Both the position numbers and the translations under genes were made by a program. 64,000 nucleotides of DNA from an uncultured Clostridia bacterium (GTDB lineage Bacteria > Bacillota > Clostridia > Lachnospirales > Lachnospiraceae): contig CAOKDX010000003.1 of assembly GCA_948467395.1 (NCBI GenBank), positions 62,001-126,000 of the forward strand. Reading direction: 5' to 3'. The first letter of the stretch is position 1; every line of letters begins with the position of its first letter. Shown here piece after piece: positions 1-64,000 of this stretch. The notes beneath the pieces were generated by a model. That model did no database searches, was not told the origin of the DNA, and saw only the letters and a program-made list of their open reading frames with translations.

Positions 1-22
1 GGATATGGAAGATTTAACTCAA

Positions 23-53
23 ATAACCTCCCGGCCTTTGTCCGGGAGGTTAT
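23..53 (+). terminator. Intrinsic terminator of an upstream gene
   Basis: A perfect 12-bp stem (ATAACCTCCCGG pairing with CCGGGAGGTTAT) encloses a 7-nt loop and is followed by a short T-rich tract. It lies before the ribosome binding site of the first gene, so it most likely ends a plus-strand gene that lies almost wholly outside the window. Confidence 0.75.
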
Positions 54-77
54 ATTTCTAAAAGGAGAATCAGAATC

Positions 78-605
78 ATGAATTTTGAGAGACTGGAACA
101 GAATATAACGGATATCGTCACGGAGCAGCAGCTTAAGCTGGGATACCGAAGAGAAAAAATACGCATCTACTACCCCCTTCTGTCCCTAAACCGGCTACTC
201 GGCACAGACCAGGATATCCCTGAGATGAAAGCTGCCCTGGCTGCCTTCCGTGACAGGGTAAGGGACCGTTTTGGCGAAATCGGCATTACAGAGGACAGCG
301 GCCGTTTCTGTATCCTGCTGCCTCCCGAGGGAAATGCATACATTCACCAGTGTAATGCGGATCATTCCTTTCTGGAGAATCTGATCCTTATAACCGGAAG
401 GCATGGCTGCAGGATCGGGGAAGTACTAGATCTGTTCCGCTCCTGCCATGCCCATATTGAAAAGACAGAAAACGGAGAATTTGATTATCTGGCCTATTTC
501 GAAGATGGCGAGCCGGATAACTTCCGCTACTGCCTGACAGAGGAGCATGACCATGTGATCTATCATCGGTTCACACCGGAGGACTATCAGGATCTTGCAC
601 TATAA
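78..605 (+). CDS. DUF3877-like protein of unknown function
   Basis: This 175-residue soluble protein has no signal peptide or membrane segment. Its sequence resembles the DUF3877 family of Clostridia, recognised from the N-terminal pattern of a LGYRREKIRIYYP-like block and the acidic C-terminal half. No catalytic motif is visible and no function is known to me. An AGGAG ribosome binding site lies 10 nt before the ATG. It follows a strong terminator, so it is probably monocistronic. Its last 19 bases overlap the 3' end of the convergent aminotransferase gene. Confidence 0.6.
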   Translation: MNFERLEQNITDIVTEQQLKLGYRREKIRIYYPLLSLNRLLGTDQDIPEMKAALAAFRDRVRDRFGEIGITEDSGRFCILLPPEGNAYIHQCNADHSFLENLILITGRHGCRIGEVLDLFRSCHAHIEKTENGEFDYLAYFEDGEPDNFRYCLTEEHDHVIYHRFTPEDYQDLAL

Positions 606-1768
606 TATGCCTCCACGCCCTTTTTGAGACGGGCGAGGCCATCCTTTACCCGGTCTCTCTGACATGCGATATTCATCCGCACAAACTGCCGGCCGTTGCC
701 GCCGAATTCCTCGCCCTGCGAGAGGTACAGACCAGTTTCTTTTCTGAGAAAGCCGGCAAATTCCGTTGTATCCCCTGGCAGCCGTCCGCAGTCGATCCAG
801 AGAAGATATGTGACATCGGTGGAGACGACATACAGCTCCGGCAGCTCCTCCCTCAGGAACCGGACTACCAGCTCCTTGTTTTCCTGAAGATATGCCCGCA
901 GCTGATCCAGCCAGTCTTTTCCCCTGGTAAAGGCTGCAATGGCTGCCGTCACGGCAAAGACATTCGGTTCCGCTGCCTCATCGGTATTCAGGGCCCTCCA
1001 CATCTTATGGCGCAGCACCGGATCGGGAACGATCACAGCCGCCGTCTGCAGGCCCGCCAGGTTAAATGTCTTTGTGGGAGCGACACAGCTGATGCTGATC
1101 CTGGCACAGGTCTCTGATACAGAGGCAAAAGGAACGTAATCCAGTCCCGGGGCAGTCAGATCCCCGTGAATCTCATCAGAAATAACCGTAACGTGATTCG
1201 CCTCACATAACTCACCGACCCGGGCCAGTGTCTCCCGGTCCCATATCTTACCCGCCGGATTCTGGGGATTGCACAGGATCATCAGGGTAGTCTGGGGATC
1301 CGCCAGCTTCTCCTCCAGATCCTCAAAATCCATATGATACTTCTGTCCGTCATAAATCAACCTGTTTTCCAGAACATTTCTGCCGTTATTGCGGATACAG
1401 TTGAAGAAAATACCATACACCGGCGTCTGTATCAGAACATTTTCCCCCGGCGTCGTAAGCTTGCGCACCGCACTGGACAGCGCCGGCACAACACCGGTAC
1501 AGAATATCAGCCACTCCTTCCTGACCGTCAGATGATGGCGGGTTTCCCACCAGTCCATATAGGCGCGATACCATTCTTCTGGCAGCACCGTATAGCCATA
1601 TATGCCATGCACCGCCCTTTCCTTCACTGCCCGGACAATTTCCGGAGCCGTCTGAAAATCCATATCAGCCACCCACATGGGCAGTTCTCTTTCCTCCACA
1701 TCCCATTTCAGGGAGCTGGTGCCCCTGCGGTCTGTAGCCTGGTCAAAATTATATACCATACCCTTCAC
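587..1768 (-). CDS. MalY/PatB-type PLP aminotransferase (cystathionine beta-lyase-like)
   Basis: The 393-residue protein has the fold-type I aminotransferase layout and the usual length of the MalY/PatB subfamily. Near the N-terminus it carries the substrate-loop pattern W-V-A-D-M-D-F typical of that subfamily. The pyridoxal-phosphate lysine is seen in the APTKTFNLAGLQ block, and the cofactor aspartate region is in VTVISDEIHGDL. Members cleave the C-S bond of cystathionine or related cysteine conjugates in the cytoplasm; some act mainly as regulators. It is the last gene of a run with DUF3737 and GH3 genes (gaps of 12 and 13 nt). The exact substrate cannot be read from sequence. Confidence 0.85.
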   Translation of the reverse strand: MKGMVYNFDQATDRRGTSSLKWDVEERELPMWVADMDFQTAPEIVRAVKERAVHGIYGYTVLPEEWYRAYMDWWETRHHLTVRKEWLIFCTGVVPALSSAVRKLTTPGENVLIQTPVYGIFFNCIRNNGRNVLENRLIYDGQKYHMDFEDLEEKLADPQTTLMILCNPQNPAGKIWDRETLARVGELCEANHVTVISDEIHGDLTAPGLDYVPFASVSETCARISISCVAPTKTFNLAGLQTAAVIVPDPVLRHKMWRALNTDEAAEPNVFAVTAAIAAFTRGKDWLDQLRAYLQENKELVVRFLREELPELYVVSTDVTYLLWIDCGRLPGDTTEFAGFLRKETGLYLSQGEEFGGNGRQFVRMNIACQRDRVKDGLARLKKGVEAYYSARS

Positions 1769-1780
1769 GGCCTCCTGTTT

Positions 1781-2641
1781 TTACTTTTCTTCCACATCCC
1801 TGCAGACAATCTTTGTCCGGGACGGATCAATCCGGTCACGGTTGAGTATCAGCTCGCCGATATGCTCTGCCCGGATGGTGCCCCCTGCCGGATCCATAAC
1901 ACTGTCTATCGTATTGGTAATATCCGCCTCCACAGTTGAGTACTCAAAGGCCAGTGTCGTATTCAGCAGCTTGCAGTCCTTCATAACAAGATGATCGATA
2001 TAACACATTCCCTGCAGGCTCTCCACCGTGCAGTGGATCAGTGTGAGATTTTTCGCATTCCAGCCCAGATACTCCCCGGAGATAAAGGAGTCGTATACTG
2101 TGACATTCTCCGTATTCCAGAAGGCGTCCCTGGAAATCAGCTTTGAATGGCGGATCTCTACATTTTTTGCCCCATCAAAGGAATAATTTCCAGTAAGAGT
2201 CAGCCCGTCTACACTCATATCCGTACTGTTCATGGCAAAATAATCACCTCTGGCCGTAACATTCTCCATTGTCACATGCTGGCAGTGCCACAGGGTCTCC
2301 TCCGCACGGGAAAGGGTAACATTTCTCAACTGCAGACCATGGCAGCGGCGGAAATTCTTGGGCGCGTCCACTACGGAATCACTGATCCTGATCTGACTGG
2401 TATACCATACGCCGGCACGCGCCATCTCAAACCAAACACAGTCTCTCACCTGTATATTTTTGCTGTACCAGAGAGGATATTTCCACTGGAACAGACAATG
2501 GTCCAGTTCTATATCCCGGCTCTCCTTCAGGGGAGATTCCCCGTCCGCAAAGGTACTGTCAGAAATAGCCAGATCTGCCGCCTGAAATAATGCCCTCTCT
2601 CCTGTCAGGAATTCCTGCCTTATCTCCTTCTTCACATCCAT
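1781..2641 (-). CDS. DUF3737 family right-handed beta-helix protein
   Basis: This 286-residue protein consists almost entirely of short repeated strands with alternating hydrophobic positions (for example ISDSTFADGES, IRISDSVVDAP, LTLIHCTVESL), the signature of a right-handed parallel beta-helix. The overall sequence matches DUF3737 proteins of Firmicutes. There is no signal peptide, so it is likely cytoplasmic. The gene sits 13 nt downstream of the GH3 glucosidase and 12 nt upstream of the aminotransferase, implying one transcript. A sugar-related role is possible from the fold and the neighbour, but this is inference. Confidence 0.75.
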   Translation of the reverse strand: MDVKKEIRQEFLTGERALFQAADLAISDSTFADGESPLKESRDIELDHCLFQWKYPLWYSKNIQVRDCVWFEMARAGVWYTSQIRISDSVVDAPKNFRRCHGLQLRNVTLSRAEETLWHCQHVTMENVTARGDYFAMNSTDMSVDGLTLTGNYSFDGAKNVEIRHSKLISRDAFWNTENVTVYDSFISGEYLGWNAKNLTLIHCTVESLQGMCYIDHLVMKDCKLLNTTLAFEYSTVEADITNTIDSVMDPAGGTIRAEHIGELILNRDRIDPSRTKIVCRDVEEK

Positions 2642-2654
2642 CTTACACCATTCC

Positions 2655-5042
2655 TCACTCTATCTTCAATATCAGTTCCAGTATCCTCTTTCCACAGTCT
2701 TCCATCTCCTGACGGGTAAGAAGGCCCTTTTCCATTGCCTCCAAAAGCCGTTCCGGAAATCCACAGGCCATTTTCAGGTCATTTCCCGCCAGTACCTCTT
2801 TATAATGCTCTCCCAGCGTCCACCAGTCCGAGGTAACCATGCCGTGAAAGCCCCACTCGCCGCGGAGTATGCCATCGATGAGTTCCCGGTTCTCCGACGC
2901 CCGGCGGCCGTTTATAATATTATATGCCGTCATGATGCACCAGGGTTCCGCTGTTTTTACTATGATCTCAAATGCTTTCAGGTAGATTTCCCGAGCCGCC
3001 CGCTCCGACACCCTGGAATCACTGTTTTTGCGGTTTGTCTCCTTGTTATTCAGGGCAAAATGCTTCACTGTGGCAGCAATATGCTGTGACTGGATTCCTT
3101 TGACCATGGCCGCAGCCATAGTTCCCGTGAGGAACGGATCCTCCGAGTAATACTCAAAGTTTCTCCCACAGAGCGGGCTTCGATGTATGTTCACTGCCGG
3201 AGTGAGCCAGACCGATATATTGTTTTCCTTAACCTCCCTGGCTCCTGCCTCACCGACCGCATAGACCAGCTCCGGATTCCACGTACAGGCAAGCAGTGTG
3301 GAGCACGGCCACGCCGTAGTATGGACGCCGCACTGCGGTTCGATCCTGAGACCAGCCGGACCATCCGCCGTCATAATATTGGGAATGCCGTATTCCGGCA
3401 TATTTCCGATTCCAAAGGTATTTGCCGTGCCGGTATTGGGCTGGCCCCCCAGCAGATGCGCCAGTTCTTCGTCCGTGAGCTGACGGATAAATTCCTCTGT
3501 TGTCAGCTTGCCCTCCGCCACTTCGGTAAAGGGACGGATTCCCTCCTTATACCGCCAGCTCCAGAGCAGTACGCCCTTTACATTGCGGTATGCCGGGGTG
3601 AGCCCGTCCACCGGCTCCTTTGGCATATGCTCCAGACCGCATTCATCCGGGTTCCGCGCCTCCCCCTGCGGCAGATCTTCAAAGCTGCCATCTGACAGCA
3701 TCCGATGTTTCAGGGAGGCTGGTGCCAGCTGTGACGTCAGCTGTTCCACGATCCGGTTCTCCTCCAGCCTATACTCAAAATCCAGCTTTCTCACATCCCT
3801 TACCGAAGTGCCGGCATAGAAACAGTAGTTCCCTGCCTCAAGCACCCAGGCAGACGCACAGACCTTCCCCATATCGTCATAGGAAGCCATAGAGCTGACA
3901 GGAAACTCCAGGGTCAGAAGTTCGGTTTCTCCTCTCTGTAAGAGACGTGTCTTCTGAAACGCTGCCAGGCTTTTGGCAGGTTTGCCAAGAAGCCCCGCCG
4001 GCGCACCGATATAGATCTGGATCACTTCTTTCCCTTCCCGGTCTCCCGTGTTTGTCACCTGAATCCGGAACCGGAGCCTGCCATCCCTCTCTTCAGCAGA
4101 GAGAACATCCCATTCAAATTCCGTATAGGACAGGCCGTAACCAAAGGGATAATTTACCTTATCATACGCTTCCGGTATCGTCTCAAAATACCGGTATCCC
4201 ACATAGATATCCTCAGTATAGTCAACATAGGATTCCGATTCATGAAAATTATAAGTAGACGGATAGTCCTCCAGACGTCTGGCAAAGGTATCCGATAATC
4301 TGCCTGACGGACTGCCGATTCCGCAGAGCAGCTCCGCCATGGCGTTGCCGCCCTCTATCCCATCCTGCCACGCCAGCAGGACAGACTGGATCCCCTCGTC
4401 CTCCTTAAACCAGTCTGTATCTATCATGCCGCCCACATTCAATACGACAACAATCCGCTCAAAATACTGCTTCACCTTCTGAATCATGGCGCGCTCGGCA
4501 TGAGTCAGATAAAAATCTCCGTCTTCAAAGATGCTGTCCGTTTTTCCGCCGTCGTCATAACTGCTCTTGCGGTCCCATCCCTCACCAGAGAAACGGCAAA
4601 TGGCAATCACCGCCGTATCGGCAAAATTCCTGGCGTCCCGGCACAGGTCATCCGGCAGCTCCGGCTCCACAGTCATACCCGGCTCCGTTCCCTTCGCATA
4701 CTGATGCTTCACATCTTTCCGATAAAAATCAGCCAGCTTCGGAAAGACGCTCACCCGGTCACAAAGGTTTTTCATCCCCTCATACAGGTTCACCGTGTAT
4801 TCCACTGTCACATCTCCGCTGCCGCCGCCGCCCTTGACATAATCCACACTCGCCTTGCCAAAGAGGGCAACCCTGGAACCCTTTTCCAGCGGAAGAAGGC
4901 CACCCTCATTTTTCAAAAGGACCATCCCCTCCTTCGCCGCCTCTTTCGATAATCTCCTGTGCTCCTCGCATGCTGTCACTCTCTGCCCGTCCTTCCCCAG
5001 CGGAAGGTTCGGCTGATAGTATGCTCTCTGCCATTTGTTCAT
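2655..5042 (-). CDS. Glycoside hydrolase family 3 beta-glucosidase with permuted domain order
   Basis: The protein (795 residues from the chosen start) is a GH3 enzyme that hydrolyses beta-linked glucosides or related glycosides. The domains are in reverse of the common order: the alpha/beta sandwich domain (motifs VLLKNEGGLLPL and GGGGSGDVT) comes first, a fibronectin-III-like domain lies near residues 310-390, and the catalytic barrel comes last. The barrel carries KHFALNNKE and the nucleophile aspartate in MVTSDWW. This order is known in some rumen enzymes such as Ruminococcus albus and Butyrivibrio beta-glucosidases. No signal peptide is visible, so it probably acts on imported oligosaccharides. 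I start at the second methionine because AAAGGAGA lies 9 nt before it; the first ATG at 5063 overlaps that signal. Confidence 0.92.
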   Translation of the reverse strand: MNKWQRAYYQPNLPLGKDGQRVTACEEHRRLSKEAAKEGMVLLKNEGGLLPLEKGSRVALFGKASVDYVKGGGGSGDVTVEYTVNLYEGMKNLCDRVSVFPKLADFYRKDVKHQYAKGTEPGMTVEPELPDDLCRDARNFADTAVIAICRFSGEGWDRKSSYDDGGKTDSIFEDGDFYLTHAERAMIQKVKQYFERIVVVLNVGGMIDTDWFKEDEGIQSVLLAWQDGIEGGNAMAELLCGIGSPSGRLSDTFARRLEDYPSTYNFHESESYVDYTEDIYVGYRYFETIPEAYDKVNYPFGYGLSYTEFEWDVLSAEERDGRLRFRIQVTNTGDREGKEVIQIYIGAPAGLLGKPAKSLAAFQKTRLLQRGETELLTLEFPVSSMASYDDMGKVCASAWVLEAGNYCFYAGTSVRDVRKLDFEYRLEENRIVEQLTSQLAPASLKHRMLSDGSFEDLPQGEARNPDECGLEHMPKEPVDGLTPAYRNVKGVLLWSWRYKEGIRPFTEVAEGKLTTEEFIRQLTDEELAHLLGGQPNTGTANTFGIGNMPEYGIPNIMTADGPAGLRIEPQCGVHTTAWPCSTLLACTWNPELVYAVGEAGAREVKENNISVWLTPAVNIHRSPLCGRNFEYYSEDPFLTGTMAAAMVKGIQSQHIAATVKHFALNNKETNRKNSDSRVSERAAREIYLKAFEIIVKTAEPWCIMTAYNIINGRRASENRELIDGILRGEWGFHGMVTSDWWTLGEHYKEVLAGNDLKMACGFPERLLEAMEKGLLTRQEMEDCGKRILELILKIE

Positions 5043-5132
5043 TTCCTGCCCTCTCCTTTTCATCTAAAATTACCGCTGTTGTGCTAATTCTACCACTCCT
5101 GTTCCCCGTTTGCAACTCTATTTTACCGGGCT

Positions 5133-5753
5133 CTAGCCCACCCATTCATTCCCCCGGTATTCCTCTATGATAGCCCGGATACCCGCCCCATTTTCCAGCA
5201 GCTCCACCAGCATTTCCCTTGCCAGCTCAAACATCCGGAACAGCTCCCGTTTCCCCGGTGCATCCGAATATACCTTCCAGTATCCCGCATAAAGAGAATC
5301 CTTCCCCTTATGAAGGATAAATCCCCGCACATCTTCAATAGGATAGCCAAGAATCAGGCCAAGCTCGTGGGGAAATTCCCTGCCTCCGTCACGATATGCC
5401 CGATACCGCTCGCGAAAAACTGGTAATATGTTCTCCATCCGGGCAGGAACATAGTCCCTTCCGGAAAAAAACTCCCTCACCTCTTCCCGGTCCAGATAGA
5501 CAGAAAGCCTATGACTGTCGTACAGCAGTATGACAGCTCTCACCTCTGTCACATAGAGTACATAATAACAGATTCCACTCTCCCTTAATAAGTCATGGAT
5601 CCGCCCCAGATTCCCTCTGTGGATAATAAACAGGCTGGAGATCCTGAGCCCTACGATCAGCGGTGCACACTGTAGAACCATCTGGTTCTCAATTTTTCCT
5701 GTGTCCATTCTGCATATCATCTCCCGCACCTCCCCGCTTATTTTTGTACCCAT
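5133..5753 (-). CDS. DUF3793 family protein
   Basis: The product is 206 residues if translation starts at the methionine preceded by a perfect AGGAGG at 8 nt spacing. A longer frame to 5828 lacks such a signal. The C-terminal half contains HELGLILGYPIEDVRGFI, the characteristic block of DUF3793 proteins of Clostridia. It is soluble and acidic with no recognisable catalytic residues. The family often sits beside redox or flavodoxin genes elsewhere, but here the neighbours (GH3 glucosidase and L,D-transpeptidase) do not suggest a role. Function unknown. Confidence 0.7.
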   Translation of the reverse strand: MGTKISGEVREMICRMDTGKIENQMVLQCAPLIVGLRISSLFIIHRGNLGRIHDLLRESGICYYVLYVTEVRAVILLYDSHRLSVYLDREEVREFFSGRDYVPARMENILPVFRERYRAYRDGGREFPHELGLILGYPIEDVRGFILHKGKDSLYAGYWKVYSDAPGKRELFRMFELAREMLVELLENGAGIRAIIEEYRGNEWVG

Positions 5754-5896
5754 GCCGTAAACCTCCTCTGTGAACGCCTGCCATCCGTCAAGGGCGCCAA
5801 TCTGAACCCTCCCTTGCACTGACTCCACAGTATCTAGTTTAAATACTTTCCGGGAAAAAATACATAAAAAAGCGTCGACGGAAAACCGCGGCGCTC

Positions 5897-5927
5897 CAAG
5901 AATCAGCGGAGCTGATTCTTGCTCCGC
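5897..5927. repeat. Overlapping inverted repeats with two mutually exclusive stems
   Basis: An 11-bp stem (CAAGAATCAGC with GCTGATTCTTG, loop of 3) overlaps a second 7-bp perfect stem (GCGGAGC with GCTCCGC, loop of 8). They share bases and cannot form together. The element lies between the L,D-transpeptidase terminator and the DUF3793 gene. It could be a REP-like intergenic repeat or a structured leader of the DUF3793 transcript. Confidence 0.5.
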
Positions 5928-5952
5928 ACAAGACGGTCTTTCCTATAAGATG

Positions 5953-5982
5953 AAAAAGGCGCTGCCCATACAGGCAGCACCT
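5953..5982 (-). terminator. Intrinsic terminator of the L,D-transpeptidase gene
   Basis: On the minus strand a GGTGCTGCC/GGCAGCGCC stem with a short loop is followed directly by five T residues, starting 8 nt past the stop codon of the L,D-transpeptidase gene. This is a textbook rho-independent terminator. Confidence 0.85.
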
Positions 5983-5989
5983 TCTGCTT

Positions 5990-7486
5990 CTAATGTATAT
6001 ATACCAGTTCACGGTACTTTAACATGCTGTAGATCTTTTCCGCATCCGCCGGATGAAGATTCAGACACCCATGGGAACCGATGGTCTTATATAAATCCTT
6101 ATTCCAGCGGTGCCAGGGCTGCCATGTAGCCGGATGGAATCCTGTACCCGTCCAGGTGATCCGCACCCAGCACTTCACGAAGGTCTCGTAATCTTCCCCC
6201 TTCATCGTATAATCCCTTCGGTGTTCCTTGATAAAGAAGGCTCCTCTTGGCGTCTCGCGTCCCTTTACCGGTCTTCCTGATATGGTGCGGCACTTAAACG
6301 CCACCTTTCCGTCACGCACCACATAGACCATCTGTTTCTTTATGGATACTTCCGTATAATTTTTCGGATCCCAGTCCTCTTCAAAATTTTCAAAGTCTTT
6401 CTTAAAGGCGGTATTGAGATAGTTTACCTTCTGCTTCATCGTCAGCGCCTTTTTATTTTCACTGCCCGGATCCGCAATATATGCTTCCGTCAGACTGTTG
6501 TCAATTTTTTTCTTCAATGCCTTTTTTGCCTGCTGCAGAGTCTTATTATAATCCAGCTGCCAGCCATAATCCCCTCCTGATACCTGGATCTTCCTGACCT
6601 TCTTTTTCTCATGGGAATTCAGTGTTCTTGTCTTTCCCACCGTTTTATATTTGGCGCAGAAACGCTCCACCCAGTCTGCGATGGCGGCCTCATTATACTT
6701 AATCTTTCCGTCTTTGCAGCTGATCCATTTTGAGATGGTATTCGGCGTGATCTTCTCTGTCACGCCCTCACCCATGTTCCATGTAATAAAGCGGAGCGCC
6801 GCATTGTTGCACAGAGAGATTTCCGTATTCAATGCCTCGTCCTCTGATGTGGTCGCAGGTTTTTCATACAGATCCGGATACTTTTCCGGATCCGATATGT
6901 CAATCTCGATCCTGGCCTCCTGCAGGGCGGCTTTCAGGGCATGGAAAAACGCATCCGTCCTTATCTTATTGCCGGAAACCTCCTGTACGCAGACATACTG
7001 CTTCTTCTCCTTGTCATAGGCGGCATATGCCGATACCGGTTCTACGATCTGGTAATCTTCATTTCCCACAACAAGAAGGGACTCCATCATCATCTGCTGC
7101 AGCTTCTCTTCATTATAAGATACATTATATTCAATAGAATATTCCCTCTCTTTGGGCACCAGTACAAAAGAAGAATGCTGTTCTCCGAACAGCTCCTCCC
7201 ATTCCGTCCCGGAATCTACAACATAATCCAGATCTTTGCCAAAAATAGTAATATTCCCATTATCTCTTGCCTTAACATTCAGTTCATAATCATGAAAGAC
7301 CGCTGTCAGATTCTTTTTTGACTCCTCCAGCGTCTGTTTGGATACATCTATCCCGTTAATCATAGTACCCGGATACCACCGGCTGCTATAATAGATCTGC
7401 AGATAAACGATGAACCCGGCTAACATGAAAACGATAACCCCCGTTGCGATACCAGCTACGATACCAATTCTACGCTTTTTGCTCAT
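5990..7486 (-). CDS. L,D-transpeptidase with peptidoglycan-binding domains
   Basis: The 498-residue protein has a short basic N-terminus and one membrane segment (about residues 9-29), which anchors it with the rest outside. Residues of roughly 60-350 resemble the peptidoglycan-binding-like domain found in clostridial YkuD proteins. The C-terminal 120 residues are the YkuD catalytic domain, with the catalytic histidine and cysteine in IGSHGCLNLHP. The family makes 3-3 crosslinks in peptidoglycan or attaches proteins to it, and resists most beta-lactams. The gene has its own promoter and terminator and is probably monocistronic. Confidence 0.9.
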   Translation of the reverse strand: MSKKRRIGIVAGIATGVIVFMLAGFIVYLQIYYSSRWYPGTMINGIDVSKQTLEESKKNLTAVFHDYELNVKARDNGNITIFGKDLDYVVDSGTEWEELFGEQHSSFVLVPKEREYSIEYNVSYNEEKLQQMMMESLLVVGNEDYQIVEPVSAYAAYDKEKKQYVCVQEVSGNKIRTDAFFHALKAALQEARIEIDISDPEKYPDLYEKPATTSEDEALNTEISLCNNAALRFITWNMGEGVTEKITPNTISKWISCKDGKIKYNEAAIADWVERFCAKYKTVGKTRTLNSHEKKKVRKIQVSGGDYGWQLDYNKTLQQAKKALKKKIDNSLTEAYIADPGSENKKALTMKQKVNYLNTAFKKDFENFEEDWDPKNYTEVSIKKQMVYVVRDGKVAFKCRTISGRPVKGRETPRGAFFIKEHRRDYTMKGEDYETFVKCWVRITWTGTGFHPATWQPWHRWNKDLYKTIGSHGCLNLHPADAEKIYSMLKYRELVYIH

Positions 7487-7560
7487 ACTGTCTTCAAGTC
7501 CTCTCTTCTGCCATTCTCACTAAATTTTCCTGCCAATACATAAATATATGTACCGCACTC

Positions 7561-7589
7561 ATTATACTATTCCAACAATTCCTAGTCAA
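7561..7589 (-). promoter_or_regulatory. Vegetative promoter of the L,D-transpeptidase gene
   Basis: On the minus strand TTGACT (7584-7589) and TATAAT (7561-7566) are separated by exactly 17 bp, about 75 bp before the start codon. This is a near-consensus sigma-A promoter. Confidence 0.8.
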
Positions 7590-7593
7590 CAAT

Positions 7594-7635
7594 GAAAGAT
7601 ATCCGGTTACAGAGTAATCTGCTCCCGGATATCCT
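7594..7635 (-). terminator. Probable terminator of the chemotaxis receptor gene
   Basis: CCGGATATC pairs perfectly with GATATCCGG across an 18-nt loop, starting about 35 nt beyond the stop codon of the receptor gene. The T tract is short, so the call is moderate. Confidence 0.5.
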
Positions 7636-7669
7636 GCATTGTATCATAAGTTACCTGACTGTATGCCAA

Positions 7670-9358
7670 TTACTGTTTCAATGTAAATTTACCCACCATC
7701 TGCTCAAGATTCTCTGTCTGGGCTGACAATTCCTCACTTGTCGCCGAGGTCTCCTCCGCGGCTGCCGAATTATTCTGGATCACTTCAGAAATCTGCTCGA
7801 CGCCGGACTCCATCTGCTTCATGGCATCCGCCTGGGCTACGGTCATCTTACTGATCTCATCCGTTGACTCAGCCAGTGTGGAAATTCCCCTGATCAGGGA
7901 TTCAATGGCGTCTGTTGTTCTGGCTGTGATCTCATTTCCCCGCTCCACTTCCTGAATCGAATTCTCAATCAGCCGTTTCGTATCCACCGCGGCAGAAGCG
8001 CTGTCCGCTGCCAGCTTTCCAATCTGGTCTGCCACAACGGCAAAGCCTTTGCCAGCCTCCCCTGCTCTTGCCGCCTCGATGGAAGCATTCAGGGAAAGAA
8101 GATTTGTCTGTGCTGCAATATCTTCAATGGCTGTGATAATATTGACGATTTCCTTTGAGGTATCATTGATCCGGTCCATAGCGGACTTCAGCTGCCGGAT
8201 GTCCTCATTGCTCTTCTCCGCCTCTCCCATAAACTGCTCTGCATTTTCGTGGGATTCCTGAGCCTTCTCTGAGCTGTGTACAATGGTTTCCGTAATATTC
8301 TGTATACTCGCCGTCAGCTCCTCCACCGAAGCCGCCTGATTTGTCGCCCCCTCGGCCAGTGAGGTCGCACTCTCCGCCATCTGATACGCACCCATGGAAA
8401 CCTGTTCCGTTGAATCATGAATGTTCCCCAGAGTATCGCTCAGCGAAGTAATAATGGTCACTATGGCCCTGTCCAGCTCTGAAAAATCCCCTTTGAAGTC
8501 AACCTCTGTGGCGATATCGAAATTACCTGCTGCCACCTCGCGAAGACCTCTGGACAGTTCATGAATATATTCCTTCAGCAGAGAAGCCGCCTCCTTAAAG
8601 GACTCTGTCATCTCCCCAATCTCATCGGGATACATGCTCTCGATCTCAATATCCAGATCGCCGCTGGCCATCTTCGCCGATGCATCCTTTACATGTTTGA
8701 TAGGCTCTGCAAACAGCTTCGCAACAAAGCCGGCAATCCGCATGGCAATGATTATCGACACAATGATAACGATAACCATTACGATCAGTACGATCAGCGC
8801 CAGATACTGCATGTTTCTGGAAGCCTCATTCCCCATCTCCACATTCAGGTCGATGAGCTCCTCCACCGCGTCGGTCAGAATCTTCAGCGTGGGCTTGCCC
8901 TGGGACATCAGCAGATCCAGTGCCTCCTCATTCTGGTTGTTCTGTGCCTTCTCCTGTACCTGTTCAAATATATCACGGTATGTCGGCAATGTGTCATTGA
9001 CGGTTGCCAGCAATTTCTTCTCTTCCTCTGTGGTGCAATGCACATCCAGCACATCCAGTGCCGCATCGGTCTTTTTCCTGATCTCATCCAGCTCTGCAGC
9101 CGCTTCTTTGATCTCCGTCTCATCCTCAAGCAGAATCAGTTCCCTGATCATGGCAGGCTCCTTATTCAGATATGTACTGAATATACCAATTTCTCCCTGT
9201 GAGAAACCATTCTGAACCAATACCTTATTATATCTGCTATTCACCAGGATCAATGCCGCAATACCGAACACGGCAGCAATACTGGCAATAATAACCACAA
9301 TGGTAAAACAAAACCGAAGTTTCTTTTCTACCTTCATCTTTTTTATTTTCTCTCTCAT
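7670..9358 (-). CDS. Methyl-accepting chemotaxis protein
   Basis: The 562-residue receptor has two membrane segments (about residues 16-36 and 180-205) enclosing an extracellular four-helix-bundle type sensor of about 140 residues. A HAMP domain follows (about 208-265) and then a long coiled-coil signalling domain. The conserved hairpin tip is recognisable in [20 protein letters not shown], where the receptor contacts CheA and CheW. It senses an unknown external ligand and controls motility or another CheA-dependent output. No che gene is nearby, so it is an orphan receptor. Two promoters precede it. Confidence 0.93.
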
Positions 9359-9428
9359 TTCCTAACTTACCCTTCTTTCATAATCCAATATTCATTAAAT
9401 GCCTGATCTATTACAGTTCCACTGGCAG

Positions 9429-9506
9429 CTTATACACAACACATTATTCTCATGTCAAGGTTCATAAATCACACTACCATTATACCACTATCACAAAAAT
9501 TTGCAA
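9429..9506 (-). promoter_or_regulatory. Two tandem promoters of the chemotaxis receptor gene
   Basis: The distal promoter reads TTGCAA (9501-9506), 16 bp, TATAAT (9479-9484), with an extended TG motif. The proximal one reads TTGACA (9453-9458), 18 bp, TATAAG (9429-9434). Both point at the receptor gene on the minus strand. Confidence 0.6.
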
Positions 9507-9523
9507 TAATACAATATCATCCA

Positions 9524-11164
9524 TCAAAGCCCCAGAGCCTCCCGCAGGCCGTCGATGCCCTCCCTGTCATACAGTCCCCGGTAGTAGGATACCTCCTGGC
9601 GGATCAGGTCATCGATAACACGAATGCCCAGAAGCTCCACTGGAGCGCGGTCATCCGTCATCCTGTGATTCCCTGGCTCATACTTCTTTAGGGAGTCCGA
9701 AATCTGCCGCATCAGATCCTGCAGCTGCACATCTTCGATCCCGGCAAGGGAACTGCGTAATCTCTCCTGCATCCCGTCCCGGCGGGAAGCAAAGAGCTCA
9801 CAATTTGTCGTGGCAGGCACATCCACAATGTGTACATAATCAAAGACACAGGAAATCGTGTCCATCAACCAGGCATTGATACCGTCGGAATCCTGTTCCC
9901 ACATATTCAGATTCACTACCATAACGCCATCTTCCGCCAGGTGGCTGCTGACCAGGTCAAAAAACTCCATTGTAGACATCTGGAAGGGGATTGTAATGTC
10001 CTGATAGGCATCCACAAAGATCACATCATATTTTCGGTCCGTCACTTGTAAGAAAGCCCGCCCGTCATATTCCACCACAGGTACATCGGCAGGCATGTGA
10101 AAAAATGTGCCGGCAAGCCGGGTGATCTTCCCGTCAATCTCAACCCCTTCCACCCGGATATCCTTAAAATACTGTAAGCATTTTGTGGCATAAGTGCCGG
10201 CTCCCACTCCCAGCATCAGCACCTCAAGATCTTCTTTTTCACTCCGCCCAGCCATGAGGGGCGCCGCCAGCGCATAGTCCACGAAAGTATTTGTCAGCCC
10301 CCCGTCCTTTCTATAAACAGACTGTACGCCAAACATTACGTTGGTGGAAAGGCTCACCTCCTCTTCATCCTCCTTCACCTGAAGGTAATTGTAGACGGAT
10401 TCCCCTTCATAGACAAGGCCGTCCTCCCAGAAGGCAAAATGATCCGCAGAGCCAAGGAAACAGCTTACCGTCAGCAGAATCACTGCAACTGCAGCCCTCA
10501 CGCTCCGGATCCTGTTGGATATAAAATAAATCAGGGCAAGCACAAGAAGTATTCCTGCAAAGATCAGAAATGTCACGGAGGTTCCCACCGCAGGTATCGT
10601 CACAAAGGTAGGGAGAAACGTACCGATTATGCTGCCAATGGTATTGGCAGCATTCAGCGTACCCACTGTTTTTCCATTATCATCCAGACTGTCCATCGTA
10701 TACTTTACCAGTGACGGCGTCACGGTTCCCAGAAGAAACAACGGAAACACAAAAATTGCCATACAGGCGGCAAAAGCTGCCCATATCAGAAAGTTTGTGT
10801 CCACGGTAAATATCATTAGGGCGGATATACCCACAATAATATATTTCCCCAGTACAGGAATCAGGGCAATCCAGATGGCGGCAGTCACAATCCGCCCATA
10901 GAGCCTGTCCGGGCTGGGATCCCGGTCCGCCTTCCTTCCACCATAAATATTGCCCAGTGCCATGGCGATCATAATGGTCCCGATAATGATGGTCCAGACA
11001 ATCTGCGACGAACTAAAATAGGGCGCCAGAAGGCGGCTGGCACCAAGCTCAACCGCCATTACTGACATACCCGCAAAAAATTCCGTCAGGTACAAATATA
11101 TCTTGTGCGCACGTGAGGCCGCCGGTCCCTGGAACAGGCAGCTGCCAGTCTTGTTGCCTCTCAT
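9524..11164 (-). CDS. Fused membrane transporter/spermidine synthase-like protein
   Basis: The 546-residue protein combines an N-terminal region of about seven or eight membrane helices (residues 20-240, first helix containing FFAGMSVMAVELGASRLLAP) with a C-terminal methyltransferase-fold domain. The latter has a cofactor loop in VLMLGVGAGTYATK and the acidic VEIDGK and VIFVDAYQD motifs typical of spermidine synthase relatives. Proteins of this fused architecture are common in bacteria, and their substrate is unknown. True polyamine synthesis is not proven, since many relatives lack the full aminopropyltransferase site. Its ATG overlaps the stop of the alcohol dehydrogenase gene by 4 nt, so the two are translationally coupled. 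Confidence 0.85.
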   Translation of the reverse strand: MRGNKTGSCLFQGPAASRAHKIYLYLTEFFAGMSVMAVELGASRLLAPYFSSSQIVWTIIIGTIMIAMALGNIYGGRKADRDPSPDRLYGRIVTAAIWIALIPVLGKYIIVGISALMIFTVDTNFLIWAAFAACMAIFVFPLFLLGTVTPSLVKYTMDSLDDNGKTVGTLNAANTIGSIIGTFLPTFVTIPAVGTSVTFLIFAGILLVLALIYFISNRIRSVRAAVAVILLTVSCFLGSADHFAFWEDGLVYEGESVYNYLQVKEDEEEVSLSTNVMFGVQSVYRKDGGLTNTFVDYALAAPLMAGRSEKEDLEVLMLGVGAGTYATKCLQYFKDIRVEGVEIDGKITRLAGTFFHMPADVPVVEYDGRAFLQVTDRKYDVIFVDAYQDITIPFQMSTMEFFDLVSSHLAEDGVMVVNLNMWEQDSDGINAWLMDTISCVFDYVHIVDVPATTNCELFASRRDGMQERLRSSLAGIEDVQLQDLMRQISDSLKKYEPGNHRMTDDRAPVELLGIRVIDDLIRQEVSYYRGLYDREGIDGLREALGL

Positions 11165-12309
11165 ATCAGACTCTTATACAGCTCTGTAATATCCTCGACG
11201 CTTGTCTCCTTCGGATTACCCGGACGGCAGGCATCATCATAAGCCGACTGCGCAAGAAACGGAATGTCTTCTTCCTTTACAATCTCTTTCAAATCCTTCG
11301 GAATGCCCACATCCTCCGAGAGCTTCTTTACCGCATCTATGGCCGCCTTCCGGTATTCCTCCTGCGTCATGTGCTCCGTTCCCTGTACCCCCATCGCTTT
11401 GGCGATATCGCGGTATTTCTCCCCTGTCGCCTCCGCATTATACTCCATCACTGTGGGAAGGATGATGGCATTTGCCACACCGTGGGGCGTGTCATACAAA
11501 GCACCCAGTGGATGCGCCATAGAGTGGACGATACCAAGTCCGACATTGGAAAATCCCATACCTGCCACATACTGACCCAGCGCCATATCCTCACGGCCCT
11601 CCGGTGTATTGTCCACTGCACCGCGCAGGGAACGCGCAATAATCTCAATCGCCTTCAGATGGAACATATCCGATAACTCCCATGCTCCGGCTGTAATATA
11701 TCCCTCAATGGCATGAGTCAGGGCGTCCATTCCAGTGGCGGCAGTAAGTCCCTTCGGCATGGATGACATCATATCCGGATCGACAAAGGCAGCTACCGGA
11801 ATATCCTTCGGATCCACACATACCATCTTGCGGTTCTTTTCCGCATCTGTAATGACATAGTTGATCGTTACCTCTGCCGCCGTTCCCGCTGTGGTGGGCA
11901 CGGCAAATATCGGAACCGACTTAAACTTCGTATCCGCCACCCCTTCCAGACTCACCACATCGGCATAATCCGGATTTGCAATAATAATGCCAATGGCCTT
12001 TGCCGTATCCATAGAGGAGCCGCCGCCGATGGCGATGAGATAATCTGCCCCGGATTTCTTAAACGCCTCCACGCCGGTCTGCACATTTTCAATGGTGGGA
12101 TTTGGTTTAATATTGGAATACAGTTCATAAACCAGTTCTGCCTCGTCCAGTATATCCAGTACCTTTTTGGTCACCCCGAATTTCACAAGATCCGGATCCG
12201 AACAGACAAACGCTTTGGAAAACCCCCTGTCCCTGGCTTCTGGTGCAATGGCTTCGATAGCCCCGCTCCCGTGATACGATGTTTCGTTTAAAACAAATCT
12301 GTTTGCCAT
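11161..12309 (-). CDS. Iron-containing alcohol dehydrogenase (group III)
   Basis: The 382-residue enzyme is full length for the family. The NAD(P) loop is GGGSSMDTAK. The metal ligands are in TGMDALTHAIEGY (aspartate and histidine) and in GIVHSMAHPLGALYDTPHG (two histidines). Such enzymes interconvert alcohols and aldehydes, for example lactaldehyde/propanediol, butanol or 1,3-propanediol; substrate choice cannot be read from the sequence. It resembles FucO/lactaldehyde reductase most. It has its own promoter and is translationally coupled to the downstream membrane protein. AAAGGAG precedes the ATG. Confidence 0.92.
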   Translation of the reverse strand: MANRFVLNETSYHGSGAIEAIAPEARDRGFSKAFVCSDPDLVKFGVTKKVLDILDEAELVYELYSNIKPNPTIENVQTGVEAFKKSGADYLIAIGGGSSMDTAKAIGIIIANPDYADVVSLEGVADTKFKSVPIFAVPTTAGTAAEVTINYVITDAEKNRKMVCVDPKDIPVAAFVDPDMMSSMPKGLTAATGMDALTHAIEGYITAGAWELSDMFHLKAIEIIARSLRGAVDNTPEGREDMALGQYVAGMGFSNVGLGIVHSMAHPLGALYDTPHGVANAIILPTVMEYNAEATGEKYRDIAKAMGVQGTEHMTQEEYRKAAIDAVKKLSEDVGIPKDLKEIVKEEDIPFLAQSAYDDACRPGNPKETSVEDITELYKSLI

Positions 12310-12338
12310 ACTTTTCCCTCTCCTTTATCTAATTTTAA

Positions 12339-12379
12339 CGGCACCAGATGGAATCTGCCATGAATCCCACTTGGCGCCG
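12339..12379 (-). other. Stem-loop in the alcohol dehydrogenase leader
   Basis: CGGCGCCA pairs with TGGTGCCG (one G-T pair) across about 25 nt containing a smaller hairpin. It sits between the promoter at 12403-12431 and the start codon. It could be the terminator of the ZIP gene or an attenuator; the T tract (GTTAAAATT) is weak. Confidence 0.4.
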
Positions 12380-12402
12380 CCGGACTATATTTATTATATG
12401 CT

Positions 12403-12431
12403 ATTATACTACTCCGGGAAAGAAAAGTCCA
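12403..12431 (-). promoter_or_regulatory. Promoter of the alcohol dehydrogenase operon
   Basis: TGGACT (12426-12431) and TATAAT (12403-12408) lie 17 bp apart on the minus strand, just past the end of the ZIP transporter gene. The dehydrogenase is therefore probably transcribed on its own. Confidence 0.65.
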
Positions 12432-12437
12432 GTCCTA

Positions 12438-13220
12438 TCAGCCCAGCGCCACGTCCAGTACCATCATCAGCGCAAAGCCCGCTGCAAAAAATATCGTACC
12501 CACATCCGAGTGTATTCCCTGCGACATCTCCGGGATCAGCTCTTCCACCACAACGAAAATCATAGCTCCGGCGGCGAAGCTCAGCATAAAGGGGAGAAGA
12601 GCGGTCAGCAGACCGGCAGCCCCTATTGTCAGCAAGGCCCCTGCCGGCTCTACGATACCGGACAGCATACCGTACAGAAAGCTTTTGCCCTTACTGGTGC
12701 CCTCCGACATAAGGGGCATGGATATAATCGCCCCCTCGGGAATATTCTGGATGGCTATCCCCAGAGCCAGAATGCAAACTCCTGACAGAGTGATACCCGC
12801 CGTGCCGGAAAACCACCCGGCGCACACCGCCCCCACTGCCATGCCCTCCGGAACATTGTGGAGGGTAACCGCAAAAACCAGCATTGTCGTCTTCTGCAGC
12901 TTCACCGCCGGCCCCTCCGCCCTGTCACTGTTTATATGAAGATGCGGAATACGGTGGTCCAGAAACAATAGAAAAAGTATGCCGCACAGAAACCCCGCCA
13001 GCGGTGGAAGGAAGGAAAGGTTTCCCATATGTCCCGACTGTTCAATGGCAGGGATTAGAAGGCTCCATACCGATGCGGCCACCATAACCCCCGCGGCAAA
13101 CCCGGTAAGTCCTCTCTGCAATGCAGGATGCGGGTCACGTTTCATCAGGAAAACGCAGCCCGCACCGAGAGTGGTTCCTGCCAGCGGCAGTAAAAGTGAA
13201 CCTGTTATTGTGAAATTCAA
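12438..13220 (-). CDS. ZIP family divalent metal transporter
   Basis: The 260-residue protein has about eight membrane helices and the two diagnostic ZIP motifs, HNVPEGMAVG and QNIPEGAIIS, which line the metal path. A short histidine-bearing loop (HRIPHLHIN) lies between helices 3 and 4. It fits the GufA/ZupT branch, which imports zinc, iron or manganese across the cytoplasmic membrane. The gene stands 30 nt upstream of nothing but its own start and follows an uncharacterised gene on the same strand, so it may share its transcript. Confidence 0.9.
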   Translation of the reverse strand: MNFTITGSLLLPLAGTTLGAGCVFLMKRDPHPALQRGLTGFAAGVMVAASVWSLLIPAIEQSGHMGNLSFLPPLAGFLCGILFLLFLDHRIPHLHINSDRAEGPAVKLQKTTMLVFAVTLHNVPEGMAVGAVCAGWFSGTAGITLSGVCILALGIAIQNIPEGAIISMPLMSEGTSKGKSFLYGMLSGIVEPAGALLTIGAAGLLTALLPFMLSFAAGAMIFVVVEELIPEMSQGIHSDVGTIFFAAGFALMMVLDVALG

Positions 13221-13250
13221 ATCCGATCACATCCTGCAATTAAAACCCTT

Positions 13251-14156
13251 TTATACTAATGTATCCATCCCTGCGCCTTCTGTGACAACAGGCGCACTGG
13301 CAGCCGCCGTAACCGGCACCTCCGCGCCGCCAAGCTCCAATGAAACGGAATCAGAAAAATTCTGCGAGCTGCCAGAACTCCGGGAATCCCCTGTCTCCCC
13401 TGAGCCAGAGGAGCTTCCCGCATTTTTCCTTTCCTGCTGGTATTTATTGAATAATGCTTTCAGATATTTCATATCCGCTTCCAGAATCTCTTTCCATTCC
13501 TCCGCCCTGTGCTTTTTCTTTAACGTCTCAAGATCCTCCGGATCCATGTTGATGCGATCCACCATCATACTGTCTTCCGAAACTGCCTGCTCCAGATCTT
13601 CCATGGACTCCTCCATCAGATCTCTCATTTCTTCCTGCAGCTCCTGCATAAGCTGCCTCATTTCCTCTTCACTGATCCCGGAAAGCTCTTCTGAGGGATA
13701 TTCCTCCATCTCCTCCATGCGCTCCATCTGCTCCTCTTCCAGCTCTGCCTGACAGAGACCACCGCGCTTTCCGGCATTTTCTTCCTCCTGGAGATGCTTC
13801 TTCCTCTTCTTCGCCACCCGCAGTATGGATTCTGCATGTTTGATGGCAAGCTTCAGCTCCGTATCGTCATACTGCCCGGAGTACAGCACCCGGCGCAGCG
13901 AGGCCACCTTCTGGCGGGCACTGGAAACCACCTGTCCTGCACCAGCAGCTTTTTTTGTCCGCATAATCTGTGAGGAAATCTGTTTGAAATTGTACTGCAG
14001 TTTCTTTTTCTTTCCCTTGGCAAATCTGCCTTTGGTGGGTTTTGAGACCCCTATCGTCCCCGCCACAGACCCATCCCTGTTCTGAATGGTGATTCTCCTG
14101 ACCGTCGATCTGCCGATATGGAACGGATTTATCCCCGAATAGCCCATAATTCCCAT
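13251..14156 (-). CDS. Uncharacterised lysine- and glutamate-rich protein
   Basis: I do not recognise the family. The preferred start is the methionine preceded by GGGAGG at 7 nt, giving 301 residues that begin MGIMGYSGINPFHIG. The N-terminal 120 residues are strongly basic (RFAKGKKKKLQYNFK) and include an SSQIMRTKKAAGA block. A central acidic, methionine-rich coiled coil (about residues 140-240) follows. The tail is rich in serine, glycine and alanine. There is no membrane segment. It resembles in style the uncharacterised proteins at 34657-36053 and 40346-40825, which sit in two-component operons. Role unknown. Confidence 0.65.
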   Translation of the reverse strand: MGIMGYSGINPFHIGRSTVRRITIQNRDGSVAGTIGVSKPTKGRFAKGKKKKLQYNFKQISSQIMRTKKAAGAGQVVSSARQKVASLRRVLYSGQYDDTELKLAIKHAESILRVAKKRKKHLQEEENAGKRGGLCQAELEEEQMERMEEMEEYPSEELSGISEEEMRQLMQELQEEMRDLMEESMEDLEQAVSEDSMMVDRINMDPEDLETLKKKHRAEEWKEILEADMKYLKALFNKYQQERKNAGSSSGSGETGDSRSSGSSQNFSDSVSLELGGAEVPVTAAASAPVVTEGAGMDTLV

Positions 14157-14320
14157 GATAACGCCTCCCTGCTCTGCCTGACGCAGCGGCTTCACACCTC
14201 TGCCGCAACGCCGGATCATGAAATCCTTTTCTGTTCATTATACACTATATATCGGTAACTATTGTCCGAATGTTTATATCCGTCATCTGCTGCCGCAGGG
14301 GCCCCGCCGGCCTGACGGTA

Positions 14321-15295
14321 TTATTCCTCCGCTCCCGCTATCAGTAGTTTTTCCACGATATCATTATATCCGCGCTCTGTGGCGTAGTACAAGGCCGTGT
14401 GCTCTGCCAAATCGGCATAGGTGAAATCGGCGCCCCCCTCCAGCAGCGCCCCCGCAATATAATTGTACCCACACTTGGATGCAATGATCAGGGCAGTCTC
14501 CCCGTCTTCGTTGCGCTCATTAATCCTTGCCCCATGTGACAACAGCTTTTTTACAATGTTCTCATTCTGATTTCCAGCCGCAATATGTATAGGGAAATTG
14601 CCGTCCTCTCCGCTGATGTTCACATCGGCTCCCGCCTCCATCAGAAGGTCGGCCAGCAGTATATTATCCTGCAGAACGGCGACATAAAAAGGCGTCTGTT
14701 TGGCATCATTCCTCGTGTTGAGATCTGTCGTCCCCTTGGACAGCATCGCTTTTACCACCTCGCCCTGCCCATTCCAGCACGCCTGATGAAGCGGCGTGTT
14801 GCCGTAGGCATCGGCGTTTCCCAGACTTTCCCCGGACAGGCTGTCCACCAGTTGTACCAGCCCCATGGCATTGGCATAATCCAGCGGCGTATGGTTTTCA
14901 TTGTCCATAATGGAACTGTCTGCCCCCAGCTCCATCAGGTATCTGGCGGCCTCTGCCTTTCTCGCCTGTACGGCATAGATCAGGGCCGTCTTGCCCTCTC
15001 TGTCGGTGGCGTTCAGATCTGCCCCCGCCTCTGCCAGCAGCTTTATCACCTCTTTATTGCCTGACATCACCGCCATATGCAGGGGTGTGACGCTCTGGTT
15101 GGAAATCTGGGTCGCATCCGCCCCTTTCTCCAATAAAAGCTTAACAATATCCCGGTATCCTTTCCGGCTGGCATAATGAATGGGCGCGCAGCCGTTTTCA
15201 TCCACCGCATTGACATTGATATTGTCCTTTTTCAAAAATGCCAGCACAACTCCCTTCTGTCCGTTCTGACACGCCTTTAATAATAATTTGTCCAT
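14321..15295 (-). CDS. Ankyrin repeat protein
   Basis: The 324-residue protein is built almost wholly of about nine ankyrin repeats of 33 residues. The consensus pattern is plain in GCAPIHYASRKGYRDIV, VTPLHMAVMSGNKEVIKLL and NTPLHQACWNGQGEVVKAM. There is no signal peptide or catalytic domain, so it is a cytoplasmic protein-binding scaffold. Targets are unknown. It borders the AT-rich RloAB island, but its own base composition matches the core genome, so it is probably not part of that island. Confidence 0.92.
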   Translation of the reverse strand: MDKLLLKACQNGQKGVVLAFLKKDNINVNAVDENGCAPIHYASRKGYRDIVKLLLEKGADATQISNQSVTPLHMAVMSGNKEVIKLLAEAGADLNATDREGKTALIYAVQARKAEAARYLMELGADSSIMDNENHTPLDYANAMGLVQLVDSLSGESLGNADAYGNTPLHQACWNGQGEVVKAMLSKGTTDLNTRNDAKQTPFYVAVLQDNILLADLLMEAGADVNISGEDGNFPIHIAAGNQNENIVKKLLSHGARINERNEDGETALIIASKCGYNYIAGALLEGGADFTYADLAEHTALYYATERGYNDIVEKLLIAGAEE

Positions 15296-15417
15296 TGTTT
15301 CCCTCTCTTTCCGTGTAAATTAACATTTTTATGTACCATTATAACCCAAGGGTCTTGTCCACTCCAACTTTTTGAAATAATGACTTGAGCAAAATATGCA
15401 TTTTTGTATCTGGATTA

Positions 15418-15999
15418 TCATAATATACATATTTTTGAGATGTTTTTTTTTGCCTCTTTTTTGAGATTGTTCGATGTGATAAATTCTGCTCTTGCTATGG
15501 CAGCCTTAATATCCCCCATATTGATTTGATCAAGAATTGACTCAACCTGCTCTTTCTTTTTTATATTTGCATCTCTCCGTAAACCATAAACTTGTCTTAA
15601 TTTTGCTGCATAATCTTCTTGGTTATTAACACTATAAAAATAGTCTTCTTTATGAAGGATCAGCCATAAGTCAAAACAATAATTTGTATAACCTAATATT
15701 ATTTGATTTTCCATTGCCAAATCAATAGCTTCTTCATATTTTACTTGTTTTCCATCATAATCAAAAACTGCCCCCTTATTTTGCTTACCTATTGATTTCG
15801 CGACAACTCGTTGAACAACACATTTAGGATCTCCCCCAAACGGTTCCGCATAATCAAATAATAAATCATGCGTTCTTTCTTCAATGGCATTAATTAAATT
15901 TTGTACCTTCGCAAAATATAATTTTTCCTGATTGGCTCCTTCACACCCTATAATACACAATAATTGAGGGCGCCTTTTCTTAGCTTCTGGTCGATTCAA
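15418..15999 (-). CDS. RloB/AbiLii-like TOPRIM-type protein of a phage defence pair
   Basis: The 193-residue protein has the RloB domain layout: an early glutamate in CIIGCEGANQ (E20), the following LYF motif, and an acidic pair in AVFDYDG (D80 and D82). This matches a TOPRIM-like metal-binding site. RloB proteins occur with an ATPase in restriction loci and form the AbiLii half of the abortive infection system AbiL. Here the ATPase gene lies 2 nt upstream. The start is a TTG codon, with AAGGA about 9 nt ahead and no in-frame ATG before the domain. The DNA is clearly more AT-rich than its neighbours, which suggests transfer. Confidence 0.82.
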   Translation of the reverse strand: MNRPEAKKRRPQLLCIIGCEGANQEKLYFAKVQNLINAIEERTHDLLFDYAEPFGGDPKCVVQRVVAKSIGKQNKGAVFDYDGKQVKYEEAIDLAMENQIILGYTNYCFDLWLILHKEDYFYSVNNQEDYAAKLRQVYGLRRDANIKKKEQVESILDQINMGDIKAAIARAEFITSNNLKKEAKKNISKICIL

Positions 16000-16001
16000 T
16001 T

Positions 16002-17345
16002 CTATTTTTCCTTTCTTTCCAGTCTTTCCAGTATATGCTTAAACGCAATTTCTAAATCCATATGTGGCAAAGCCCCATATTTCCCCGCCATGTAATTTTT
16101 TAATATCCTTTCTTCTGGACGTAACTTATAATCAGATAATGCATATATGTCACTAGTCAAAGTAACTTTATTTTTCTCAACCATTACAATTTGATCATGT
16201 CTTAATAATTCACCATCTAAATAAATTGGATTATGCGTATTGAATATTAGTTGTGCGCCTTTCTTATTAAGCTCTTTATTGTTAAAAATCCTTATTAATG
16301 AGACTACAATTTCAAAATGTAAGGAGGCGTCCATCTCATCCAAAACCACTACTCCTCCATTTACAAGTACATCTATAAAAGGCTGCAATAGTCGTATCAA
16401 ATGAATTGTCCCTTTAGACTCCATCAATTCTGAATCAACAATCATAGAAATGTAATAAGGCGTATCCATCAATTCGTCATTCTCTAGTGGAATTCTATAC
16501 ATAGAACACATAGATAAATCATCCCGATCAGTTTCAGCAGCAAAACCTATTTTCTGTTTTCCAAACTCAGCAAATCCCATAATTTCTTTAACAGATTCGC
16601 TTTCAAAAATTTTTGTTCTGACATCTTTTTTATTATTAACATCTTGGTTAATAATTGTTTTTAGATCCTTTTGCTGAAAAACCATGTCATTCGCATTCAT
16701 CACGACATTAAACTTATCAAACCATTCTAAAATTTCATTAAAATAATTCCCATTAATTAAATTATTAATTGCTCCTGAAATTACTAGTTTTTTAGCACTC
16801 AGAGAACTATTTAATTTATACAGAAGAATGTGTGCAAATTCTTCTTCGTTTTTCTTTATAAATCCCTTTTTTACTAAATAATTTATTGGTATTTGAATAT
16901 TCTTTTCTTTATCTCTATCAAAAATCTTATAGTCATTAATAAACAAATATTCTTTTGTGATATTATAATCATCAATATCTGTAAACTGGAGACCATATTT
17001 ATATATATTATTAGAAGTTGAGAATGTAATTTCTAATTCAATAGGTTCATACCAACGATGATCTCTTATAAATGATAACACACTTTTATAATCCTCTAGT
17101 TGTTTACAATCTAATGTTCCTTCCAACACCATGCTTTTTAATAAATACATGGCAAGTATAATATTAGATTTTCCACTCGCATTTGCCCCATAGATAACTG
17201 ACATCGGAAGTACCTTTAGTTTATTTCCAAATATAGTTTTATTAATAATATAATCGCTATGCGCCTTTTGCATACTAGATAGCATGGTAAAAACCGTTTC
17301 GTTTCCAAAAGACTTGAAGTTCTTTAACTTAAAATTCAACAACAT
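16002..17345 (-). CDS. RloA/AbiLi-like AAA ATPase of a phage defence pair
   Basis: This ABC/SMC-type ATPase has a P-loop in YGANASGKSN and a Walker B region in GGVVVLDEMDASLH, followed by the IFNTHNPIYLD switch. That pattern is the AAA_15/OLD-like group. With the RloB-like partner it forms an AbiL-type operon expected to abort infection when phage is sensed. I start at the methionine of MLLNFKLKNF (447 residues). The promoter at 17378-17405 would begin the transcript around 17371, almost at the earlier ATG codons (17369 and 17366), leaving them without a ribosome site, whereas GGAG precedes 17345 and an in-frame GTG at 17348. Strongly AT-rich. Confidence 0.85.
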   Translation of the reverse strand: MLLNFKLKNFKSFGNETVFTMLSSMQKAHSDYIINKTIFGNKLKVLPMSVIYGANASGKSNIILAMYLLKSMVLEGTLDCKQLEDYKSVLSFIRDHRWYEPIELEITFSTSNNIYKYGLQFTDIDDYNITKEYLFINDYKIFDRDKEKNIQIPINYLVKKGFIKKNEEEFAHILLYKLNSSLSAKKLVISGAINNLINGNYFNEILEWFDKFNVVMNANDMVFQQKDLKTIINQDVNNKKDVRTKIFESESVKEIMGFAEFGKQKIGFAAETDRDDLSMCSMYRIPLENDELMDTPYYISMIVDSELMESKGTIHLIRLLQPFIDVLVNGGVVVLDEMDASLHFEIVVSLIRIFNNKELNKKGAQLIFNTHNPIYLDGELLRHDQIVMVEKNKVTLTSDIYALSDYKLRPEERILKNYMAGKYGALPHMDLEIAFKHILERLERKEK

Positions 17346-17377
17346 CACTTTTGTTTCTCCATTCATCATTTCTTTAA

Positions 17378-17405
17378 ATTATACCATGTTTTTGTATTCT
17401 ATCAA
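17378..17405 (-). promoter_or_regulatory. Promoter of the RloA-RloB operon
   Basis: TTGATA (17400-17405), a 16-bp spacer and TATAAT (17378-17383) with an extended TGG element lie directly before the ATPase gene on the minus strand. Confidence 0.7.
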
Positions 17406-17520
17406 CATCTTTTTTGTTGTATCTTTTATAATTATGTGACATTCTTCTTTTTCTATGTACAATATCCCAGATCCATTATTACATTAATATATAAGCCTCT
17501 CCATATTTCTTCCCACAATT

Positions 17521-19242
17521 TCAAACCGGCACACTATCCCTGAGACAGAGAGCACCCCAGCCGGCAGACGCATCCGGGACCTGGGTCTGTCCCGCTAACG
17601 GCTTCGCTCCCCGGATCAGGTACGCCTTCACCTTCTGTCCATAGAGGTAGGGATCCCTTCCGTTTACTATGCCGTACTGCATTAGGAGTGCAGCGCTTCC
17701 TGTGACAAAGGGACACGCCATGGAGGTCCCGGTGCGCATCGTATAGCCTCCTCCCGGCGAGCAGGATACAATGTCGACGCCGGGAGCCACAAGGTCCGGC
17801 TTCGCATAAGATCCAAAACGGTATCCACGGCCTGAAAAGGACGCAAAGCTGCCGGTATCCCCGTTATATGCTCCCACGGTGACCGGCTTCGACGCCGTGG
17901 AGGGAATCGTCAGCGTCAGATCCGCAGTGGGAACAAGAAATCCTGTATCCTCATTAATGCTCCCTCCGCTTGGCAGCCAGAGATGGATCATACCCTCGGC
18001 AATCTCCCGCGGTGTTATAATAAGCTTCCAAATACCGCTGGTCACCGGCGTCTCCTCCCTGGCAGACAGAAGTTCAAAATATATTTCCTGGTCGAGACTG
18101 TAAGGCGAGGGCTCTCCGAAATACCAGAGAGTATCTGTGCCATCCACCAGATACTGGTAGGTTCCCCGGGCATTTTCCGACAGGATAACGGATTCACCGG
18201 AGGGCGCCACAAGAGTGACGACAAATCGGTCGGCATAGTTTTTCCACAGCTGCATTCCCAGACTATATTCTCCCGGCGCCACGGCAAATTCAATCTGATA
18301 ATTGGTTCCCATGGACAGCTTCAGTGCGGCATGTCTGGACCGGCTCCCCTCGTTGCCGCTCCCAATACAGATGGTAATCCTGCCAATGCCTGCCACACTG
18401 TCCAGATAGGTTTCCAGAAGAGAAGTCCCATCATGAGGGCCATAATTATTGCCATAGCTGAGATTCAGCGCCATCGGCTGTCCAAGCTCAAGAGATTTCC
18501 TGACACAGAAATCCACCGCCATCATCAGGCCTGTCGTCTGGGGAAAGCCATCCGGCCGGGCCGCTCCCAGCTTTACCACAAGAATATCCGATTCATACGC
18601 CACCCCCCTCTGGTGGCCATCGCTGGCTCTGCCGTTTCCCGCGGCGATCCCGGTCACATGGGTGCCATGTCCGCTGTTATCCACTGTGGGGGCACGGTCC
18701 CCACGGGCAAGGATCTCATTGATCTGTTCTTTGGAAAAATAGGTTCCCATCTGGTATCCCTGCGGCGGCTCCCCCGTGCTCACCGTCTGATCCCAGAGTC
18801 CCGCCAGCCGGGTCGTGCCATCCTCGTTTCGGAAATCATAATGAAATATGTCGATGCCGCTGTCCACGACAGCTACCAGGACGCCCTTTCCCGTCAGGTT
18901 CAGTGGTGCCCTCTGAACCGGCGGAATACAGGATACAAGCTTTCCCTCATAAACGGCAAAGGAAAGAGCCTTTGGCTTCTCTATGTACTCCACCATTGGC
19001 TCCTGGGACAGTTCCCGGAGAGCAGCTTCTGTCACCACGGCCACGGCATAGCCGCCAAGGAGCGGCGTTACCGCTCCGTAGCGGCTTACCAGCTCATCAA
19101 CTGCCCCCGAATACCGCAGGATCACTTCCCATGTCTTTTCCTCCGGATCGTATCCTGCGGACAGATTTTCACTTTTTTCCCTTGTCTGCTCCGATACATC
19201 CAGGGACAGCTCCAGGAGATTCTCCAGTTTCTGATCAGCCAT
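17521..19242 (-). CDS. Subtilisin-like (S8) serine protease, Csp-like
   Basis: The 573-residue protease has an intact triad: aspartate in VAVVDSGIDIF (D127), histidine in NSGHGTHVTG (H192) and serine in RTGTSMACPF (S507). A domain of about 160 residues is inserted between the histidine and serine segments, as in Csp-type clostridial proteases. There is no signal peptide; the first 100 residues look like an inhibitor-type prodomain. The gene overlaps sigK by 8 nt, so it is translated with it. That suggests production late in sporulation in the mother cell, perhaps for spore germination or coat processing (inference). The start is the ATG preceded by AAAGG at 9 nt. Confidence 0.88.
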   Translation of the reverse strand: MADQKLENLLELSLDVSEQTREKSENLSAGYDPEEKTWEVILRYSGAVDELVSRYGAVTPLLGGYAVAVVTEAALRELSQEPMVEYIEKPKALSFAVYEGKLVSCIPPVQRAPLNLTGKGVLVAVVDSGIDIFHYDFRNEDGTTRLAGLWDQTVSTGEPPQGYQMGTYFSKEQINEILARGDRAPTVDNSGHGTHVTGIAAGNGRASDGHQRGVAYESDILVVKLGAARPDGFPQTTGLMMAVDFCVRKSLELGQPMALNLSYGNNYGPHDGTSLLETYLDSVAGIGRITICIGSGNEGSRSRHAALKLSMGTNYQIEFAVAPGEYSLGMQLWKNYADRFVVTLVAPSGESVILSENARGTYQYLVDGTDTLWYFGEPSPYSLDQEIYFELLSAREETPVTSGIWKLIITPREIAEGMIHLWLPSGGSINEDTGFLVPTADLTLTIPSTASKPVTVGAYNGDTGSFASFSGRGYRFGSYAKPDLVAPGVDIVSCSPGGGYTMRTGTSMACPFVTGSAALLMQYGIVNGRDPYLYGQKVKAYLIRGAKPLAGQTQVPDASAGWGALCLRDSVPV

Positions 19243-19882
19243 GTTCATACGCCTTTCTCAATTTCATCAGAGCTTTTTTTTCAATACGGCTCACATAACT
19301 TCGGGAAATCCCCAGCTTCTTCGCGATCTCCCGCTGGGTAACCTCCGGCTGCTCCGGAATATAAGGCCATTTGGGGATTCCATAGCGAAGGCGGATAATA
19401 TATTTCTCCCTCTCGGTGAGATCCGCTTCAATAAAGCCATATAATTTCGATATATTTTCCTGGCGTTCCATGCGCTCGGGGATATCTTCATCCACACTCT
19501 CCAGAATGTCCAGAAAGCTCAGCGCATTTCCCTCCCCGTCATCTCCCCCTATGGGATCATATAAAAATACTTCTTTGGATTGCTTTTTATCGCTTCGAAA
19601 TGTCATGAGAAGTTCATTATCGATACACCGGGACGCATAGGTTGCCAGTCTCACACCCCTGCCCGGGCGGTATGTGTCCACTGCCTTAATCAGACCAATG
19701 GTCCCTATAGAGATCAGATCATCCACACCGTGATCTGAATTGTTGTATTTCTTCACCAGATATGCCACGAGACGAAGATTGTGTTCGATCAGGACCCGGC
19801 GCGCTGTCTGGTCTCCCTGCTGCCATCTGGCAATATACTCACTTTCCTCCTCCGCGCTCAGTGGTTGTGGAAATGACTGCAT
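19235..19882 (-). CDS. sigK: Sporulation sigma factor SigK
   Basis: The product matches SigK: it begins with the conserved FPQPLS block, has region 2 in LIEHNLRLVAYLVKKY and DLISIGTIGLIKAVDTY, and region 4 in REIAKKLGISRSYVSRIEKK. It directs late mother-cell transcription during spore formation. I start at the ATG at 19882, which has GAGGT at 7 nt and leaves only three residues before FPQPLS. This form lacks the pro-sequence that must be cleaved in Bacillus; Clostridioides difficile SigK is likewise made without one. The gene is not split by a skin-type element. The downstream protease overlaps it by 8 nt. Confidence 0.9.
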   Translation of the reverse strand: MQSFPQPLSAEEESEYIARWQQGDQTARRVLIEHNLRLVAYLVKKYNNSDHGVDDLISIGTIGLIKAVDTYRPGRGVRLATYASRCIDNELLMTFRSDKKQSKEVFLYDPIGGDDGEGNALSFLDILESVDEDIPERMERQENISKLYGFIEADLTEREKYIIRLRYGIPKWPYIPEQPEVTQREIAKKLGISRSYVSRIEKKALMKLRKAYEHG

Positions 19883-19911
19883 CACAGTACCTCGGATAAA
19901 TCGCATTACTT

Positions 19912-19940
19912 TAATCTATGTGCGCATTTGTCCATAAGTG
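19912..19940 (-). promoter_or_regulatory. SigK/SigE-type promoter of sigK
   Basis: The minus strand reads CATAGATTA, an exact fit to the SigK -10 pattern CATANNNTA, with an AC-containing -35 element (CACT) 17 bp upstream. The predicted transcript would start near 19905, downstream of which lies the ATG at 19882. This would allow SigK to amplify its own synthesis. Confidence 0.55.
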
Positions 19941-19954
19941 CCTGGTCAACGGAA

Positions 19955-21013
19955 TTAGTATACTCTCTTTTTGAGAATTTCCTCTAAATTCATGGAAGCA
20001 TCGAAATACTGCTCCTGTACATACTGGATCTTCTCCACCTCCTGCCCCCTCTCCAGCCTCTGGATAATATCGGAGACAAACGGACCGAGAATGGGATTAC
20101 ATTCAAAATCTGCGTTGATCTTCCCCCTTTTCATCAACTCCAGCGCCGCCTGCACAGCATCAAAGGATATGACAATGATGTCTCCCGCCGGCCCGCAGCT
20201 TTTTCCCGCAGCCTCAATGGCTTCAATGGCCCCAAATGTCATATTGTCATTCTCGCTTACCACCACGTCGATATCCTTATAGGTGGAGAGAAAATCATCC
20301 ATTACCTCCTTCCCTTTTGCCTGGGTAAATTCCCCGCTCCGCCGCGCCAGCATTGTCCATTTCTTATTGGTGTCAAGAACTTTCTGGAAACCTTTTGTCC
20401 GGCCGATCTGTGAGGAGGAATCCGGCGTTCCCTGAAGCGTTACGATCCGTATCCTTTCATTTTGCCTGTCCTGCCACTTTAAGTAGCTTTCCAGCCATTC
20501 ACCGGCCCGCCGGCCCTCCTCCTCAAAATCACTGCCTACCCAGCAGGTGTACAGATTATCATCTTCTACCTCCACCGTTCTGTCTACAAGGATAACCGGT
20601 ATACCGGCATCCTTTGCCTCCCTCAGGACGGTATCCCATCCTGTCTCCACAATGGGATCCAGTACGATATAGTCCACCTCCTGCAGGATAAAATTCCGGA
20701 CGTCCTTTAATTGGTTCTCCTGTTTCTGCTGTGCATCCTCATACAGAAGATAATAGCCGTTCTCCGCCGTAAACATTTTACGGAAGGACTCCGTGCTGGC
20801 ATTGCGCCAGTCTGATTCGGAGCCCACCTGGGAAAATCCCACCACGATATGATCTCTGTCCTTTCCTGGTATGTCAGAGAGGGGCTTCTCCTCTTCCGAA
20901 GCCCCTCCCAGATTTTCCTCATTATCCTGTTTTTGTATGGAAACGCACCCACACAGACTGCCCACACAGACAATCATCAGCAATACAACAATGCGGATAC
21001 ATTTCTTACTCAT
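19955..21013 (-). CDS. Sugar-binding lipoprotein, second binding protein of the ABC locus
   Basis: The protein (352 residues from the ATG preceded by GGGAGA) has a lipoprotein signal ending in the lipobox LCGC. The rest is a periplasmic-binding fold of the LacI/ribose type. The block WVGSDFEEEGRRAGEWL is close to galactofuranose-binding YtfQ proteins. It would bind a sugar outside the membrane. It is the last gene of the operon, after two permeases, and is a different protein from the binding protein at the operon's other end. It may present ligand to the same transporter or to the sensor kinase. The final residues EEILKKRVY end the coding region. Confidence 0.85.
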   Translation of the reverse strand: MSKKCIRIVVLLMIVCVGSLCGCVSIQKQDNEENLGGASEEEKPLSDIPGKDRDHIVVGFSQVGSESDWRNASTESFRKMFTAENGYYLLYEDAQQKQENQLKDVRNFILQEVDYIVLDPIVETGWDTVLREAKDAGIPVILVDRTVEVEDDNLYTCWVGSDFEEEGRRAGEWLESYLKWQDRQNERIRIVTLQGTPDSSSQIGRTKGFQKVLDTNKKWTMLARRSGEFTQAKGKEVMDDFLSTYKDIDVVVSENDNMTFGAIEAIEAAGKSCGPAGDIIVISFDAVQAALELMKRGKINADFECNPILGPFVSDIIQRLERGQEVEKIQYVQEQYFDASMNLEEILKKRVY

Positions 21014-21044
21014 AAATTTGTGCTCTCCCTTCACAGGCATACGG

Positions 21045-22109
21045 CTATGCTGCTACACTTTTTTTCTTTCGCGCGATCACCACACTCTGAACGATCAGGA
21101 ACAGGCACAGCATCGCAGCTCTTGTGATACCCGTCCACCACGCCTCATCCAGTCCGGCAGAGGATACGATATTCTGGATCGTTCCCAGTGACAATACACC
21201 AAAAAGAGTACCAATGATATTTCCGACACCACCGGTCAGCATCGTGCCGCCGATAATGGAGGAAGCAATGGCATCCATCTCCGCTCCCATGGCGTTTGCC
21301 ACAGAACCAGAGCCAACATGAAGGAAATAGACATAACCGCCGATTCCTGCCAGAAGGCCGCACAATACATGGGAGATAAATTTCGTCCTCTTTACATTGA
21401 TACCGAGCATCATCGCACTCTGATGATTTCCACCCACGGCATAGAAGGAACGCCCCATCTTCGTCCAGCGGAGCAGACAGAACATAAGGATCACTACGAC
21501 AAGGGCGACGATCACACCAAGCTCCACATAAGCATCAATATAGACTCCCCTTCTGTTGTGGTAACCAAGTCCCGGCACGATGATACTTGTCATCTTTAGC
21601 TTATTAAATGCCTCATTGGCCACATTAAAGGGTTCTGTATTTACAATAGTCGTAAGCCCCCTGGCGAAGAACATTCCTGCCAGAGTAACAATAAATGGCT
21701 GAATTTCCAGATAGGCAACGAGAAATCCCTGAAACAGGCCAAAGGCAAGGCCGATGGCAAGTGCTATGATAAGGGATAAAAATACATTGCCGCCCATTTT
21801 ATCCAGATATACGGCACAGCACATACTGATCAGGGCCGTGACACCGCCTACTGAGATATCGATCCCCCCTGTGATCATAACCAGGCTCAGGCCGCAGGAC
21901 AGTATGATAAGCGCCGCATTGTTGTTCAGTATATCCAGAAACGCCTGTGGTTTCAGAAAACCGCCGCCCTGAAATACAACAGCCCCAATATACATTAAGA
22001 AAAACACGATGATCGTAATCGCAAGAAGCAGGTTGGTGTCGGTAAGATTTCTTATTTTGTACCCAAGACTGCCAAATACCGATGTTTTTTTATCTGACAT
22101 ATTACGCAA
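21045..22109 (-). CDS. Sugar ABC transporter permease (YjfF-like)
   Basis: The 354-residue protein has about eight to ten membrane helices and the permease motifs of the ribose/galactose group, including GGIDISVGGVTAL and GMFFARGLTTIVN. Its sequence pairs with the other permease to form the heterodimeric channel, as YtfT and YjfF do for galactofuranose in Escherichia coli. Its start overlaps the end of that permease gene by 8 nt, so the two are translated together in fixed ratio. Confidence 0.88.
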   Translation of the reverse strand: MRNMSDKKTSVFGSLGYKIRNLTDTNLLLAITIIVFFLMYIGAVVFQGGGFLKPQAFLDILNNNAALIILSCGLSLVMITGGIDISVGGVTALISMCCAVYLDKMGGNVFLSLIIALAIGLAFGLFQGFLVAYLEIQPFIVTLAGMFFARGLTTIVNTEPFNVANEAFNKLKMTSIIVPGLGYHNRRGVYIDAYVELGVIVALVVVILMFCLLRWTKMGRSFYAVGGNHQSAMMLGINVKRTKFISHVLCGLLAGIGGYVYFLHVGSGSVANAMGAEMDAIASSIIGGTMLTGGVGNIIGTLFGVLSLGTIQNIVSSAGLDEAWWTGITRAAMLCLFLIVQSVVIARKKKSVAA

Positions 22110-23181
22110 CCCCCTTCTTCATAATTTTCTTTGTCAGGCCAGAAAGCCACTCCCTTACCTTCGGTGCACTAATGACAACCAGTATTATTACAACAACTGC
22201 CTTATAGGCGGGAAGGGCGTCTGACTTAACATTAAATTTGTACAGCGTGGTGGACAGGAACTGGATCACGTAGGCGCCGATCACAGAAGCCGCCATATTG
22301 AATTTACCGCCGCTCAGCGCATTTCCACCTAGTGCCACGGCAAGGATAGCATCCATCTCGATATCCTTGGCAATCACGGAATAGTTAATGGTTGAGAAAC
22401 GGCTCACCTTGATCAGCCCCACCACAGCCACACAGACACCCAGGATCACAAAGGAAAGAATCTTGATCAACATCGGATTCAGACCGTTCAGACGGGAAGA
22501 GCTCTGGTTGATTCCCACCGCTTCCGTATAGAGCCTCAGATTGGTAAACCTGAGCAAAAGCACTGTAATGATAATACATGCAATGGCGATGAAAAATGGC
22601 GTCGGAATGGGAACTCCCGGGATAAACCCGCCATAATAGGAAAAGGATTCATCTGTCACGATGGGAAGTTCATTGTTATTCACCCACGCTGCAATGGAAC
22701 GCCCTGCCGTATAGAGAATCAGGGTGGCGATCATTGGCTGTATCTTGAAAAATGCCACCAGCACGCCATTGAATGCACCACAGAGCATCGCCACCAGTAC
22801 ACTCACAAGAAAGGCAATGATCAGTGGTGTCTGCATCTCACCGCCGCCTTTTCCACAGAGAACCCGCAGAAGCACACTTCCAGCGATGGCCACTGTGGCG
22901 CCGACACTGATATCCTGACCTCCCGAAGCTGCGGTCACCAGCGTCATGCCAATGGCGAGGATGGCAAGCTCGGAACCACTGTCGAGAATGGTAATAAGGA
23001 AACCGGACAACACGGAATTTCCTGCCGTATCGGAACCCAGTGTGATTGCAAAGAATCCGGGGTCTGCAATCAGGTTAAACACAATGAGCATCAGCAGGGC
23101 GATCAGCGGAATAAAGCACTGGTTCTTCACGATCCTCATAACAAGACTGGGATGATTGGATGTTTTTGCTCCACTATTCAT
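22102..23181 (-). CDS. Sugar ABC transporter permease (YtfT-like)
   Basis: The 359-residue membrane protein carries the permease motifs TAASGGQDISVGATVAIAG and GGNALSGGKFNMAAS. It is the first of two permeases and overlaps the ATPase gene by one base (TAATG) and the second permease by 8 nt. It forms half of the membrane channel for a furanose or related sugar. Confidence 0.88.
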   Translation of the reverse strand: MNSGAKTSNHPSLVMRIVKNQCFIPLIALLMLIVFNLIADPGFFAITLGSDTAGNSVLSGFLITILDSGSELAILAIGMTLVTAASGGQDISVGATVAIAGSVLLRVLCGKGGGEMQTPLIIAFLVSVLVAMLCGAFNGVLVAFFKIQPMIATLILYTAGRSIAAWVNNNELPIVTDESFSYYGGFIPGVPIPTPFFIAIACIIITVLLLRFTNLRLYTEAVGINQSSSRLNGLNPMLIKILSFVILGVCVAVVGLIKVSRFSTINYSVIAKDIEMDAILAVALGGNALSGGKFNMAASVIGAYVIQFLSTTLYKFNVKSDALPAYKAVVVIILVVISAPKVREWLSGLTKKIMKKGVA

Positions 23182-24695
23182 TAATTGTCACCTCCTGCTA
23201 TCGTGTTCATAACTTTATTCTGGTTCAGGTCCTCTCCGGACAACTCGCCCACCATTTTCCGGTCCCGCATCACCACGAGCCGGGAACAGGTGCGGAGCAT
23301 CTCATCCAGTTCAGAGGAAATAAATGTTACACTCATACCCTCTGAAGCAAGCTTGAGCACTAATTTCTGAATATCCACCTTCGTGCCGACATCAATTCCC
23401 CTTGTGGGCTCATCCAGGATCAGATATTCCGGATGGGTAAAGAGCCAGCGGGCAAGAATTACTTTCTGCTGGTTACCGCCAGAGAGAGATTTAATAGGAG
23501 TATCTGAGGATGCCGTCTTAATACTTAGCAGCTTTATGTATTCATCGGCAATCTTATTTGCCTCAGATCTGGAAAATGGTTTAAAGAATCCCTTTAGTAC
23601 CTGTTTAGCCAATATAATATTATCACGCACGGACAGATCCCCAACAATACCATCCACCTTCCGGTCCTCCGGAAGATAGGCAATGCCATTCTTCATGGCG
23701 TCCAGCGGTTTTGCGATCTTCACTGCCTTTCCATTCATCTTTACGGTTCCGCCCATTACCCTGTCTGCGCCGAATATGGCGCGGACGCACTCGCTTCTGC
23801 CGGAACCAAGCAGACCGGTAAAGCCGTTTACCTCACCCTTTTCAATGTGAAAATCAAAGGGTTTGATGCCGGCATCACTGACAAGTCCCTCTGCCTCCAG
23901 CACAGGAACGGTCCCCTCTTTTTTCTCATATACCTGCTGTTCATCCTTGATATCTGCCATATCATCCAGCTCTTTTCCAAGCATCTTGGACACAAGCTGT
24001 ACCCTGGGCAGATCCTTGATCTCATATTCTCCTACTAACTGGCCGTCACGCATCACTGTAATCCGGTCACACACCTCATATACCTGATCCAGGAAATGGG
24101 TGACAAATATGATACCGACGCCCTTCTCCCTCAGATTCCTCATCAGCTTAAAGAGCTTCACCACCTCCTGCTCATCCAGGGATGATGTCGGTTCATCCAG
24201 GATCAGAACCTTACACTCCATATCCACAGCACGGGCAATGGCGATCATCTGCTGGACGGCGATGGAACAGGTCTCCAGCTGCTGTGTCGCCTTCGCCGGT
24301 ATTTCCAGTGACTGCAGAATCTTTTCCGTGTCATTTTTCAGCTTCTTCCAGTTCTGAAGCATCCCTCTGGTCCGTCCGATAAACATATTTTCGGCCACGG
24401 TAAGATTCGGACAGAGCGTGATCTCCTGATACACCGTGCTGATACCCAGCTTCTGTGCATCCTGGGGGGAATGGATCGCCACGGCTTTCGCACTGCCGTC
24501 AATGCGGATCTCCCCTTCATCCTTGGAATACACACCGGTCAGAACCTTGATCAGAGTTGACTTCCCCGCTCCGTTCTCCCCCATCAGGGCATGGATCTCT
24601 CCCTTTCTCAAGGTGAAGTCCACTGCCTGCAGAGCACGCACACCCGGAAAGCTTTTATGGATATTCCGCATCTCCAATACAACGTTTCCTTCCAT
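23181..24695 (-). CDS. Sugar ABC transporter ATP-binding protein (two ATPase domains)
   Basis: The 504-residue protein has two fused ATPase domains of the RbsA/MglA/YtfR type. The first has GENGAGKSTLIK and LILDEPTSSLDEQEV; the second has LLGSGRSECVRAIFG in place of a standard P-loop, LSGGNQQKVILARWL and LILDEPTRGIDVG. It powers sugar uptake through the two permeases. The start is the ATG preceded by GGAGGTGA; the frame extends upstream to 24749 without a better signal. Confidence 0.93.
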   Translation of the reverse strand: MEGNVVLEMRNIHKSFPGVRALQAVDFTLRKGEIHALMGENGAGKSTLIKVLTGVYSKDEGEIRIDGSAKAVAIHSPQDAQKLGISTVYQEITLCPNLTVAENMFIGRTRGMLQNWKKLKNDTEKILQSLEIPAKATQQLETCSIAVQQMIAIARAVDMECKVLILDEPTSSLDEQEVVKLFKLMRNLREKGVGIIFVTHFLDQVYEVCDRITVMRDGQLVGEYEIKDLPRVQLVSKMLGKELDDMADIKDEQQVYEKKEGTVPVLEAEGLVSDAGIKPFDFHIEKGEVNGFTGLLGSGRSECVRAIFGADRVMGGTVKMNGKAVKIAKPLDAMKNGIAYLPEDRKVDGIVGDLSVRDNIILAKQVLKGFFKPFSRSEANKIADEYIKLLSIKTASSDTPIKSLSGGNQQKVILARWLFTHPEYLILDEPTRGIDVGTKVDIQKLVLKLASEGMSVTFISSELDEMLRTCSRLVVMRDRKMVGELSGEDLNQNKVMNTIAGGDN

Positions 24696-24737
24696 TCTGA
24701 GTTCACCTCCAATAAATATTTGATTTTTTACATAATA

Positions 24738-24783
24738 AGAGCGTAACACAGACCGTATCGGTAAATTAGCTGCGCTACGCTCT
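24738..24783 (-). other. Stem-loop between binding-protein and ATPase genes
   Basis: An 8-bp stem (AGAGCGTA with TACGCTCT) encloses about 30 nt that hold a smaller ACCG/CGGT hairpin. It lies between the abundant binding protein gene and the transporter genes, where such structures often lower downstream expression or protect the upstream message. A 10-bp palindrome (GAACATGTTC) lies at 24814-24823. Confidence 0.4.
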
Positions 24784-24847
24784 CATAAACATTCAGGCTT
24801 ACTTGTTCATTCTGAACATGTTCATGCTAAACATATTGACAGATATG

Positions 24848-25900
24848 TTATTTTCCAATTCCGTATTTCTCAATATCTTCTTCTTTGATATTGTTGGAAT
24901 CAAAGCCTTTCTCCTCCATAACGATCACTTTCTTCTCCAGCTTCTCACCCTTCTCGAGTTTCTGGATGATCTCTTCCAGGATATCTGCATGGAACGGATT
25001 ACACTGTCCGTCATAGTTCCATTTCTTCTCAAACACGTTCCTCAATGCATATTTATTGCAGTCAAATCCCATAATGATGACATCCTTGCCAACACCATAA
25101 GAGATATTATTCTTGTCAAGAGCTTTTGTTGCGCCGTTTGCCATATCATCATTCTCTGCATAGATAACATTGAATTTCTTCTTGGAATCGATCACAGACT
25201 GAACGATCTGCTGTGCCTGCTCAGCACTCCACTCTGCTGTCTGCTGGGTTACAATATTCCATTTGCTGTCTGCTTTTACCTGCTTATCCAGTGCAGCGGA
25301 ACGTCCTACCTGTGCAGAAGAGCCCATCTGACCCTGGATATGGATGATGTTGTATTCATCCAGATTCTGATTCTTCAGCCAGTCAACGGCAGTCTGTCCT
25401 TCTTTTTCCATATCTGATACGATAGAAGCCTCGTACAGATCTTCTTTTGCATCGATAGTACGGTCAAAGAGGATCACTCTGGTGCCTGCTGTCTTAGCAT
25501 CCTGAAGAACCTTATCCCAGCCAGCTTTATCAGCTGCAGAAAGCAGAAGATAATCTACGCCGTCATTGATAAATTTCTTAGCTGCTGTGATCTGCTCATC
25601 GTTTTTCTTGCTGTAAGCAAAAGATGCATCATAACCATTTGCCTCTGTAAACTTCTGTTTCAGATTTTCTACATTTGTTGTACGGTATCCGGACTCATTC
25701 GGATCGTTGTTTACAATACCTACTTTAATCAGTTTGCCATCGGATCCGCCTGATGCAGAATCACCAGAACCGCCTGCGTTATCCGTTGCCGTCGCTGACT
25801 TGTCACCAGAATCAGTTGTCGTGCCGCTGTCACCGCCGCATCCTACAAGACCGAATGCCAGACATGCTACAAGCAGCATGGAAATAAGTTTCTTTTTCAT
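24848..25900 (-). CDS. Sugar ABC transporter substrate-binding lipoprotein
   Basis: The 350-residue protein begins with a lipoprotein signal whose lipobox is LVGC at about residue 21, followed by a glycine/serine/threonine linker. The mature part is a ribose/galactofuranose-type binding protein with the blocks NDPNESGYRT and EASIVSDMEKEGQTAVDWL. It captures the sugar outside the membrane for the permeases encoded next. AGGAGG precedes the start. As first gene of the transport operon and next to the sensor kinase, it is the likely main target of the YesN-type regulator. Confidence 0.9.
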   Translation of the reverse strand: MKKKLISMLLVACLAFGLVGCGGDSGTTTDSGDKSATATDNAGGSGDSASGGSDGKLIKVGIVNNDPNESGYRTTNVENLKQKFTEANGYDASFAYSKKNDEQITAAKKFINDGVDYLLLSAADKAGWDKVLQDAKTAGTRVILFDRTIDAKEDLYEASIVSDMEKEGQTAVDWLKNQNLDEYNIIHIQGQMGSSAQVGRSAALDKQVKADSKWNIVTQQTAEWSAEQAQQIVQSVIDSKKKFNVIYAENDDMANGATKALDKNNISYGVGKDVIIMGFDCNKYALRNVFEKKWNYDGQCNPFHADILEEIIQKLEKGEKLEKKVIVMEEKGFDSNNIKEEDIEKYGIGK

Positions 25901-25946
25901 ATCTTAACCTCCTGTATTCTGCATTCCTGCAGTTTCTATTGTAATA

Positions 25947-25952
25947 ATTATA
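25947..25952 (-). promoter_or_regulatory. Probable -10 element of the sugar ABC operon
   Basis: TATAAT on the minus strand stands about 50 bp before the binding-protein start, in an AT-rich gap. There is no good -35 element 16-18 bp upstream, which suits a promoter needing an AraC-type activator such as the adjacent YesN-like regulator. Confidence 0.4.
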
Positions 25953-26067
25953 TTAAAAGAAGGACAGAAATTCCATAAAGATTCTTCGGAAGTGAGTTCT
26001 ATTTCTTACGGATTCTTTAAATATTTTTTAATAATTGTTTAAATTCTTATGATTTTTGTTGAATAAT

Positions 26068-27510
26068 TTATGATTTTTTGGGAATAATGGCCGATACCAT
26101 CGTCCCCTGACCATAGACACTGTCGATTTCCAGCCCGAAAGCTGGTCCGTAATTTAACTGAAGCCTCTGGTTTACATTGGATAGTCCGAAACCCGATGGA
26201 TCGTCTGCGTCCAGCCGTTCTCCGTTGATCAGGCTCCGCACATGCGACAGCTTCTCCTCCGACATGCCGATGCCGTTATCCCTGACGCACAATATGATCC
26301 TGTCTTTCTCCTCTCTCCCGGAAATGCCGATATGTCCCATGCCCCGTTTATTCTTGATGCCATGATACAGGGCATTTTCCACCAGCGGCTGCAGGGTAAG
26401 CTTCAGGATCATGCAGGAGTACAGTCTCTGGGGAATCTGTATGTCAAAATCCAGAATATCCCGATAGCGGAACTGCTGGATCTGCAGATAACTCCGGATA
26501 TGCATCTCCTCCTCCTGCAGGGTGATATAATCCCGCCCCTTGCTGAGGGTTGTGCGGAAAAAATCCGACAGGGATGAAACCATCTGTACTACCTGGTCTT
26601 TCTCGCCTGCCTCTGCCAGCCAGATTATGCTGTCCAGCGTATTATAGAGAAAGTGCGGATTGATCTGTGCCTGAAGTACTTTCAGCTCCGTCTGCCGGAG
26701 ATTGATCTGCTCCACCCGGATATCCTCCACCAGCTGGCCGATCTTCTCCACCATCTGGTTAAAGCTGGTATTCAGAACAGCCATCTCGTCCACGCTGTCC
26801 TCCTGTGCCCGCACGGCAAAGTCACCGCTGGCTGCCTGCTTTGTCACTTCGGAAAGACGGCGGATCGGTTCCGTGATCCCTTTCATGATCTTCCGGCTGA
26901 ACAGGACCGCCCCTGCCAGAATTACCGTGAAAATGATGATACATGTCCGGAGCGCCGTGGATACATCGTCCCGGATCCCCTCCCGCAGCGTCTCAAGATG
27001 TGTGGTCTCCACATAGATAAATTCCTGGATCCTCTCCTGGATCAGGTCAGTGAGCACCCTTATATTCAGATCCAGGCGCTCCATATTCTTGTCATAGGTT
27101 CCGCTCACCAGAGCATCCGCCTCAATCTCCTCCACCCGGTCCTCCAGTGTATTCAGGCACTTGAGAATTCCGCTGATCTGACTTCTGGCATATTCCGAAT
27201 CCGTCAGATGATACAGAGTACGAAAATCCCTGCGCGCCTTATCGATCATAGTATGAGGCTGCTGTGTGCCCGTGAGTTCTTCTGCCCGCTCCATATTGAC
27301 GATAATGGTATACATAGTATAATCCATCGTCTCCTTGAAATGGATGCTGTATGTATTTGCCTTGGTAATATTGTCCGTAATGGCATTATAGCGGTCGGAA
27401 AACCGCCCCAGAAGGATCAGCAGATATAGGATCAGTATCGTGAGCGGCACAAGACAGACAAGGGTAAGTACATAGAGACGTTTCTGCAGGTGAGATCTTT
27501 TTTTCTTCAT
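26068..27510 (-). CDS. Sensor histidine kinase, YesM type
   Basis: The 480-residue kinase has an N-terminal membrane helix (about 12-35), an extracellular sensor of about 150 residues, a second helix (about 186-207) and a HAMP linker. The histidine-kinase core of the LytS/YesM kind has its phosphoacceptor in QINPHFLYNTLDSI (near residue 290). The ATP-binding part contains DNGIGM and GFGLSNVNQRL. It probably senses the sugar, directly or through the binding protein, and phosphorylates the regulator encoded 13 nt upstream. Confidence 0.92.
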   Translation of the reverse strand: MKKKRSHLQKRLYVLTLVCLVPLTILILYLLILLGRFSDRYNAITDNITKANTYSIHFKETMDYTMYTIIVNMERAEELTGTQQPHTMIDKARRDFRTLYHLTDSEYARSQISGILKCLNTLEDRVEEIEADALVSGTYDKNMERLDLNIRVLTDLIQERIQEFIYVETTHLETLREGIRDDVSTALRTCIIIFTVILAGAVLFSRKIMKGITEPIRRLSEVTKQAASGDFAVRAQEDSVDEMAVLNTSFNQMVEKIGQLVEDIRVEQINLRQTELKVLQAQINPHFLYNTLDSIIWLAEAGEKDQVVQMVSSLSDFFRTTLSKGRDYITLQEEEMHIRSYLQIQQFRYRDILDFDIQIPQRLYSCMILKLTLQPLVENALYHGIKNKRGMGHIGISGREEKDRIILCVRDNGIGMSEEKLSHVRSLINGERLDADDPSGFGLSNVNQRLQLNYGPAFGLEIDSVYGQGTMVSAIIPKKS

Positions 27511-27523
27511 GTCATTCTACTCC

Positions 27524-29134
27524 TTATACCTTCTGACGGAATTCTCCCGGCGTGCATTCCTGGGTTTTCTTAAACAGGGAACTAAAGTAATGGGCATCCT
27601 TATACCCTACCGCATAAGCAATCTCCGATGATTTCATGGCGGTGGTCCGGAGCAGCTCCTTCGCCCGCTCCATCCGGACGGACGTGAGATATTCAATAAA
27701 TGTCTGTCCTGCCTCCTGGCTGAATATACTGCTGAAATGATTGGGGCTGAGATTTACACTGGCCGCCACTGCATTCAGCGAAATGTCCTCATCCTCGAAA
27801 TGCCTCTGGATATAGTTCTTCGCCTCCTTCAGAAGGGAGTGGTATTTTTTCTGCGATACCGCCTCCCGAAGATCAATGGTGGCTTCCAGTATTTTCTTTA
27901 AATATTCACGGTTGGATTGGGCGGAGGAAAAGACCACCGTCATATCCTGAATATCCCCGCAGCGTTCCACCAGATCCTCTGCGCCGTAGCCCAGCCCCTC
28001 CAGCAACGCCACGGCGGCAAAATACATATCCATCACCACATACTGCCGGAATAGGAGGGATTCCATGTTCTTCTCCCCGAAGCCGGCGAAATACCCGTCC
28101 ACAAAACCAGCCACCTCGCTTTTCAGCCCGGTCTTAAGAAATCTCTCGGCCACCCTCCGGTCCAGCTTACCCACCTCCAGAGAGCGGAGATCCGGTTCCT
28201 CCTGCGAATGGGTCCGGTCCGGAAGATCCCCGCTGCGCATAATCTGGTCATCCTCCCTGAGATAGCGGTAGGCAAAGGCATGTCCCGCCTCCTCGTAACA
28301 TTTGTTCAGCTCACTGAGACGCCCCGCCGGCGTTCCAAGGCCGCCGAAATACTTTATCCCCTCAAAGCCGCTCAGGATATCCTTCAAAAGTCCGATAAAT
28401 TCCCTCTGCACCTCATCCAGATCCTTTTCTTCCTTCTCCATCAGTATAAACGCCCAGCCTTCCATCCCCAGCTCTACCATAAGGATTTCGGGGCAGGCGG
28501 CCGCTCTCTCCTTTATCTCACTGACCGCCCTGCCGTAGGTCTCCAGATATTCCTCCCTGTCATCCGCCGCAGATATCTGAAAGAGCAGGATATTATAACG
28601 GTTTGCCACCAGATCCAGTCCAAGCTCCCTTCCCTCCCCCAGAAGGGTGGAAACTGATTTTCTCCCCAGAACAAGTCCCCGGAAAAACTTCTGGCGTGCA
28701 ATCTGCAGGCTCTCCCGGCGCTCCTGGTCAAAGGTCTCCTGAAACTGCCGTTCCTCCACAACAAGTTCCCCCACCTTTTTCACCGCCTCCAGAAGCTTCG
28801 CACTGGCGATGGGCTTCAACAGGTAATCGGTGATTCCGATGCGGATCCCCTCTTTGGCATACTCAAATTCATCGTATCCGGTAAGAACGATGATCTTAAT
28901 CCCCGGCTGCTCCTGTTTGACCAGCCTGCTCAGCTCCAGACCGTCCATAAAAGGCATCTGGATATCTGTAATGAGAATATCGGGTCTGCTCTTCTGGATC
29001 AATGGATAAGCCAGCTCCCCATCACTGGCCTCCCCTACAAATTCAAACCCCTCTGCCTCCCAGTCTATATTTTTGCGAATCCCCTCTCTCATGATCACTT
29101 CATCTTCCACCAAAAAAACTTTAATCATTGCCAC
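27524..29134 (-). CDS. AraC-type response regulator, YesN type
   Basis: The 536-residue protein has an N-terminal receiver (about 1-125) with the phosphoacceptor D57 in ILITDIQMP. A long middle region of about 300 residues follows, and then two AraC helix-turn-helix motifs near the C-terminus (LNAVAASVNLSPNHFSSIF and SEIAYAVGYKDAHYFS). It works with the YesM-type kinase. The adjacent transporter operon is its most probable target. Confidence 0.92.
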   Translation of the reverse strand: MAMIKVFLVEDEVIMREGIRKNIDWEAEGFEFVGEASDGELAYPLIQKSRPDILITDIQMPFMDGLELSRLVKQEQPGIKIIVLTGYDEFEYAKEGIRIGITDYLLKPIASAKLLEAVKKVGELVVEERQFQETFDQERRESLQIARQKFFRGLVLGRKSVSTLLGEGRELGLDLVANRYNILLFQISAADDREEYLETYGRAVSEIKERAAACPEILMVELGMEGWAFILMEKEEKDLDEVQREFIGLLKDILSGFEGIKYFGGLGTPAGRLSELNKCYEEAGHAFAYRYLREDDQIMRSGDLPDRTHSQEEPDLRSLEVGKLDRRVAERFLKTGLKSEVAGFVDGYFAGFGEKNMESLLFRQYVVMDMYFAAVALLEGLGYGAEDLVERCGDIQDMTVVFSSAQSNREYLKKILEATIDLREAVSQKKYHSLLKEAKNYIQRHFEDEDISLNAVAASVNLSPNHFSSIFSQEAGQTFIEYLTSVRMERAKELLRTTAMKSSEIAYAVGYKDAHYFSSLFKKTQECTPGEFRQKV

Positions 29135-29220
29135 TCCTGCTTTCCTGTCCGGATCCTGGCCAGATCCTTTTTGTGAAATATTGAATCTATTATATCACTG
29201 GCGAAAGCAAAAATGAATCA

Positions 29221-30426
29221 TTATTTTGGAAAACTGACACAGATCACCGTCCCGATTCCCTCATCGCTCTCCAGGGAAATGACGGCATTGTGGACCTCCG
29301 CGATATGCTTAACAATGGCGAGACCGAGGCCGGTGCCTCCAGTCTTTCGGGAACGGCTTTTATCCACACGGTAGAATCTCTGAAACACATTTTTCTGATG
29401 CCTGGGGGAAATCCCAATCCCATCGTCCTGTACCACCAGCTGGCCGGATACGGTGATCCACACATGCCCGCCCTCTTTATTGTAACGAATGGCATTATCA
29501 CAGAGATTGTACAACAGCTCCTCCATCAGCCCCCTGTCTGCCTGAACGGGGAAGGAGGACCCCTTCAGAGAAAGAGAAACACCATGGCGGTCCGCCACTG
29601 GCTTCATCATATCGATGCATCCGGCTGCCATCTCATATAAGTCCACCGTTTCGAAGGAAAACCGCTCCTCTGCCGGATCGTCCAGCTCCGACAGCTGCAG
29701 GATATCATTGATCAGGGAGAGCAGCCTCTGGGCATTCTCATAAATCTGCCCCGCAAAATGTCTCCCCTCCTTCTTGGACGCCATCCCGTTGGCAATGAGC
29801 TCTGCATAACCGGAAATAGAGGTCAGAGGCGTTTTTAGTTCATGGCTGACATTGGCGGCAAACTCCTGCCGCAGCCGGGCATTCTGTAATGTTTTCTCAT
29901 GCTGCAGCCGGATCCTCTCAATACAGAGCATAAGAACGGCTGTCAGCACAACAGCGGTGAGCAGCGTGACCGGCAGGGTGCTCCGGTACACCTTCCAGAT
30001 GCTTCCCGCCTCCTTCGCAATGCGGATCACACTGCCGTCATCCGCTCTTCTGGCATAGAAAAATATGCTCTGTTCCATCGTCTGGGATTTCCTGATGCAG
30101 GACCCCTCCCCCTCCCGGAATGCCTGAAGGATCTCGGGCCTGTCCCCATGATTATTTAAACCGGTCTCCGCGGCATAACTGTCGTACAGCACGGATCCGT
30201 CCTCCGACACCCATGTGAGCCTCAGCCCATCTCCGGGCGACAGAATCCCCTTTGACCGCAGCTGTTCCAGAATATCCAGTTTGTCAAGATGTTCTGCAAC
30301 AGATGAGAGATCGCTGAAAATTTCTTTTTTAAATAGCTGATAGGATACGATCGTCGTAAGAAATACCGTAAGAAAGATAGATACCATAATAACAGGTATA
30401 ATATTCAGATTGTGCCTCCGGATCAT
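29221..30426 (-). CDS. Sensor histidine kinase, PhoR-like
   Basis: The 401-residue kinase has two membrane helices (about 9-31 and 150-170) around an extracellular domain of about 120 residues. The dimerisation domain contains H195 in FAANVSHELKTPLTS. The ATP-binding domain has NLCDNAIRYNKEGG, DDGIGI and GGTGLGLAIVKHI. There is no clear HAMP domain. Its start overlaps the response regulator stop by 4 nt, so the pair is co-translated. The PhoR/PhoB-like form suggests phosphate or envelope-stress sensing, but no target gene is adjacent. Confidence 0.92.
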   Translation of the reverse strand: MIRRHNLNIIPVIMVSIFLTVFLTTIVSYQLFKKEIFSDLSSVAEHLDKLDILEQLRSKGILSPGDGLRLTWVSEDGSVLYDSYAAETGLNNHGDRPEILQAFREGEGSCIRKSQTMEQSIFFYARRADDGSVIRIAKEAGSIWKVYRSTLPVTLLTAVVLTAVLMLCIERIRLQHEKTLQNARLRQEFAANVSHELKTPLTSISGYAELIANGMASKKEGRHFAGQIYENAQRLLSLINDILQLSELDDPAEERFSFETVDLYEMAAGCIDMMKPVADRHGVSLSLKGSSFPVQADRGLMEELLYNLCDNAIRYNKEGGHVWITVSGQLVVQDDGIGISPRHQKNVFQRFYRVDKSRSRKTGGTGLGLAIVKHIAEVHNAVISLESDEGIGTVICVSFPK

Positions 30427-31109
30427 TCTCGTTCTCCCTGTTCTGCCAGATACCCCACATTTCTCACTGTCTTTATATGATGTCCGGCAGCTCCTAATTT
30501 TTTGCGCAATGTCTTAATGTGTACGTCCAGTGTCCTGGACTCGCCGATAAAGTCTGTCCCCCAGATCCTCTCCATCAGAACATCCCTGGTCAGCACCCTG
30601 CCCATATTCTGCAGCAACAGGGATAAGAGCTCAAACTCCTTATATGTCAGCTCAACAGAGGTGCCCGATACGGTGCAGGAACGATTCTCCCGGTTCAGAA
30701 CAATTCCGGACAGGGACAGGCAGGATTCCCGCCTGTCCGGTTCTGTCCTCCTGAGAAGGGCCTTCACCCGGGAGATCAGCTCCATCACGCCGAAAGGCTT
30801 CGTGATATAATCATCGGCGCCGGAATCCAGCCCCTTCACCTTATCCATCTCCGATGTCTTTGCCGTCACCATAATTACCGGAAGCTCTCTTGTCTCCGGA
30901 TCAGAGCGCAGCTTTTTCAGAACGGTAATGCCGTCTTCGTCCGGAAGCATAATATCCAGCAGGACAAGATCCGGCTTCTGTTTTCTCATCTCCTTGAAAA
31001 AATCAGAGGCGCGCTCGAAACCCAATGTCACATATCCGCTGTTTTTCAGAGCGAATATTTCTATTTCGCGGATATCCGCATCATCCTCCACTACATAGAT
31101 GGAGCTCAT
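30423..31109 (-). CDS. OmpR/PhoB-type response regulator
   Basis: The 228-residue regulator has a receiver with D52 in LVLLDIMLPDEDG and a C-terminal winged helix (ELTYKEFELLSLLLQN and RTLDVHIKTLRKKLG). Its ATG overlaps the stop of the tautomerase gene (ATGA), and its own end overlaps the kinase start, giving a three-gene translationally coupled unit. Confidence 0.93.
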   Translation of the reverse strand: MSSIYVVEDDADIREIEIFALKNSGYVTLGFERASDFFKEMRKQKPDLVLLDIMLPDEDGITVLKKLRSDPETRELPVIMVTAKTSEMDKVKGLDSGADDYITKPFGVMELISRVKALLRRTEPDRRESCLSLSGIVLNRENRSCTVSGTSVELTYKEFELLSLLLQNMGRVLTRDVLMERIWGTDFIGESRTLDVHIKTLRKKLGAAGHHIKTVRNVGYLAEQGERE

Positions 31110-31450
31110 AGATTGCCCCCATTCCAGCCCCAGTCCGTGATCTCCTGATATGTCACATAGATATGATCCGCCGGGATCCCCAGCTCTTCCCCGTAGATAC
31201 GGCAGATCTCCTCCGTCATCTCATTGTAGATCCGGCTGTTAGCGCCGCCAAAGAGCTTTACCTCCACAAACGCCGCCCTCTCACACTTCTCCCCCCTGAA
31301 ATAAAGGGTGTACTCGTCCTCAAAGCCCACCATCAGCCAGTTCTCACTTTTGCCGGGAATCATTGATATGGTCTGTCCCAGCCTCTGTTTGATGATCTCC
31401 TCCTTCTCCGGCAGAATCTTATCTGTAACCTTTGAATTGATAAATGGCAT
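31106..31450 (-). CDS. MIF-like tautomerase family protein
   Basis: From the ATG preceded by AGGAGG the protein has 114 residues, the usual length of macrophage migration inhibitory factor relatives. After removal of the initiator it begins with proline (MPFINSKVT), the catalytic Pro-1 of the tautomerase superfamily. Further matches are the internal FVEVKLFGG block and the C-terminal WGWNG. The family interconverts keto and enol forms of phenylpyruvate-like compounds; bacterial roles are poorly known. The gene is co-translated with the downstream two-component genes. A longer frame to 31540 would bury the proline and has no ribosome site. Confidence 0.8.
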   Translation of the reverse strand: MPFINSKVTDKILPEKEEIIKQRLGQTISMIPGKSENWLMVGFEDEYTLYFRGEKCERAAFVEVKLFGGANSRIYNEMTEEICRIYGEELGIPADHIYVTYQEITDWGWNGGNL

Positions 31451-31512
31451 TTTCTTTCCCTCCTGATCCAGCCAGGCAGAACCCTTCCGAGCCCGCCGCC
31501 AGGCTTTATAAA

Positions 31513-32910
31513 TTATTTTGTCCGGCTGATTTTCAGCCATTTCTCACGATAGAGGCGTATCAGAAATATCGTGCCCCTAAAACACAGCTCCAGGCACATG
31601 GCGATCCAGACGCCGGACAGCCCGCAGCCCGCCACCAGCAGCAGCGCCAGTGGAATCCGCACAAACCAGATGCTGACAAAGTTCATCATACTGGGAATCA
31701 TCGTATCACCGGTTCCCCGCAGGGCGCCGGAAGCTACGATAGACGCCGCATAGAGCGGCTCCGCAAATACTTCGATCCGCAGGATGCGTATACCCAGCCG
31801 GCGGATCTCTGTCTCCGGGGTCAGCAGCGACATCATAAAGGGCGCCCCCGCAAACATGGCAGCACCGGTTAGTGCCATGATCCCCACGCCGATCCAAACC
31901 GCCATCCTGGCAAACCGCCTGGTCAGATCCTGCCGCCCCGCCCCGGCGCTCTGTCCCGTCAGCGCTGCCGCCGCCTCCGCAATGCCATAGCCCGGCATAT
32001 AACAGAGACTTTCTGCCGTGATGGCAAATGAGTTTGCCGCGATGGCCGCCGCTCCGAGAGGCGCTACGATACGGGTAGTGGCGATCATGGCACCACACAT
32101 CATGACATTTTCCAGACCGATGGGCAGTGCCAGACGAAGGGCCCGGCGGATGCAGTCCCCGCGGGGCCTCCAGCACTCTCCCCGCCGGATCCGGAATAGA
32201 TCGGAGCGAAAGAAAAGATATCCTGCCATCAGCACTGCCGTCACCAGCTGCGCCAGCGCCGTTCCCAGCGCGGCTCCCACAACTCCCAGTCCAAGCCCGG
32301 GTATATGGAATGCCATACCGGCTGCCGCCACCTCCCGCGACGGAAAGATCAATAGACCGTTAAATACCACATCCAGCAAACACATCAATATGTTCAGCAT
32401 TCCCGGTGTCCGCATATTCCCGCTGCTCTGCAGCATCCCCCCTGCCAGACGGTTGATCTGGACGATGGGCAGGGAGCAGGCAAAGATAAGGAAGTAGCGG
32501 GACGCATTGCTCCGCAGCTCCGGCGCGGCCCCCAGCCACACCGGCAGTCTCCCGGCGATCAGTATTCCACACAGCATAAGAAAAAGGCTGACGAGCAGCG
32601 CGGAAGAAAATGACTGACGCATCACACTCCTCGCCTTCTGGATGTCTCCGGCACCAATGCAGTGGGCCGTCTGTATGGAAAAGCCAGACGCCGTGGCACC
32701 GCATATACCGCCGAAGAGCCAGGCACTGGTGGATACCAGCCCAATGGAGGCAGACGCCTCAGCCCCCAGGCTCCCCACCATGGATGCATCGATATACTGC
32801 ATGACAATGGAGGAAATCTGGGCCAGTATCGCCGGTATGCTCAAAGTGCAGATCAGGCGGAACTGCTGCCTCGGGGTCAGCTCCTTGCCCTGGCGCAATT
32901 GTGTCAACAA
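31513..32910 (-). CDS. MATE family efflux transporter
   Basis: The 465-residue protein has twelve predicted membrane helices in two similar halves, with the family features GSLGAEASASIGLVSTS near the first helices and AGGMLQSSGNMRTPG. MATE proteins expel drugs or metabolites by sodium or proton antiport. The start appears to be TTG (32908-32910), with GAGG about 10 nt ahead and no in-frame ATG before the first helix. It precedes the tautomerase gene by 62 nt and may be in the same transcript. Confidence 0.88.
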   Translation of the reverse strand: MLTQLRQGKELTPRQQFRLICTLSIPAILAQISSIVMQYIDASMVGSLGAEASASIGLVSTSAWLFGGICGATASGFSIQTAHCIGAGDIQKARSVMRQSFSSALLVSLFLMLCGILIAGRLPVWLGAAPELRSNASRYFLIFACSLPIVQINRLAGGMLQSSGNMRTPGMLNILMCLLDVVFNGLLIFPSREVAAAGMAFHIPGLGLGVVGAALGTALAQLVTAVLMAGYLFFRSDLFRIRRGECWRPRGDCIRRALRLALPIGLENVMMCGAMIATTRIVAPLGAAAIAANSFAITAESLCYMPGYGIAEAAAALTGQSAGAGRQDLTRRFARMAVWIGVGIMALTGAAMFAGAPFMMSLLTPETEIRRLGIRILRIEVFAEPLYAASIVASGALRGTGDTMIPSMMNFVSIWFVRIPLALLLVAGCGLSGVWIAMCLELCFRGTIFLIRLYREKWLKISRTK

Positions 32911-33010
32911 TTTATGTCTACCTCATTTCCCTGAACTTTCTGCCCCCATTATATCGCAGGAAATGTGTTTTGACAATAACCTTTGCAGGGATTAATTCCC
33001 CTTCTTGCTA

Positions 33011-34201
33011 TCACACCAGCAGCTCCAAAACGGATTCCCCTATCGTCCCAGGCGGCATCTGTAATCCAAAATTATCTGCGACAGTAGCCCCCACTACGGC
33101 AAAGTTCATTCTATCCTCCAGTCTCCCGAAGCCTTTCATTGAGGGGGAGTATGCCAGAAATGGAACCCTCTCCCGGGTGTGGTCAGTTCCGGTATGGGTG
33201 GGATCGTTGCCATGATCCGCTGTGATCAGCAGCAGATCATCTTCCCTCAGAATCTGCAGAAGTTCTCCCAACCGGACGTCAAACCGTTCCAGCTCCTGTG
33301 CATAACCCACAGCATTGCGGCGGTGTCCCCACAGGGCATCGAAATCCACAAGATTTACATAACAGAGCCCCCGGAAATCTCTTTTGGCAATGTCGATGGT
33401 CTGCTCCATGCCGTGGACAGAGCTCTTTGATTTATTGGATTCGGTCAGCCCCTCGCCATCGAAAATATCATAGATCTTCCCCACAGAGATCACATCCAGC
33501 CCGGCTTCCTTCAGCACATTCAGGGCTGTCCTTCCATACGGCTTCAGGGCGTAGTCATGACGGTTGCTGGTCCTCTGAAACGTCCCCTTCCTTTTTCCCA
33601 CATAAGGCCGTGCGATCACCCGCCCTACCTTCCATTCCTCTCTCATGGTGAGCTCCCTGGCGATCTCGCAGCAGCGGTACAGCTCATCCAGCCCGAAAGT
33701 CTCCTCATTGCCACAGATCTGCATGACAGAATCTGCCGAGGTGTACACGATCATATGCCCCGTGGCAATTTCCTCCTCCGCCAGTTCTTCTAAAATCGCC
33801 GTTCCGCTGGCACTCTTATTTCCAATAATGGTACGTCCGGTGCGCCGGGAAAGTTCATCTATCAGCTCCTTTGGAAATCCATGCTCGGTAAATGTCTGGA
33901 ATGGAGTTGTGACACAAAGCCCCATCATCTCCCAATGCCCTGTCATGGTATCCTTTCCGGTGCTGGCCTCATTCAGCTTCATATAGTATCCCCATGGTTT
34001 TTCCACGGGTTCCACACACTGCATGGGGTGAAGATTTGCCATGCCAAGCTTCTGCAGATTGGGGATATCCATTCGCTCTACACTCCGGGAAATGTGCCCC
34101 AGAGTATCCGTCCCCTCATCCCCATAGGCAGACGCATCCTCCATGGCGCCCACTCCCAGAGAATCCATCACAATAGTAAAGATTCTTTTATACCGATTCA
34201 T
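33011..34201 (-). CDS. deoB: Phosphopentomutase
   Basis: The 396-residue enzyme interconverts ribose 1-phosphate or deoxyribose 1-phosphate with the 5-phosphates in nucleoside salvage. The alkaline-phosphatase-fold metal motifs are clear: [15 protein letters not shown] near the N-terminus, and [18 protein letters not shown] near the C-terminus. Length is normal. I start at the second in-frame ATG because GGAGG stands 7 nt before it. It is monocistronic here, next to an insertion-sequence relic rather than other deo genes. Confidence 0.95.
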
Positions 34202-34243
34202 ATTCATCCCTCCAAACTACGCCATTGATCTGCTATAACTATT

Positions 34244-34534
34244 TTAACCTAATTTTGAGAAAAGGGCAATAGGAGTATCCTCTTCTAAAATATCCCTCAT
34301 GTCCAGACGAAAACGGTGGATGGTTCTAAAATCCGATTTGTTGCCCCCGGCAATCCACATGAAATTGATATACGCAGGGCAGCCGCCCTCTTTATATCTG
34401 TCGTAGAGTGTTTTCGGCTCCAGACTGTCCACAACTGTATTTACGACCCTCACCAGATGATTTTCAGGAATGAGTTCTTCAAAAGACAGTGGTAATTGTA
34501 ACTGATTCATAGTATAATCCTTAAATGTAGGCAT
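34244..34534 (-). pseudogene. Internally deleted IS1182-family transposase
   Basis: The 96-codon frame starts like an IS1182 transposase (LPLSFEELIPENHLVRVVN and LYDRYKEGGCPAY). It then jumps directly to a later block (FMWIAGGNKSDFRTIHRFR), so the intervening 30 or so residues were deleted in frame. The catalytic core beyond is gone and the last residues are unrelated. It cannot encode an active transposase. Confidence 0.75.
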
Positions 34535-34561
34535 ACTTTATTATATCACATAATGAGATTG

Positions 34562-34594
34562 AAATAGAGAACGGCGTGATAACGTTCTCTATTT
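34562..34594. terminator. Perfect hairpin at the 5' end of the IS relic
   Basis: AAATAGAGAACG pairs perfectly with CGTTCTCTATTT around a 9-nt loop; on the plus strand a T tract follows. Such hairpins upstream of transposase genes block transcription entering the element. Confidence 0.55.
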
Positions 34595-34656
34595 TTTACA
34601 GAAAGAAAGAGGGTAATCCCTCCAGTCACTTTATGACTTTTGGGACACCCTCTATG

Positions 34657-34971
34657 TTATGAAAAAATATTCCACCCCCCATAATTTCCTGTGAGAAGTC
34701 CCATCATAGCCAGATTCTGATATGGATTCATCATCTGCATGATCGGTTCCATCGGGTCGGTATTCCTCTGTCTGCCTCTGCCGGCTGCGGCATCCGCCGG
34801 AGTTTTCCCGGTGATTTCCCTCTGGACCGACTGTTTCAGTCTCTCTTCAAAGCTATTCTGCCGGGCTGTATAATTCCCTGCTGACCTTCCGGCAGTTCCC
34901 CTCCCTGCATTCTGCCATCTCATAATGGAAGTAATATAATTCATCATCCCTAACATCTGCATATCCATCAT
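34657..34971 (-). CDS. Uncharacterised methionine-rich small protein
   Basis: I do not recognise this 104-residue protein. It starts with a methionine-rich helix (MMDMQMLGMMNYITS) and has a basic, glutamine-rich middle. It ends in a second methionine-rich segment (MEPIMQMMNPYQNLAMMG). No signal peptide or membrane anchor is clear. It lies 23 nt after the 352-residue gene and is the last gene of the first LytTR operon, with its stop codon a few bases from the IS end. Confidence 0.6.
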   Translation of the reverse strand: MMDMQMLGMMNYITSIMRWQNAGRGTAGRSAGNYTARQNSFEERLKQSVQREITGKTPADAAAGRGRQRNTDPMEPIMQMMNPYQNLAMMGLLTGNYGGWNIFS

Positions 34972-34994
34972 TTGCCATCACTCCTTCCTATTCT

Positions 34995-36053
34995 TCATAT
35001 ATTATTGGGAATATGCTCCAGCCTCTTCCCCTCCTCTCTCCGTCTCTGGGCCGCTTCCTCACCAAGTTTCATATAATATTTCCGCCGCTTCTCTTTCTCT
35101 TCTGCCTCCTCCTTGATTCTGGCCTCAATCCTCGCCCTGACTTCCGGTTTTAAATCGCCGCTGACATAATATGTCACCGTGCCGTCCTTATGTATCACTA
35201 CGCCGCTGGAATGAATTTCATGTCCCATCATGGAAAGTTCTTCCTTCATCCAGGGCAGGGAATCATAGTAAGCCTGTATCTTCCCCTCATAGTAAGCCGC
35301 CTTTTCGGGATCCTCTGCCATCTCCTGCAGAATATTTGGTGCGATCACTACATTGCCCATCCCAGCAGTCCCTGCTCCCAGTCTGTCCATGCTTTTTTGA
35401 TCCGATCCCACCTCACGGATCAGAACATTTCCGTACCGCAGCCTGAGATACTCCTGATATTCCTCCAGGTATTTTTCCTGCCTTTCCCTCCTCTCGGTGA
35501 GCCGGTCAAAATAATCTTTATTATGACCCGTTCTATAATTACAACGACTGGAACGCGCATAAAATTCCGAATCATAGCCAACCGGCCAGGAATCTCCCCC
35601 ATACTCTTCTAAAGATCCTCCCACTCGGATCAGGACAGAACATTGCCGCGGTGCATAAGAGGCCCCCAGATCACGCCGGATCAGGGACAACACCTTCTCC
35701 CTGTAATCCGGATCGTCCTTCATGGCAGAAAATGCTTCCTCTGATATATTTACTGCCGCATTTGCCACAGTGTAATTCTTTGTGATCTTGGCAAGATCCT
35801 GATAAAACTCCCGCTTAAATCTCTCCATATCCGGCTCCATGGCCTTCTGGCTCCGGCGTCCTGCCTCCCACAGCCCCATATAGTCCGGTGTATTCACCGA
35901 TTCTTTTTTATTCTGTACCCTTTCGCTGTAAGGCTCCGATCCCTCCTCCATTGAAATCCGGGGAACCTCCTTCGCCCTGTCATACCGGATTCCCCGGCGG
36001 TGCCATGTCCCCGCTGTACCTGCCGCGTATTCCGCACCTGCTATATAACTCAT
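34995..36053 (-). CDS. Uncharacterised protein coupled to a GHKL kinase (DUF6033-like?)
   Basis: The 352-residue soluble protein is not recognised with confidence; its style recalls Lachnospiraceae proteins grouped as DUF6033. The first 60 residues are of low complexity (SYIAGAEYAAGTAGTW). Residues 60-300 are mixed, with tyrosine-rich helices (ERRERQEKYLEEYQEYLRL) and a block on VIHKDGTVTYYVSGDLK. The C-terminus is a charged helix. Its ATG overlaps the kinase stop by 4 nt, so it is made with the two-component system. It may be that system's output or accessory protein (inference). Confidence 0.6.
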   Translation of the reverse strand: MSYIAGAEYAAGTAGTWHRRGIRYDRAKEVPRISMEEGSEPYSERVQNKKESVNTPDYMGLWEAGRRSQKAMEPDMERFKREFYQDLAKITKNYTVANAAVNISEEAFSAMKDDPDYREKVLSLIRRDLGASYAPRQCSVLIRVGGSLEEYGGDSWPVGYDSEFYARSSRCNYRTGHNKDYFDRLTERRERQEKYLEEYQEYLRLRYGNVLIREVGSDQKSMDRLGAGTAGMGNVVIAPNILQEMAEDPEKAAYYEGKIQAYYDSLPWMKEELSMMGHEIHSSGVVIHKDGTVTYYVSGDLKPEVRARIEARIKEEAEEKEKRRKYYMKLGEEAAQRRREEGKRLEHIPNNI

Positions 36054-37438
36054 AGTCTGTCACCTCCACACTTTTCCTGCAGCATTACTGTCACCTGAAA
36101 TTCCGTTTTCTTCACTCTTATATCCATATCCCCCATATATTTTAAAACCTCCCGCCTCACATTAGAAAGACCGATACCATGCAGTGCCGTTTCCCCGTGC
36201 TTCGTTGATCTGGGAAGATGGCTCTCCTCATCAAAAACAATCTCTCCTTCAAAAGAATTCACCACTTTTATAAAAAAGAATTTTTTCTTCCGCCTTCCTG
36301 AAATGGAAATATACCGTTCCCTGGACTGCATTTTATGACAGGCCTCAATTGCATTCTGCAGGAGATTATGAAGGATGATCCCAATATCATAGGCGTCATA
36401 GCCTTCCGAATCCGGATACCAGAAATCACAATGGAAACTGACCCCCTGTCCTCTGGCCACCTTACATTTATCATTGATGATCACATCGGTCACGGCATTT
36501 CCTGTCTTAATGTCAAGTTCCAAAACTCCCATGCTCTCGTCTATTTTAGCAATATACTGTTCCATTTCTTCATAATTGCCGGTCCTTAACAATCCCTGAA
36601 TATTTGTCAGATGATTCTTCATCTCATGCTTCATCTGACGGATTCCAGTATAAAACTGATCCACCTGCTGCATCCTCTCCTGTATCGCCCGGAACTGCTG
36701 TTCCTCCACAAAATATTTCTTCTTCTCCTCCTGCAGTCCGATCATCTGCCGATACGATGAGATGGTTACTAAAATGCCCGCATAAAAAAGCAGTGCGGTA
36801 ACGGGTACTGCCCCCGCCAGAATTGGATATTGATTATAAAGATTCAGCACGATATTCTCTGTAACGATAATAAGTATCTGAAAAATAATGTTTACAAAGA
36901 AGATGCCTGTCACAGGCGACAGAAGAAGATAACACAATTCCTTTGCGTGGAGCTCCCTCTCACACCTTCTTAACTGCCGGTAGACAAAATAGAGCAAAAA
37001 GGAGAACAGGCAGACCTGGATTACCTCCACTAAAATGCAGTTCAGTGCCGCATTGCGGAAAATGATCTCCACCTCATCTCCTTCCCGCACCAATTGCCTG
37101 CTGGTAAAAAAATTGATGCTCTGCATGGACAGGATACACAGATTTCTAACACTGAAATATAGCACACCGAGAAACAGCGTGAATTTTCTGTCCATGCCGA
37201 AATATCGGGACAATGCAGTAAGAAGTGCCAGTATAAGAATCATACAGAACCAGCTGTTGACAGGAGTCATCACCTTGATAAAATATACCAGAGCAAATAT
37301 CAGGGCGGCTGCCGCCATTTTCCCCTTCCTTCTTCCTGGAAAGAAGGGTCGGATAAAGACGGACAGAAACACAGCATACAGACAGATCTGTACCACTGAT
37401 AATATCTTTTGAAACAATAAAAAACCAGCCTCGCTCAC
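36050..37438 (-). CDS. GHKL-type sensor histidine kinase, AgrC-like
   Basis: The 462-residue kinase has about six or seven membrane helices in its first 220 residues. A short coiled coil and the phosphoacceptor in QMKHEMKNHLTNIQG follow. The GHKL ATP-binding domain contains NLLQNAIEAC and HGIGLSNVRREVLKY. It resembles AgrC-type receptors of peptide signals, but no agrB or agrD gene is in the window. The response regulator gene is upstream, and an uncharacterised gene overlaps its 3' end by 4 nt. Confidence 0.9.
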   Translation of the reverse strand: MSEAGFLLFQKILSVVQICLYAVFLSVFIRPFFPGRRKGKMAAAALIFALVYFIKVMTPVNSWFCMILILALLTALSRYFGMDRKFTLFLGVLYFSVRNLCILSMQSINFFTSRQLVREGDEVEIIFRNAALNCILVEVIQVCLFSFLLYFVYRQLRRCERELHAKELCYLLLSPVTGIFFVNIIFQILIIVTENIVLNLYNQYPILAGAVPVTALLFYAGILVTISSYRQMIGLQEEKKKYFVEEQQFRAIQERMQQVDQFYTGIRQMKHEMKNHLTNIQGLLRTGNYEEMEQYIAKIDESMGVLELDIKTGNAVTDVIINDKCKVARGQGVSFHCDFWYPDSEGYDAYDIGIILHNLLQNAIEACHKMQSRERYISISGRRKKKFFFIKVVNSFEGEIVFDEESHLPRSTKHGETALHGIGLSNVRREVLKYMGDMDIRVKKTEFQVTVMLQEKCGGDRL

Positions 37439-37495
37439 TCTCTATCCCTCCTGATTACAGTCCGGCAGCGCCACCCTCAACCTGCCTCTCAGCTG

Positions 37496-38209
37496 TTATT
37501 GCATAAACCGCAGATATGCTTTTGTAAAATCCTGATATTTATATTTGGAAATCAAAATCCTGTCCCCGCTGGTAAGCGTTACCTCTGTCCTGCTGTACTC
37601 GTCTACAAAGGCAAGGTTAATAAGATATCCTTTATGGATGCGGAAAAACTGCCCCTGCAGTTCCTTTTCCAGATCTCCCATTTTGGCGTAATATTCCAAC
37701 TGTCCGTCCCTGAGATGGATCACGATCTTATGATTCTGGCTCTCCATATAATAAATCTGGTCCAGTGCAATGGTTTTTGTAATACCTGCATATTGAATGG
37801 TCAGCGCACGCATTTTGCGGCTGGCTGCCACCCAGGACTGGACAGCTCTTCTAAACACATCTGCAAATCTGTCCTCGTCCAGAGGCTTTAGCAGGTATTG
37901 GAATGCTCCCACATCAAAGGCGTCGTACACATAGCTCTCATAGCCGGTGACAAAAATAATAATCGGCTGTTCCGCAGCGTCCCCTTCCCGGATCTTCTCC
38001 GCCAGCTCCATGCCGTTGATACCGGATCCACACCTTCCCATCTCAATATCAAGAATAAGAATATCGCATTTCGCATCATCAGAAAGATATTCTTCCGCCG
38101 ATGCATATTCGGTAATCTCACAATCTTTGTTCTGCTCCCTCACAAGAGAAGAAAGAATGGCCCGTATATTCTTCTCGTCATCACAGACTGCAACCTTTAT
38201 CTTTTTCAC
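37496..38209 (-). CDS. LytTR-type response regulator, AgrA-like
   Basis: The protein has a receiver domain with the phosphoacceptor in CDILILDIEMG and a C-terminal LytTR DNA-binding domain (YYAKMGDLEKELQGQFFRIH and KGYLINLAFVDEYS). It is the first gene of the operon with the AgrC-like kinase. The start is uncertain: a GTG at 38209 gives 237 residues beginning (M)KKIKVAVCDDE, but the best ribosome site (GGGAGG) overlaps it. That signal is instead correctly spaced for an in-frame ATA at 38200. The longer frame to an ATG at 38365 has no coding look. Confidence 0.88.
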   Translation of the reverse strand: MKKIKVAVCDDEKNIRAILSSLVREQNKDCEITEYASAEEYLSDDAKCDILILDIEMGRCGSGINGMELAEKIREGDAAEQPIIIFVTGYESYVYDAFDVGAFQYLLKPLDEDRFADVFRRAVQSWVAASRKMRALTIQYAGITKTIALDQIYYMESQNHKIVIHLRDGQLEYYAKMGDLEKELQGQFFRIHKGYLINLAFVDEYSRTEVTLTSGDRILISKYKYQDFTKAYLRFMQ

Positions 38210-38627
38210 CTCCCGTTCAATCCGTATATCGGATAAAAGAAACCAATATCTAATATGATTAACGTGAATCACCGGTTTGATAACGTAACCGGCAGAGTCA
38301 TTGGTTAATTTTCCAGGAAATAATTGAAAAAAACTATAAATCAACCGAAGGTCTTTATCCGTCATGCGGATACCTTTCTTTTAGTCAACTTATAGTTTTC
38401 TCATTTATTTAGCTCAACGGTGCCAATTTAAACCCGCCGTTGAGCTAACTTGCTTCTTTGTTCTGGATCTTAATAGAATCCCTATAATTTCCTCTTTCTT
38501 ATCAATCTATATTACATCGATTTTACAATATTATACATTATTTACTGTCATTTTGGAAACTGTTTGGAATGATCCCGGCGGACATTTTGTTTACTTTATT
38601 GATGTTATCAGTGAGATATCTTCCCCT
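38210..38627. other. Gene-free gap upstream of the first LytTR operon
   Basis: This AT-rich stretch of about 420 bp holds repeat copy A (38409-38448) and a TATAAT on the minus strand at 38530-38535 without a good -35 element, which suggests an activator-dependent promoter for the LytTR operon. Two ACAGT boxes lie just upstream of it in the position of LytTR sites, but their spacing (15 bp) is shorter than the usual 21. I see no gene. Confidence 0.4.
38409..38448 (+). repeat. Palindromic repeat, copy A
   Basis: TTAGCTCAACGG and CCGTTGAGCTAA form a perfect 12-bp stem around a 16-nt loop. Two related copies lie at 39284-39317 (opposite strand) and 45357-45393. Confidence 0.75.
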
Positions 38628-38891
38628 TTAGAGCAATAGTTTATCCACCTGGCAGATTATTTCTTTCTCAGATATATCATAGGGCATTGGGTCAATATCT
38701 TCAAAGCAGTAATTTGAAGCATAAGAATGATTATCAGTCCACTCTAATACCCAAAAGTCTGTTAATGTAGATACTTTAAAAAATTCTCCATTCATTGTCC
38801 AGCAAGTACCTGACGGATATAATTCTAATTGCTTTGCTCCTAGTTCACAGAACCTACTTTCAACAACTGCTTTTACCTCTGCTTTTTCCAT
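38628..38891 (-). CDS. Uncharacterised small protein in an AT-rich patch
   Basis: The 87-residue product starts at the ATG preceded by GGAAGG and begins MEKAEVKAVVESRF. It has a mixed beta-rich middle (FKVSTLTDFWVLEWTDN) and an acidic end, with no signal peptide or known motif. The single-domain look and the transferred neighbourhood would fit an immunity-type or cassette gene, but no family is recognised. Function unknown. Confidence 0.5.
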   Translation of the reverse strand: MEKAEVKAVVESRFCELGAKQLELYPSGTCWTMNGEFFKVSTLTDFWVLEWTDNHSYASNYCFEDIDPMPYDISEKEIICQVDKLLL

Positions 38892-38944
38892 AAGCAACAC
38901 CTTCCGCAAATTCTGTTTGTGATATAACACAAAACATACTGCCA

Positions 38945-39211
38945 TTAAGTTAATTCTGTTAATACTGTATATTCTCTCAAATACATACCACTTCTCATCT
39001 TGTCTGTATCGGCATATTTTATATGCTTCGAAAATATCTCTTTAATCTCATCTAATGGAAGCCATTTGGGAAGCATTCCTACTTCCTGTTCACTTTTCGT
39101 TTCGTACGAAAGTAAGATTTTTGGACCATCTATTATGATACCTCTACATGCTGTTCTAGTTTTGTCCCATTTACCACAATAGTTTTCTCCGACAATGTCT
39201 ATAATTTTCAT
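38945..39211 (-). pseudogene. NUDIX hydrolase with the catalytic box deleted
   Basis: The first 40 residues (TRTACRGIIIDGPKILLSYE) and the last 40 (LPKWLPLDEIKEIFSKH and GMYLREYTVLTEL) match the two ends of a NUDIX hydrolase. The central segment with the Nudix box (GX5EX7REUXEEXGU) is absent. The joint falls near SEQEVGM, leaving an in-frame product of 88 residues instead of about 150. It should not hydrolyse nucleotides. A ribosome site is still present. Confidence 0.65.
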
Positions 39212-39283
39212 CTATATTACCCTTCCTCCAAAAACATGAATTTACAAGGACGAAAAACACAGTAGTTCGCCAAAATACGCTTT

Positions 39284-39317
39284 CCACGGCGGGTTCAAAT
39301 TGGCGCCATTGAGCTAA
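39284..39317 (-). repeat. Palindromic repeat, copy B
   Basis: On the minus strand this copy begins TTAGCTCAATGG a few bases after the stop codon of the adenylyltransferase gene. It continues with the same loop sequence as copy A (GCCAATTTGAACCCGCCG), but its second arm has decayed. Confidence 0.7.
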
Positions 39318-39322
39318 CACAA

Positions 39323-40183
39323 TCATTCTTTTTGGGATAATTGATGTACATATTTCAAAAAATTATAAGCTGCTCTTCCCTCATTTTCATTATACTCCCA
39401 TCCAAGTTTCTTCCCAACAAACTGTGACACGCTTCGAAACAACTCGCACATACCCAAAACGGACTTCCATGCATTATCAACACTGCCATCAAAATAGGTC
39501 GATAAAAGCATTTTCCATTCTTTTTCTGAAATCCACTGATATAAGTATTTTGATGATTTTCCGGTGCTTACTGACCATTCTGTTAAGATACCAACTTTCC
39601 AATTTAACATAGTAATAAGCTGATCTCTTACAACATGATTTGTCATATCCTGTACATAAAGAATCTCCTTCCGCCATAAGCCCTTTGCTATATTATTGGT
39701 ACACCACCAAAATTCATTGCAAACTGCCCAATATTGTTCTTTTGTAGGCTTTTTAACCCAATACTGACAATCTGTCGCCGCTGCGATTTCGGGTAATATG
39801 TTTTCCTTATCCAACAAAATCCTACAAAGTTTATCGTCTTGGATGTGATTCTGTGCATAATTTATAGACTGTACAGTTAAATCAATTCTGGTTCCATCTT
39901 CAAATTGCATAAGCCATCCATATGAATTTTCCTTATCACTTGGATAATATGGATTTTCATCAGGATACTGCATATAAAGAATTTCACCGAAAAGTCTGAT
40001 CCAATCTTTATCCTCTATAAAGCTTTTCGTGTCATCAGTTACATAAACAATATCGTAATCTTGAAAAATATCTTTGGGAACATTTTCATTTGTTCTTGAA
40101 CCGTTCATATAAACAGCTTTAATCCTAACATCATTTTTTGCAATCTCTAAAATAAGATCGTACATTTCGTTTTCTGATCTCAT
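39323..40183 (-). CDS. Aminoglycoside 6-adenylyltransferase-like protein (ANT(6)/AadE family)
   Basis: The 286-residue enzyme is full length for the ANT(6) family, which inactivates streptomycin by transfer of AMP. The nucleotidyltransferase site is intact: MNGSRTN (residues 27-32), the acidic pair in DYDIVYV (D42 and D44) and the third aspartate in DGTRIDLTV (D102). The C-terminal helical domain has YWVKKPTKEQYW. GGAGGT precedes the ATG. Base composition is clearly more AT-rich than that of flanking operons, which indicates acquisition. Chromosomal relatives are common in gut Clostridia and need not give high-level resistance. Confidence 0.88.
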   Translation of the reverse strand: MRSENEMYDLILEIAKNDVRIKAVYMNGSRTNENVPKDIFQDYDIVYVTDDTKSFIEDKDWIRLFGEILYMQYPDENPYYPSDKENSYGWLMQFEDGTRIDLTVQSINYAQNHIQDDKLCRILLDKENILPEIAAATDCQYWVKKPTKEQYWAVCNEFWWCTNNIAKGLWRKEILYVQDMTNHVVRDQLITMLNWKVGILTEWSVSTGKSSKYLYQWISEKEWKMLLSTYFDGSVDNAWKSVLGMCELFRSVSQFVGKKLGWEYNENEGRAAYNFLKYVHQLSQKE

Positions 40184-40250
40184 GTCTATACCTCCGTTAT
40201 AGCATCCATTGCAATTTATATGGCTGCTACAAAAATATCTCCTCCCAATC

Positions 40251-40293
40251 TTGACATCGATAAGATTCTATCATTTAATCTTATCGATGTCAA
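40251..40293. repeat. Perfect 17-bp inverted repeat
   Basis: TTGACATCGATAAGATT and its exact complement flank a 9-nt spacer (40268-40276). No T tract follows on either strand, so it is not a typical terminator. It lies upstream of the adenylyltransferase gene and just past the 3' end of the 159-residue gene. Confidence 0.75.
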
Positions 40294-40345
40294 AATTAAA
40301 AACGAAAAGCTACAATCTTTCACACAGTAAACTATCTTATCTTGT

Positions 40346-40825
40346 CTAATAATAAAACTTTGCCGAAAAATCTGGCTGCACTGAAACCGCCTTTCCCTCC
40401 TTCGTATACATCACAGGCTTGGAGCCCGCCCTGGCCGGGATGGAATCGGACACCGGCAAATCCTTATTCTCCTTTAGCAGCTTTCTCCCCTCTTCGCTCA
40501 CCTCCAAAGTATCTCTATCCGTGTCGACTGCGTTCTCTGCCTCTTCTTTCTGCTCTCTCTTCTCCTCCCTGCGCTCGGCAATGGCTTCTTCCTGCTCCAG
40601 TTTTTCTTTTTCCTTCATTTCTTCCGCTTCTTCCGCCATGCCCTCTTCCGCCTGGGACTTACACTCCCATGCCCGGGTTCCCAGTTCATTGACATATCCC
40701 ATGGCCTGCTCCATTTTCCCTATGTCACCTTCACGCTCTGCCTCCTTATACACCCTCATGGGGGTGTCCCTGATCTTCATATTCATTCCGGCTCCCACAA
40801 GCCCCTCCATAGTCCTCGTATTCAT
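40346..40825 (-). CDS. Uncharacterised glutamate- and lysine-rich protein
   Basis: The 159-residue protein is not recognised. It begins MNTRTMEGLVGAGMNMKI and has a long acidic and basic helix (about residues 60-105) likely to form a coiled coil. The DTLEVSEEGRKLLKENKD block resembles a motif seen in other uncharacterised Lachnospiraceae proteins. It is 65 nt downstream of the second GHKL kinase and is the last gene of that operon, as its counterparts are in the first LytTR operon. Confidence 0.6.
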   Translation of the reverse strand: MNTRTMEGLVGAGMNMKIRDTPMRVYKEAEREGDIGKMEQAMGYVNELGTRAWECKSQAEEGMAEEAEEMKEKEKLEQEEAIAERREEKREQKEEAENAVDTDRDTLEVSEEGRKLLKENKDLPVSDSIPARAGSKPVMYTKEGKAVSVQPDFSAKFYY

Positions 40826-40890
40826 TTACATCCACTCCTCTCTTTATGTTTTATCTCGGCAAAAATTGTCCGTTCGTTAAGTCTTCTGTC

Positions 40891-42266
40891 TCACAAGGAC
40901 TTTTCCATGTCTTCTACGGCATCTCCAAACGGCATCAGCACAGAGATTGTGAAACGGCCCTCTCCCGTCTCGATCTCCCACTCCCCATTGTATTTCCGCA
41001 CTATATCACTGACATTCAAAAGTCCCATTCCATGCTTCTCCGGGTCGCTTTTTTTCGAAGAAGAGAATCTTCCCGCAGCAGCAAAGGGGGAAATCCTGAT
41101 CTCTGCGCGGTTTGATATCACCAGCAGAAAACATTGTTTTACCTTCCCTCCACGGATATGGATAAAACAATGGTCCCTGTCTTCCAGCCTTTCGCACTCC
41201 TCCAGGGCATTATCCAACAGATTGCCAAACAGCACACACAGATCATATTCATTGATAGGGCAGGACTTTGGGATCTGCACTTCACATTCCCACTGGATAT
41301 GATTCTTCTCCGCCCTGGCTCTCTTCTGGTGCAAAACAGCATCCACCACCCTGTTTCCTGTGGTATCCTCCTCCATACCAAGGGAACCAGCCTCACTCAT
41401 ATCGGCCAGATATTGTTCCATCTTGCCCCAGTCTCTGGACTGTAAGAGCCCCGAAAGTGCAATGATATGATTTTTCATATCGTGCCGCAGCCGCTCTGAC
41501 TGACGGTACTGCCCTTTCAGCATTTTAAAGGCCTCAATCTGGGAATGATACCAGCTGCTCTTTCTCTGTTCCAGATAGATCCTCTCCAATCCCAGCAGAT
41601 AAAACCCTGCCGCCAACATGGCCAATGCTGAAAAAATACAGATGCCCCCATGACTAAAGATCTGGTCAAAATAAATTCCCATATTCCCCCCGCTTCTGAC
41701 CAGAACACCGTGGGCTGCCCCCCAGTTTACAAAATCCATCATAACCGTCACTGCCAGCAGTGGAACTGCCATGATAATATAACGCTTTCGATCTCCCCCG
41801 TTGAAGACCTCTGTAAGACGTCCGTTTAGAAAATGTAAGAAAGCCACTACTGCCGCTGCGGAGATATAACAGATCAAGCCGTCCTGCCATCCGCCCAAAA
41901 ATGGTTCTGGAATTTTTAGGAGAGTATGCAGGAGGATAAGTGTCAGAAGGGAACATAAGGAGACACAGAAATTTCCCATAAGCGTAACCGCCGCTGACAG
42001 TACGGCAGCCGCCAGTACCTTTTTCTCCCAGATTTCCTGAAAGGATTCTATGATAAGTACTGTCAAAAGAATATGGATCATAAGAGCCGCCACAATATAA
42101 GGAAGAGAAAAAAGTTCTCTTACAAGGTCCACCACCATCCAAATTATAAAAGCACCAGCCGGAAATACATACTTCCGGCTGGGCACAATCCGAAGAAATT
42201 TCTTACAAAATCTGTCTGCCGCCCAGGCACAGCCGAGATACCTGGGCACCAAAAAAATTAACTCAC
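40891..42266 (-). CDS. GHKL-type sensor histidine kinase, AgrC-like (second copy)
   Basis: The kinase (458 residues from a GTG start) has six or seven membrane helices in its first 230 residues. The phosphoacceptor is in RLRHDMKNHIIALSG and the ATP-binding domain has NLLDNALEEC and HGMGLLNVSDIV. I place the start at the GTG that directly follows the TGA of the response regulator, with GGGG about 10 nt upstream. The longer frame to 42315 would overlap that gene by 49 nt. It resembles the kinase at 36050-37438 in design. No peptide-signal gene is nearby. Confidence 0.88.
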
Positions 42267-42995
42267 TCACACAATACCCCCATTTGCACGCATATACCGC
42301 AATATCTCCCTGCAAAATTCTTCATACCTTCTCTTGGCGATGATCAGTTTCTCCCCACTGTCAAGAATGAGTTCCTGTCGGTTGTATGCCGAAACATATG
42401 CCAGATTCACCAGATAGCTTTTGTGACACCGAAAAAAATCCTTCCCCCGCAGCTCCTTCTCCAACTGTCCCATCCTTTCGTAATAAGCGATGGTTCCCTG
42501 GGAAGAATGGATATCCATGACTCTACCGCAAATCTCAAAATAGTATATATCCTTCAAAAAGAGTTTCATCCTCTGCCTGTCCTTACTCACGAGAATATAT
42601 TCCTGCGGATGCATCTGCGTCCGCAGAACTATCCTCTTCAATATCCCTCTGAGCTTTTGTTCCTCCACAGGTTTGAGGAGATACCAGAATGGCTCTGCCT
42701 CATAGGAATCAAACACATACTCCCTGCTGGAGGAAACAAATACAAGAAAGTGATTATATTCCCTCTCCCGAAGCAGCCGGGCGGTCTCCAGCCCGTCCAC
42801 ACCGCCCATTATAATATCAAGAAAAATAATATCAAAATTTTCCTGCGCCCGGAGCAGCTCCCTCCCATCGCCAAAGGAACGGATTATACAAGGTATCTGA
42901 AGCTCCTCCATGATATCCTGGATCTGCTGGGAAAGGCAGCAGCACTCCCGTACTTCATCATCACACACAGCGATTGATAGCATCTTTTCCTCCAT
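42267..42995 (-). CDS. LytTR-type response regulator, AgrA-like (second copy)
   Basis: The 242-residue protein has a receiver with the phosphoacceptor in FDIIFLDIIMGGVDG and a LytTR DNA-binding domain (YYERMGQLEKELRGKDFFRC and HKSYLVNLAYVSAYN). It is first in the operon with the AgrC-like kinase. It is close in plan to the regulator at 37496-38209, so the two operons look like diverged duplicates. Confidence 0.9.
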   Translation of the reverse strand: MEEKMLSIAVCDDEVRECCCLSQQIQDIMEELQIPCIIRSFGDGRELLRAQENFDIIFLDIIMGGVDGLETARLLREREYNHFLVFVSSSREYVFDSYEAEPFWYLLKPVEEQKLRGILKRIVLRTQMHPQEYILVSKDRQRMKLFLKDIYYFEICGRVMDIHSSQGTIAYYERMGQLEKELRGKDFFRCHKSYLVNLAYVSAYNRQELILDSGEKLIIAKRRYEEFCREILRYMRANGGIV

Positions 42996-43081
42996 TCATA
43001 CACCATTTATCTATATATCGGCACGGTTCCAAGAAGTCTTTTTTATATGTCGCAAACGGCCGTCTATATGCTATATACGGT

Positions 43082-44425
43082 TCACTCTAATTTTATAGGA
43101 TGGTTCTTCTTTCTCTGCCAGCTCATCATTCCAGCAGAAAGGACAAACGCCATCAGTTCCGCCACCGGCGTTGCCAGCCAGATTCCTGTCACACCAAACA
43201 GGGCAGGCAGGACCAGCATGGCGGCAAGCATAAATACAAATGACCGGGAAAACGCAAGAACTGCCGAAACCATCCCCTTTGACAGGGCCGTAAACATCCC
43301 GCTGGCAAATATATTGAAGCCGATAAAAAGAAGTGCAATGGTACAGATCTGGTTCCCAGAGACGGCAAGACCATACACCGGATTAGCCGGCCGGGTAAAT
43401 ATGGAAACAAGTGGTTTGGTAAAGAGAAAGGAGAACAACGCTGTCAATACAGAGATAACGGCAATAACTTTTATGCTCACTGTCACCAGCTTCCTTAATT
43501 TATCGTTGTTCTTCTCTCCGTAATAGTAACTGATCATCGGCGCCACCCCATAGGAATAGCCTGTGTACAGTGAGCTTGCAAACATCAGCACATAGGTAAT
43601 GATAGTTACGGCAGCCACCCCGTTTTCTCCCACATAGGTGAGCATGGTCCAGTTAAACATCATGGTAATGATCCCGGTAACAAGTGCTGTGGCCATCTCT
43701 GAGCTGCCATTTGCCGCCGCTTTCATAAGCACTCTCAGGCGCATCGCCGGTTTCTTAAAATGAAGAAGGTTTTTTTTATGGCTAAAGACACACAATCCCA
43801 CAATTGCAGTGACAGAATAACCCATGCCTGTGGCGGTTGCTGCGCCTCCGATCCCCATATCCAGCACAGCGATAAATACATAATCCAGTACCATATTCAG
43901 AACACCACCGGACACAGAGCAGATGAGGGAAAGGGCCGCTTTGCCGCTTGCGATCATGTACAGGGTAAAATTATTCATTAACAGAATGGGAACAGTAAAC
44001 AGCAGATAACGGCTGAGGTATTCCACGCAGTATCCCGATACTTCTGCAGACAGGTTCATACTGGCAAAAACAGGTCCCATGGCCAGATAGCCGATTCCGC
44101 ACATAATGAGCCCGGTCACGACATTTACCAGAATGAGGAAAGTAAAATCCCTTCTGGCCTCATCTGTCCTGTTCTCCCCCATCTTTTTCATAATCAGGGC
44201 ACTGCCGCCGGTGGCCAGCATGGTAGAAACCGCCGTCACCAGCTGGATCACCGGGGCTGTCAGATTTATGGCAGACAGCCCGTCCGTGCTGATCAAATTG
44301 GACACGAACAGCCCATCCACCATAGTGTAAAATGACATAAACACCGACATGGCAATGGTAGGGACAGCAAATTTAAAAATATTTCCCAGGGTCACAGGTT
44401 TTTGATATACATTTTGTTCTTTCAT
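43082..44425 (-). CDS. MATE family efflux transporter (MerR-controlled)
   Basis: The 447-residue protein has twelve membrane helices. Characteristic blocks are VPTIAMSVFMSFYTMVDGLF at the first helix and MLATGGSALIMKKMGEN after the second. It should export cationic drugs or metabolites. It is transcribed divergently from a MerR-family regulator whose operator lies in a 19-bp spacer promoter facing this gene, so it is almost certainly that regulator's target. It differs from the other MATE gene at 31513-32910, whose context is a two-component operon. Confidence 0.9.
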   Translation of the reverse strand: MKEQNVYQKPVTLGNIFKFAVPTIAMSVFMSFYTMVDGLFVSNLISTDGLSAINLTAPVIQLVTAVSTMLATGGSALIMKKMGENRTDEARRDFTFLILVNVVTGLIMCGIGYLAMGPVFASMNLSAEVSGYCVEYLSRYLLFTVPILLMNNFTLYMIASGKAALSLICSVSGGVLNMVLDYVFIAVLDMGIGGAATATGMGYSVTAIVGLCVFSHKKNLLHFKKPAMRLRVLMKAAANGSSEMATALVTGIITMMFNWTMLTYVGENGVAAVTIITYVLMFASSLYTGYSYGVAPMISYYYGEKNNDKLRKLVTVSIKVIAVISVLTALFSFLFTKPLVSIFTRPANPVYGLAVSGNQICTIALLFIGFNIFASGMFTALSKGMVSAVLAFSRSFVFMLAAMLVLPALFGVTGIWLATPVAELMAFVLSAGMMSWQRKKNHPIKLE

Positions 44426-44449
44426 TATTTCCTCTTTTCTTCGCTTTTA

Positions 44450-44504
44450 TTGACAACGTTGTTCTTTAATAGTATGATAAACCATACAGTAACTGTACGG
44501 TCAA
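44450..44504. promoter_or_regulatory. Divergent MerR-type promoter and operator
   Basis: Minus strand, toward the MATE gene: TTGACC (44499-44504), a 19-bp spacer and TATCAT (44474-44479), the over-long spacing of MerR-activated promoters. The spacer holds the dyad ACCGTACAG-TTA-CTGTATGGT (44481-44501, one mismatch). Plus strand, toward the regulator: TTGACA (44450-44455), 17 bp, TATGAT (44473-44478). The two -10 elements overlap, and the dyad covers the plus-strand start point, so binding should activate the exporter and repress the regulator. Confidence 0.85.
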
Positions 44505-44538
44505 GAGATTTTTCAAAAAATGAAAAGAGAAAGCTAAA

Positions 44539-45360
44539 ATGAAAGAAAGCAAAAAACTTCTTACAATTGGACAGTTTGCCGCCGTTCATGGCATCAATAA
44601 GAAAACACTGATGTGGTACAACGAAATAGGGCTGTTCCATCCCGCCGTCATAGATCCGACGAATGGATACCGCTATTACAGCTACCACCAGAGCCCCATT
44701 CTGGAGACAATCCTTCTTCTGCGTGAGCTGGATGTATCCATTGAAGAGATTCGCAGCTTTATGGAAAACCGCTCCGCTTCCGGACTGAGAAAACTTCTGG
44801 ATGACAAGCTAAAAGAACTGGATCAGAAAATACTTCACCTTCAGGCAGTCAGGAAAACCGTATACAGTCACTACCAGAATATGAACACACTGATGAATCT
44901 GGATCTGTCGGAAATCAGTATTATAGAAAAGGAAGAACGCTGTCTTGTGACAGTAGAAGTAGATAAAAATACCCCCTTCGAAAAGGAGGTGGAGCTGATT
45001 ACGGCTGAGACGGGAAGATATCGGCTGGGACGGCTCCACAACGCCTCTTACGGCTCTATGATTCCTGTTTCCAGCCTGCTCAGGGGCAGCTTTGATGATT
45101 ACTGCAGGCTGTTTATTGAGATACCATTTCTTTCAAAAAAATCCGGGCTGCATATACAGCCCGGTGGAACTTACCTAAGAGCATTTCATAAAGGAGTCTG
45201 GGAAAAAATACCGGATCGATACGAGGCAATCCTGGATCACGCCGAAAAACACGGTCTGGTCCTGTCCGGTTACTCTTATGAAAAAGGCATAAATGAAACT
45301 GTCATTGACCGGATTGAGGATTATATCGTGCAAATTGAAATTCCGGTTATTTTGTCTTAG
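44539..45360 (+). CDS. MerR family regulator with GyrI-like effector domain
   Basis: The 273-residue activator has a MerR helix-turn-helix at residues 6-75 (LTIGQFAAVHGINKKTLMWY and GYRYYSYHQ). A dimerising coiled coil (about 80-115) follows, and then a C-terminal domain of about 150 residues of the GyrI/BmrR effector-binding kind. It would bind drug-like molecules and twist the 19-bp-spaced promoter of the divergent MATE gene into an active form. Its own promoter is normal and is overlapped by the same operator. Its TAG stop is formed by the first bases of repeat copy C. Confidence 0.9.
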   Translation: MKESKKLLTIGQFAAVHGINKKTLMWYNEIGLFHPAVIDPTNGYRYYSYHQSPILETILLLRELDVSIEEIRSFMENRSASGLRKLLDDKLKELDQKILHLQAVRKTVYSHYQNMNTLMNLDLSEISIIEKEERCLVTVEVDKNTPFEKEVELITAETGRYRLGRLHNASYGSMIPVSSLLRGSFDDYCRLFIEIPFLSKKSGLHIQPGGTYLRAFHKGVWEKIPDRYEAILDHAEKHGLVLSGYSYEKGINETVIDRIEDYIVQIEIPVILS

Positions 45361-45393
45361 CTCAATGACGCGAATCAGAACCCGTTGAGCGAA
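45357..45393 (+). repeat. Palindromic repeat, copy C
   Basis: This copy begins TTAGCTCAATG and closes with CCCGTTGAGCGAA, a weakened version of the copy A stem. It supplies the stop codons of both convergent genes (TAG of the MerR gene, TGA of the beta-helix gene) and probably ends transcription from both sides. Confidence 0.65.
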
Positions 45394-47908
45394 CTGCTTT
45401 CACCCCGGACCAGGCAGAGTAGAATTTATTTGTCCTCCCCCCTGTCTTTACAGATTTATAGGTACGGATTCTGACAAAATATTTTTTGCCCGGCTTTGTC
45501 CCGGTTATCCTTCTCGAGACCTTTTTATTCCCCTTCACCACAATTTTTTTCGTCTTCCTTTTCTCAAACTTTTTACTGACAGAGTACTGCAGCTCATAGC
45601 CGGTAGTCTGGATGCGCTGTCTCCTCCATCTGGCAGTAAATCCCCTGGTTGCAGCGGTAAGCCGGGAAAGCTTTGTTCCCTTTGGCACTATCTGGAATGT
45701 CTTTGTCATCGTTCCCTTATACATTCCAAGAAAACGTATGGTTACGCTGGCCTGCCCTGGGTTTCTATTCTTTGCGTAAGATAACTCATAATTCTGACTG
45801 CCGATTATCTTTCCTGCGGTATCCTTCACAGTAACCTTCGGTTTCCTTGCCTTCCCCGTATAAACGAAAGTATCTCCAGACAACAGAATCCGTTCCGGCG
45901 GGTGCACGGCCGGTTCCGGCGTCTGATCCTCTTCTTCGTATCCTGGGTTTTCTGTTGGTACGATGGACTCCCCCGGTTCCGGTGTCTCCGGTGTACCCGG
46001 AGTTTCCGTTATATCCGGCTGCTTCGTTGATCCCGGGTCTTCTGTAACTCCCGGGTCCTTTGTCGGTTTCGGAGACTCTTCTGGTTCCGGTGTCGCCGTT
46101 GTGTCCGGGGGCACCTCTCCAGTAGGTACGGGAGACGTAGAGGGATCCGGAACTTCCGTCGGTGCGGGAACCTTGGTAGGTATCGGGGATTCCGACGGAG
46201 CCGGCGTTTCCTCCGGTTCCGGCTTCTGATCAAGAAATGTCACAGACTTCTCCATTCGGATCAGATTCCCCAGATTCTTTACATCCTGCACGGTATCCAG
46301 TGGTTCACTGATATAGTCAGAGCAGAATAAAAATGTATATTCCCCCGCTTTCGCCTCCTCTTCGGCCTGCAGATAATATCTTCCGGGATGGGAATCAGAA
46401 GGCATCAGGGAGATGGCATTTCCCCAGTCTGTCTTTGCCAATATGGCGGGATCATCACTCTCCCAGTACTCCGACTTTATCCCCAGGACGCAGTCAGATT
46501 CATAAAGCATTCTGTCATCCGCCTCTTCCGGAGAGAGGTCATTTCCATCCACATCCTTCCATACAATATCAAAGTAAACATTTTCATTCGGCACAGAGCC
46601 GTCCAGCTTTCTCATTATGCTGTCCAGCAATACCTGGGAAGGAGCCGAGCTGATCTCTATACTGCCAATCTGCTTCGTCTCCTCCTGGGCTGGTTTCACC
46701 ACTGTCCACAACCCGTCGCTGTATTTCAACTGATAACCATAGTTATCGATGCTCTTCTGAGCCAGGACAAAATTTGTCCGGCTGACATATTCCCTGTTTA
46801 CTGAGATATAGGGCCATCCAAGCAGCAAGGTTCCGGGGAACAGGCGATGATATGTCTGAAACTGGGTGGTCCCGGTCACTCTCCCCTCAATAGTCAGGGA
46901 GCTTTCCTGATTGACCACCAGGATCCCTCTCTCCTCTGCCGGGTCAGATACCCCGGTAAAGTTACCTGATATTATGGCATTCATTGGATCGGAGACACCA
47001 TTCAGATCCAGACAGCCTCCCTGACGCAGCGTAACATGATTGAATTTATTAGTTTTTGGAGACAGACACGCCCCCTCCAGAATAACACTGCCCACGTTTT
47101 CCAGAACTGCATCGGAAAGGGATCCCCCTCTCAGGGTAAGGGTTGTATTGTCATTGCCCGTGATCTGCTTCGTCTTTGCATTATCGTAGCCGCCGCCAGT
47201 AATGGTCATATCTGCCCGGGCGTTTCTGCTCACATCTACTTTTTCCCGGACAGTCAGCTGTGCATCCAGATTTAATTGCGCATCTCCATAATAGGGCACC
47301 TTATTGTCATTGCCTTCATCATGACTCATGTAGACAGCCTGAAACATTGTCTTATCGTTTGAATTCCTGACTGTCAATGCGGCGCTGCCGCCAATGGCCG
47401 TATTGGTAAAGCCTCCCGCATAAACCGTGGGAAGAAGCTCCTCCTCCGAGCCGCCAAGGGATCCCCAGTCACCATTGGCGCCCTCCAGCCAGGTCTTTAC
47501 ATTATCCAGCGTCAAGCCATGTCCCGCAAGAAAAATTTCCCGATGCGGAACGCTTCCCAGTGCGTTTGAAGATTCAAAGGTCAATTCCATATTCTGAAAG
47601 CTTACATCCCCCTCCAGCTGTATGGGAGACCTGCAGTTCAAATGGCCGGTCGTTCCCTCTCCCCGGATCTCCGTAGCTGCCGGAATCGTTACCGGCAGCA
47701 TCCTGCCGCTGGCCTCCGCGTCCTTTCCTATGGTGATCAATCCATTGACCGTTATCGGGCTTTTTTTCTGCGACAGCGCCGTCATAAACTCTTCCCGGGT
47801 ACTGACACTTACTCCGTTTTCTGCCGCGGACAATGTCTCCGGAATGCCGGCAGCTGCAAGCGCTGCCATAAGAAGAACGCTGATGCCTTTCCGAAATCCA
47901 ATCTTCAT
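45362..47908 (-). CDS. Large secreted beta-helix protein with Pro/Thr-rich linker
   Basis: The 848-residue protein has a signal peptide (about residues 1-29, ending near TLSAAE). A right-handed beta-helix region (about 35-400) has pectate-lyase-like strands such as GLTLDNVKTWLEG and ADMTITGGGYDN. An uncharacterised domain to about 560 is followed by a 110-residue linker of P-E-T-S repeats (about 560-672). Two C-terminal domains follow: one with YTGKARKPKVTVKD, and one fibronectin-III-like with a lysine- and arginine-rich surface. No LPXTG or SLH anchor is visible, so it is free or bound through its basic tail. Polysaccharide or mucin binding is a guess. Confidence 0.75.
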   Translation of the reverse strand: MKIGFRKGISVLLMAALAAAGIPETLSAAENGVSVSTREEFMTALSQKKSPITVNGLITIGKDAEASGRMLPVTIPAATEIRGEGTTGHLNCRSPIQLEGDVSFQNMELTFESSNALGSVPHREIFLAGHGLTLDNVKTWLEGANGDWGSLGGSEEELLPTVYAGGFTNTAIGGSAALTVRNSNDKTMFQAVYMSHDEGNDNKVPYYGDAQLNLDAQLTVREKVDVSRNARADMTITGGGYDNAKTKQITGNDNTTLTLRGGSLSDAVLENVGSVILEGACLSPKTNKFNHVTLRQGGCLDLNGVSDPMNAIISGNFTGVSDPAEERGILVVNQESSLTIEGRVTGTTQFQTYHRLFPGTLLLGWPYISVNREYVSRTNFVLAQKSIDNYGYQLKYSDGLWTVVKPAQEETKQIGSIEISSAPSQVLLDSIMRKLDGSVPNENVYFDIVWKDVDGNDLSPEEADDRMLYESDCVLGIKSEYWESDDPAILAKTDWGNAISLMPSDSHPGRYYLQAEEEAKAGEYTFLFCSDYISEPLDTVQDVKNLGNLIRMEKSVTFLDQKPEPEETPAPSESPIPTKVPAPTEVPDPSTSPVPTGEVPPDTTATPEPEESPKPTKDPGVTEDPGSTKQPDITETPGTPETPEPGESIVPTENPGYEEEDQTPEPAVHPPERILLSGDTFVYTGKARKPKVTVKDTAGKIIGSQNYELSYAKNRNPGQASVTIRFLGMYKGTMTKTFQIVPKGTKLSRLTAATRGFTARWRRQRIQTTGYELQYSVSKKFEKRKTKKIVVKGNKKVSRRITGTKPGKKYFVRIRTYKSVKTGGRTNKFYSAWSGVKAVRSTGSDSRH

Positions 47909-47938
47909 TCATCCACCTCCTTTTATCCTTTTCCATAA

Positions 47939-47987
47939 CCGGTCTTTCCTATATATTTAGACTATAATAACACAATATCCGGTCTTT
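47939..47987 (-). promoter_or_regulatory. Direct repeats before the secreted beta-helix gene
   Basis: AAAGACCGG occurs twice on the minus strand (47939-47947 and 47979-47987), 40 bp apart, in the gap upstream of the beta-helix gene. They flank AT-rich sequence that could hold the promoter. They may be binding sites of an unknown regulator. Confidence 0.35.
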
Positions 47988-47999
47988 GTATATTATTAT

Positions 48000-50214
<2,215 letters not shown>

Positions 50215-50219
50215 TCACT

Positions 50220-50248
50220 ATTGTAACGTGTTATTGGTAGCTTGTCAA
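50220..50248 (-). promoter_or_regulatory. Promoter of guaB
   Basis: TTGACA (50243-50248), a 17-bp spacer and TACAAT (50220-50225) on the minus strand make a near-consensus promoter about 90 bp before the guaB start. Confidence 0.8.
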
Positions 50249-50260
50249 TATAATATTTCT

Positions 50261-51787
50261 TTAAAATCTCTTAATTTTTTTCGCCGTTGTCTTGTCAAAT
50301 TCCACTTCTCTTACAATGAGACTATGAATGCGCTTATAGACCGGAGTATCCCTGTTGTACTCGTCAATGATCTCCTGCAGCGCCGCCCTGATGTCTCTGA
50401 TCCGCTTCTTCTTTGCATAATCAGAATCCGGGAAAATCTCGGCCTCAATGACCTGATCCTTCTCCCGCACCAGAACCTCCTTTACCAGATCCGCCCGGCT
50501 CAGCTGATTCTCAATCTCCTCCGGCGATACATTCTCGCCATTGGCAAGGATGATCAGATTTTTCCTTCTGCCGGTGATAAAGACGAAATTATCCTTATCC
50601 ACATATCCGAGATCGCCTGTCTTCAGCCATCCATCCTCCAGCGTCTCCTCTGTCTCCTCTGGCATTTTGTAATATCCCATCATCACACTGCTGCCCCGCA
50701 CCCAGAGTTCCTCATCTACCACCTTCGCCTCACAGTTGGGCATCAGCTTTCCCACCGAGCCCTTTTTATTGTCCCATGCAAGATTTGTACTGATCACAGG
50801 AGAACATTCGGTCATACCGTATCCCTGGAGGATCGTTATGCCGTACTCCGCAAACCGGTCCACATAGTCCGGATCCAGATAGGCGCCGCCGCTGCAGATC
50901 GTTTTCAGATTGCCGCCGAAGGCCGCCTTTGCCACCAGCTTCTTGGGCATCATCCCCCCTGCTGCCTTTAATTTGGCGTAGATGGATTCAATGACCAGCG
51001 GCACCAGCAGCACCATATCCGGCTTAAAAAGCTTCAGGTTTTTCTGGACATGCATAATGGAATCATTGATACAGGAGGTTACGCCGATAAACAGCCCCTT
51101 TATGATATCCATGGTTAAGCAGTATACATGATTGATGGGAAGCAGCGTCATCGTCACCGTCCCGGCCGGTATCCTCATATCAAGGCACACCGCATTATCC
51201 GTCAGATTCTGGTGGGACAGCATAACTCCTTTGCTCTTTCCCGTAGTACCGGATGTAAATAGGATGGTACAGAGCTGGTCCGGATCGATCGGAGTCTCAT
51301 ACTGTCCCATGTTCTCCCTTCGAAGTTCTTCCCAGGAAAGGATCTCCCCTTTTCCATTCTCCCCAGGGCGGGCAGTTTCTGCCTGAAAGGAAACGATATA
51401 ACGCACACCCGGACACTTTTCTGCCGCCATGGCCGCCACATCGGGACGAATCTCATCGTAGAACAGCATCTCCACATCGGCCCGGTCAAGCAGTTCACAG
51501 ACAGCGTCCGCCGGCAGCTGTGCATCAATGGGAACCGCCACACTGCCGCTGTTTGTGACACCGAAGAAGCTGACGATCCACTGATAGGTCGTCGTCCCCA
51601 GGATGGCAATATGTTTCCCCTTCATGGCAAGGCTTTCCACCATGCGGCTCACTGCCATGGAATCCTCTCCCACCTCCCGGTATGTCTTATCCACTACCTC
51701 TTTTTTTACTTTATAGCGGTACGCCGCCTGATCCGAATAGGCCGCCGCGCTGTGGCGTATCACATCCTGCAATGTATGAATTTCCAT
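50261..51787 (-). CDS. Acyl-adenylate-forming ligase of a small biosynthetic operon
   Basis: The 508-residue enzyme has all core motifs of the AMP-binding superfamily: ILFTSGTTGKSKGVMLSH, GYGMTECSPV, WLKTGDLGYVDKDN and the C-terminal lysine in TTAKKIKRF. It activates a carboxylic acid as the adenylate and passes it to a thiol. As the acyl carrier protein gene lies 15 nt upstream, the carrier's pantetheine arm is the likely acceptor rather than free CoA. It is the last gene of the five-gene operon. The acid substrate (fatty, aryl or amino acid) is unknown. Confidence 0.88.
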   Translation of the reverse strand: MEIHTLQDVIRHSAAAYSDQAAYRYKVKKEVVDKTYREVGEDSMAVSRMVESLAMKGKHIAILGTTTYQWIVSFFGVTNSGSVAVPIDAQLPADAVCELLDRADVEMLFYDEIRPDVAAMAAEKCPGVRYIVSFQAETARPGENGKGEILSWEELRRENMGQYETPIDPDQLCTILFTSGTTGKSKGVMLSHQNLTDNAVCLDMRIPAGTVTMTLLPINHVYCLTMDIIKGLFIGVTSCINDSIMHVQKNLKLFKPDMVLLVPLVIESIYAKLKAAGGMMPKKLVAKAAFGGNLKTICSGGAYLDPDYVDRFAEYGITILQGYGMTECSPVISTNLAWDNKKGSVGKLMPNCEAKVVDEELWVRGSSVMMGYYKMPEETEETLEDGWLKTGDLGYVDKDNFVFITGRRKNLIILANGENVSPEEIENQLSRADLVKEVLVREKDQVIEAEIFPDSDYAKKKRIRDIRAALQEIIDEYNRDTPVYKRIHSLIVREVEFDKTTAKKIKRF

Positions 51788-51802
51788 ATTCCTACCTCAC
51801 TT

Positions 51803-52030
51803 TTATTCCGCAAGGGATTCGATATATTCTATCGCATCCTTCACTGTCTTGACATTAACCACTTCCCGCTCTTCCACTTCAATGTCAAAACGATCCTCGA
51901 TCTCCCCAACCATACTCATAAAATCATAGGAATTAAATCCCAGATCTTCAATAAATCTTGAGTCCTCCGAAATCTGATCCGGCTGGACGTCCACATACTG
52001 ACAAATCATTTCTTTCAAATCTTCAAACAT
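51803..52030 (-). CDS. Acyl or peptidyl carrier protein
   Basis: The 75-residue acidic helical protein is the size of a carrier protein. The phosphopantetheine attachment serine is S34 in EDLGFNSYDFMSMVGE; the usual aspartate before it is asparagine here. It starts at the ATG preceded by AAGGAGG. A second, dedicated carrier beside a ligase and a condensation-type enzyme points to specialised metabolism, not fatty acid synthesis, whose genes are absent here. Confidence 0.9.
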   Translation of the reverse strand: MFEDLKEMICQYVDVQPDQISEDSRFIEDLGFNSYDFMSMVGEIEDRFDIEVEEREVVNVKTVKDAIEYIESLAE

Positions 52031-52049
52031 ACGATTCCTCCTTAACTTT

Positions 52050-53453
52050 CTATGACCACTCAATGATCTCCCCTATGGTACGGCTGCTATCCTCGATGCC
52101 CCTGAATATAAGCCGGCACAGGTAATAATATATCTCTTCCAGTTTCTCATGGGTGACAACCCCTGTCTGGTGCTCAAAACAGAACTCCATCTGTCCGTCG
52201 GGTTTGTGGCTCACCGTGAGATAAAGGGTGTGTGCCGCCGCACCGTTGGAATATCTCTTGACGTGGTACTGGATATCCCCCAGCTTGTCTAATCCCGGGC
52301 CGTCATATTTCATGGTCAGCGGCTGGTAGGTCAGCGAGAGCGGCTCATAGGTCTGTCCGTCCTTCAGCTTGTAATACTGTTTGCGGAAAGCATAATATTC
52401 CGACGGACTGTAATTGGCATGACGGAAATACTGATTCTGTGCATCCCGGATCTTACAAAGTCCCTCCAGGAAGGTATCGTCCCTGGAAATAATAGTGCGA
52501 AACGGAAAACAGTGAATACGGGATCCCCCGCACCGCTTCTCCAGCAGGGTGGCCCGTCTGGCTATGGTGGTCGTAATGGAGATATCGTCTACGTTGTTTT
52601 CCTTCTGCAGATAGGTCCGCAGCCCCATCAGCAGGATACATGTCATGGAGATATGGTTTTCCTCACAGAACTTCTGCAGCTTCTCTGCTGCCCCTTCCTC
52701 CAGATAGAAGTTGCTGAGGTTCGCATCCACATTGTCTGAGACATTGGTGGCAGCCCGCAGCTTCGGATTCTTCGTCTCCTTCCGCTCCTTCTCCAGCTTT
52801 CCCGGACCATAGATATCAGTAAAGATAGGTTCGGAAGAGGATATCAGCTTCTCAAAAAATTCCCTGTCCTTCTTTGACGCCCTGCTGCCCGCCTCATATT
52901 CCAGATCCTTCTGGAGCTGCTTTAAATAGGACGCCATCTCCTTTGGATAGCTGATTTCCTCATATACCTTGCTGCAATACAGCTCGATGATGTCCTTGAA
53001 AAACGCCACCAGCGACTGGGCATCCATAATCAGATGGTTCACTTTGATATAGATGCCCTGAAACCCATCCGGCATCTTGATCATCACGATCTGATGCTGC
53101 GGGGTATCGTACATATCAAAAGGAATATTCGTCCACTCTGTCAGCTTATCGTCCGAATGCTCCTCCTTCCATCCGGTAAAATCAAAATGCTCGATCTCTT
53201 TCGTCTCTTCCTTCACCACATACTGATAGACATTTCCCTCCTTGTCCTCAGCAAATCTCACCCTCATGGATTCGCAACGGGCAACGGCCTCACGGATTGA
53301 CTGGCGCAGTATATCCCAGTCCAGATCTACCTGGATGGTCAGGCCGGAGCCAATATTGAGCACCTGTTTCTTCGGACAGTATTTCATACAATAGTAATGC
53401 AGTTTTTGTGCCGCTGTCAGCGGATATACCTTGTAACCTTTTCTTGTCTTCAT
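52050..53453 (-). CDS. Stand-alone condensation-domain acyltransferase
   Basis: The 467-residue protein has the fold pattern of NRPS condensation domains and related acyltransferases. It begins with the PLTAAQKLHYYC entry motif and carries the active-site block KVNHLIMDAQS. That is a variant of HHxxxDG, with N139 for the first histidine and A145 for glycine, but the catalytic H140 and D144 are kept. Later matches include SMTCILLMGLRTYLQ and FPFRTIISRDD. It would join a carrier-bound acyl group to an amine or alcohol. It lies 6 nt from the hydrolase gene and 19 nt from the carrier gene. Confidence 0.82.
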   Translation of the reverse strand: MKTRKGYKVYPLTAAQKLHYYCMKYCPKKQVLNIGSGLTIQVDLDWDILRQSIREAVARCESMRVRFAEDKEGNVYQYVVKEETKEIEHFDFTGWKEEHSDDKLTEWTNIPFDMYDTPQHQIVMIKMPDGFQGIYIKVNHLIMDAQSLVAFFKDIIELYCSKVYEEISYPKEMASYLKQLQKDLEYEAGSRASKKDREFFEKLISSSEPIFTDIYGPGKLEKERKETKNPKLRAATNVSDNVDANLSNFYLEEGAAEKLQKFCEENHISMTCILLMGLRTYLQKENNVDDISITTTIARRATLLEKRCGGSRIHCFPFRTIISRDDTFLEGLCKIRDAQNQYFRHANYSPSEYYAFRKQYYKLKDGQTYEPLSLTYQPLTMKYDGPGLDKLGDIQYHVKRYSNGAAAHTLYLTVSHKPDGQMEFCFEHQTGVVTHEKLEEIYYYLCRLIFRGIEDSSRTIGEIIEWS

Positions 53454-53459
53454 TCTGAA

Positions 53460-54407
53460 TCACTTCCCTTCTATAATAGGAAAAATAAAAGAACGGACTG
53501 CTTCTTCATACTCTTCCGGATCTCTGTAACAGGACTCCACATGTCCCGCCCCCTCTATGATCACCAGTTTCTTCTCCGACCGGCAGGCATTGTATAACTC
53601 ATGCGCCATGGAACAAGGGACAAAGGTATCTGCATCCCCATGGATAAACAGTACCGGGATCTTCGTCTTTGCCACCTCTTCCCTGGCATTGCATTCATCC
53701 AGCTCATAGCCCGCCTGTTTTTTCACCATCTGATTTGCAATCTGCATGATAGGAAAGGCCGGAAGGTGATACATATTTTTCAGCACCGCACAGAACACAT
53801 CCCATGCCGAGGTAAACGCACAGTCCGACACCGCCGCCTTCACCTGTTCCGGCAGCTCTAACCCCAGGGTCATAAGCACCGCAGCCGCACCCATGGAGTC
53901 GCCGTGAAGAAGGATACGGCAGTCCTCTCCCAGCCGTTCCACTACATAATCAATCCATATTCTGGCATCGTGCCGGTCCAGGCATCCAAACCCAATGTAG
54001 GTGCCCTCACTTTTTCCATGGGCGCGCTCATCCACAATAAGAAGATTGTACCCCTCATCCAGATAAAATCTGGCAAGGGTAGAATAATCATTCTGTCCCT
54101 CACTGGTATAACCGTGAAAACAGATGACTGTCTTCAGGGAGCCGTCACACGGAAAGAACCGGCCATACAGTCTGAGACCGTCCTCCGATGTGACCCATAC
54201 CTCCTCGGAGGGCTGTTCATTCAGCCATTCCTTGGCGGCACGGATATCCGGAATATATAAATCCCAGTCCGTCCCCGCCATCTTCTGTGTCCTATCCCTC
54301 TTCGCATTGGAACGAATCATTGTCCTGCGAAAAAAATATCTGGCAATGGCATATTCACCGGCCGCCCCCAGTATGGCAGCCCCTGCGATCCATTTTCCCG
54401 CGTTCAT
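53460..54407 (-). CDS. Membrane-associated alpha/beta hydrolase
   Basis: The 315-residue enzyme has a hydrophobic N-terminal helix (about residues 6-27) that may tether it to the membrane. The triad is intact: S171 in LLHGDSMGAAAV, D260 in FIHGDADTFVP and H289 in GAGHVES. The oxyanion motif is FHGYTSEG. In this operon it may act as a thioesterase or esterase that frees or trims the product. It is otherwise a general hydrolase, and its substrate cannot be stated. Confidence 0.85.
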   Translation of the reverse strand: MNAGKWIAGAAILGAAGEYAIARYFFRRTMIRSNAKRDRTQKMAGTDWDLYIPDIRAAKEWLNEQPSEEVWVTSEDGLRLYGRFFPCDGSLKTVICFHGYTSEGQNDYSTLARFYLDEGYNLLIVDERAHGKSEGTYIGFGCLDRHDARIWIDYVVERLGEDCRILLHGDSMGAAAVLMTLGLELPEQVKAAVSDCAFTSAWDVFCAVLKNMYHLPAFPIMQIANQMVKKQAGYELDECNAREEVAKTKIPVLFIHGDADTFVPCSMAHELYNACRSEKKLVIIEGAGHVESCYRDPEEYEEAVRSFIFPIIEGK

Positions 54408-54430
54408 CCTTACCTCCTTCCCATCCGTCT

Positions 54431-54754
54431 TTATTTCTTTACGAATTCCTTCAGTCTCAGTGCCTTCTCAATGCTTCCCTCAACCTTCAGCTTGCCCAGT
54501 GTAAAGGCCAGGACCGGATCCAGTTTCCCGGAAATAATCTTAAAGAGTACATCCGCGCTGCAGATAAAAAGAGAATCCCGGTCAAAATACTCATAGGGCT
54601 GGATATCCAGCTTTCCATCCTTTACCTCAGCATAAAAGGCGCCTTCCCCTTCTCCGGTAATATTGAACTGATAGGCGAGATGTTCCTGGATCATGCTCAC
54701 ATCCGCCCCGCTGAAAAGTTCCCTTACCTTTTCTACGATTTCTTCATAAGTCAT
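54431..54754 (-). CDS. SCP2 sterol-binding domain protein
   Basis: The 107-residue protein is a single SCP2 domain, recognised from the beta-sheet core (FYAEVKDGKLDIQPYEYFDR) and the closing LGKLKVEGSIEKALRL block. SCP2 domains hold lipids or long acyl chains in a hydrophobic tunnel. It is the first gene of the MarR-controlled operon, with GAGGAGG before the ATG. Its presence suggests that the substrate or product of the pathway is hydrophobic (inference). Confidence 0.85.
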   Translation of the reverse strand: MTYEEIVEKVRELFSGADVSMIQEHLAYQFNITGEGEGAFYAEVKDGKLDIQPYEYFDRDSLFICSADVLFKIISGKLDPVLAFTLGKLKVEGSIEKALRLKEFVKK

Positions 54755-54828
54755 TGTCTGTTTCCTCCTCACAAATTGATATGGTCAGGTAAATCAATAT
54801 CCCCCCATGCCTGTCAAGGCTCAAATAT

Positions 54829-54909
54829 TTCGCATTACGAACTAATAAATGAAAAAAATTCGTATTACGAAATAATTATACCAGACTACCTTATATTTCG
54901 CAATACGAA
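54829..54909 (-). promoter_or_regulatory. Promoter with three MarR-type operators
   Basis: Three near-identical 13-bp palindromes of form TTCGYAWTACGAA lie at 54829-54841, 54859-54871 and 54897-54909. On the minus strand TTGCGA (54898-54903), 17 bp, TATAAT (54875-54880) gives the promoter of the SCP2 operon. One palindrome covers the -35 element, one begins 4 bp past the -10 and covers the start point, and one lies in the leader. The adjacent MarR protein is the obvious ligand, acting as repressor. Confidence 0.88.
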
Positions 54910-54920
54910 TCATTAGAAAA

Positions 54921-55343
54921 TTACTCACCGGCCGGATATGCCAGTACTATTTTTAAAAGGCGGATAAGCTCAAGCGTATCCTCTCTTCCCAGGACCTGGA
55001 ACATCCCCTGGTATTCCTTGCTGATCTCTTCCCTGAGTTTCTTCGCCTGAGTTTTCCCTTTGGGGGTAATGCACACCCGGACACGCCTCCGGTCTTCATC
55101 GTCCGCACGCCGTTCCACCAGATCCTTATTCTCCAGGCTGTTGAGTATGTCTGTCATACGTCCCGGGACAACATGAAGCTGCTCCGTCAGCCTCCCGGCG
55201 CTGACCCGGTCTTCTACATAGGCAAGATACCTCAATACCCCGTATTCTCCCCGTATGCTGTCCAGCACCTTCCGGTTCTGTCTGCAGTTCCACAGCTCCG
55301 CCAGGAGATTATACAGCGATTCTCCCAGATTTTCTTCTGTCAT
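54921..55343 (-). CDS. MarR family transcriptional regulator
   Basis: The 140-residue regulator has the winged-helix pattern of the family (VSAGRLTEQLHVVPGRMTDI, followed by the wing VERRADDEDRRRVRVCITPKG). It starts at the ATG preceded by GGGAGG; an alternative ATG at 55358 overlaps the stop of the upstream gene by one base. It stands directly before the three TTCGYAWTACGAA palindromes and the five-gene operon, which it probably represses until a small ligand binds. It is cotranscribed with the upstream membrane protein. Confidence 0.9.
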   Translation of the reverse strand: MTEENLGESLYNLLAELWNCRQNRKVLDSIRGEYGVLRYLAYVEDRVSAGRLTEQLHVVPGRMTDILNSLENKDLVERRADDEDRRRVRVCITPKGKTQAKKLREEISKEYQGMFQVLGREDTLELIRLLKIVLAYPAGE

Positions 55344-55357
55344 TTTTCCCTCCCGCA

Positions 55358-55870
55358 TTATGACAGCCGTTCCGCCGGTTTCTCAACAATATTCGGACAC
55401 TTGCTGTACATGGCATCCACCATTTTGTCGTTGGGCTCAAACAGGATTACAACCTTCTCTCCCTGATCCGAAATCCGGGTTGCTATACCGTACACCCTGG
55501 CGTCCGAACGAAGGGAGGTATAATCCATCGTTTTCACATGGCGGTATCCATCCATCCGGGAAGAACTCATGGGAGCGATCACATCCGCATTTTCAATCTC
55601 AATGCGAAGCTTATGCTTTCTCCTCTCCCCACCCTGGATTATGTCAAAGTCCAGCTGTCCGTCGCAGAATACATATTCCCACTCCTCCTTAAACCGGGGC
55701 CAGTACCAGAACAGGAATACCGCCGCCGCCAGTCCAAATATCAGAAGAAAACGGCTGAACATCGTGGTCATGAGAAGAAGGATAACTCCAATGACCGCTG
55801 CAATTTTAATCGCAACAACTTTTACTGTTGTTCTTTTCCTGGCATTTGCTTCTACATAAGATTGTTCCAT
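55358..55870 (-). CDS. Membrane protein of unknown function (DUF6106-like?)
   Basis: The 170-residue protein has two adjacent membrane helices (about residues 17-36 and 40-57). A cytoplasmic beta-rich domain of about 110 residues follows, with EYVFCDGQLDFDIIQGGERR and VVILFEPNDKMVDAM. The layout resembles bacterial PH-like or YcxB-type proteins and Lachnospiraceae DUF6106. GAGG precedes the ATG. It is coupled to the MarR gene (TAATG overlap). Its role in the adjacent pathway is unclear. Confidence 0.6.
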   Translation of the reverse strand: MEQSYVEANARKRTTVKVVAIKIAAVIGVILLLMTTMFSRFLLIFGLAAAVFLFWYWPRFKEEWEYVFCDGQLDFDIIQGGERRKHKLRIEIENADVIAPMSSSRMDGYRHVKTMDYTSLRSDARVYGIATRISDQGEKVVILFEPNDKMVDAMYSKCPNIVEKPAERLS

Positions 55871-55955
55871 ATTTTACCTCATTTCTGCAGGGAGATTTGC
55901 TTTTCCGGCTCTCTCCTATCTGTATATACCGTGACTATGCCTTCCCGCAAGACAC

Positions 55956-55994
55956 AAGAATAGGGAAACCCTCTCCGGGGGATTCCCTATTCTC
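55956..55994 (-). terminator. Terminator of the groESL operon
   Basis: GAATAGGGAA pairs perfectly with TTCCCTATTC around a GC-rich loop, and TTGTGTC follows on the minus strand. It lies about 75 nt beyond the groEL stop codon. Confidence 0.65.
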
Positions 55995-56068
55995 CTTTCA
56001 GGTGTTCTCTATTTTCTGTCAGTGATACCGGTTCCGTACCGCTGTCTCACTGCTCTGTACATCCTGTA

Positions 56069-57700
<1,632 letters not shown>

Positions 57701-57716
57701 TTACCTCCAAATCAAT

Positions 57717-58001
57717 TTATTCTACCACTGCTAAAATATCATTCTGACGAACGATCACATATTCGTCGCCGTCCAGTTTTACATCTGTGCCGGCATATTT
57801 GGAATAGATCACCTTATCGCCCACCTTCACTTCCATCTTCACTTCTTTGCCATCTATCGTTCCACCCGGACCTACAGCTATGATCTCCGCCTGCTGAGGC
57901 TTCTCCTGCGCCTGACCTGGTAGTACAATACCGGATTTGGTTGTCTCTTCTGCATCTAACTGTTTTAATACAACTCTGTCGCCTAATGGTACTAATTTCA
58001 T
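57717..58001 (-). CDS. groS: Co-chaperonin GroES
   Basis: The 94-residue protein caps the GroEL ring. It begins MKLVPLGDRVVLKQLD and carries the mobile loop in EETTKSGIVLPGQAQEKPQ. I use the ATG preceded by GGAGG at 58001; an in-frame ATG at 58016 is too close to that signal. It is the first gene of the operon. Confidence 0.97.
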   Translation of the reverse strand: MKLVPLGDRVVLKQLDAEETTKSGIVLPGQAQEKPQQAEIIAVGPGGTIDGKEVKMEVKVGDKVIYSKYAGTDVKLDGDEYVIVRQNDILAVVE

Positions 58002-58028
58002 TTCAAATGCCTCCATTTCTTTTTTCTG

Positions 58029-58097
58029 TTAGCACTCTTTTTTGTCGAGTGCTAAATCCATTGGCTATATAATATGAGATAATGGACAGAAATGCAA
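58029..58097 (-). promoter_or_regulatory. groESL promoter with CIRCE operator
   Basis: A perfect CIRCE element (TTAGCACTC, 9 bp, GAGTGCTAA) spans 58029-58055. Upstream on the minus strand TTGCAT (58092-58097), 17 bp, TATTAT (58069-58074) forms a sigma-A promoter. HrcA should repress the operon from this site; hrcA itself is not in the window. Confidence 0.95.
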
Positions 58098-58204
58098 TGT
58101 CTTTTCTCTTTCTAATTCCCTGCATTTTCCATTATATACTAATTTTAACTCCTATATTCTCTTTTTTTCTTATTTTTTTACATTTTTTTGTATCCCAATT
58201 GCGG

Positions 58205-58924
58205 TCAGCCGCCGGCCCTCTCCTGCAGCTCCAGTACCCTCTCCTGGGAATAGGCGGCGATCTCTCCCGCCTGCATCCGCTTAGTGGATACGTCTTCCAC
58301 ACGGAAAGGATCCCCTATGTGGATCCCCACATCCCCCACAGGTATCATCCAGCGGCCAATATTCCGTATCCTGTCGATTTTGATAAAAGCCGGGACGATC
58401 TCCATATTCAACCCGGATATTCCCATAAAACCGCCTTTTTTAAATTTATTCATCCTCTTATTGTGATAGCTGCACTCCCCTTCCGGAAACAGCACCAGAT
58501 TGTGATCCGAGAGAGCGCCCCGAATCTCCGCGATGCTGTTCTTCAGCTTGGTGATATCCTTTGTGTAGCGGTCCAGGCAGATACAGTGAATGGAATTCAG
58601 ATAGTGATGCAGCAGGGGATAATTAAACAATTCCTTTGCCGCCACAAAGCTGATCGGCTGTTCGGACGCTGCCAGCAGAAAGACAACGTCAAAGAAACAT
58701 CTGTGGTTTGGCACCAGCAGATACGGCCTGTCTGTGGGCAGGTTTTCCTGTTCGTATGTAGACAGCCGGATATTAGCCGATCTCACAATCTTCGTACATA
58801 TTTTCTTGCAGATTAAAAAGTTATGTTCCAGTTCGTCTGTCAGTGAACGGTAATTTTTTATCAGTTCATATACAAGACGGAAAAATAGGCGGAGCATCCC
58901 AAGAATGTCCCTGATCTTCTTCAT
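58205..58924 (-). CDS. plsC: 1-acyl-sn-glycerol-3-phosphate acyltransferase (PlsC family)
   Basis: The 239-residue membrane-bound enzyme adds the second acyl chain to lysophosphatidate in phospholipid synthesis. It has the catalytic VPNHRCFFDVVF (H74 and D79 of HX4D) and the glycerol phosphate-binding LFPEGECSYHNK. The N-terminal 40 residues are partly hydrophobic. It is the last gene of the proline operon (14 nt gap to proA). Some family members acylate other lipids, so the symbol is by homology only. Confidence 0.85.
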   Translation of the reverse strand: MKKIRDILGMLRLFFRLVYELIKNYRSLTDELEHNFLICKKICTKIVRSANIRLSTYEQENLPTDRPYLLVPNHRCFFDVVFLLAASEQPISFVAAKELFNYPLLHHYLNSIHCICLDRYTKDITKLKNSIAEIRGALSDHNLVLFPEGECSYHNKRMNKFKKGGFMGISGLNMEIVPAFIKIDRIRNIGRWMIPVGDVGIHIGDPFRVEDVSTKRMQAGEIAAYSQERVLELQERAGG

Positions 58925-58938
58925 ACGTTCCTCCCTTA

Positions 58939-60186
58939 TTAGTTCCGGATCTGTCCATCTCCCAAAATAATATATTTGGTCGTAGTCAGCGCCAGCAGTC
59001 CCATAGGTCCTCTGGCATGCAGCTTCTGCGTACTAATACCGATTTCTGCCCCGAAACCAAATTCAAAGCCATCGGTAAACCGTGTGGAGGCATTGACATA
59101 GACTGCCGCTGCATCAATCTCATTGAGAAACTTCATGGCGTTATGATAATCTGACGTCACAATGGCCTCAGAATGTCCCGTATTATAATAATTGATGTGG
59201 TCAATGGCCTCCTGTATGGAATCCACGACCTTCACGGAAATAATGGCATCCAGATATTCCGTCCCAAAGTCCTCCTCCGACGCCTCTTTCATATCGGAAT
59301 AAAGGGCACATGCCCTCTTGTCGCCCCGGAGCTCCACACCGTGTTCCGCCAGCCTGCCACAGATGGCAGGAACGGCATGATCCGCTGCGGCGCTGTGGAA
59401 CACAAGGGATTCACAGGCGTTGCAGACCCCTAATCTCTGAGTCTTGGCATTCACTACAATATCGGCTGCCATATCGATATCGGCGCAGTCATCCACGTAG
59501 ATGTGACAGTTTCCCGTCCCTGTCTCAATCACTGGCACGGTGCTCTTCTCCACCACTGTCCGGATCAGCCCGGCGCCCCCTCTGGGAATCAGCACGTCCA
59601 CATACCGGTTCAGCCGCATAAACTTCTCCGCCGTCTCGTGGGACGTATCCGTGAGAAGCTGTATACTGTCCGCCGGCAGCCCGCACTGCTCCAGTGCTTC
59701 GCGGATCACGGCGACAATGGCCCGGTTGGACTGAAGCGCATCCCTTCCGCCCCGCAGCATCACAGCATTGCCGGTCTTAAAGCACAGCGCAAATGCATCC
59801 GCCGTTACATTGGGACGCGACTCGTAAATGATGCCTACCACTCCCAGAGGCACCCGTTTCTGCCCGATCAGCATCCCGGCAGGCGTCGTCTTCATAGAGA
59901 TCACTTCTCCCACCGGATCGTCCAGTGCGGCAACCTGCCGGAGTCCCTCTGCCATACCCTGGATCCTCTCCCCGTTCAGTGCCAGCCGGTCCACGAGGGA
60001 ATCCTTCATACCGTTCTCCCTGGCTCTGTCCACGTCAATCTTGTTCTGATCTATCAGTTTTGAGGAACTGGCCGTCAGCGCCTCCGCCACTGCCAGCAGC
60101 CCTCTGTTCTTATCCCTCACACCCAGACGGTTCATCTCTCTGGATGCCTTCTCCGCCCGCATTCCCATCTCTTCCAGACTAATCAT
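58939..60186 (-). CDS. proA: Glutamate-5-semialdehyde dehydrogenase (gamma-glutamyl phosphate reductase)
   Basis: The 415-residue enzyme reduces gamma-glutamyl phosphate with NADPH in the second step of proline synthesis. The active-site cysteine is in [13 protein letters not shown], and the family block [21 protein letters not shown] is present near the end. I start at the ATG at 60186, preceded by GAGG at 5 nt; the frame runs open to 60261. It shares an operon with proB but the two are separated by two unrelated genes. Confidence 0.96.
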
Positions 60187-60211
60187 CATTACCTCATTTC
60201 TGCGCTGCCTT

Positions 60212-60841
60212 TTACACATCCTCAAGGTCTGTGTCAGGCAGCGCGCAGACACAACTCTCACAGCCGGGCTCCGTTATAATCCGGTCCGGCGGAATATCAC
60301 ACTCCTCAACGGGAATTTCCGGCATCTGCTGTCCCGCAAAAGCCAGCATCACCTTGTGGGAAATATATTTCCCACAGGATTCCAGAAAACGGTCATAATA
60401 CCCGCCGCCATACCCGATGCGGCCCCCCTGCCGGTCATAAGCCGCTCCCGGCATCAGCATCAGCACTGTTCCTGCTGCATCCCGCTCCGGCGGCGTCCAT
60501 GGTTCCCTCTCCTGCGGTTCCCGAATCCCCTGATAGCCGGGCCCGATACAGTCCAGATCCCTGACCTGGTAAAATATCATCTCCCGGCGGGAGGGATATG
60601 TCTTTGGCAGATACAGCCTCTTGCCATCCCTCAACGCCCGCTCATTGATTCCGTCAGTCACTACCTCGGAGCGGAACGAGGCATAGGATAAAATAACATC
60701 CGCCTCTGTATACCACCGGGAAGCGGTGACAATCCCCTGTATCTCCCGGGACCATGCCTCCCGGTCTGCCTCCGGAATCCCGTCCCTCCACAGCAGGGCC
60801 AGCCGCCTCAGTTCCTTTTTATCCCGCACAATCCTTTTCAT
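60212..60841 (-). CDS. 5-formyltetrahydrofolate cyclo-ligase
   Basis: The 209-residue enzyme converts 5-formyl-THF to 5,10-methenyl-THF with ATP, returning the stored folate to use. It shows the family's closing motif [13 protein letters not shown] and the earlier [15 protein letters not shown]. Its start overlaps the DUF896 gene stop by 4 nt. Neighbouring proline genes have no metabolic link that I can see. Confidence 0.93.
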
Positions 60842-61047
60842 TGCGTATTTTTCCTGCGCAGTTTTCGGATTGTTCCGTCCGGCTCCTGGACAGAGGTGTG
60901 CTCCAGCGTGTTCCTCAGGTTATTCCGCACTGCCGCAATATATTCCGCCCGCAGCGCCGCCTGCTCCTCTCTCTCTTCCTCTGTCAGCGTACCCTCCTGT
61001 TTCTTGTGATACAGCTCGTTGATGCGGTCAATTTTTTTCTGGTCCAT
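60838..61047 (-). CDS. DUF896 family small protein (YnzC-like)
   Basis: The 69-residue protein begins MDQKKIDRINELYHKKQEGT, the diagnostic helix-turn-helix-like hairpin of DUF896, followed by TEEEREEQAALRAEYIAAVR. In Bacillus, YnzC and relatives are small cytoplasmic proteins; YneA-operon members are SOS-linked, but no such link is visible here. It overlaps the cyclo-ligase gene by 4 nt, so they are co-translated. Confidence 0.88.
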   Translation of the reverse strand: MDQKKIDRINELYHKKQEGTLTEEEREEQAALRAEYIAAVRNNLRNTLEHTSVQEPDGTIRKLRRKNTQ

Positions 61048-61067
61048 TTCAAAGATGACCTCCCTCT

Positions 61068-61898
61068 CTATCTGTCCAGATAATTCTTCAGATGAAAATG
61101 TCTCGTTCTGTGCTCCCTGAACAGAGTGCCGATCTGCTCCCCGGCAAAGAGCCTGTTTATATTTTCCATATCACTGCCGTTGAGAATGACCATATCCGCC
61201 CCGGCGTCATTGGCGATCCCCGCCGCCTCTACCTTCGACATCATCCCCCCCGTACCGATATCCGTAGCGGGCCCCTTTGCCATGCCCAGCATCTCATCGG
61301 TGATGTGCTCCACATAGGAAAGCAGCTCCGCCTCCGGATTTTTATTGGGATCATCCGTATACAATCCGTCTATATCACTGAGAAGCACAAGCAGATCCGC
61401 CTGTACGATGGCGGAGACAATGGCGGACAGATAGTCATTATCACCAAAATCAATCTCATCCGTCGCCACCGTATCATTTTCATTTACAATGGGAATCACA
61501 CCCATATTTAACAGCTCCCGGAAGGTGTTCTGGGCATTGTGCCGGCTCTTGTCATTGGCGATGGTAACCTTCGTCATAAGGATCTGTGCGGTATACTGAT
61601 TATATTCAGAGAACAGCTTCTGATAAACCATCATCAGCCGGCTCTGTCCCACAGCGGCGCACGCCTGCTTCACAGCGCGATCCGTAGGACGCTCTGTCAG
61701 GCTCAGGGCCTTTCTGCCCACAGCGATGGCGCCGGAGGATACCAGTACAATCTCCTTGCCCTGATTGTGCAGATCCGTCAGGATCCGGACAAACTTTTCC
61801 ATCTTTACAAGATCCAGTGCCCCGGTCTCCTCATGAGTCAGGGTGGAGCTTCCAATCTTAAAAACAATCCTCTTTTTATCCTTGAGTGCTTCGCGCAT
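61068..61898 (-). CDS. proB: Glutamate 5-kinase
   Basis: The 276-residue kinase phosphorylates glutamate in the first step of proline synthesis. It has the amino-acid kinase motifs RIVFKIGSSTLTHE, VLVSSGAIAVGR, IVNENDTVA and GTGGMMSKVEAA. It lacks the C-terminal PUA domain found in the Escherichia coli enzyme, a common short form. I start at the ATG preceded by AGGAGG. It overlaps the upstream flavoprotein gene by 23 nt. Confidence 0.95.
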   Translation of the reverse strand: MREALKDKKRIVFKIGSSTLTHEETGALDLVKMEKFVRILTDLHNQGKEIVLVSSGAIAVGRKALSLTERPTDRAVKQACAAVGQSRLMMVYQKLFSEYNQYTAQILMTKVTIANDKSRHNAQNTFRELLNMGVIPIVNENDTVATDEIDFGDNDYLSAIVSAIVQADLLVLLSDIDGLYTDDPNKNPEAELLSYVEHITDEMLGMAKGPATDIGTGGMMSKVEAAGIANDAGADMVILNGSDMENINRLFAGEQIGTLFREHRTRHFHLKNYLDR

Positions 61899-63537
61899 GA
61901 TGACCTCCTGTCCGGGATGCAATCTGTTCCTCCAGCTTCATGGCAGTCCGCAGCCCGTCCATCGCCGCCGACATAATCCCGCCGGCATATCCGGCTCCTT
62001 CCCCGCATGGGTACAATCCCTTTACTGAGACGCTGACATACTCCGTATCCCGCTCGATCCTGACCGGAGAAGAGGTTCTCGTCTCAATTCCCATCAGAAG
62101 GGTATCCTCATGGTCAAAGCCGGGAATGAGACGGCCAAATTGCTCCATTCCTTCTATCATACCATTTATCACGAACTTTGGCAATATTTTGTGTAATTCC
62201 GCATATTTCCATTTTCCTTTCACACAGGGAACCACCTTTCCTGCCGCCAGCGTCTCCCTCTTCTCCCGGAAATCGCCGAAGCGCTGCACCGGAATCCTGC
62301 CCTGACAGAGCTCATAGGCCGCCGTCTCCCATCTTCTCTGAAATTCCACGCCCGCCAGTACGCCGCTGTCTCCGAAATCCTCCGGCTGCACTGTCACTAC
62401 CACGGCGCTGTTGGCATTGCCGGAATCCCGGTCCGCATCGCTCATGCCGTTGACCGCCAGTTTCCCTCTCTCCGACGAGGCATTTACCACGTAGCCCCCG
62501 GGACACATACAGAAGGTATAGACCCCCCGTCCATCCTCCGTCTTTCCCACTGCCTTGTATGAGGATGCAGGAAGTCTGGCATCCACTGCCCCGTACCGGG
62601 CAAGATCAATGTCCTCCTGCCTGTGCTGCACCCGCAGTCCCACGGCAAAGGCCTTCCGGTTCATATGGACGGAACGCCCCTCCAGCATGGCAAAGGTGTC
62701 CCTGGCACTATGGCCGATGGCCAGGATCAGCTGGCCGCATTCCAGCCGTTCCTCCACCGCCCTGTCCGGCGGAAAGCGGCGTTCTGTGACAATACCCCGG
62801 ATGACACCCTCCTCTATTATCATGTCCTTCATCTTTGTATAAAAACGGATGTCGCAGCCCAGCCGAATCAGTTCTTCTCTCATATTTACAATAACATTCC
62901 GCAATATATCCGTTCCCATATGCGGTCTTGCGTCATACAAAATATCCTCTCTTGCTCCAAAACGCACAAAACTCTCCAGGACAAACTGCCTGCGGCCATC
63001 GCTGTCCTTCACGCCGGTATTTAACTTGCCGTCGGAAAATGTCCCGGCGCCGCCCTCACCGAAGGAGACATTGGATTCCTCATCCAATATGCCGTCCCGC
63101 CAGAACCGCTCCACGTCCGAAGCGCGCTCCTCCACAGGGGCCCCCCTCTCAATCAGTATCGGCGCAAAGCCGCAGAGACTGAGATAGTAGGCGCAGAACA
63201 GCCCCGCCGGTCCCGCCCCTACAATAACCGGCCGGTCTGAAATCTCCCCCGGCTCTCTCCGGACAATACGGGACATCAGCGAGGGCGTCTCCTTCACGCA
63301 GGAAAGGTTTTTCTGCTGCCTGTTTCTCAGCAAAACACTATCTTCGTCCTTTACCCGGAAATGAAACGTATATGTCATATAGATCTCCGGTCTCTTCCTG
63401 GCGTCCAGGCTCTTTTTCACAATGCGCAGCTCCTGTATGTCCGCCGGATTCAGACGCAGTCTCTTCGCCAGCTTCTTCCTCCGGTAATCGGGAGAATCCT
63501 TCTGAAACAATATATTGAACTGGGTTATCTGCAGCAT
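61876..63537 (-). CDS. NAD(P)/FAD-dependent oxidoreductase (COG2509-like)
   Basis: The protein (553 residues from the ATG preceded by GGGAGG) is a flavoprotein of the FAD-dependent dehydrogenase group. The dinucleotide loop is VIVGAGPAGLFCAYYL (about residues 105-120), preceded by an N-terminal domain of about 100 residues. It has the block FGEGGAGTFSDGKLNTG and ends with PCGEGAGYAGGIMSAAMDG, which closes the FAD site. The physiological substrate is unknown. It overlaps the next flavoprotein gene by 13 nt and proB by 23 nt, so all are co-translated. Confidence 0.88.
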   Translation of the reverse strand: MLQITQFNILFQKDSPDYRRKKLAKRLRLNPADIQELRIVKKSLDARKRPEIYMTYTFHFRVKDEDSVLLRNRQQKNLSCVKETPSLMSRIVRREPGEISDRPVIVGAGPAGLFCAYYLSLCGFAPILIERGAPVEERASDVERFWRDGILDEESNVSFGEGGAGTFSDGKLNTGVKDSDGRRQFVLESFVRFGAREDILYDARPHMGTDILRNVIVNMREELIRLGCDIRFYTKMKDMIIEEGVIRGIVTERRFPPDRAVEERLECGQLILAIGHSARDTFAMLEGRSVHMNRKAFAVGLRVQHRQEDIDLARYGAVDARLPASSYKAVGKTEDGRGVYTFCMCPGGYVVNASSERGKLAVNGMSDADRDSGNANSAVVVTVQPEDFGDSGVLAGVEFQRRWETAAYELCQGRIPVQRFGDFREKRETLAAGKVVPCVKGKWKYAELHKILPKFVINGMIEGMEQFGRLIPGFDHEDTLLMGIETRTSSPVRIERDTEYVSVSVKGLYPCGEGAGYAGGIMSAAMDGLRTAMKLEEQIASRTGGHHARSTQG

Positions 63538-64000
63538 CCTCTCTGCCCTCCCCTCTCTCTCTGGCGGATGGCCTCTGCCGCCGCCATGGCACAGCTCCAG
63601 GCAAAATGCAGATTGTAGCCTCCACATCTGCCGTCCACATCCAGAAGTTCCCCTGCCAGATAGACGTTCCGCGCTATTTTAGATTCCATCGTCTCAACAG
63701 TGGTCTCTTCCGTAGGAATGCCGCCCATGGTCACCTGTGCCCTCTCCATGCCGAAAGTATCCAGAATGGGAAAGGGAAACTCCTTCAGCTGTTCCCATGA
63801 TCCGGGCAGGCTCTCCAGAACCGGGATCCATTTTTTCTGTACCAGCCCGGAAATCCCGTACGAGCTGATCCAGGCCGATAGATCCTCCCTCTCCATGGCA
63901 GGGACGAAATCAATGATTCCCTGCACCAGCCTTCCCTCTGACAGCGCCTGCGCCGCCACGCGGCAGAGCTGGAACACCGGAATGCCGGATACGCCGTCCC
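63525..64000 (-). CDS. HI0933/BaiN-like flavoprotein, C-terminal part only
   Basis: The frame is open to the window edge, so the N-terminal two thirds lie outside. The visible 158 residues begin DGVSGIPVFQ and include QVTMGGIPTEETTVETMESK and LYLAGELLDVDGRCGGYNLH-like closing motifs (here VYLAGELLDVDGRCGGYN), diagnostic of the HI0933/YhiN family of FAD enzymes. The family includes BaiN of bile acid metabolism, but most members have no known substrate. It is the most upstream gene seen of the proline operon. Confidence 0.85.
   Translation of the reverse strand, partial: DGVSGIPVFQLCRVAAQALSEGRLVQGIIDFVPAMEREDLSAWISSYGISGLVQKKWIPVLESLPGSWEQLKEFPFPILDTFGMERAQVTMGGIPTEETTVETMESKIARNVYLAGELLDVDGRCGGYNLHFAWSCAMAAAEAIRQRERGGQRGCCR

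Follow-up and report, generated by a model that had tools for sequence, protein, structure and literature searches.

What does a compact minus-strand operon in an uncultured Lachnospiraceae bacterium make, and is it the undescribed system that the original prediction took it for? Within the window (the whole stretch of 64,000 nucleotides that was analysed), the genes run 5′ to 3′ from a MarR-type regulator through SCP2, an alpha/beta hydrolase (ABH), a condensation enzyme (C) and a carrier protein (T) to an acyl-adenylate ligase (A) (Table 1). Every predicted open reading frame is present at its given place on the minus strand, and the coordinates bear out the packing of 6 to 23 nt described for five of the genes (SCP2-ABH, 23 nt; ABH-C, 6 nt; C-T, 19 nt; T-A, 15 nt). 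The boundary drawn at 54909 coincides with where the third operator, O3, ends. The SCP2 gene was confirmed but not its proposed GTG start at 54772; the ATG at 54754 is the most likely start, judging by its AGGAGG site and the alignment. In short, the C-T-A core is part of the already published fatty acid amide (FAA, "CTA," or acyl-amine) systems of gut Clostridia, and what is new is the operon anatomy, an extended SCP2-ABH-C-T-A form, rather than the C-T-A chemistry.

Table 1. Features of the operon, with window positions, strand and basis of assignment
Feature	Position	Strand	Basis
A, acyl-adenylate ligase, 508 aa; FTSGTTGKSKG, GYGMTE, TGDL, C-terminal KKIKR	50261..51787	-	Pfam, NCBIfam, motifs
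T, acyl carrier protein, 75 aa, phosphopantetheine site DLGFNS	51803..52030	-	Pfam, motif
C, free-standing condensation enzyme, FAA family, 467 aa	52050..53453	-	Pfam, phmmer, alignment, tree
Catalytic motif NHLIMDA	53019..53039	-	Alignment
ABH, 315 aa, weakly hydrophobic N-terminus then basic residues	53460..54407	-	Pfam, PDB match, alignment
SCP2 lipid-carrier protein, 107 aa	54431..54754	-	Pfam PF02036, PDB match, alignment
Scar of Sfp-type PPTase gene; first and last bases remain	54770..54797	-	Comparison with L082
Putative operator O1, TTCGCATTACGAA	54829..54841	.	Pattern search; two differences in L082
Putative operator O2, TTCGTATTACGAA, immediately downstream of -10 box	54859..54871	.	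Pattern search; identical in L082
Promoter-like TTGCGA-17-TATAAT, TG ahead of -10	54875..54903	-	Inferred, consensus 10/12
Putative operator O3, TTCGCAATACGAA, overlaps -35 box	54897..54909	.	Pattern search; identical in L082
MarR-family regulator, 145 aa; start overlaps end of preceding gene	54921..55358	-	PF12802/PF01047

The condensation enzyme and its published relatives

Condensation (PF00668, 3.1e-42) is the sole family that Pfam detects on C, which lacks an acceptor carrier or thioesterase domain. In a phmmer search of the PDB, 12KH, the structure of OaaC from Coprococcus eutactus, ranks first (E = 8.7e-95 over residues 8 to 465), with the runner-up at 1.2e-6. The two enzymes are 36% identical and align in sequence from end to end, ungapped around OaaC residues 214 to 224, where FAA enzymes carry an extra stretch with a helix; a C homodimer that is opened by holo- or acyl-T is another feature ascribed to the family. 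A branch with support of 100/99 separates the window C and OaaC from three NRPS C domains that the window's genome also encodes, these being the only outgroup rows and having very long branches, and the window's clade is sister to that of OaaC.

The catalytic motif NHLIMDA had been singled out as an anomaly, a view that comparison with the family does not sustain: among 127 FAA C domains, Ala ranks second at the position following the Asp (36%), and it holds this position in all window-type loci aligned. The His, Asp and Ala fit the FAA pattern, (D/H)HxxxD followed by S, A or G, H140 and D144 being invariant in 18 aligned sequences; the leading Asn is off-pattern and recurs in loci L039, L046, L052, L054, L058 and L080. 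The window has neither the multidomain protein nor the HHxxxDG motif of a canonical NRPS, and its free-standing genes are ordered C-T-A, as in FAA/CTA systems. T (PF00550, 1e-12) and A (PF00501, 4.3e-66) retain the carrier serine and the ligase motifs, respectively, and S171, D260 and H289 of ABH are invariant in 24 aligned sequences, so that on alignment the catalytic residues are in place as claimed. The idea of a dissected, NRPS-like lipid-conjugation module held up, and the predicted hydrophobic conjugate is probably an acyl amide.

Several such systems have been described. OaaC is reported to make fatty acid amides in vitro, and the product of OaaA-OaaACP-OaaC is oleoyl aminovaleric acid. 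Like the window, the Oaa system has A, T and C as separate proteins, lacks an acceptor carrier and shows an xHxxxD(S/A) motif; unlike it, the window has Ala for Ser, adds SCP2, ABH and MarR, and falls in the sister clade. Given the identity of 36% and the Ala in place of Ser, the donor and amine of the window C may differ from those of OaaC. The CTA operon of Blautia wexlerae and other Lachnospiraceae consists, as here, of genes ordered C, T, A (PMC13060934). There the operon was called at an identity of 70% or more to the C and A sequences in the catalogue of Chang et al., and the strains tested that have it (from two Blautia species, plus a Coprococcus catus isolate) gave higher levels of OEA, PEA and LEA than strains lacking it; B. 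wexlerae exposed to fatty acids was rescued by amines, and fatty acid detoxification was proposed (PMC13060934). That operon is described there with three genes, and the main text of PMC13060934 contains no words starting with "sterol," "hydrolase," "regulator," or "TetR." For the FAA cluster of Eubacterium rectale (Chang et al. 2021), PMC11561910 gives lauroyl tryptamine as a product and the review PMC11979265 gives OEA. Collinear homologues with a known product exist, then, for C, T and A, and for these three genes the claim of an undescribed system fails.

The extended gene set and its control

Conserved order in relatives, proposed as a check on the operon, was found: the five genes are collinear in 60 of the 80 named relatives listed, which are mostly Lachnospiraceae, and SCP2-ABH-C-T-A is the usual order in the window's clade. 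All six genes are under purifying selection, with dN/dS of 0.017 to 0.068 (0.017 for the MarR gene) against L082, the closest relative found, whose C is 97% identical. The wide retention of this order and the low dN/dS put the five-gene set well outside what chance would produce. The divergence of ABH and SCP2 tracks that of C; the distance correlations with C are 0.87 for T, 0.87 for ABH, 0.83 for A and 0.69 for SCP2 (0 of 999 permutations for each). In the family sample, ABH is found in 29/29 loci and SCP2 in 27/29. Among 14 OaaC-type loci examined, by comparison, ABH lies near only 5, once on the opposite strand, and SCP2 near none. Since the window's clade keeps ABH as consistently as the core enzymes, and SCP2 nearly so, a source of fatty acid and its control are probably built into the operon.

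Only the SCP2 domain (PF02036, 1.9e-12) was detected on the SCP2 protein, which matches the SCP2 structure 1C44 with an E value of 1.3e-5. The gene was not detected next to ABH at 11 of the 80 named loci and occurs also in genomes without C, and it is therefore not essential to the system. Sixteen stretches out of 50 SCP2 places outside the operon were surveyed; two nonregulator neighbors, on inspection, encode a glycosidase and a papain-type protease, giving no functional hint. No PADLOC match to defence systems was obtained for A, C, ABH or SCP2. C matched 51 plasmid records, all below 60% identity; the best 20 of the 51 lie at 18 to 23%, those of them with annotation are NRPS-type genes, and the best match, H1, has no annotated gene beneath it. 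With matches so weak, and NRPS-type where annotated, there is no sign of plasmid carriage.

The operon is probably regulator-controlled, as had been predicted. The regulator matches MarR_2 (PF12802, 2.8e-10) as well as PF01047, and the pattern TTCGNANTACGAA has three exact sites in the 2.99-Mb genome, all at this promoter, compared with 0 for a control pattern. These palindromic sites overlap the promoter, as expected of a MarR-repressed operon. With two mismatches allowed, the window holds 10 matches versus 3.7 by chance, a count that 3 of 100 shuffles reach, which leaves the exact sites alone as informative. The region contains 14 promoter-like sites, against 7.8 in shuffles. The type of regulator varies, from MarR in the window to a divergent TetR in most relatives examined and MerR in one. 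In L082, the place of the PPTase scar is taken by a whole gene (188 aa), which the window has lost.

Proposed pathway and its alternatives

Our reading combines the gene set, C family, catalytic residues, order, co-divergence, purifying selection and promoter-unique operators observed here with the C-T-A chemistry and detoxification described in papers on relatives. It is very probable that this is an extended-form, ligand-switched operon of the Clostridial CTA/FAA kind, in which a fatty acid is capped with a small free amine. A would adenylate a free long-chain fatty acid and load it onto the phosphopantetheine arm of T, and C would pass the acyl group from acyl-T to the amine. The original prediction had the hydrolase release the product; by the described FAA chemistry, a free amine would receive the acyl group from C, leaving nothing bound for a hydrolase to release, and because the finished N-acyl amide would diffuse away from C, a thioesterase would be unnecessary. 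Our views on the amine, on MarR's ligand and its DNA binding, and on the tasks of SCP2 and ABH are inferences. The fatty acid probably comes through ABH and SCP2: ABH, probably at the inner membrane face, would cut it from an acyl lipid to feed A, and SCP2 would shuttle fatty acid or amide between the membrane and the enzymes. A fatty acid or related ligand would free MarR from the three operators and so turn the operon on. The cell would benefit by the capping of toxic free fatty acids, and the products would resemble host signaling lipids.

Within the acyl-amide reading, ABH might instead edit or undo, either as an amidase that recycles acyl amines or as a type II thioesterase that clears T, and we regard this as a serious possibility, though the lesser one. 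Type II thioesterases go with many NRPS, and the ABH family is generic: its first Pfam match is Hydrolase_4 (PF12146, 1e-17), labeled "serine aminopeptidase, S33," and the closest solved relative is the esterase 5G59 (E = 4.3e-16). No thioesterase family appears among its Pfam or NCBIfam matches, however, and two features would be consistent with a lipid ester as substrate without being decisive: a weakly hydrophobic N-terminus (Kyte-Doolittle value of 1.10), probably on the membrane side, and matches to monoglyceride lipases, which reach 1.3e-6 at best and stand among those to many other esterases. It is unlikely that C-T-A makes a different acyl product, such as an ester or the amide of an aryl, hydroxy or steroid acid. 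A belongs to a broad family of ligases (its top NCBIfam match, a long-chain-fatty-acid-CoA ligase subfamily, scores 256.6 bits, far under the 476-bit cutoff), the identity of C to OaaC is modest, and SCP2 could deliver nonfatty lipids; but family members with described chemistry use fatty acids and amines, and no tested feature points to altered chemistry. There is next to no chance that the locus is what decay has left of an ordinary NRPS. C, T and A do represent NRPS-type domains, and the first residue of the motif is not His, yet dN/dS is low across the six genes, the catalytic residues are kept, the genome's own NRPS C domains are distant in the tree, and the window-type C occurs in 29 of 299 genomes; we rejected a degenerate NRPS on the tree position, the low dN/dS and this spread.

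A sterol-modifying system deserves separate mention because of Blautia hominis HA2291, in which a cholesterol-responsive SCP2-like protein (RS03310) is read in PMC13029680 as binding and oxidizing cholesterol, with a condensation protein (RS03300) as its partner. A multi-enzyme sterol pathway of this kind is very unlikely for the window. Its SCP2 does match 1C44, but the partners are an acyl ligase, a carrier and an FAA condensation enzyme, with no redox family found in any of them; SCP2 shows its own domain only and is dispensable; and the HA2291 activity was measured on refolded protein. The HA2291 genes more probably belong to the acyl-amide operon type. Likened by description only, they resemble the window in that the SCP2 and condensation proteins lie two locus tags apart, the spacing expected of SCP2-ABH-C, and are raised by lipid; they differ in that no ligase, carrier or acyl amine is mentioned in the part of PMC13029680 available. 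On that description, the cholesterol-responsive SCP2 of B. hominis probably belongs to the same operon type as the window. PMC13029680 was the sole link found in literature tying SCP2 or the operon to acyl amines, fatty acid amides or condensation domains, which is weak evidence of absence, as subscription papers were mostly outside the search.

From core enzymes to a possible lipid-responsive operon

Acyl-amine synthesis has been treated as a three-protein matter in the preprints PMC13060934 and PMC13142362. Microbial acyl amines target host GPCRs, GPR119 and GPR183 being among those named. We tentatively suggest, as a possibility short of an even chance, that the window encodes a complete lipid-to-acyl-amide pathway, in which ABH would strip fatty acids from membrane, dietary or host acyl lipids, SCP2 would ferry them, C-T-A would cap them with a gut amine, and a dedicated lipid-sensing regulator would open the operon only upon lipid. 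If this is true, the cholesterol-responsive SCP2 gene of B. hominis would stand at the head of an acyl-amide operon, and its response to lipid would be the inducing signal for the production of host-active lipids. The window operon connects the acyl-amine work with the Blautia SCP2-cholesterol report, and ABH, SCP2, the regulator and its operator offer defined targets for asking when gut bacteria make acyl amines.

The condensation core and its chemistry

The genes for an SCP2 lipid carrier, an alpha/beta hydrolase (ABH), a free-standing condensation enzyme (C), a carrier (T), and an acyl-adenylate ligase (A) follow one another at gaps of 23, 6, 19, and 15 nt, in that order. The SCP2 start codon is most likely the ATG at 54754, because an AGGAGG site is present there and the alignment of relatives points to the same position.

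Features of the operon and its control region in the window
Feature	Position	Strand	Remark
MarR gene	55358-54921	minus	upstream of the five-gene run
Operator O1 (candidate)	54829-54841		
Operator O2 (candidate)	54859-54871		
Operator O3 (candidate)	54897-54909		
SCP2	54754-54431	minus	
ABH	54407-53460	minus	
C	53453-52050	minus	
T (carrier)	52030-51803	minus	
A (ligase)	51787-50261	minus	

Among PDB entries, C is closest by far to 12KH (residues 8-465, E 8.7e-95; runner-up E 1.2e-6). This is OaaC of Coprococcus eutactus, described as a free-standing condensation enzyme that, with OaaA and OaaACP, gives fatty acid amides (PMC13142362). The original prediction treated the NHLIMDA motif of C as a departure from HHxxxDG, but it is an ordinary motif of the fatty-acid-amide (FAA) family with a less usual first residue, since its second His and post-Asp Ala fall within the frequencies given for 127 members (second His, >99%; post-Asp Ser 42%, Ala 36%, Gly 17%) (PMC13142362). 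His140 and Asp144 of C are invariant in 18/18 aligned sequences, as are S171, D260, and H289 of ABH in an alignment of 24 that includes four companions of OaaC-type enzymes at 28 to 30% identity. The carrier has a DLGFNS site, and the ligase has FTSGTTGKSKG, GYGMTE, and TGDL, with KKIKR at its C terminus.

A maximum-likelihood tree was built from 48 FAA-type rows, selected for mutual differences above about 22%, and three nonribosomal peptide synthetase (NRPS) C domains of the window's own genome (51 rows in all). The two sets separate at support 100/99; the very long branches of the three outgroup rows call for caution. The FAA-type side forms two groups, that of OaaC and that of the window, the latter supported at 93/74, or at 96/89 once its deepest row is left out. 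In the same genome, contig C13 (34871-48244) carries an ordinary NRPS (3402-aa open frame) and, a few kb beyond it, a phosphopantetheinyl transferase (PPTase) gene.

The "CTA operon" (after Chang et al. 2021) is reported from 36 species, all Lachnospiraceae; CTA+ strains (two Blautia species and one Coprococcus catus isolate) had more OEA, PEA, and LEA than CTA-less counterparts, and the two Blautia species also made oleoyl dopamine on feeding (PMC13060934). Amines rescued Blautia wexlerae from fatty acids in that study. The predicted making of an acyl amide by ligase, carrier, and condensation enzyme agrees with this chemistry, and the accompanying claim of an undescribed system fails because the C-T-A core matches FAA/CTA operons whose chemistry is already published (PMC13142362, PMC13060934). 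The C-T-A genes of the window very probably encode a fatty-acid-amide synthase.

The extended operon

What is new relative to the known C-T-A set is the extended operon with SCP2 and ABH. Among 299 genomes drawn evenly from the family, 43 matched C with E values of 1e-20 or lower: 29 of the window type (identity 52% or more; the window's own genome counted; the one in G237 partial), 13 with a 32 to 38% match only, and one with a 28% match within a 1428-aa frame. At the 29 window-type loci, ABH adjoins C in 29/29, A is present in 29/29, T in 28/29 (missing at L076), and SCP2 in 27/29 (missing at L050 and L064). The L076 operon, in G237, has a C shortened to 299 aa and lacks a detectable carrier gene; it is decaying or misassembled. 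The genome of L050 has an SCP2 elsewhere, near a contig start. At 14 OaaC-type loci, a count that takes in the outlier L080, SCP2 was found in 0/14, ABH in 5/14 (that of L071 on the opposite strand), and T and A in 12/14. Named genomes hold at least 560 relatives. Of the best-matching 80, several of them from genomes that are also in the 299-genome sample, 60 keep the strict SCP2-ABH-C-T-A order, all have ABH, complete or truncated at a contig edge, and 65 have SCP2; of the other 15, four reach a contig end and 11 have no detectable SCP2.

ABH matches at 53% identity or more occur in 29/299 genomes, exactly those with window-type C, and adjoin it; the remaining matches (85 further genomes and extra copies) are at 47% or less. 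SCP2 is tied to the operon more loosely: it occurs in 68/299 genomes at 77 places, of which the operon accounts for 27, and several C-less genomes have it at 60 to 70% identity. Among the 16 of 50 non-operon places examined, L182 (5951-6849), with SCP2, then a 158-aa ligase remnant, and a 205-aa divergent gene alongside, is an eroded operon; at the two places where the divergent neighbor was checked (L174 and L176), it is a TetR gene.

Over the 68 loci left when near-identical ones were removed from the 90 that carry the full five-gene set, pairwise distances correlate with those of C (A, r 0.83; T, 0.87; ABH, 0.87; SCP2, 0.69; each reached by 0/999 permutations). This is joint inheritance, not interaction, because the test includes common descent. 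Against L082, the closest relative found (C 97% identical), dN/dS is 0.064 for A, 0.068 for T, 0.025 for C, 0.055 for ABH, 0.039 for SCP2, and 0.017 for MarR.

Putative roles of the accessory genes

The hydrolase had been cast as the enzyme that releases the product, a step that is not needed because the acceptor of C is a free amine and the product leaves C already free. There is perhaps an even chance that ABH serves as a fatty acid supplier; that it acts as an amidase or thioesterase is somewhat less likely. A literature search covering few subscription journals found neither SCP2 nor ABH tied to acyl-amine synthesis. The ABH N terminus is weakly hydrophobic and followed by basic residues (21/24 sequences are more positive after than before), so by the positive-inside rule anchoring on the inner membrane face is plausible at most. 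In Blautia hominis HA2291, a cholesterol-responsive SCP2-like protein (RS03310) is reported together with a condensation protein (RS03300) (PMC13029680). Locus tags usually advance in steps of five, so these two leave space for one gene, where the window has ABH, and we infer that the pair probably represents the same operon as the window's.

Between MarR and SCP2, L082 has a 188-aa Sfp-type PPTase gene (5142-5708), of which the window (54797-54770) retains only the first and last bases; nearly all of the gene has been lost from the window's operon. PPTase-type open reading frames (ORFs) also directly precede SCP2 in Hungatella hathewayi (L041 and L102, one genome), Clostridium sp. 1001271st1 (L083), Eubacterium sp. 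RGIG8980 (L085), and [Clostridium] clostridioforme (L086); those of L086 and L102 match Pfam ACPS. A PPTase beside the operon fits with a carrier needing activation; two further PPTases are encoded elsewhere in the genome of the window.

Distribution and regulators

At E 1e-40 or better, the C family occurs in 33/392 genomes of the order, three of them in another family. Within the window's genus, the sole C of G594 is of the OaaC type (37%), and G108 lacks C and keeps SCP2 at 70%, a patchy occurrence as expected of a gained-and-lost trait. No carrier or ligase was found in the 18 kb examined around the OaaC-like C genes of L077 and L078, which are orphan enzymes or split systems; the genome of L078 has a window-type operon as well. 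L080 (8757-12098), where a very divergent C stands in a C-A-T arrangement immediately followed by a PPTase-type ORF, is possibly a third, deeper FAA-family branch.

The three copies of TTCGNANTACGAA between MarR and SCP2 (O1 to O3) are its only sites in the 2.99-Mb genome, where the reversed control pattern has zero. With two mismatches allowed, the window has 10 matches against 3.7 expected (3/100 shuffles reach 10), so the evidence for operators rests on the exact sites. These flank a promoter-like TTGCGA-17-TATAAT (consensus match only) and overlap its -35 box; in L082, O2 and O3 are identical and O1 has two differences. The candidate operators would be the trace that a dedicated local repressor leaves. 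A 170-aa protein (55358-55870; DUF6106 match below threshold), whose gene overlaps the MarR start at its 3' end, is possibly translationally coupled to MarR.

A TetR-type ORF lies within 3 kb upstream of C at 79/124 loci (44, the window included, plus the 80 named-genome relatives described above, some genomes counted twice) and is divergent in 78/79. The same place is taken by MarR at L064 and by MerR at L043 (11431-11841, on a contig shared with L108, Robinsoniella peoriensis), where it replaces the usual TetR or MarR. Regulators have been swapped and the pathway retained.
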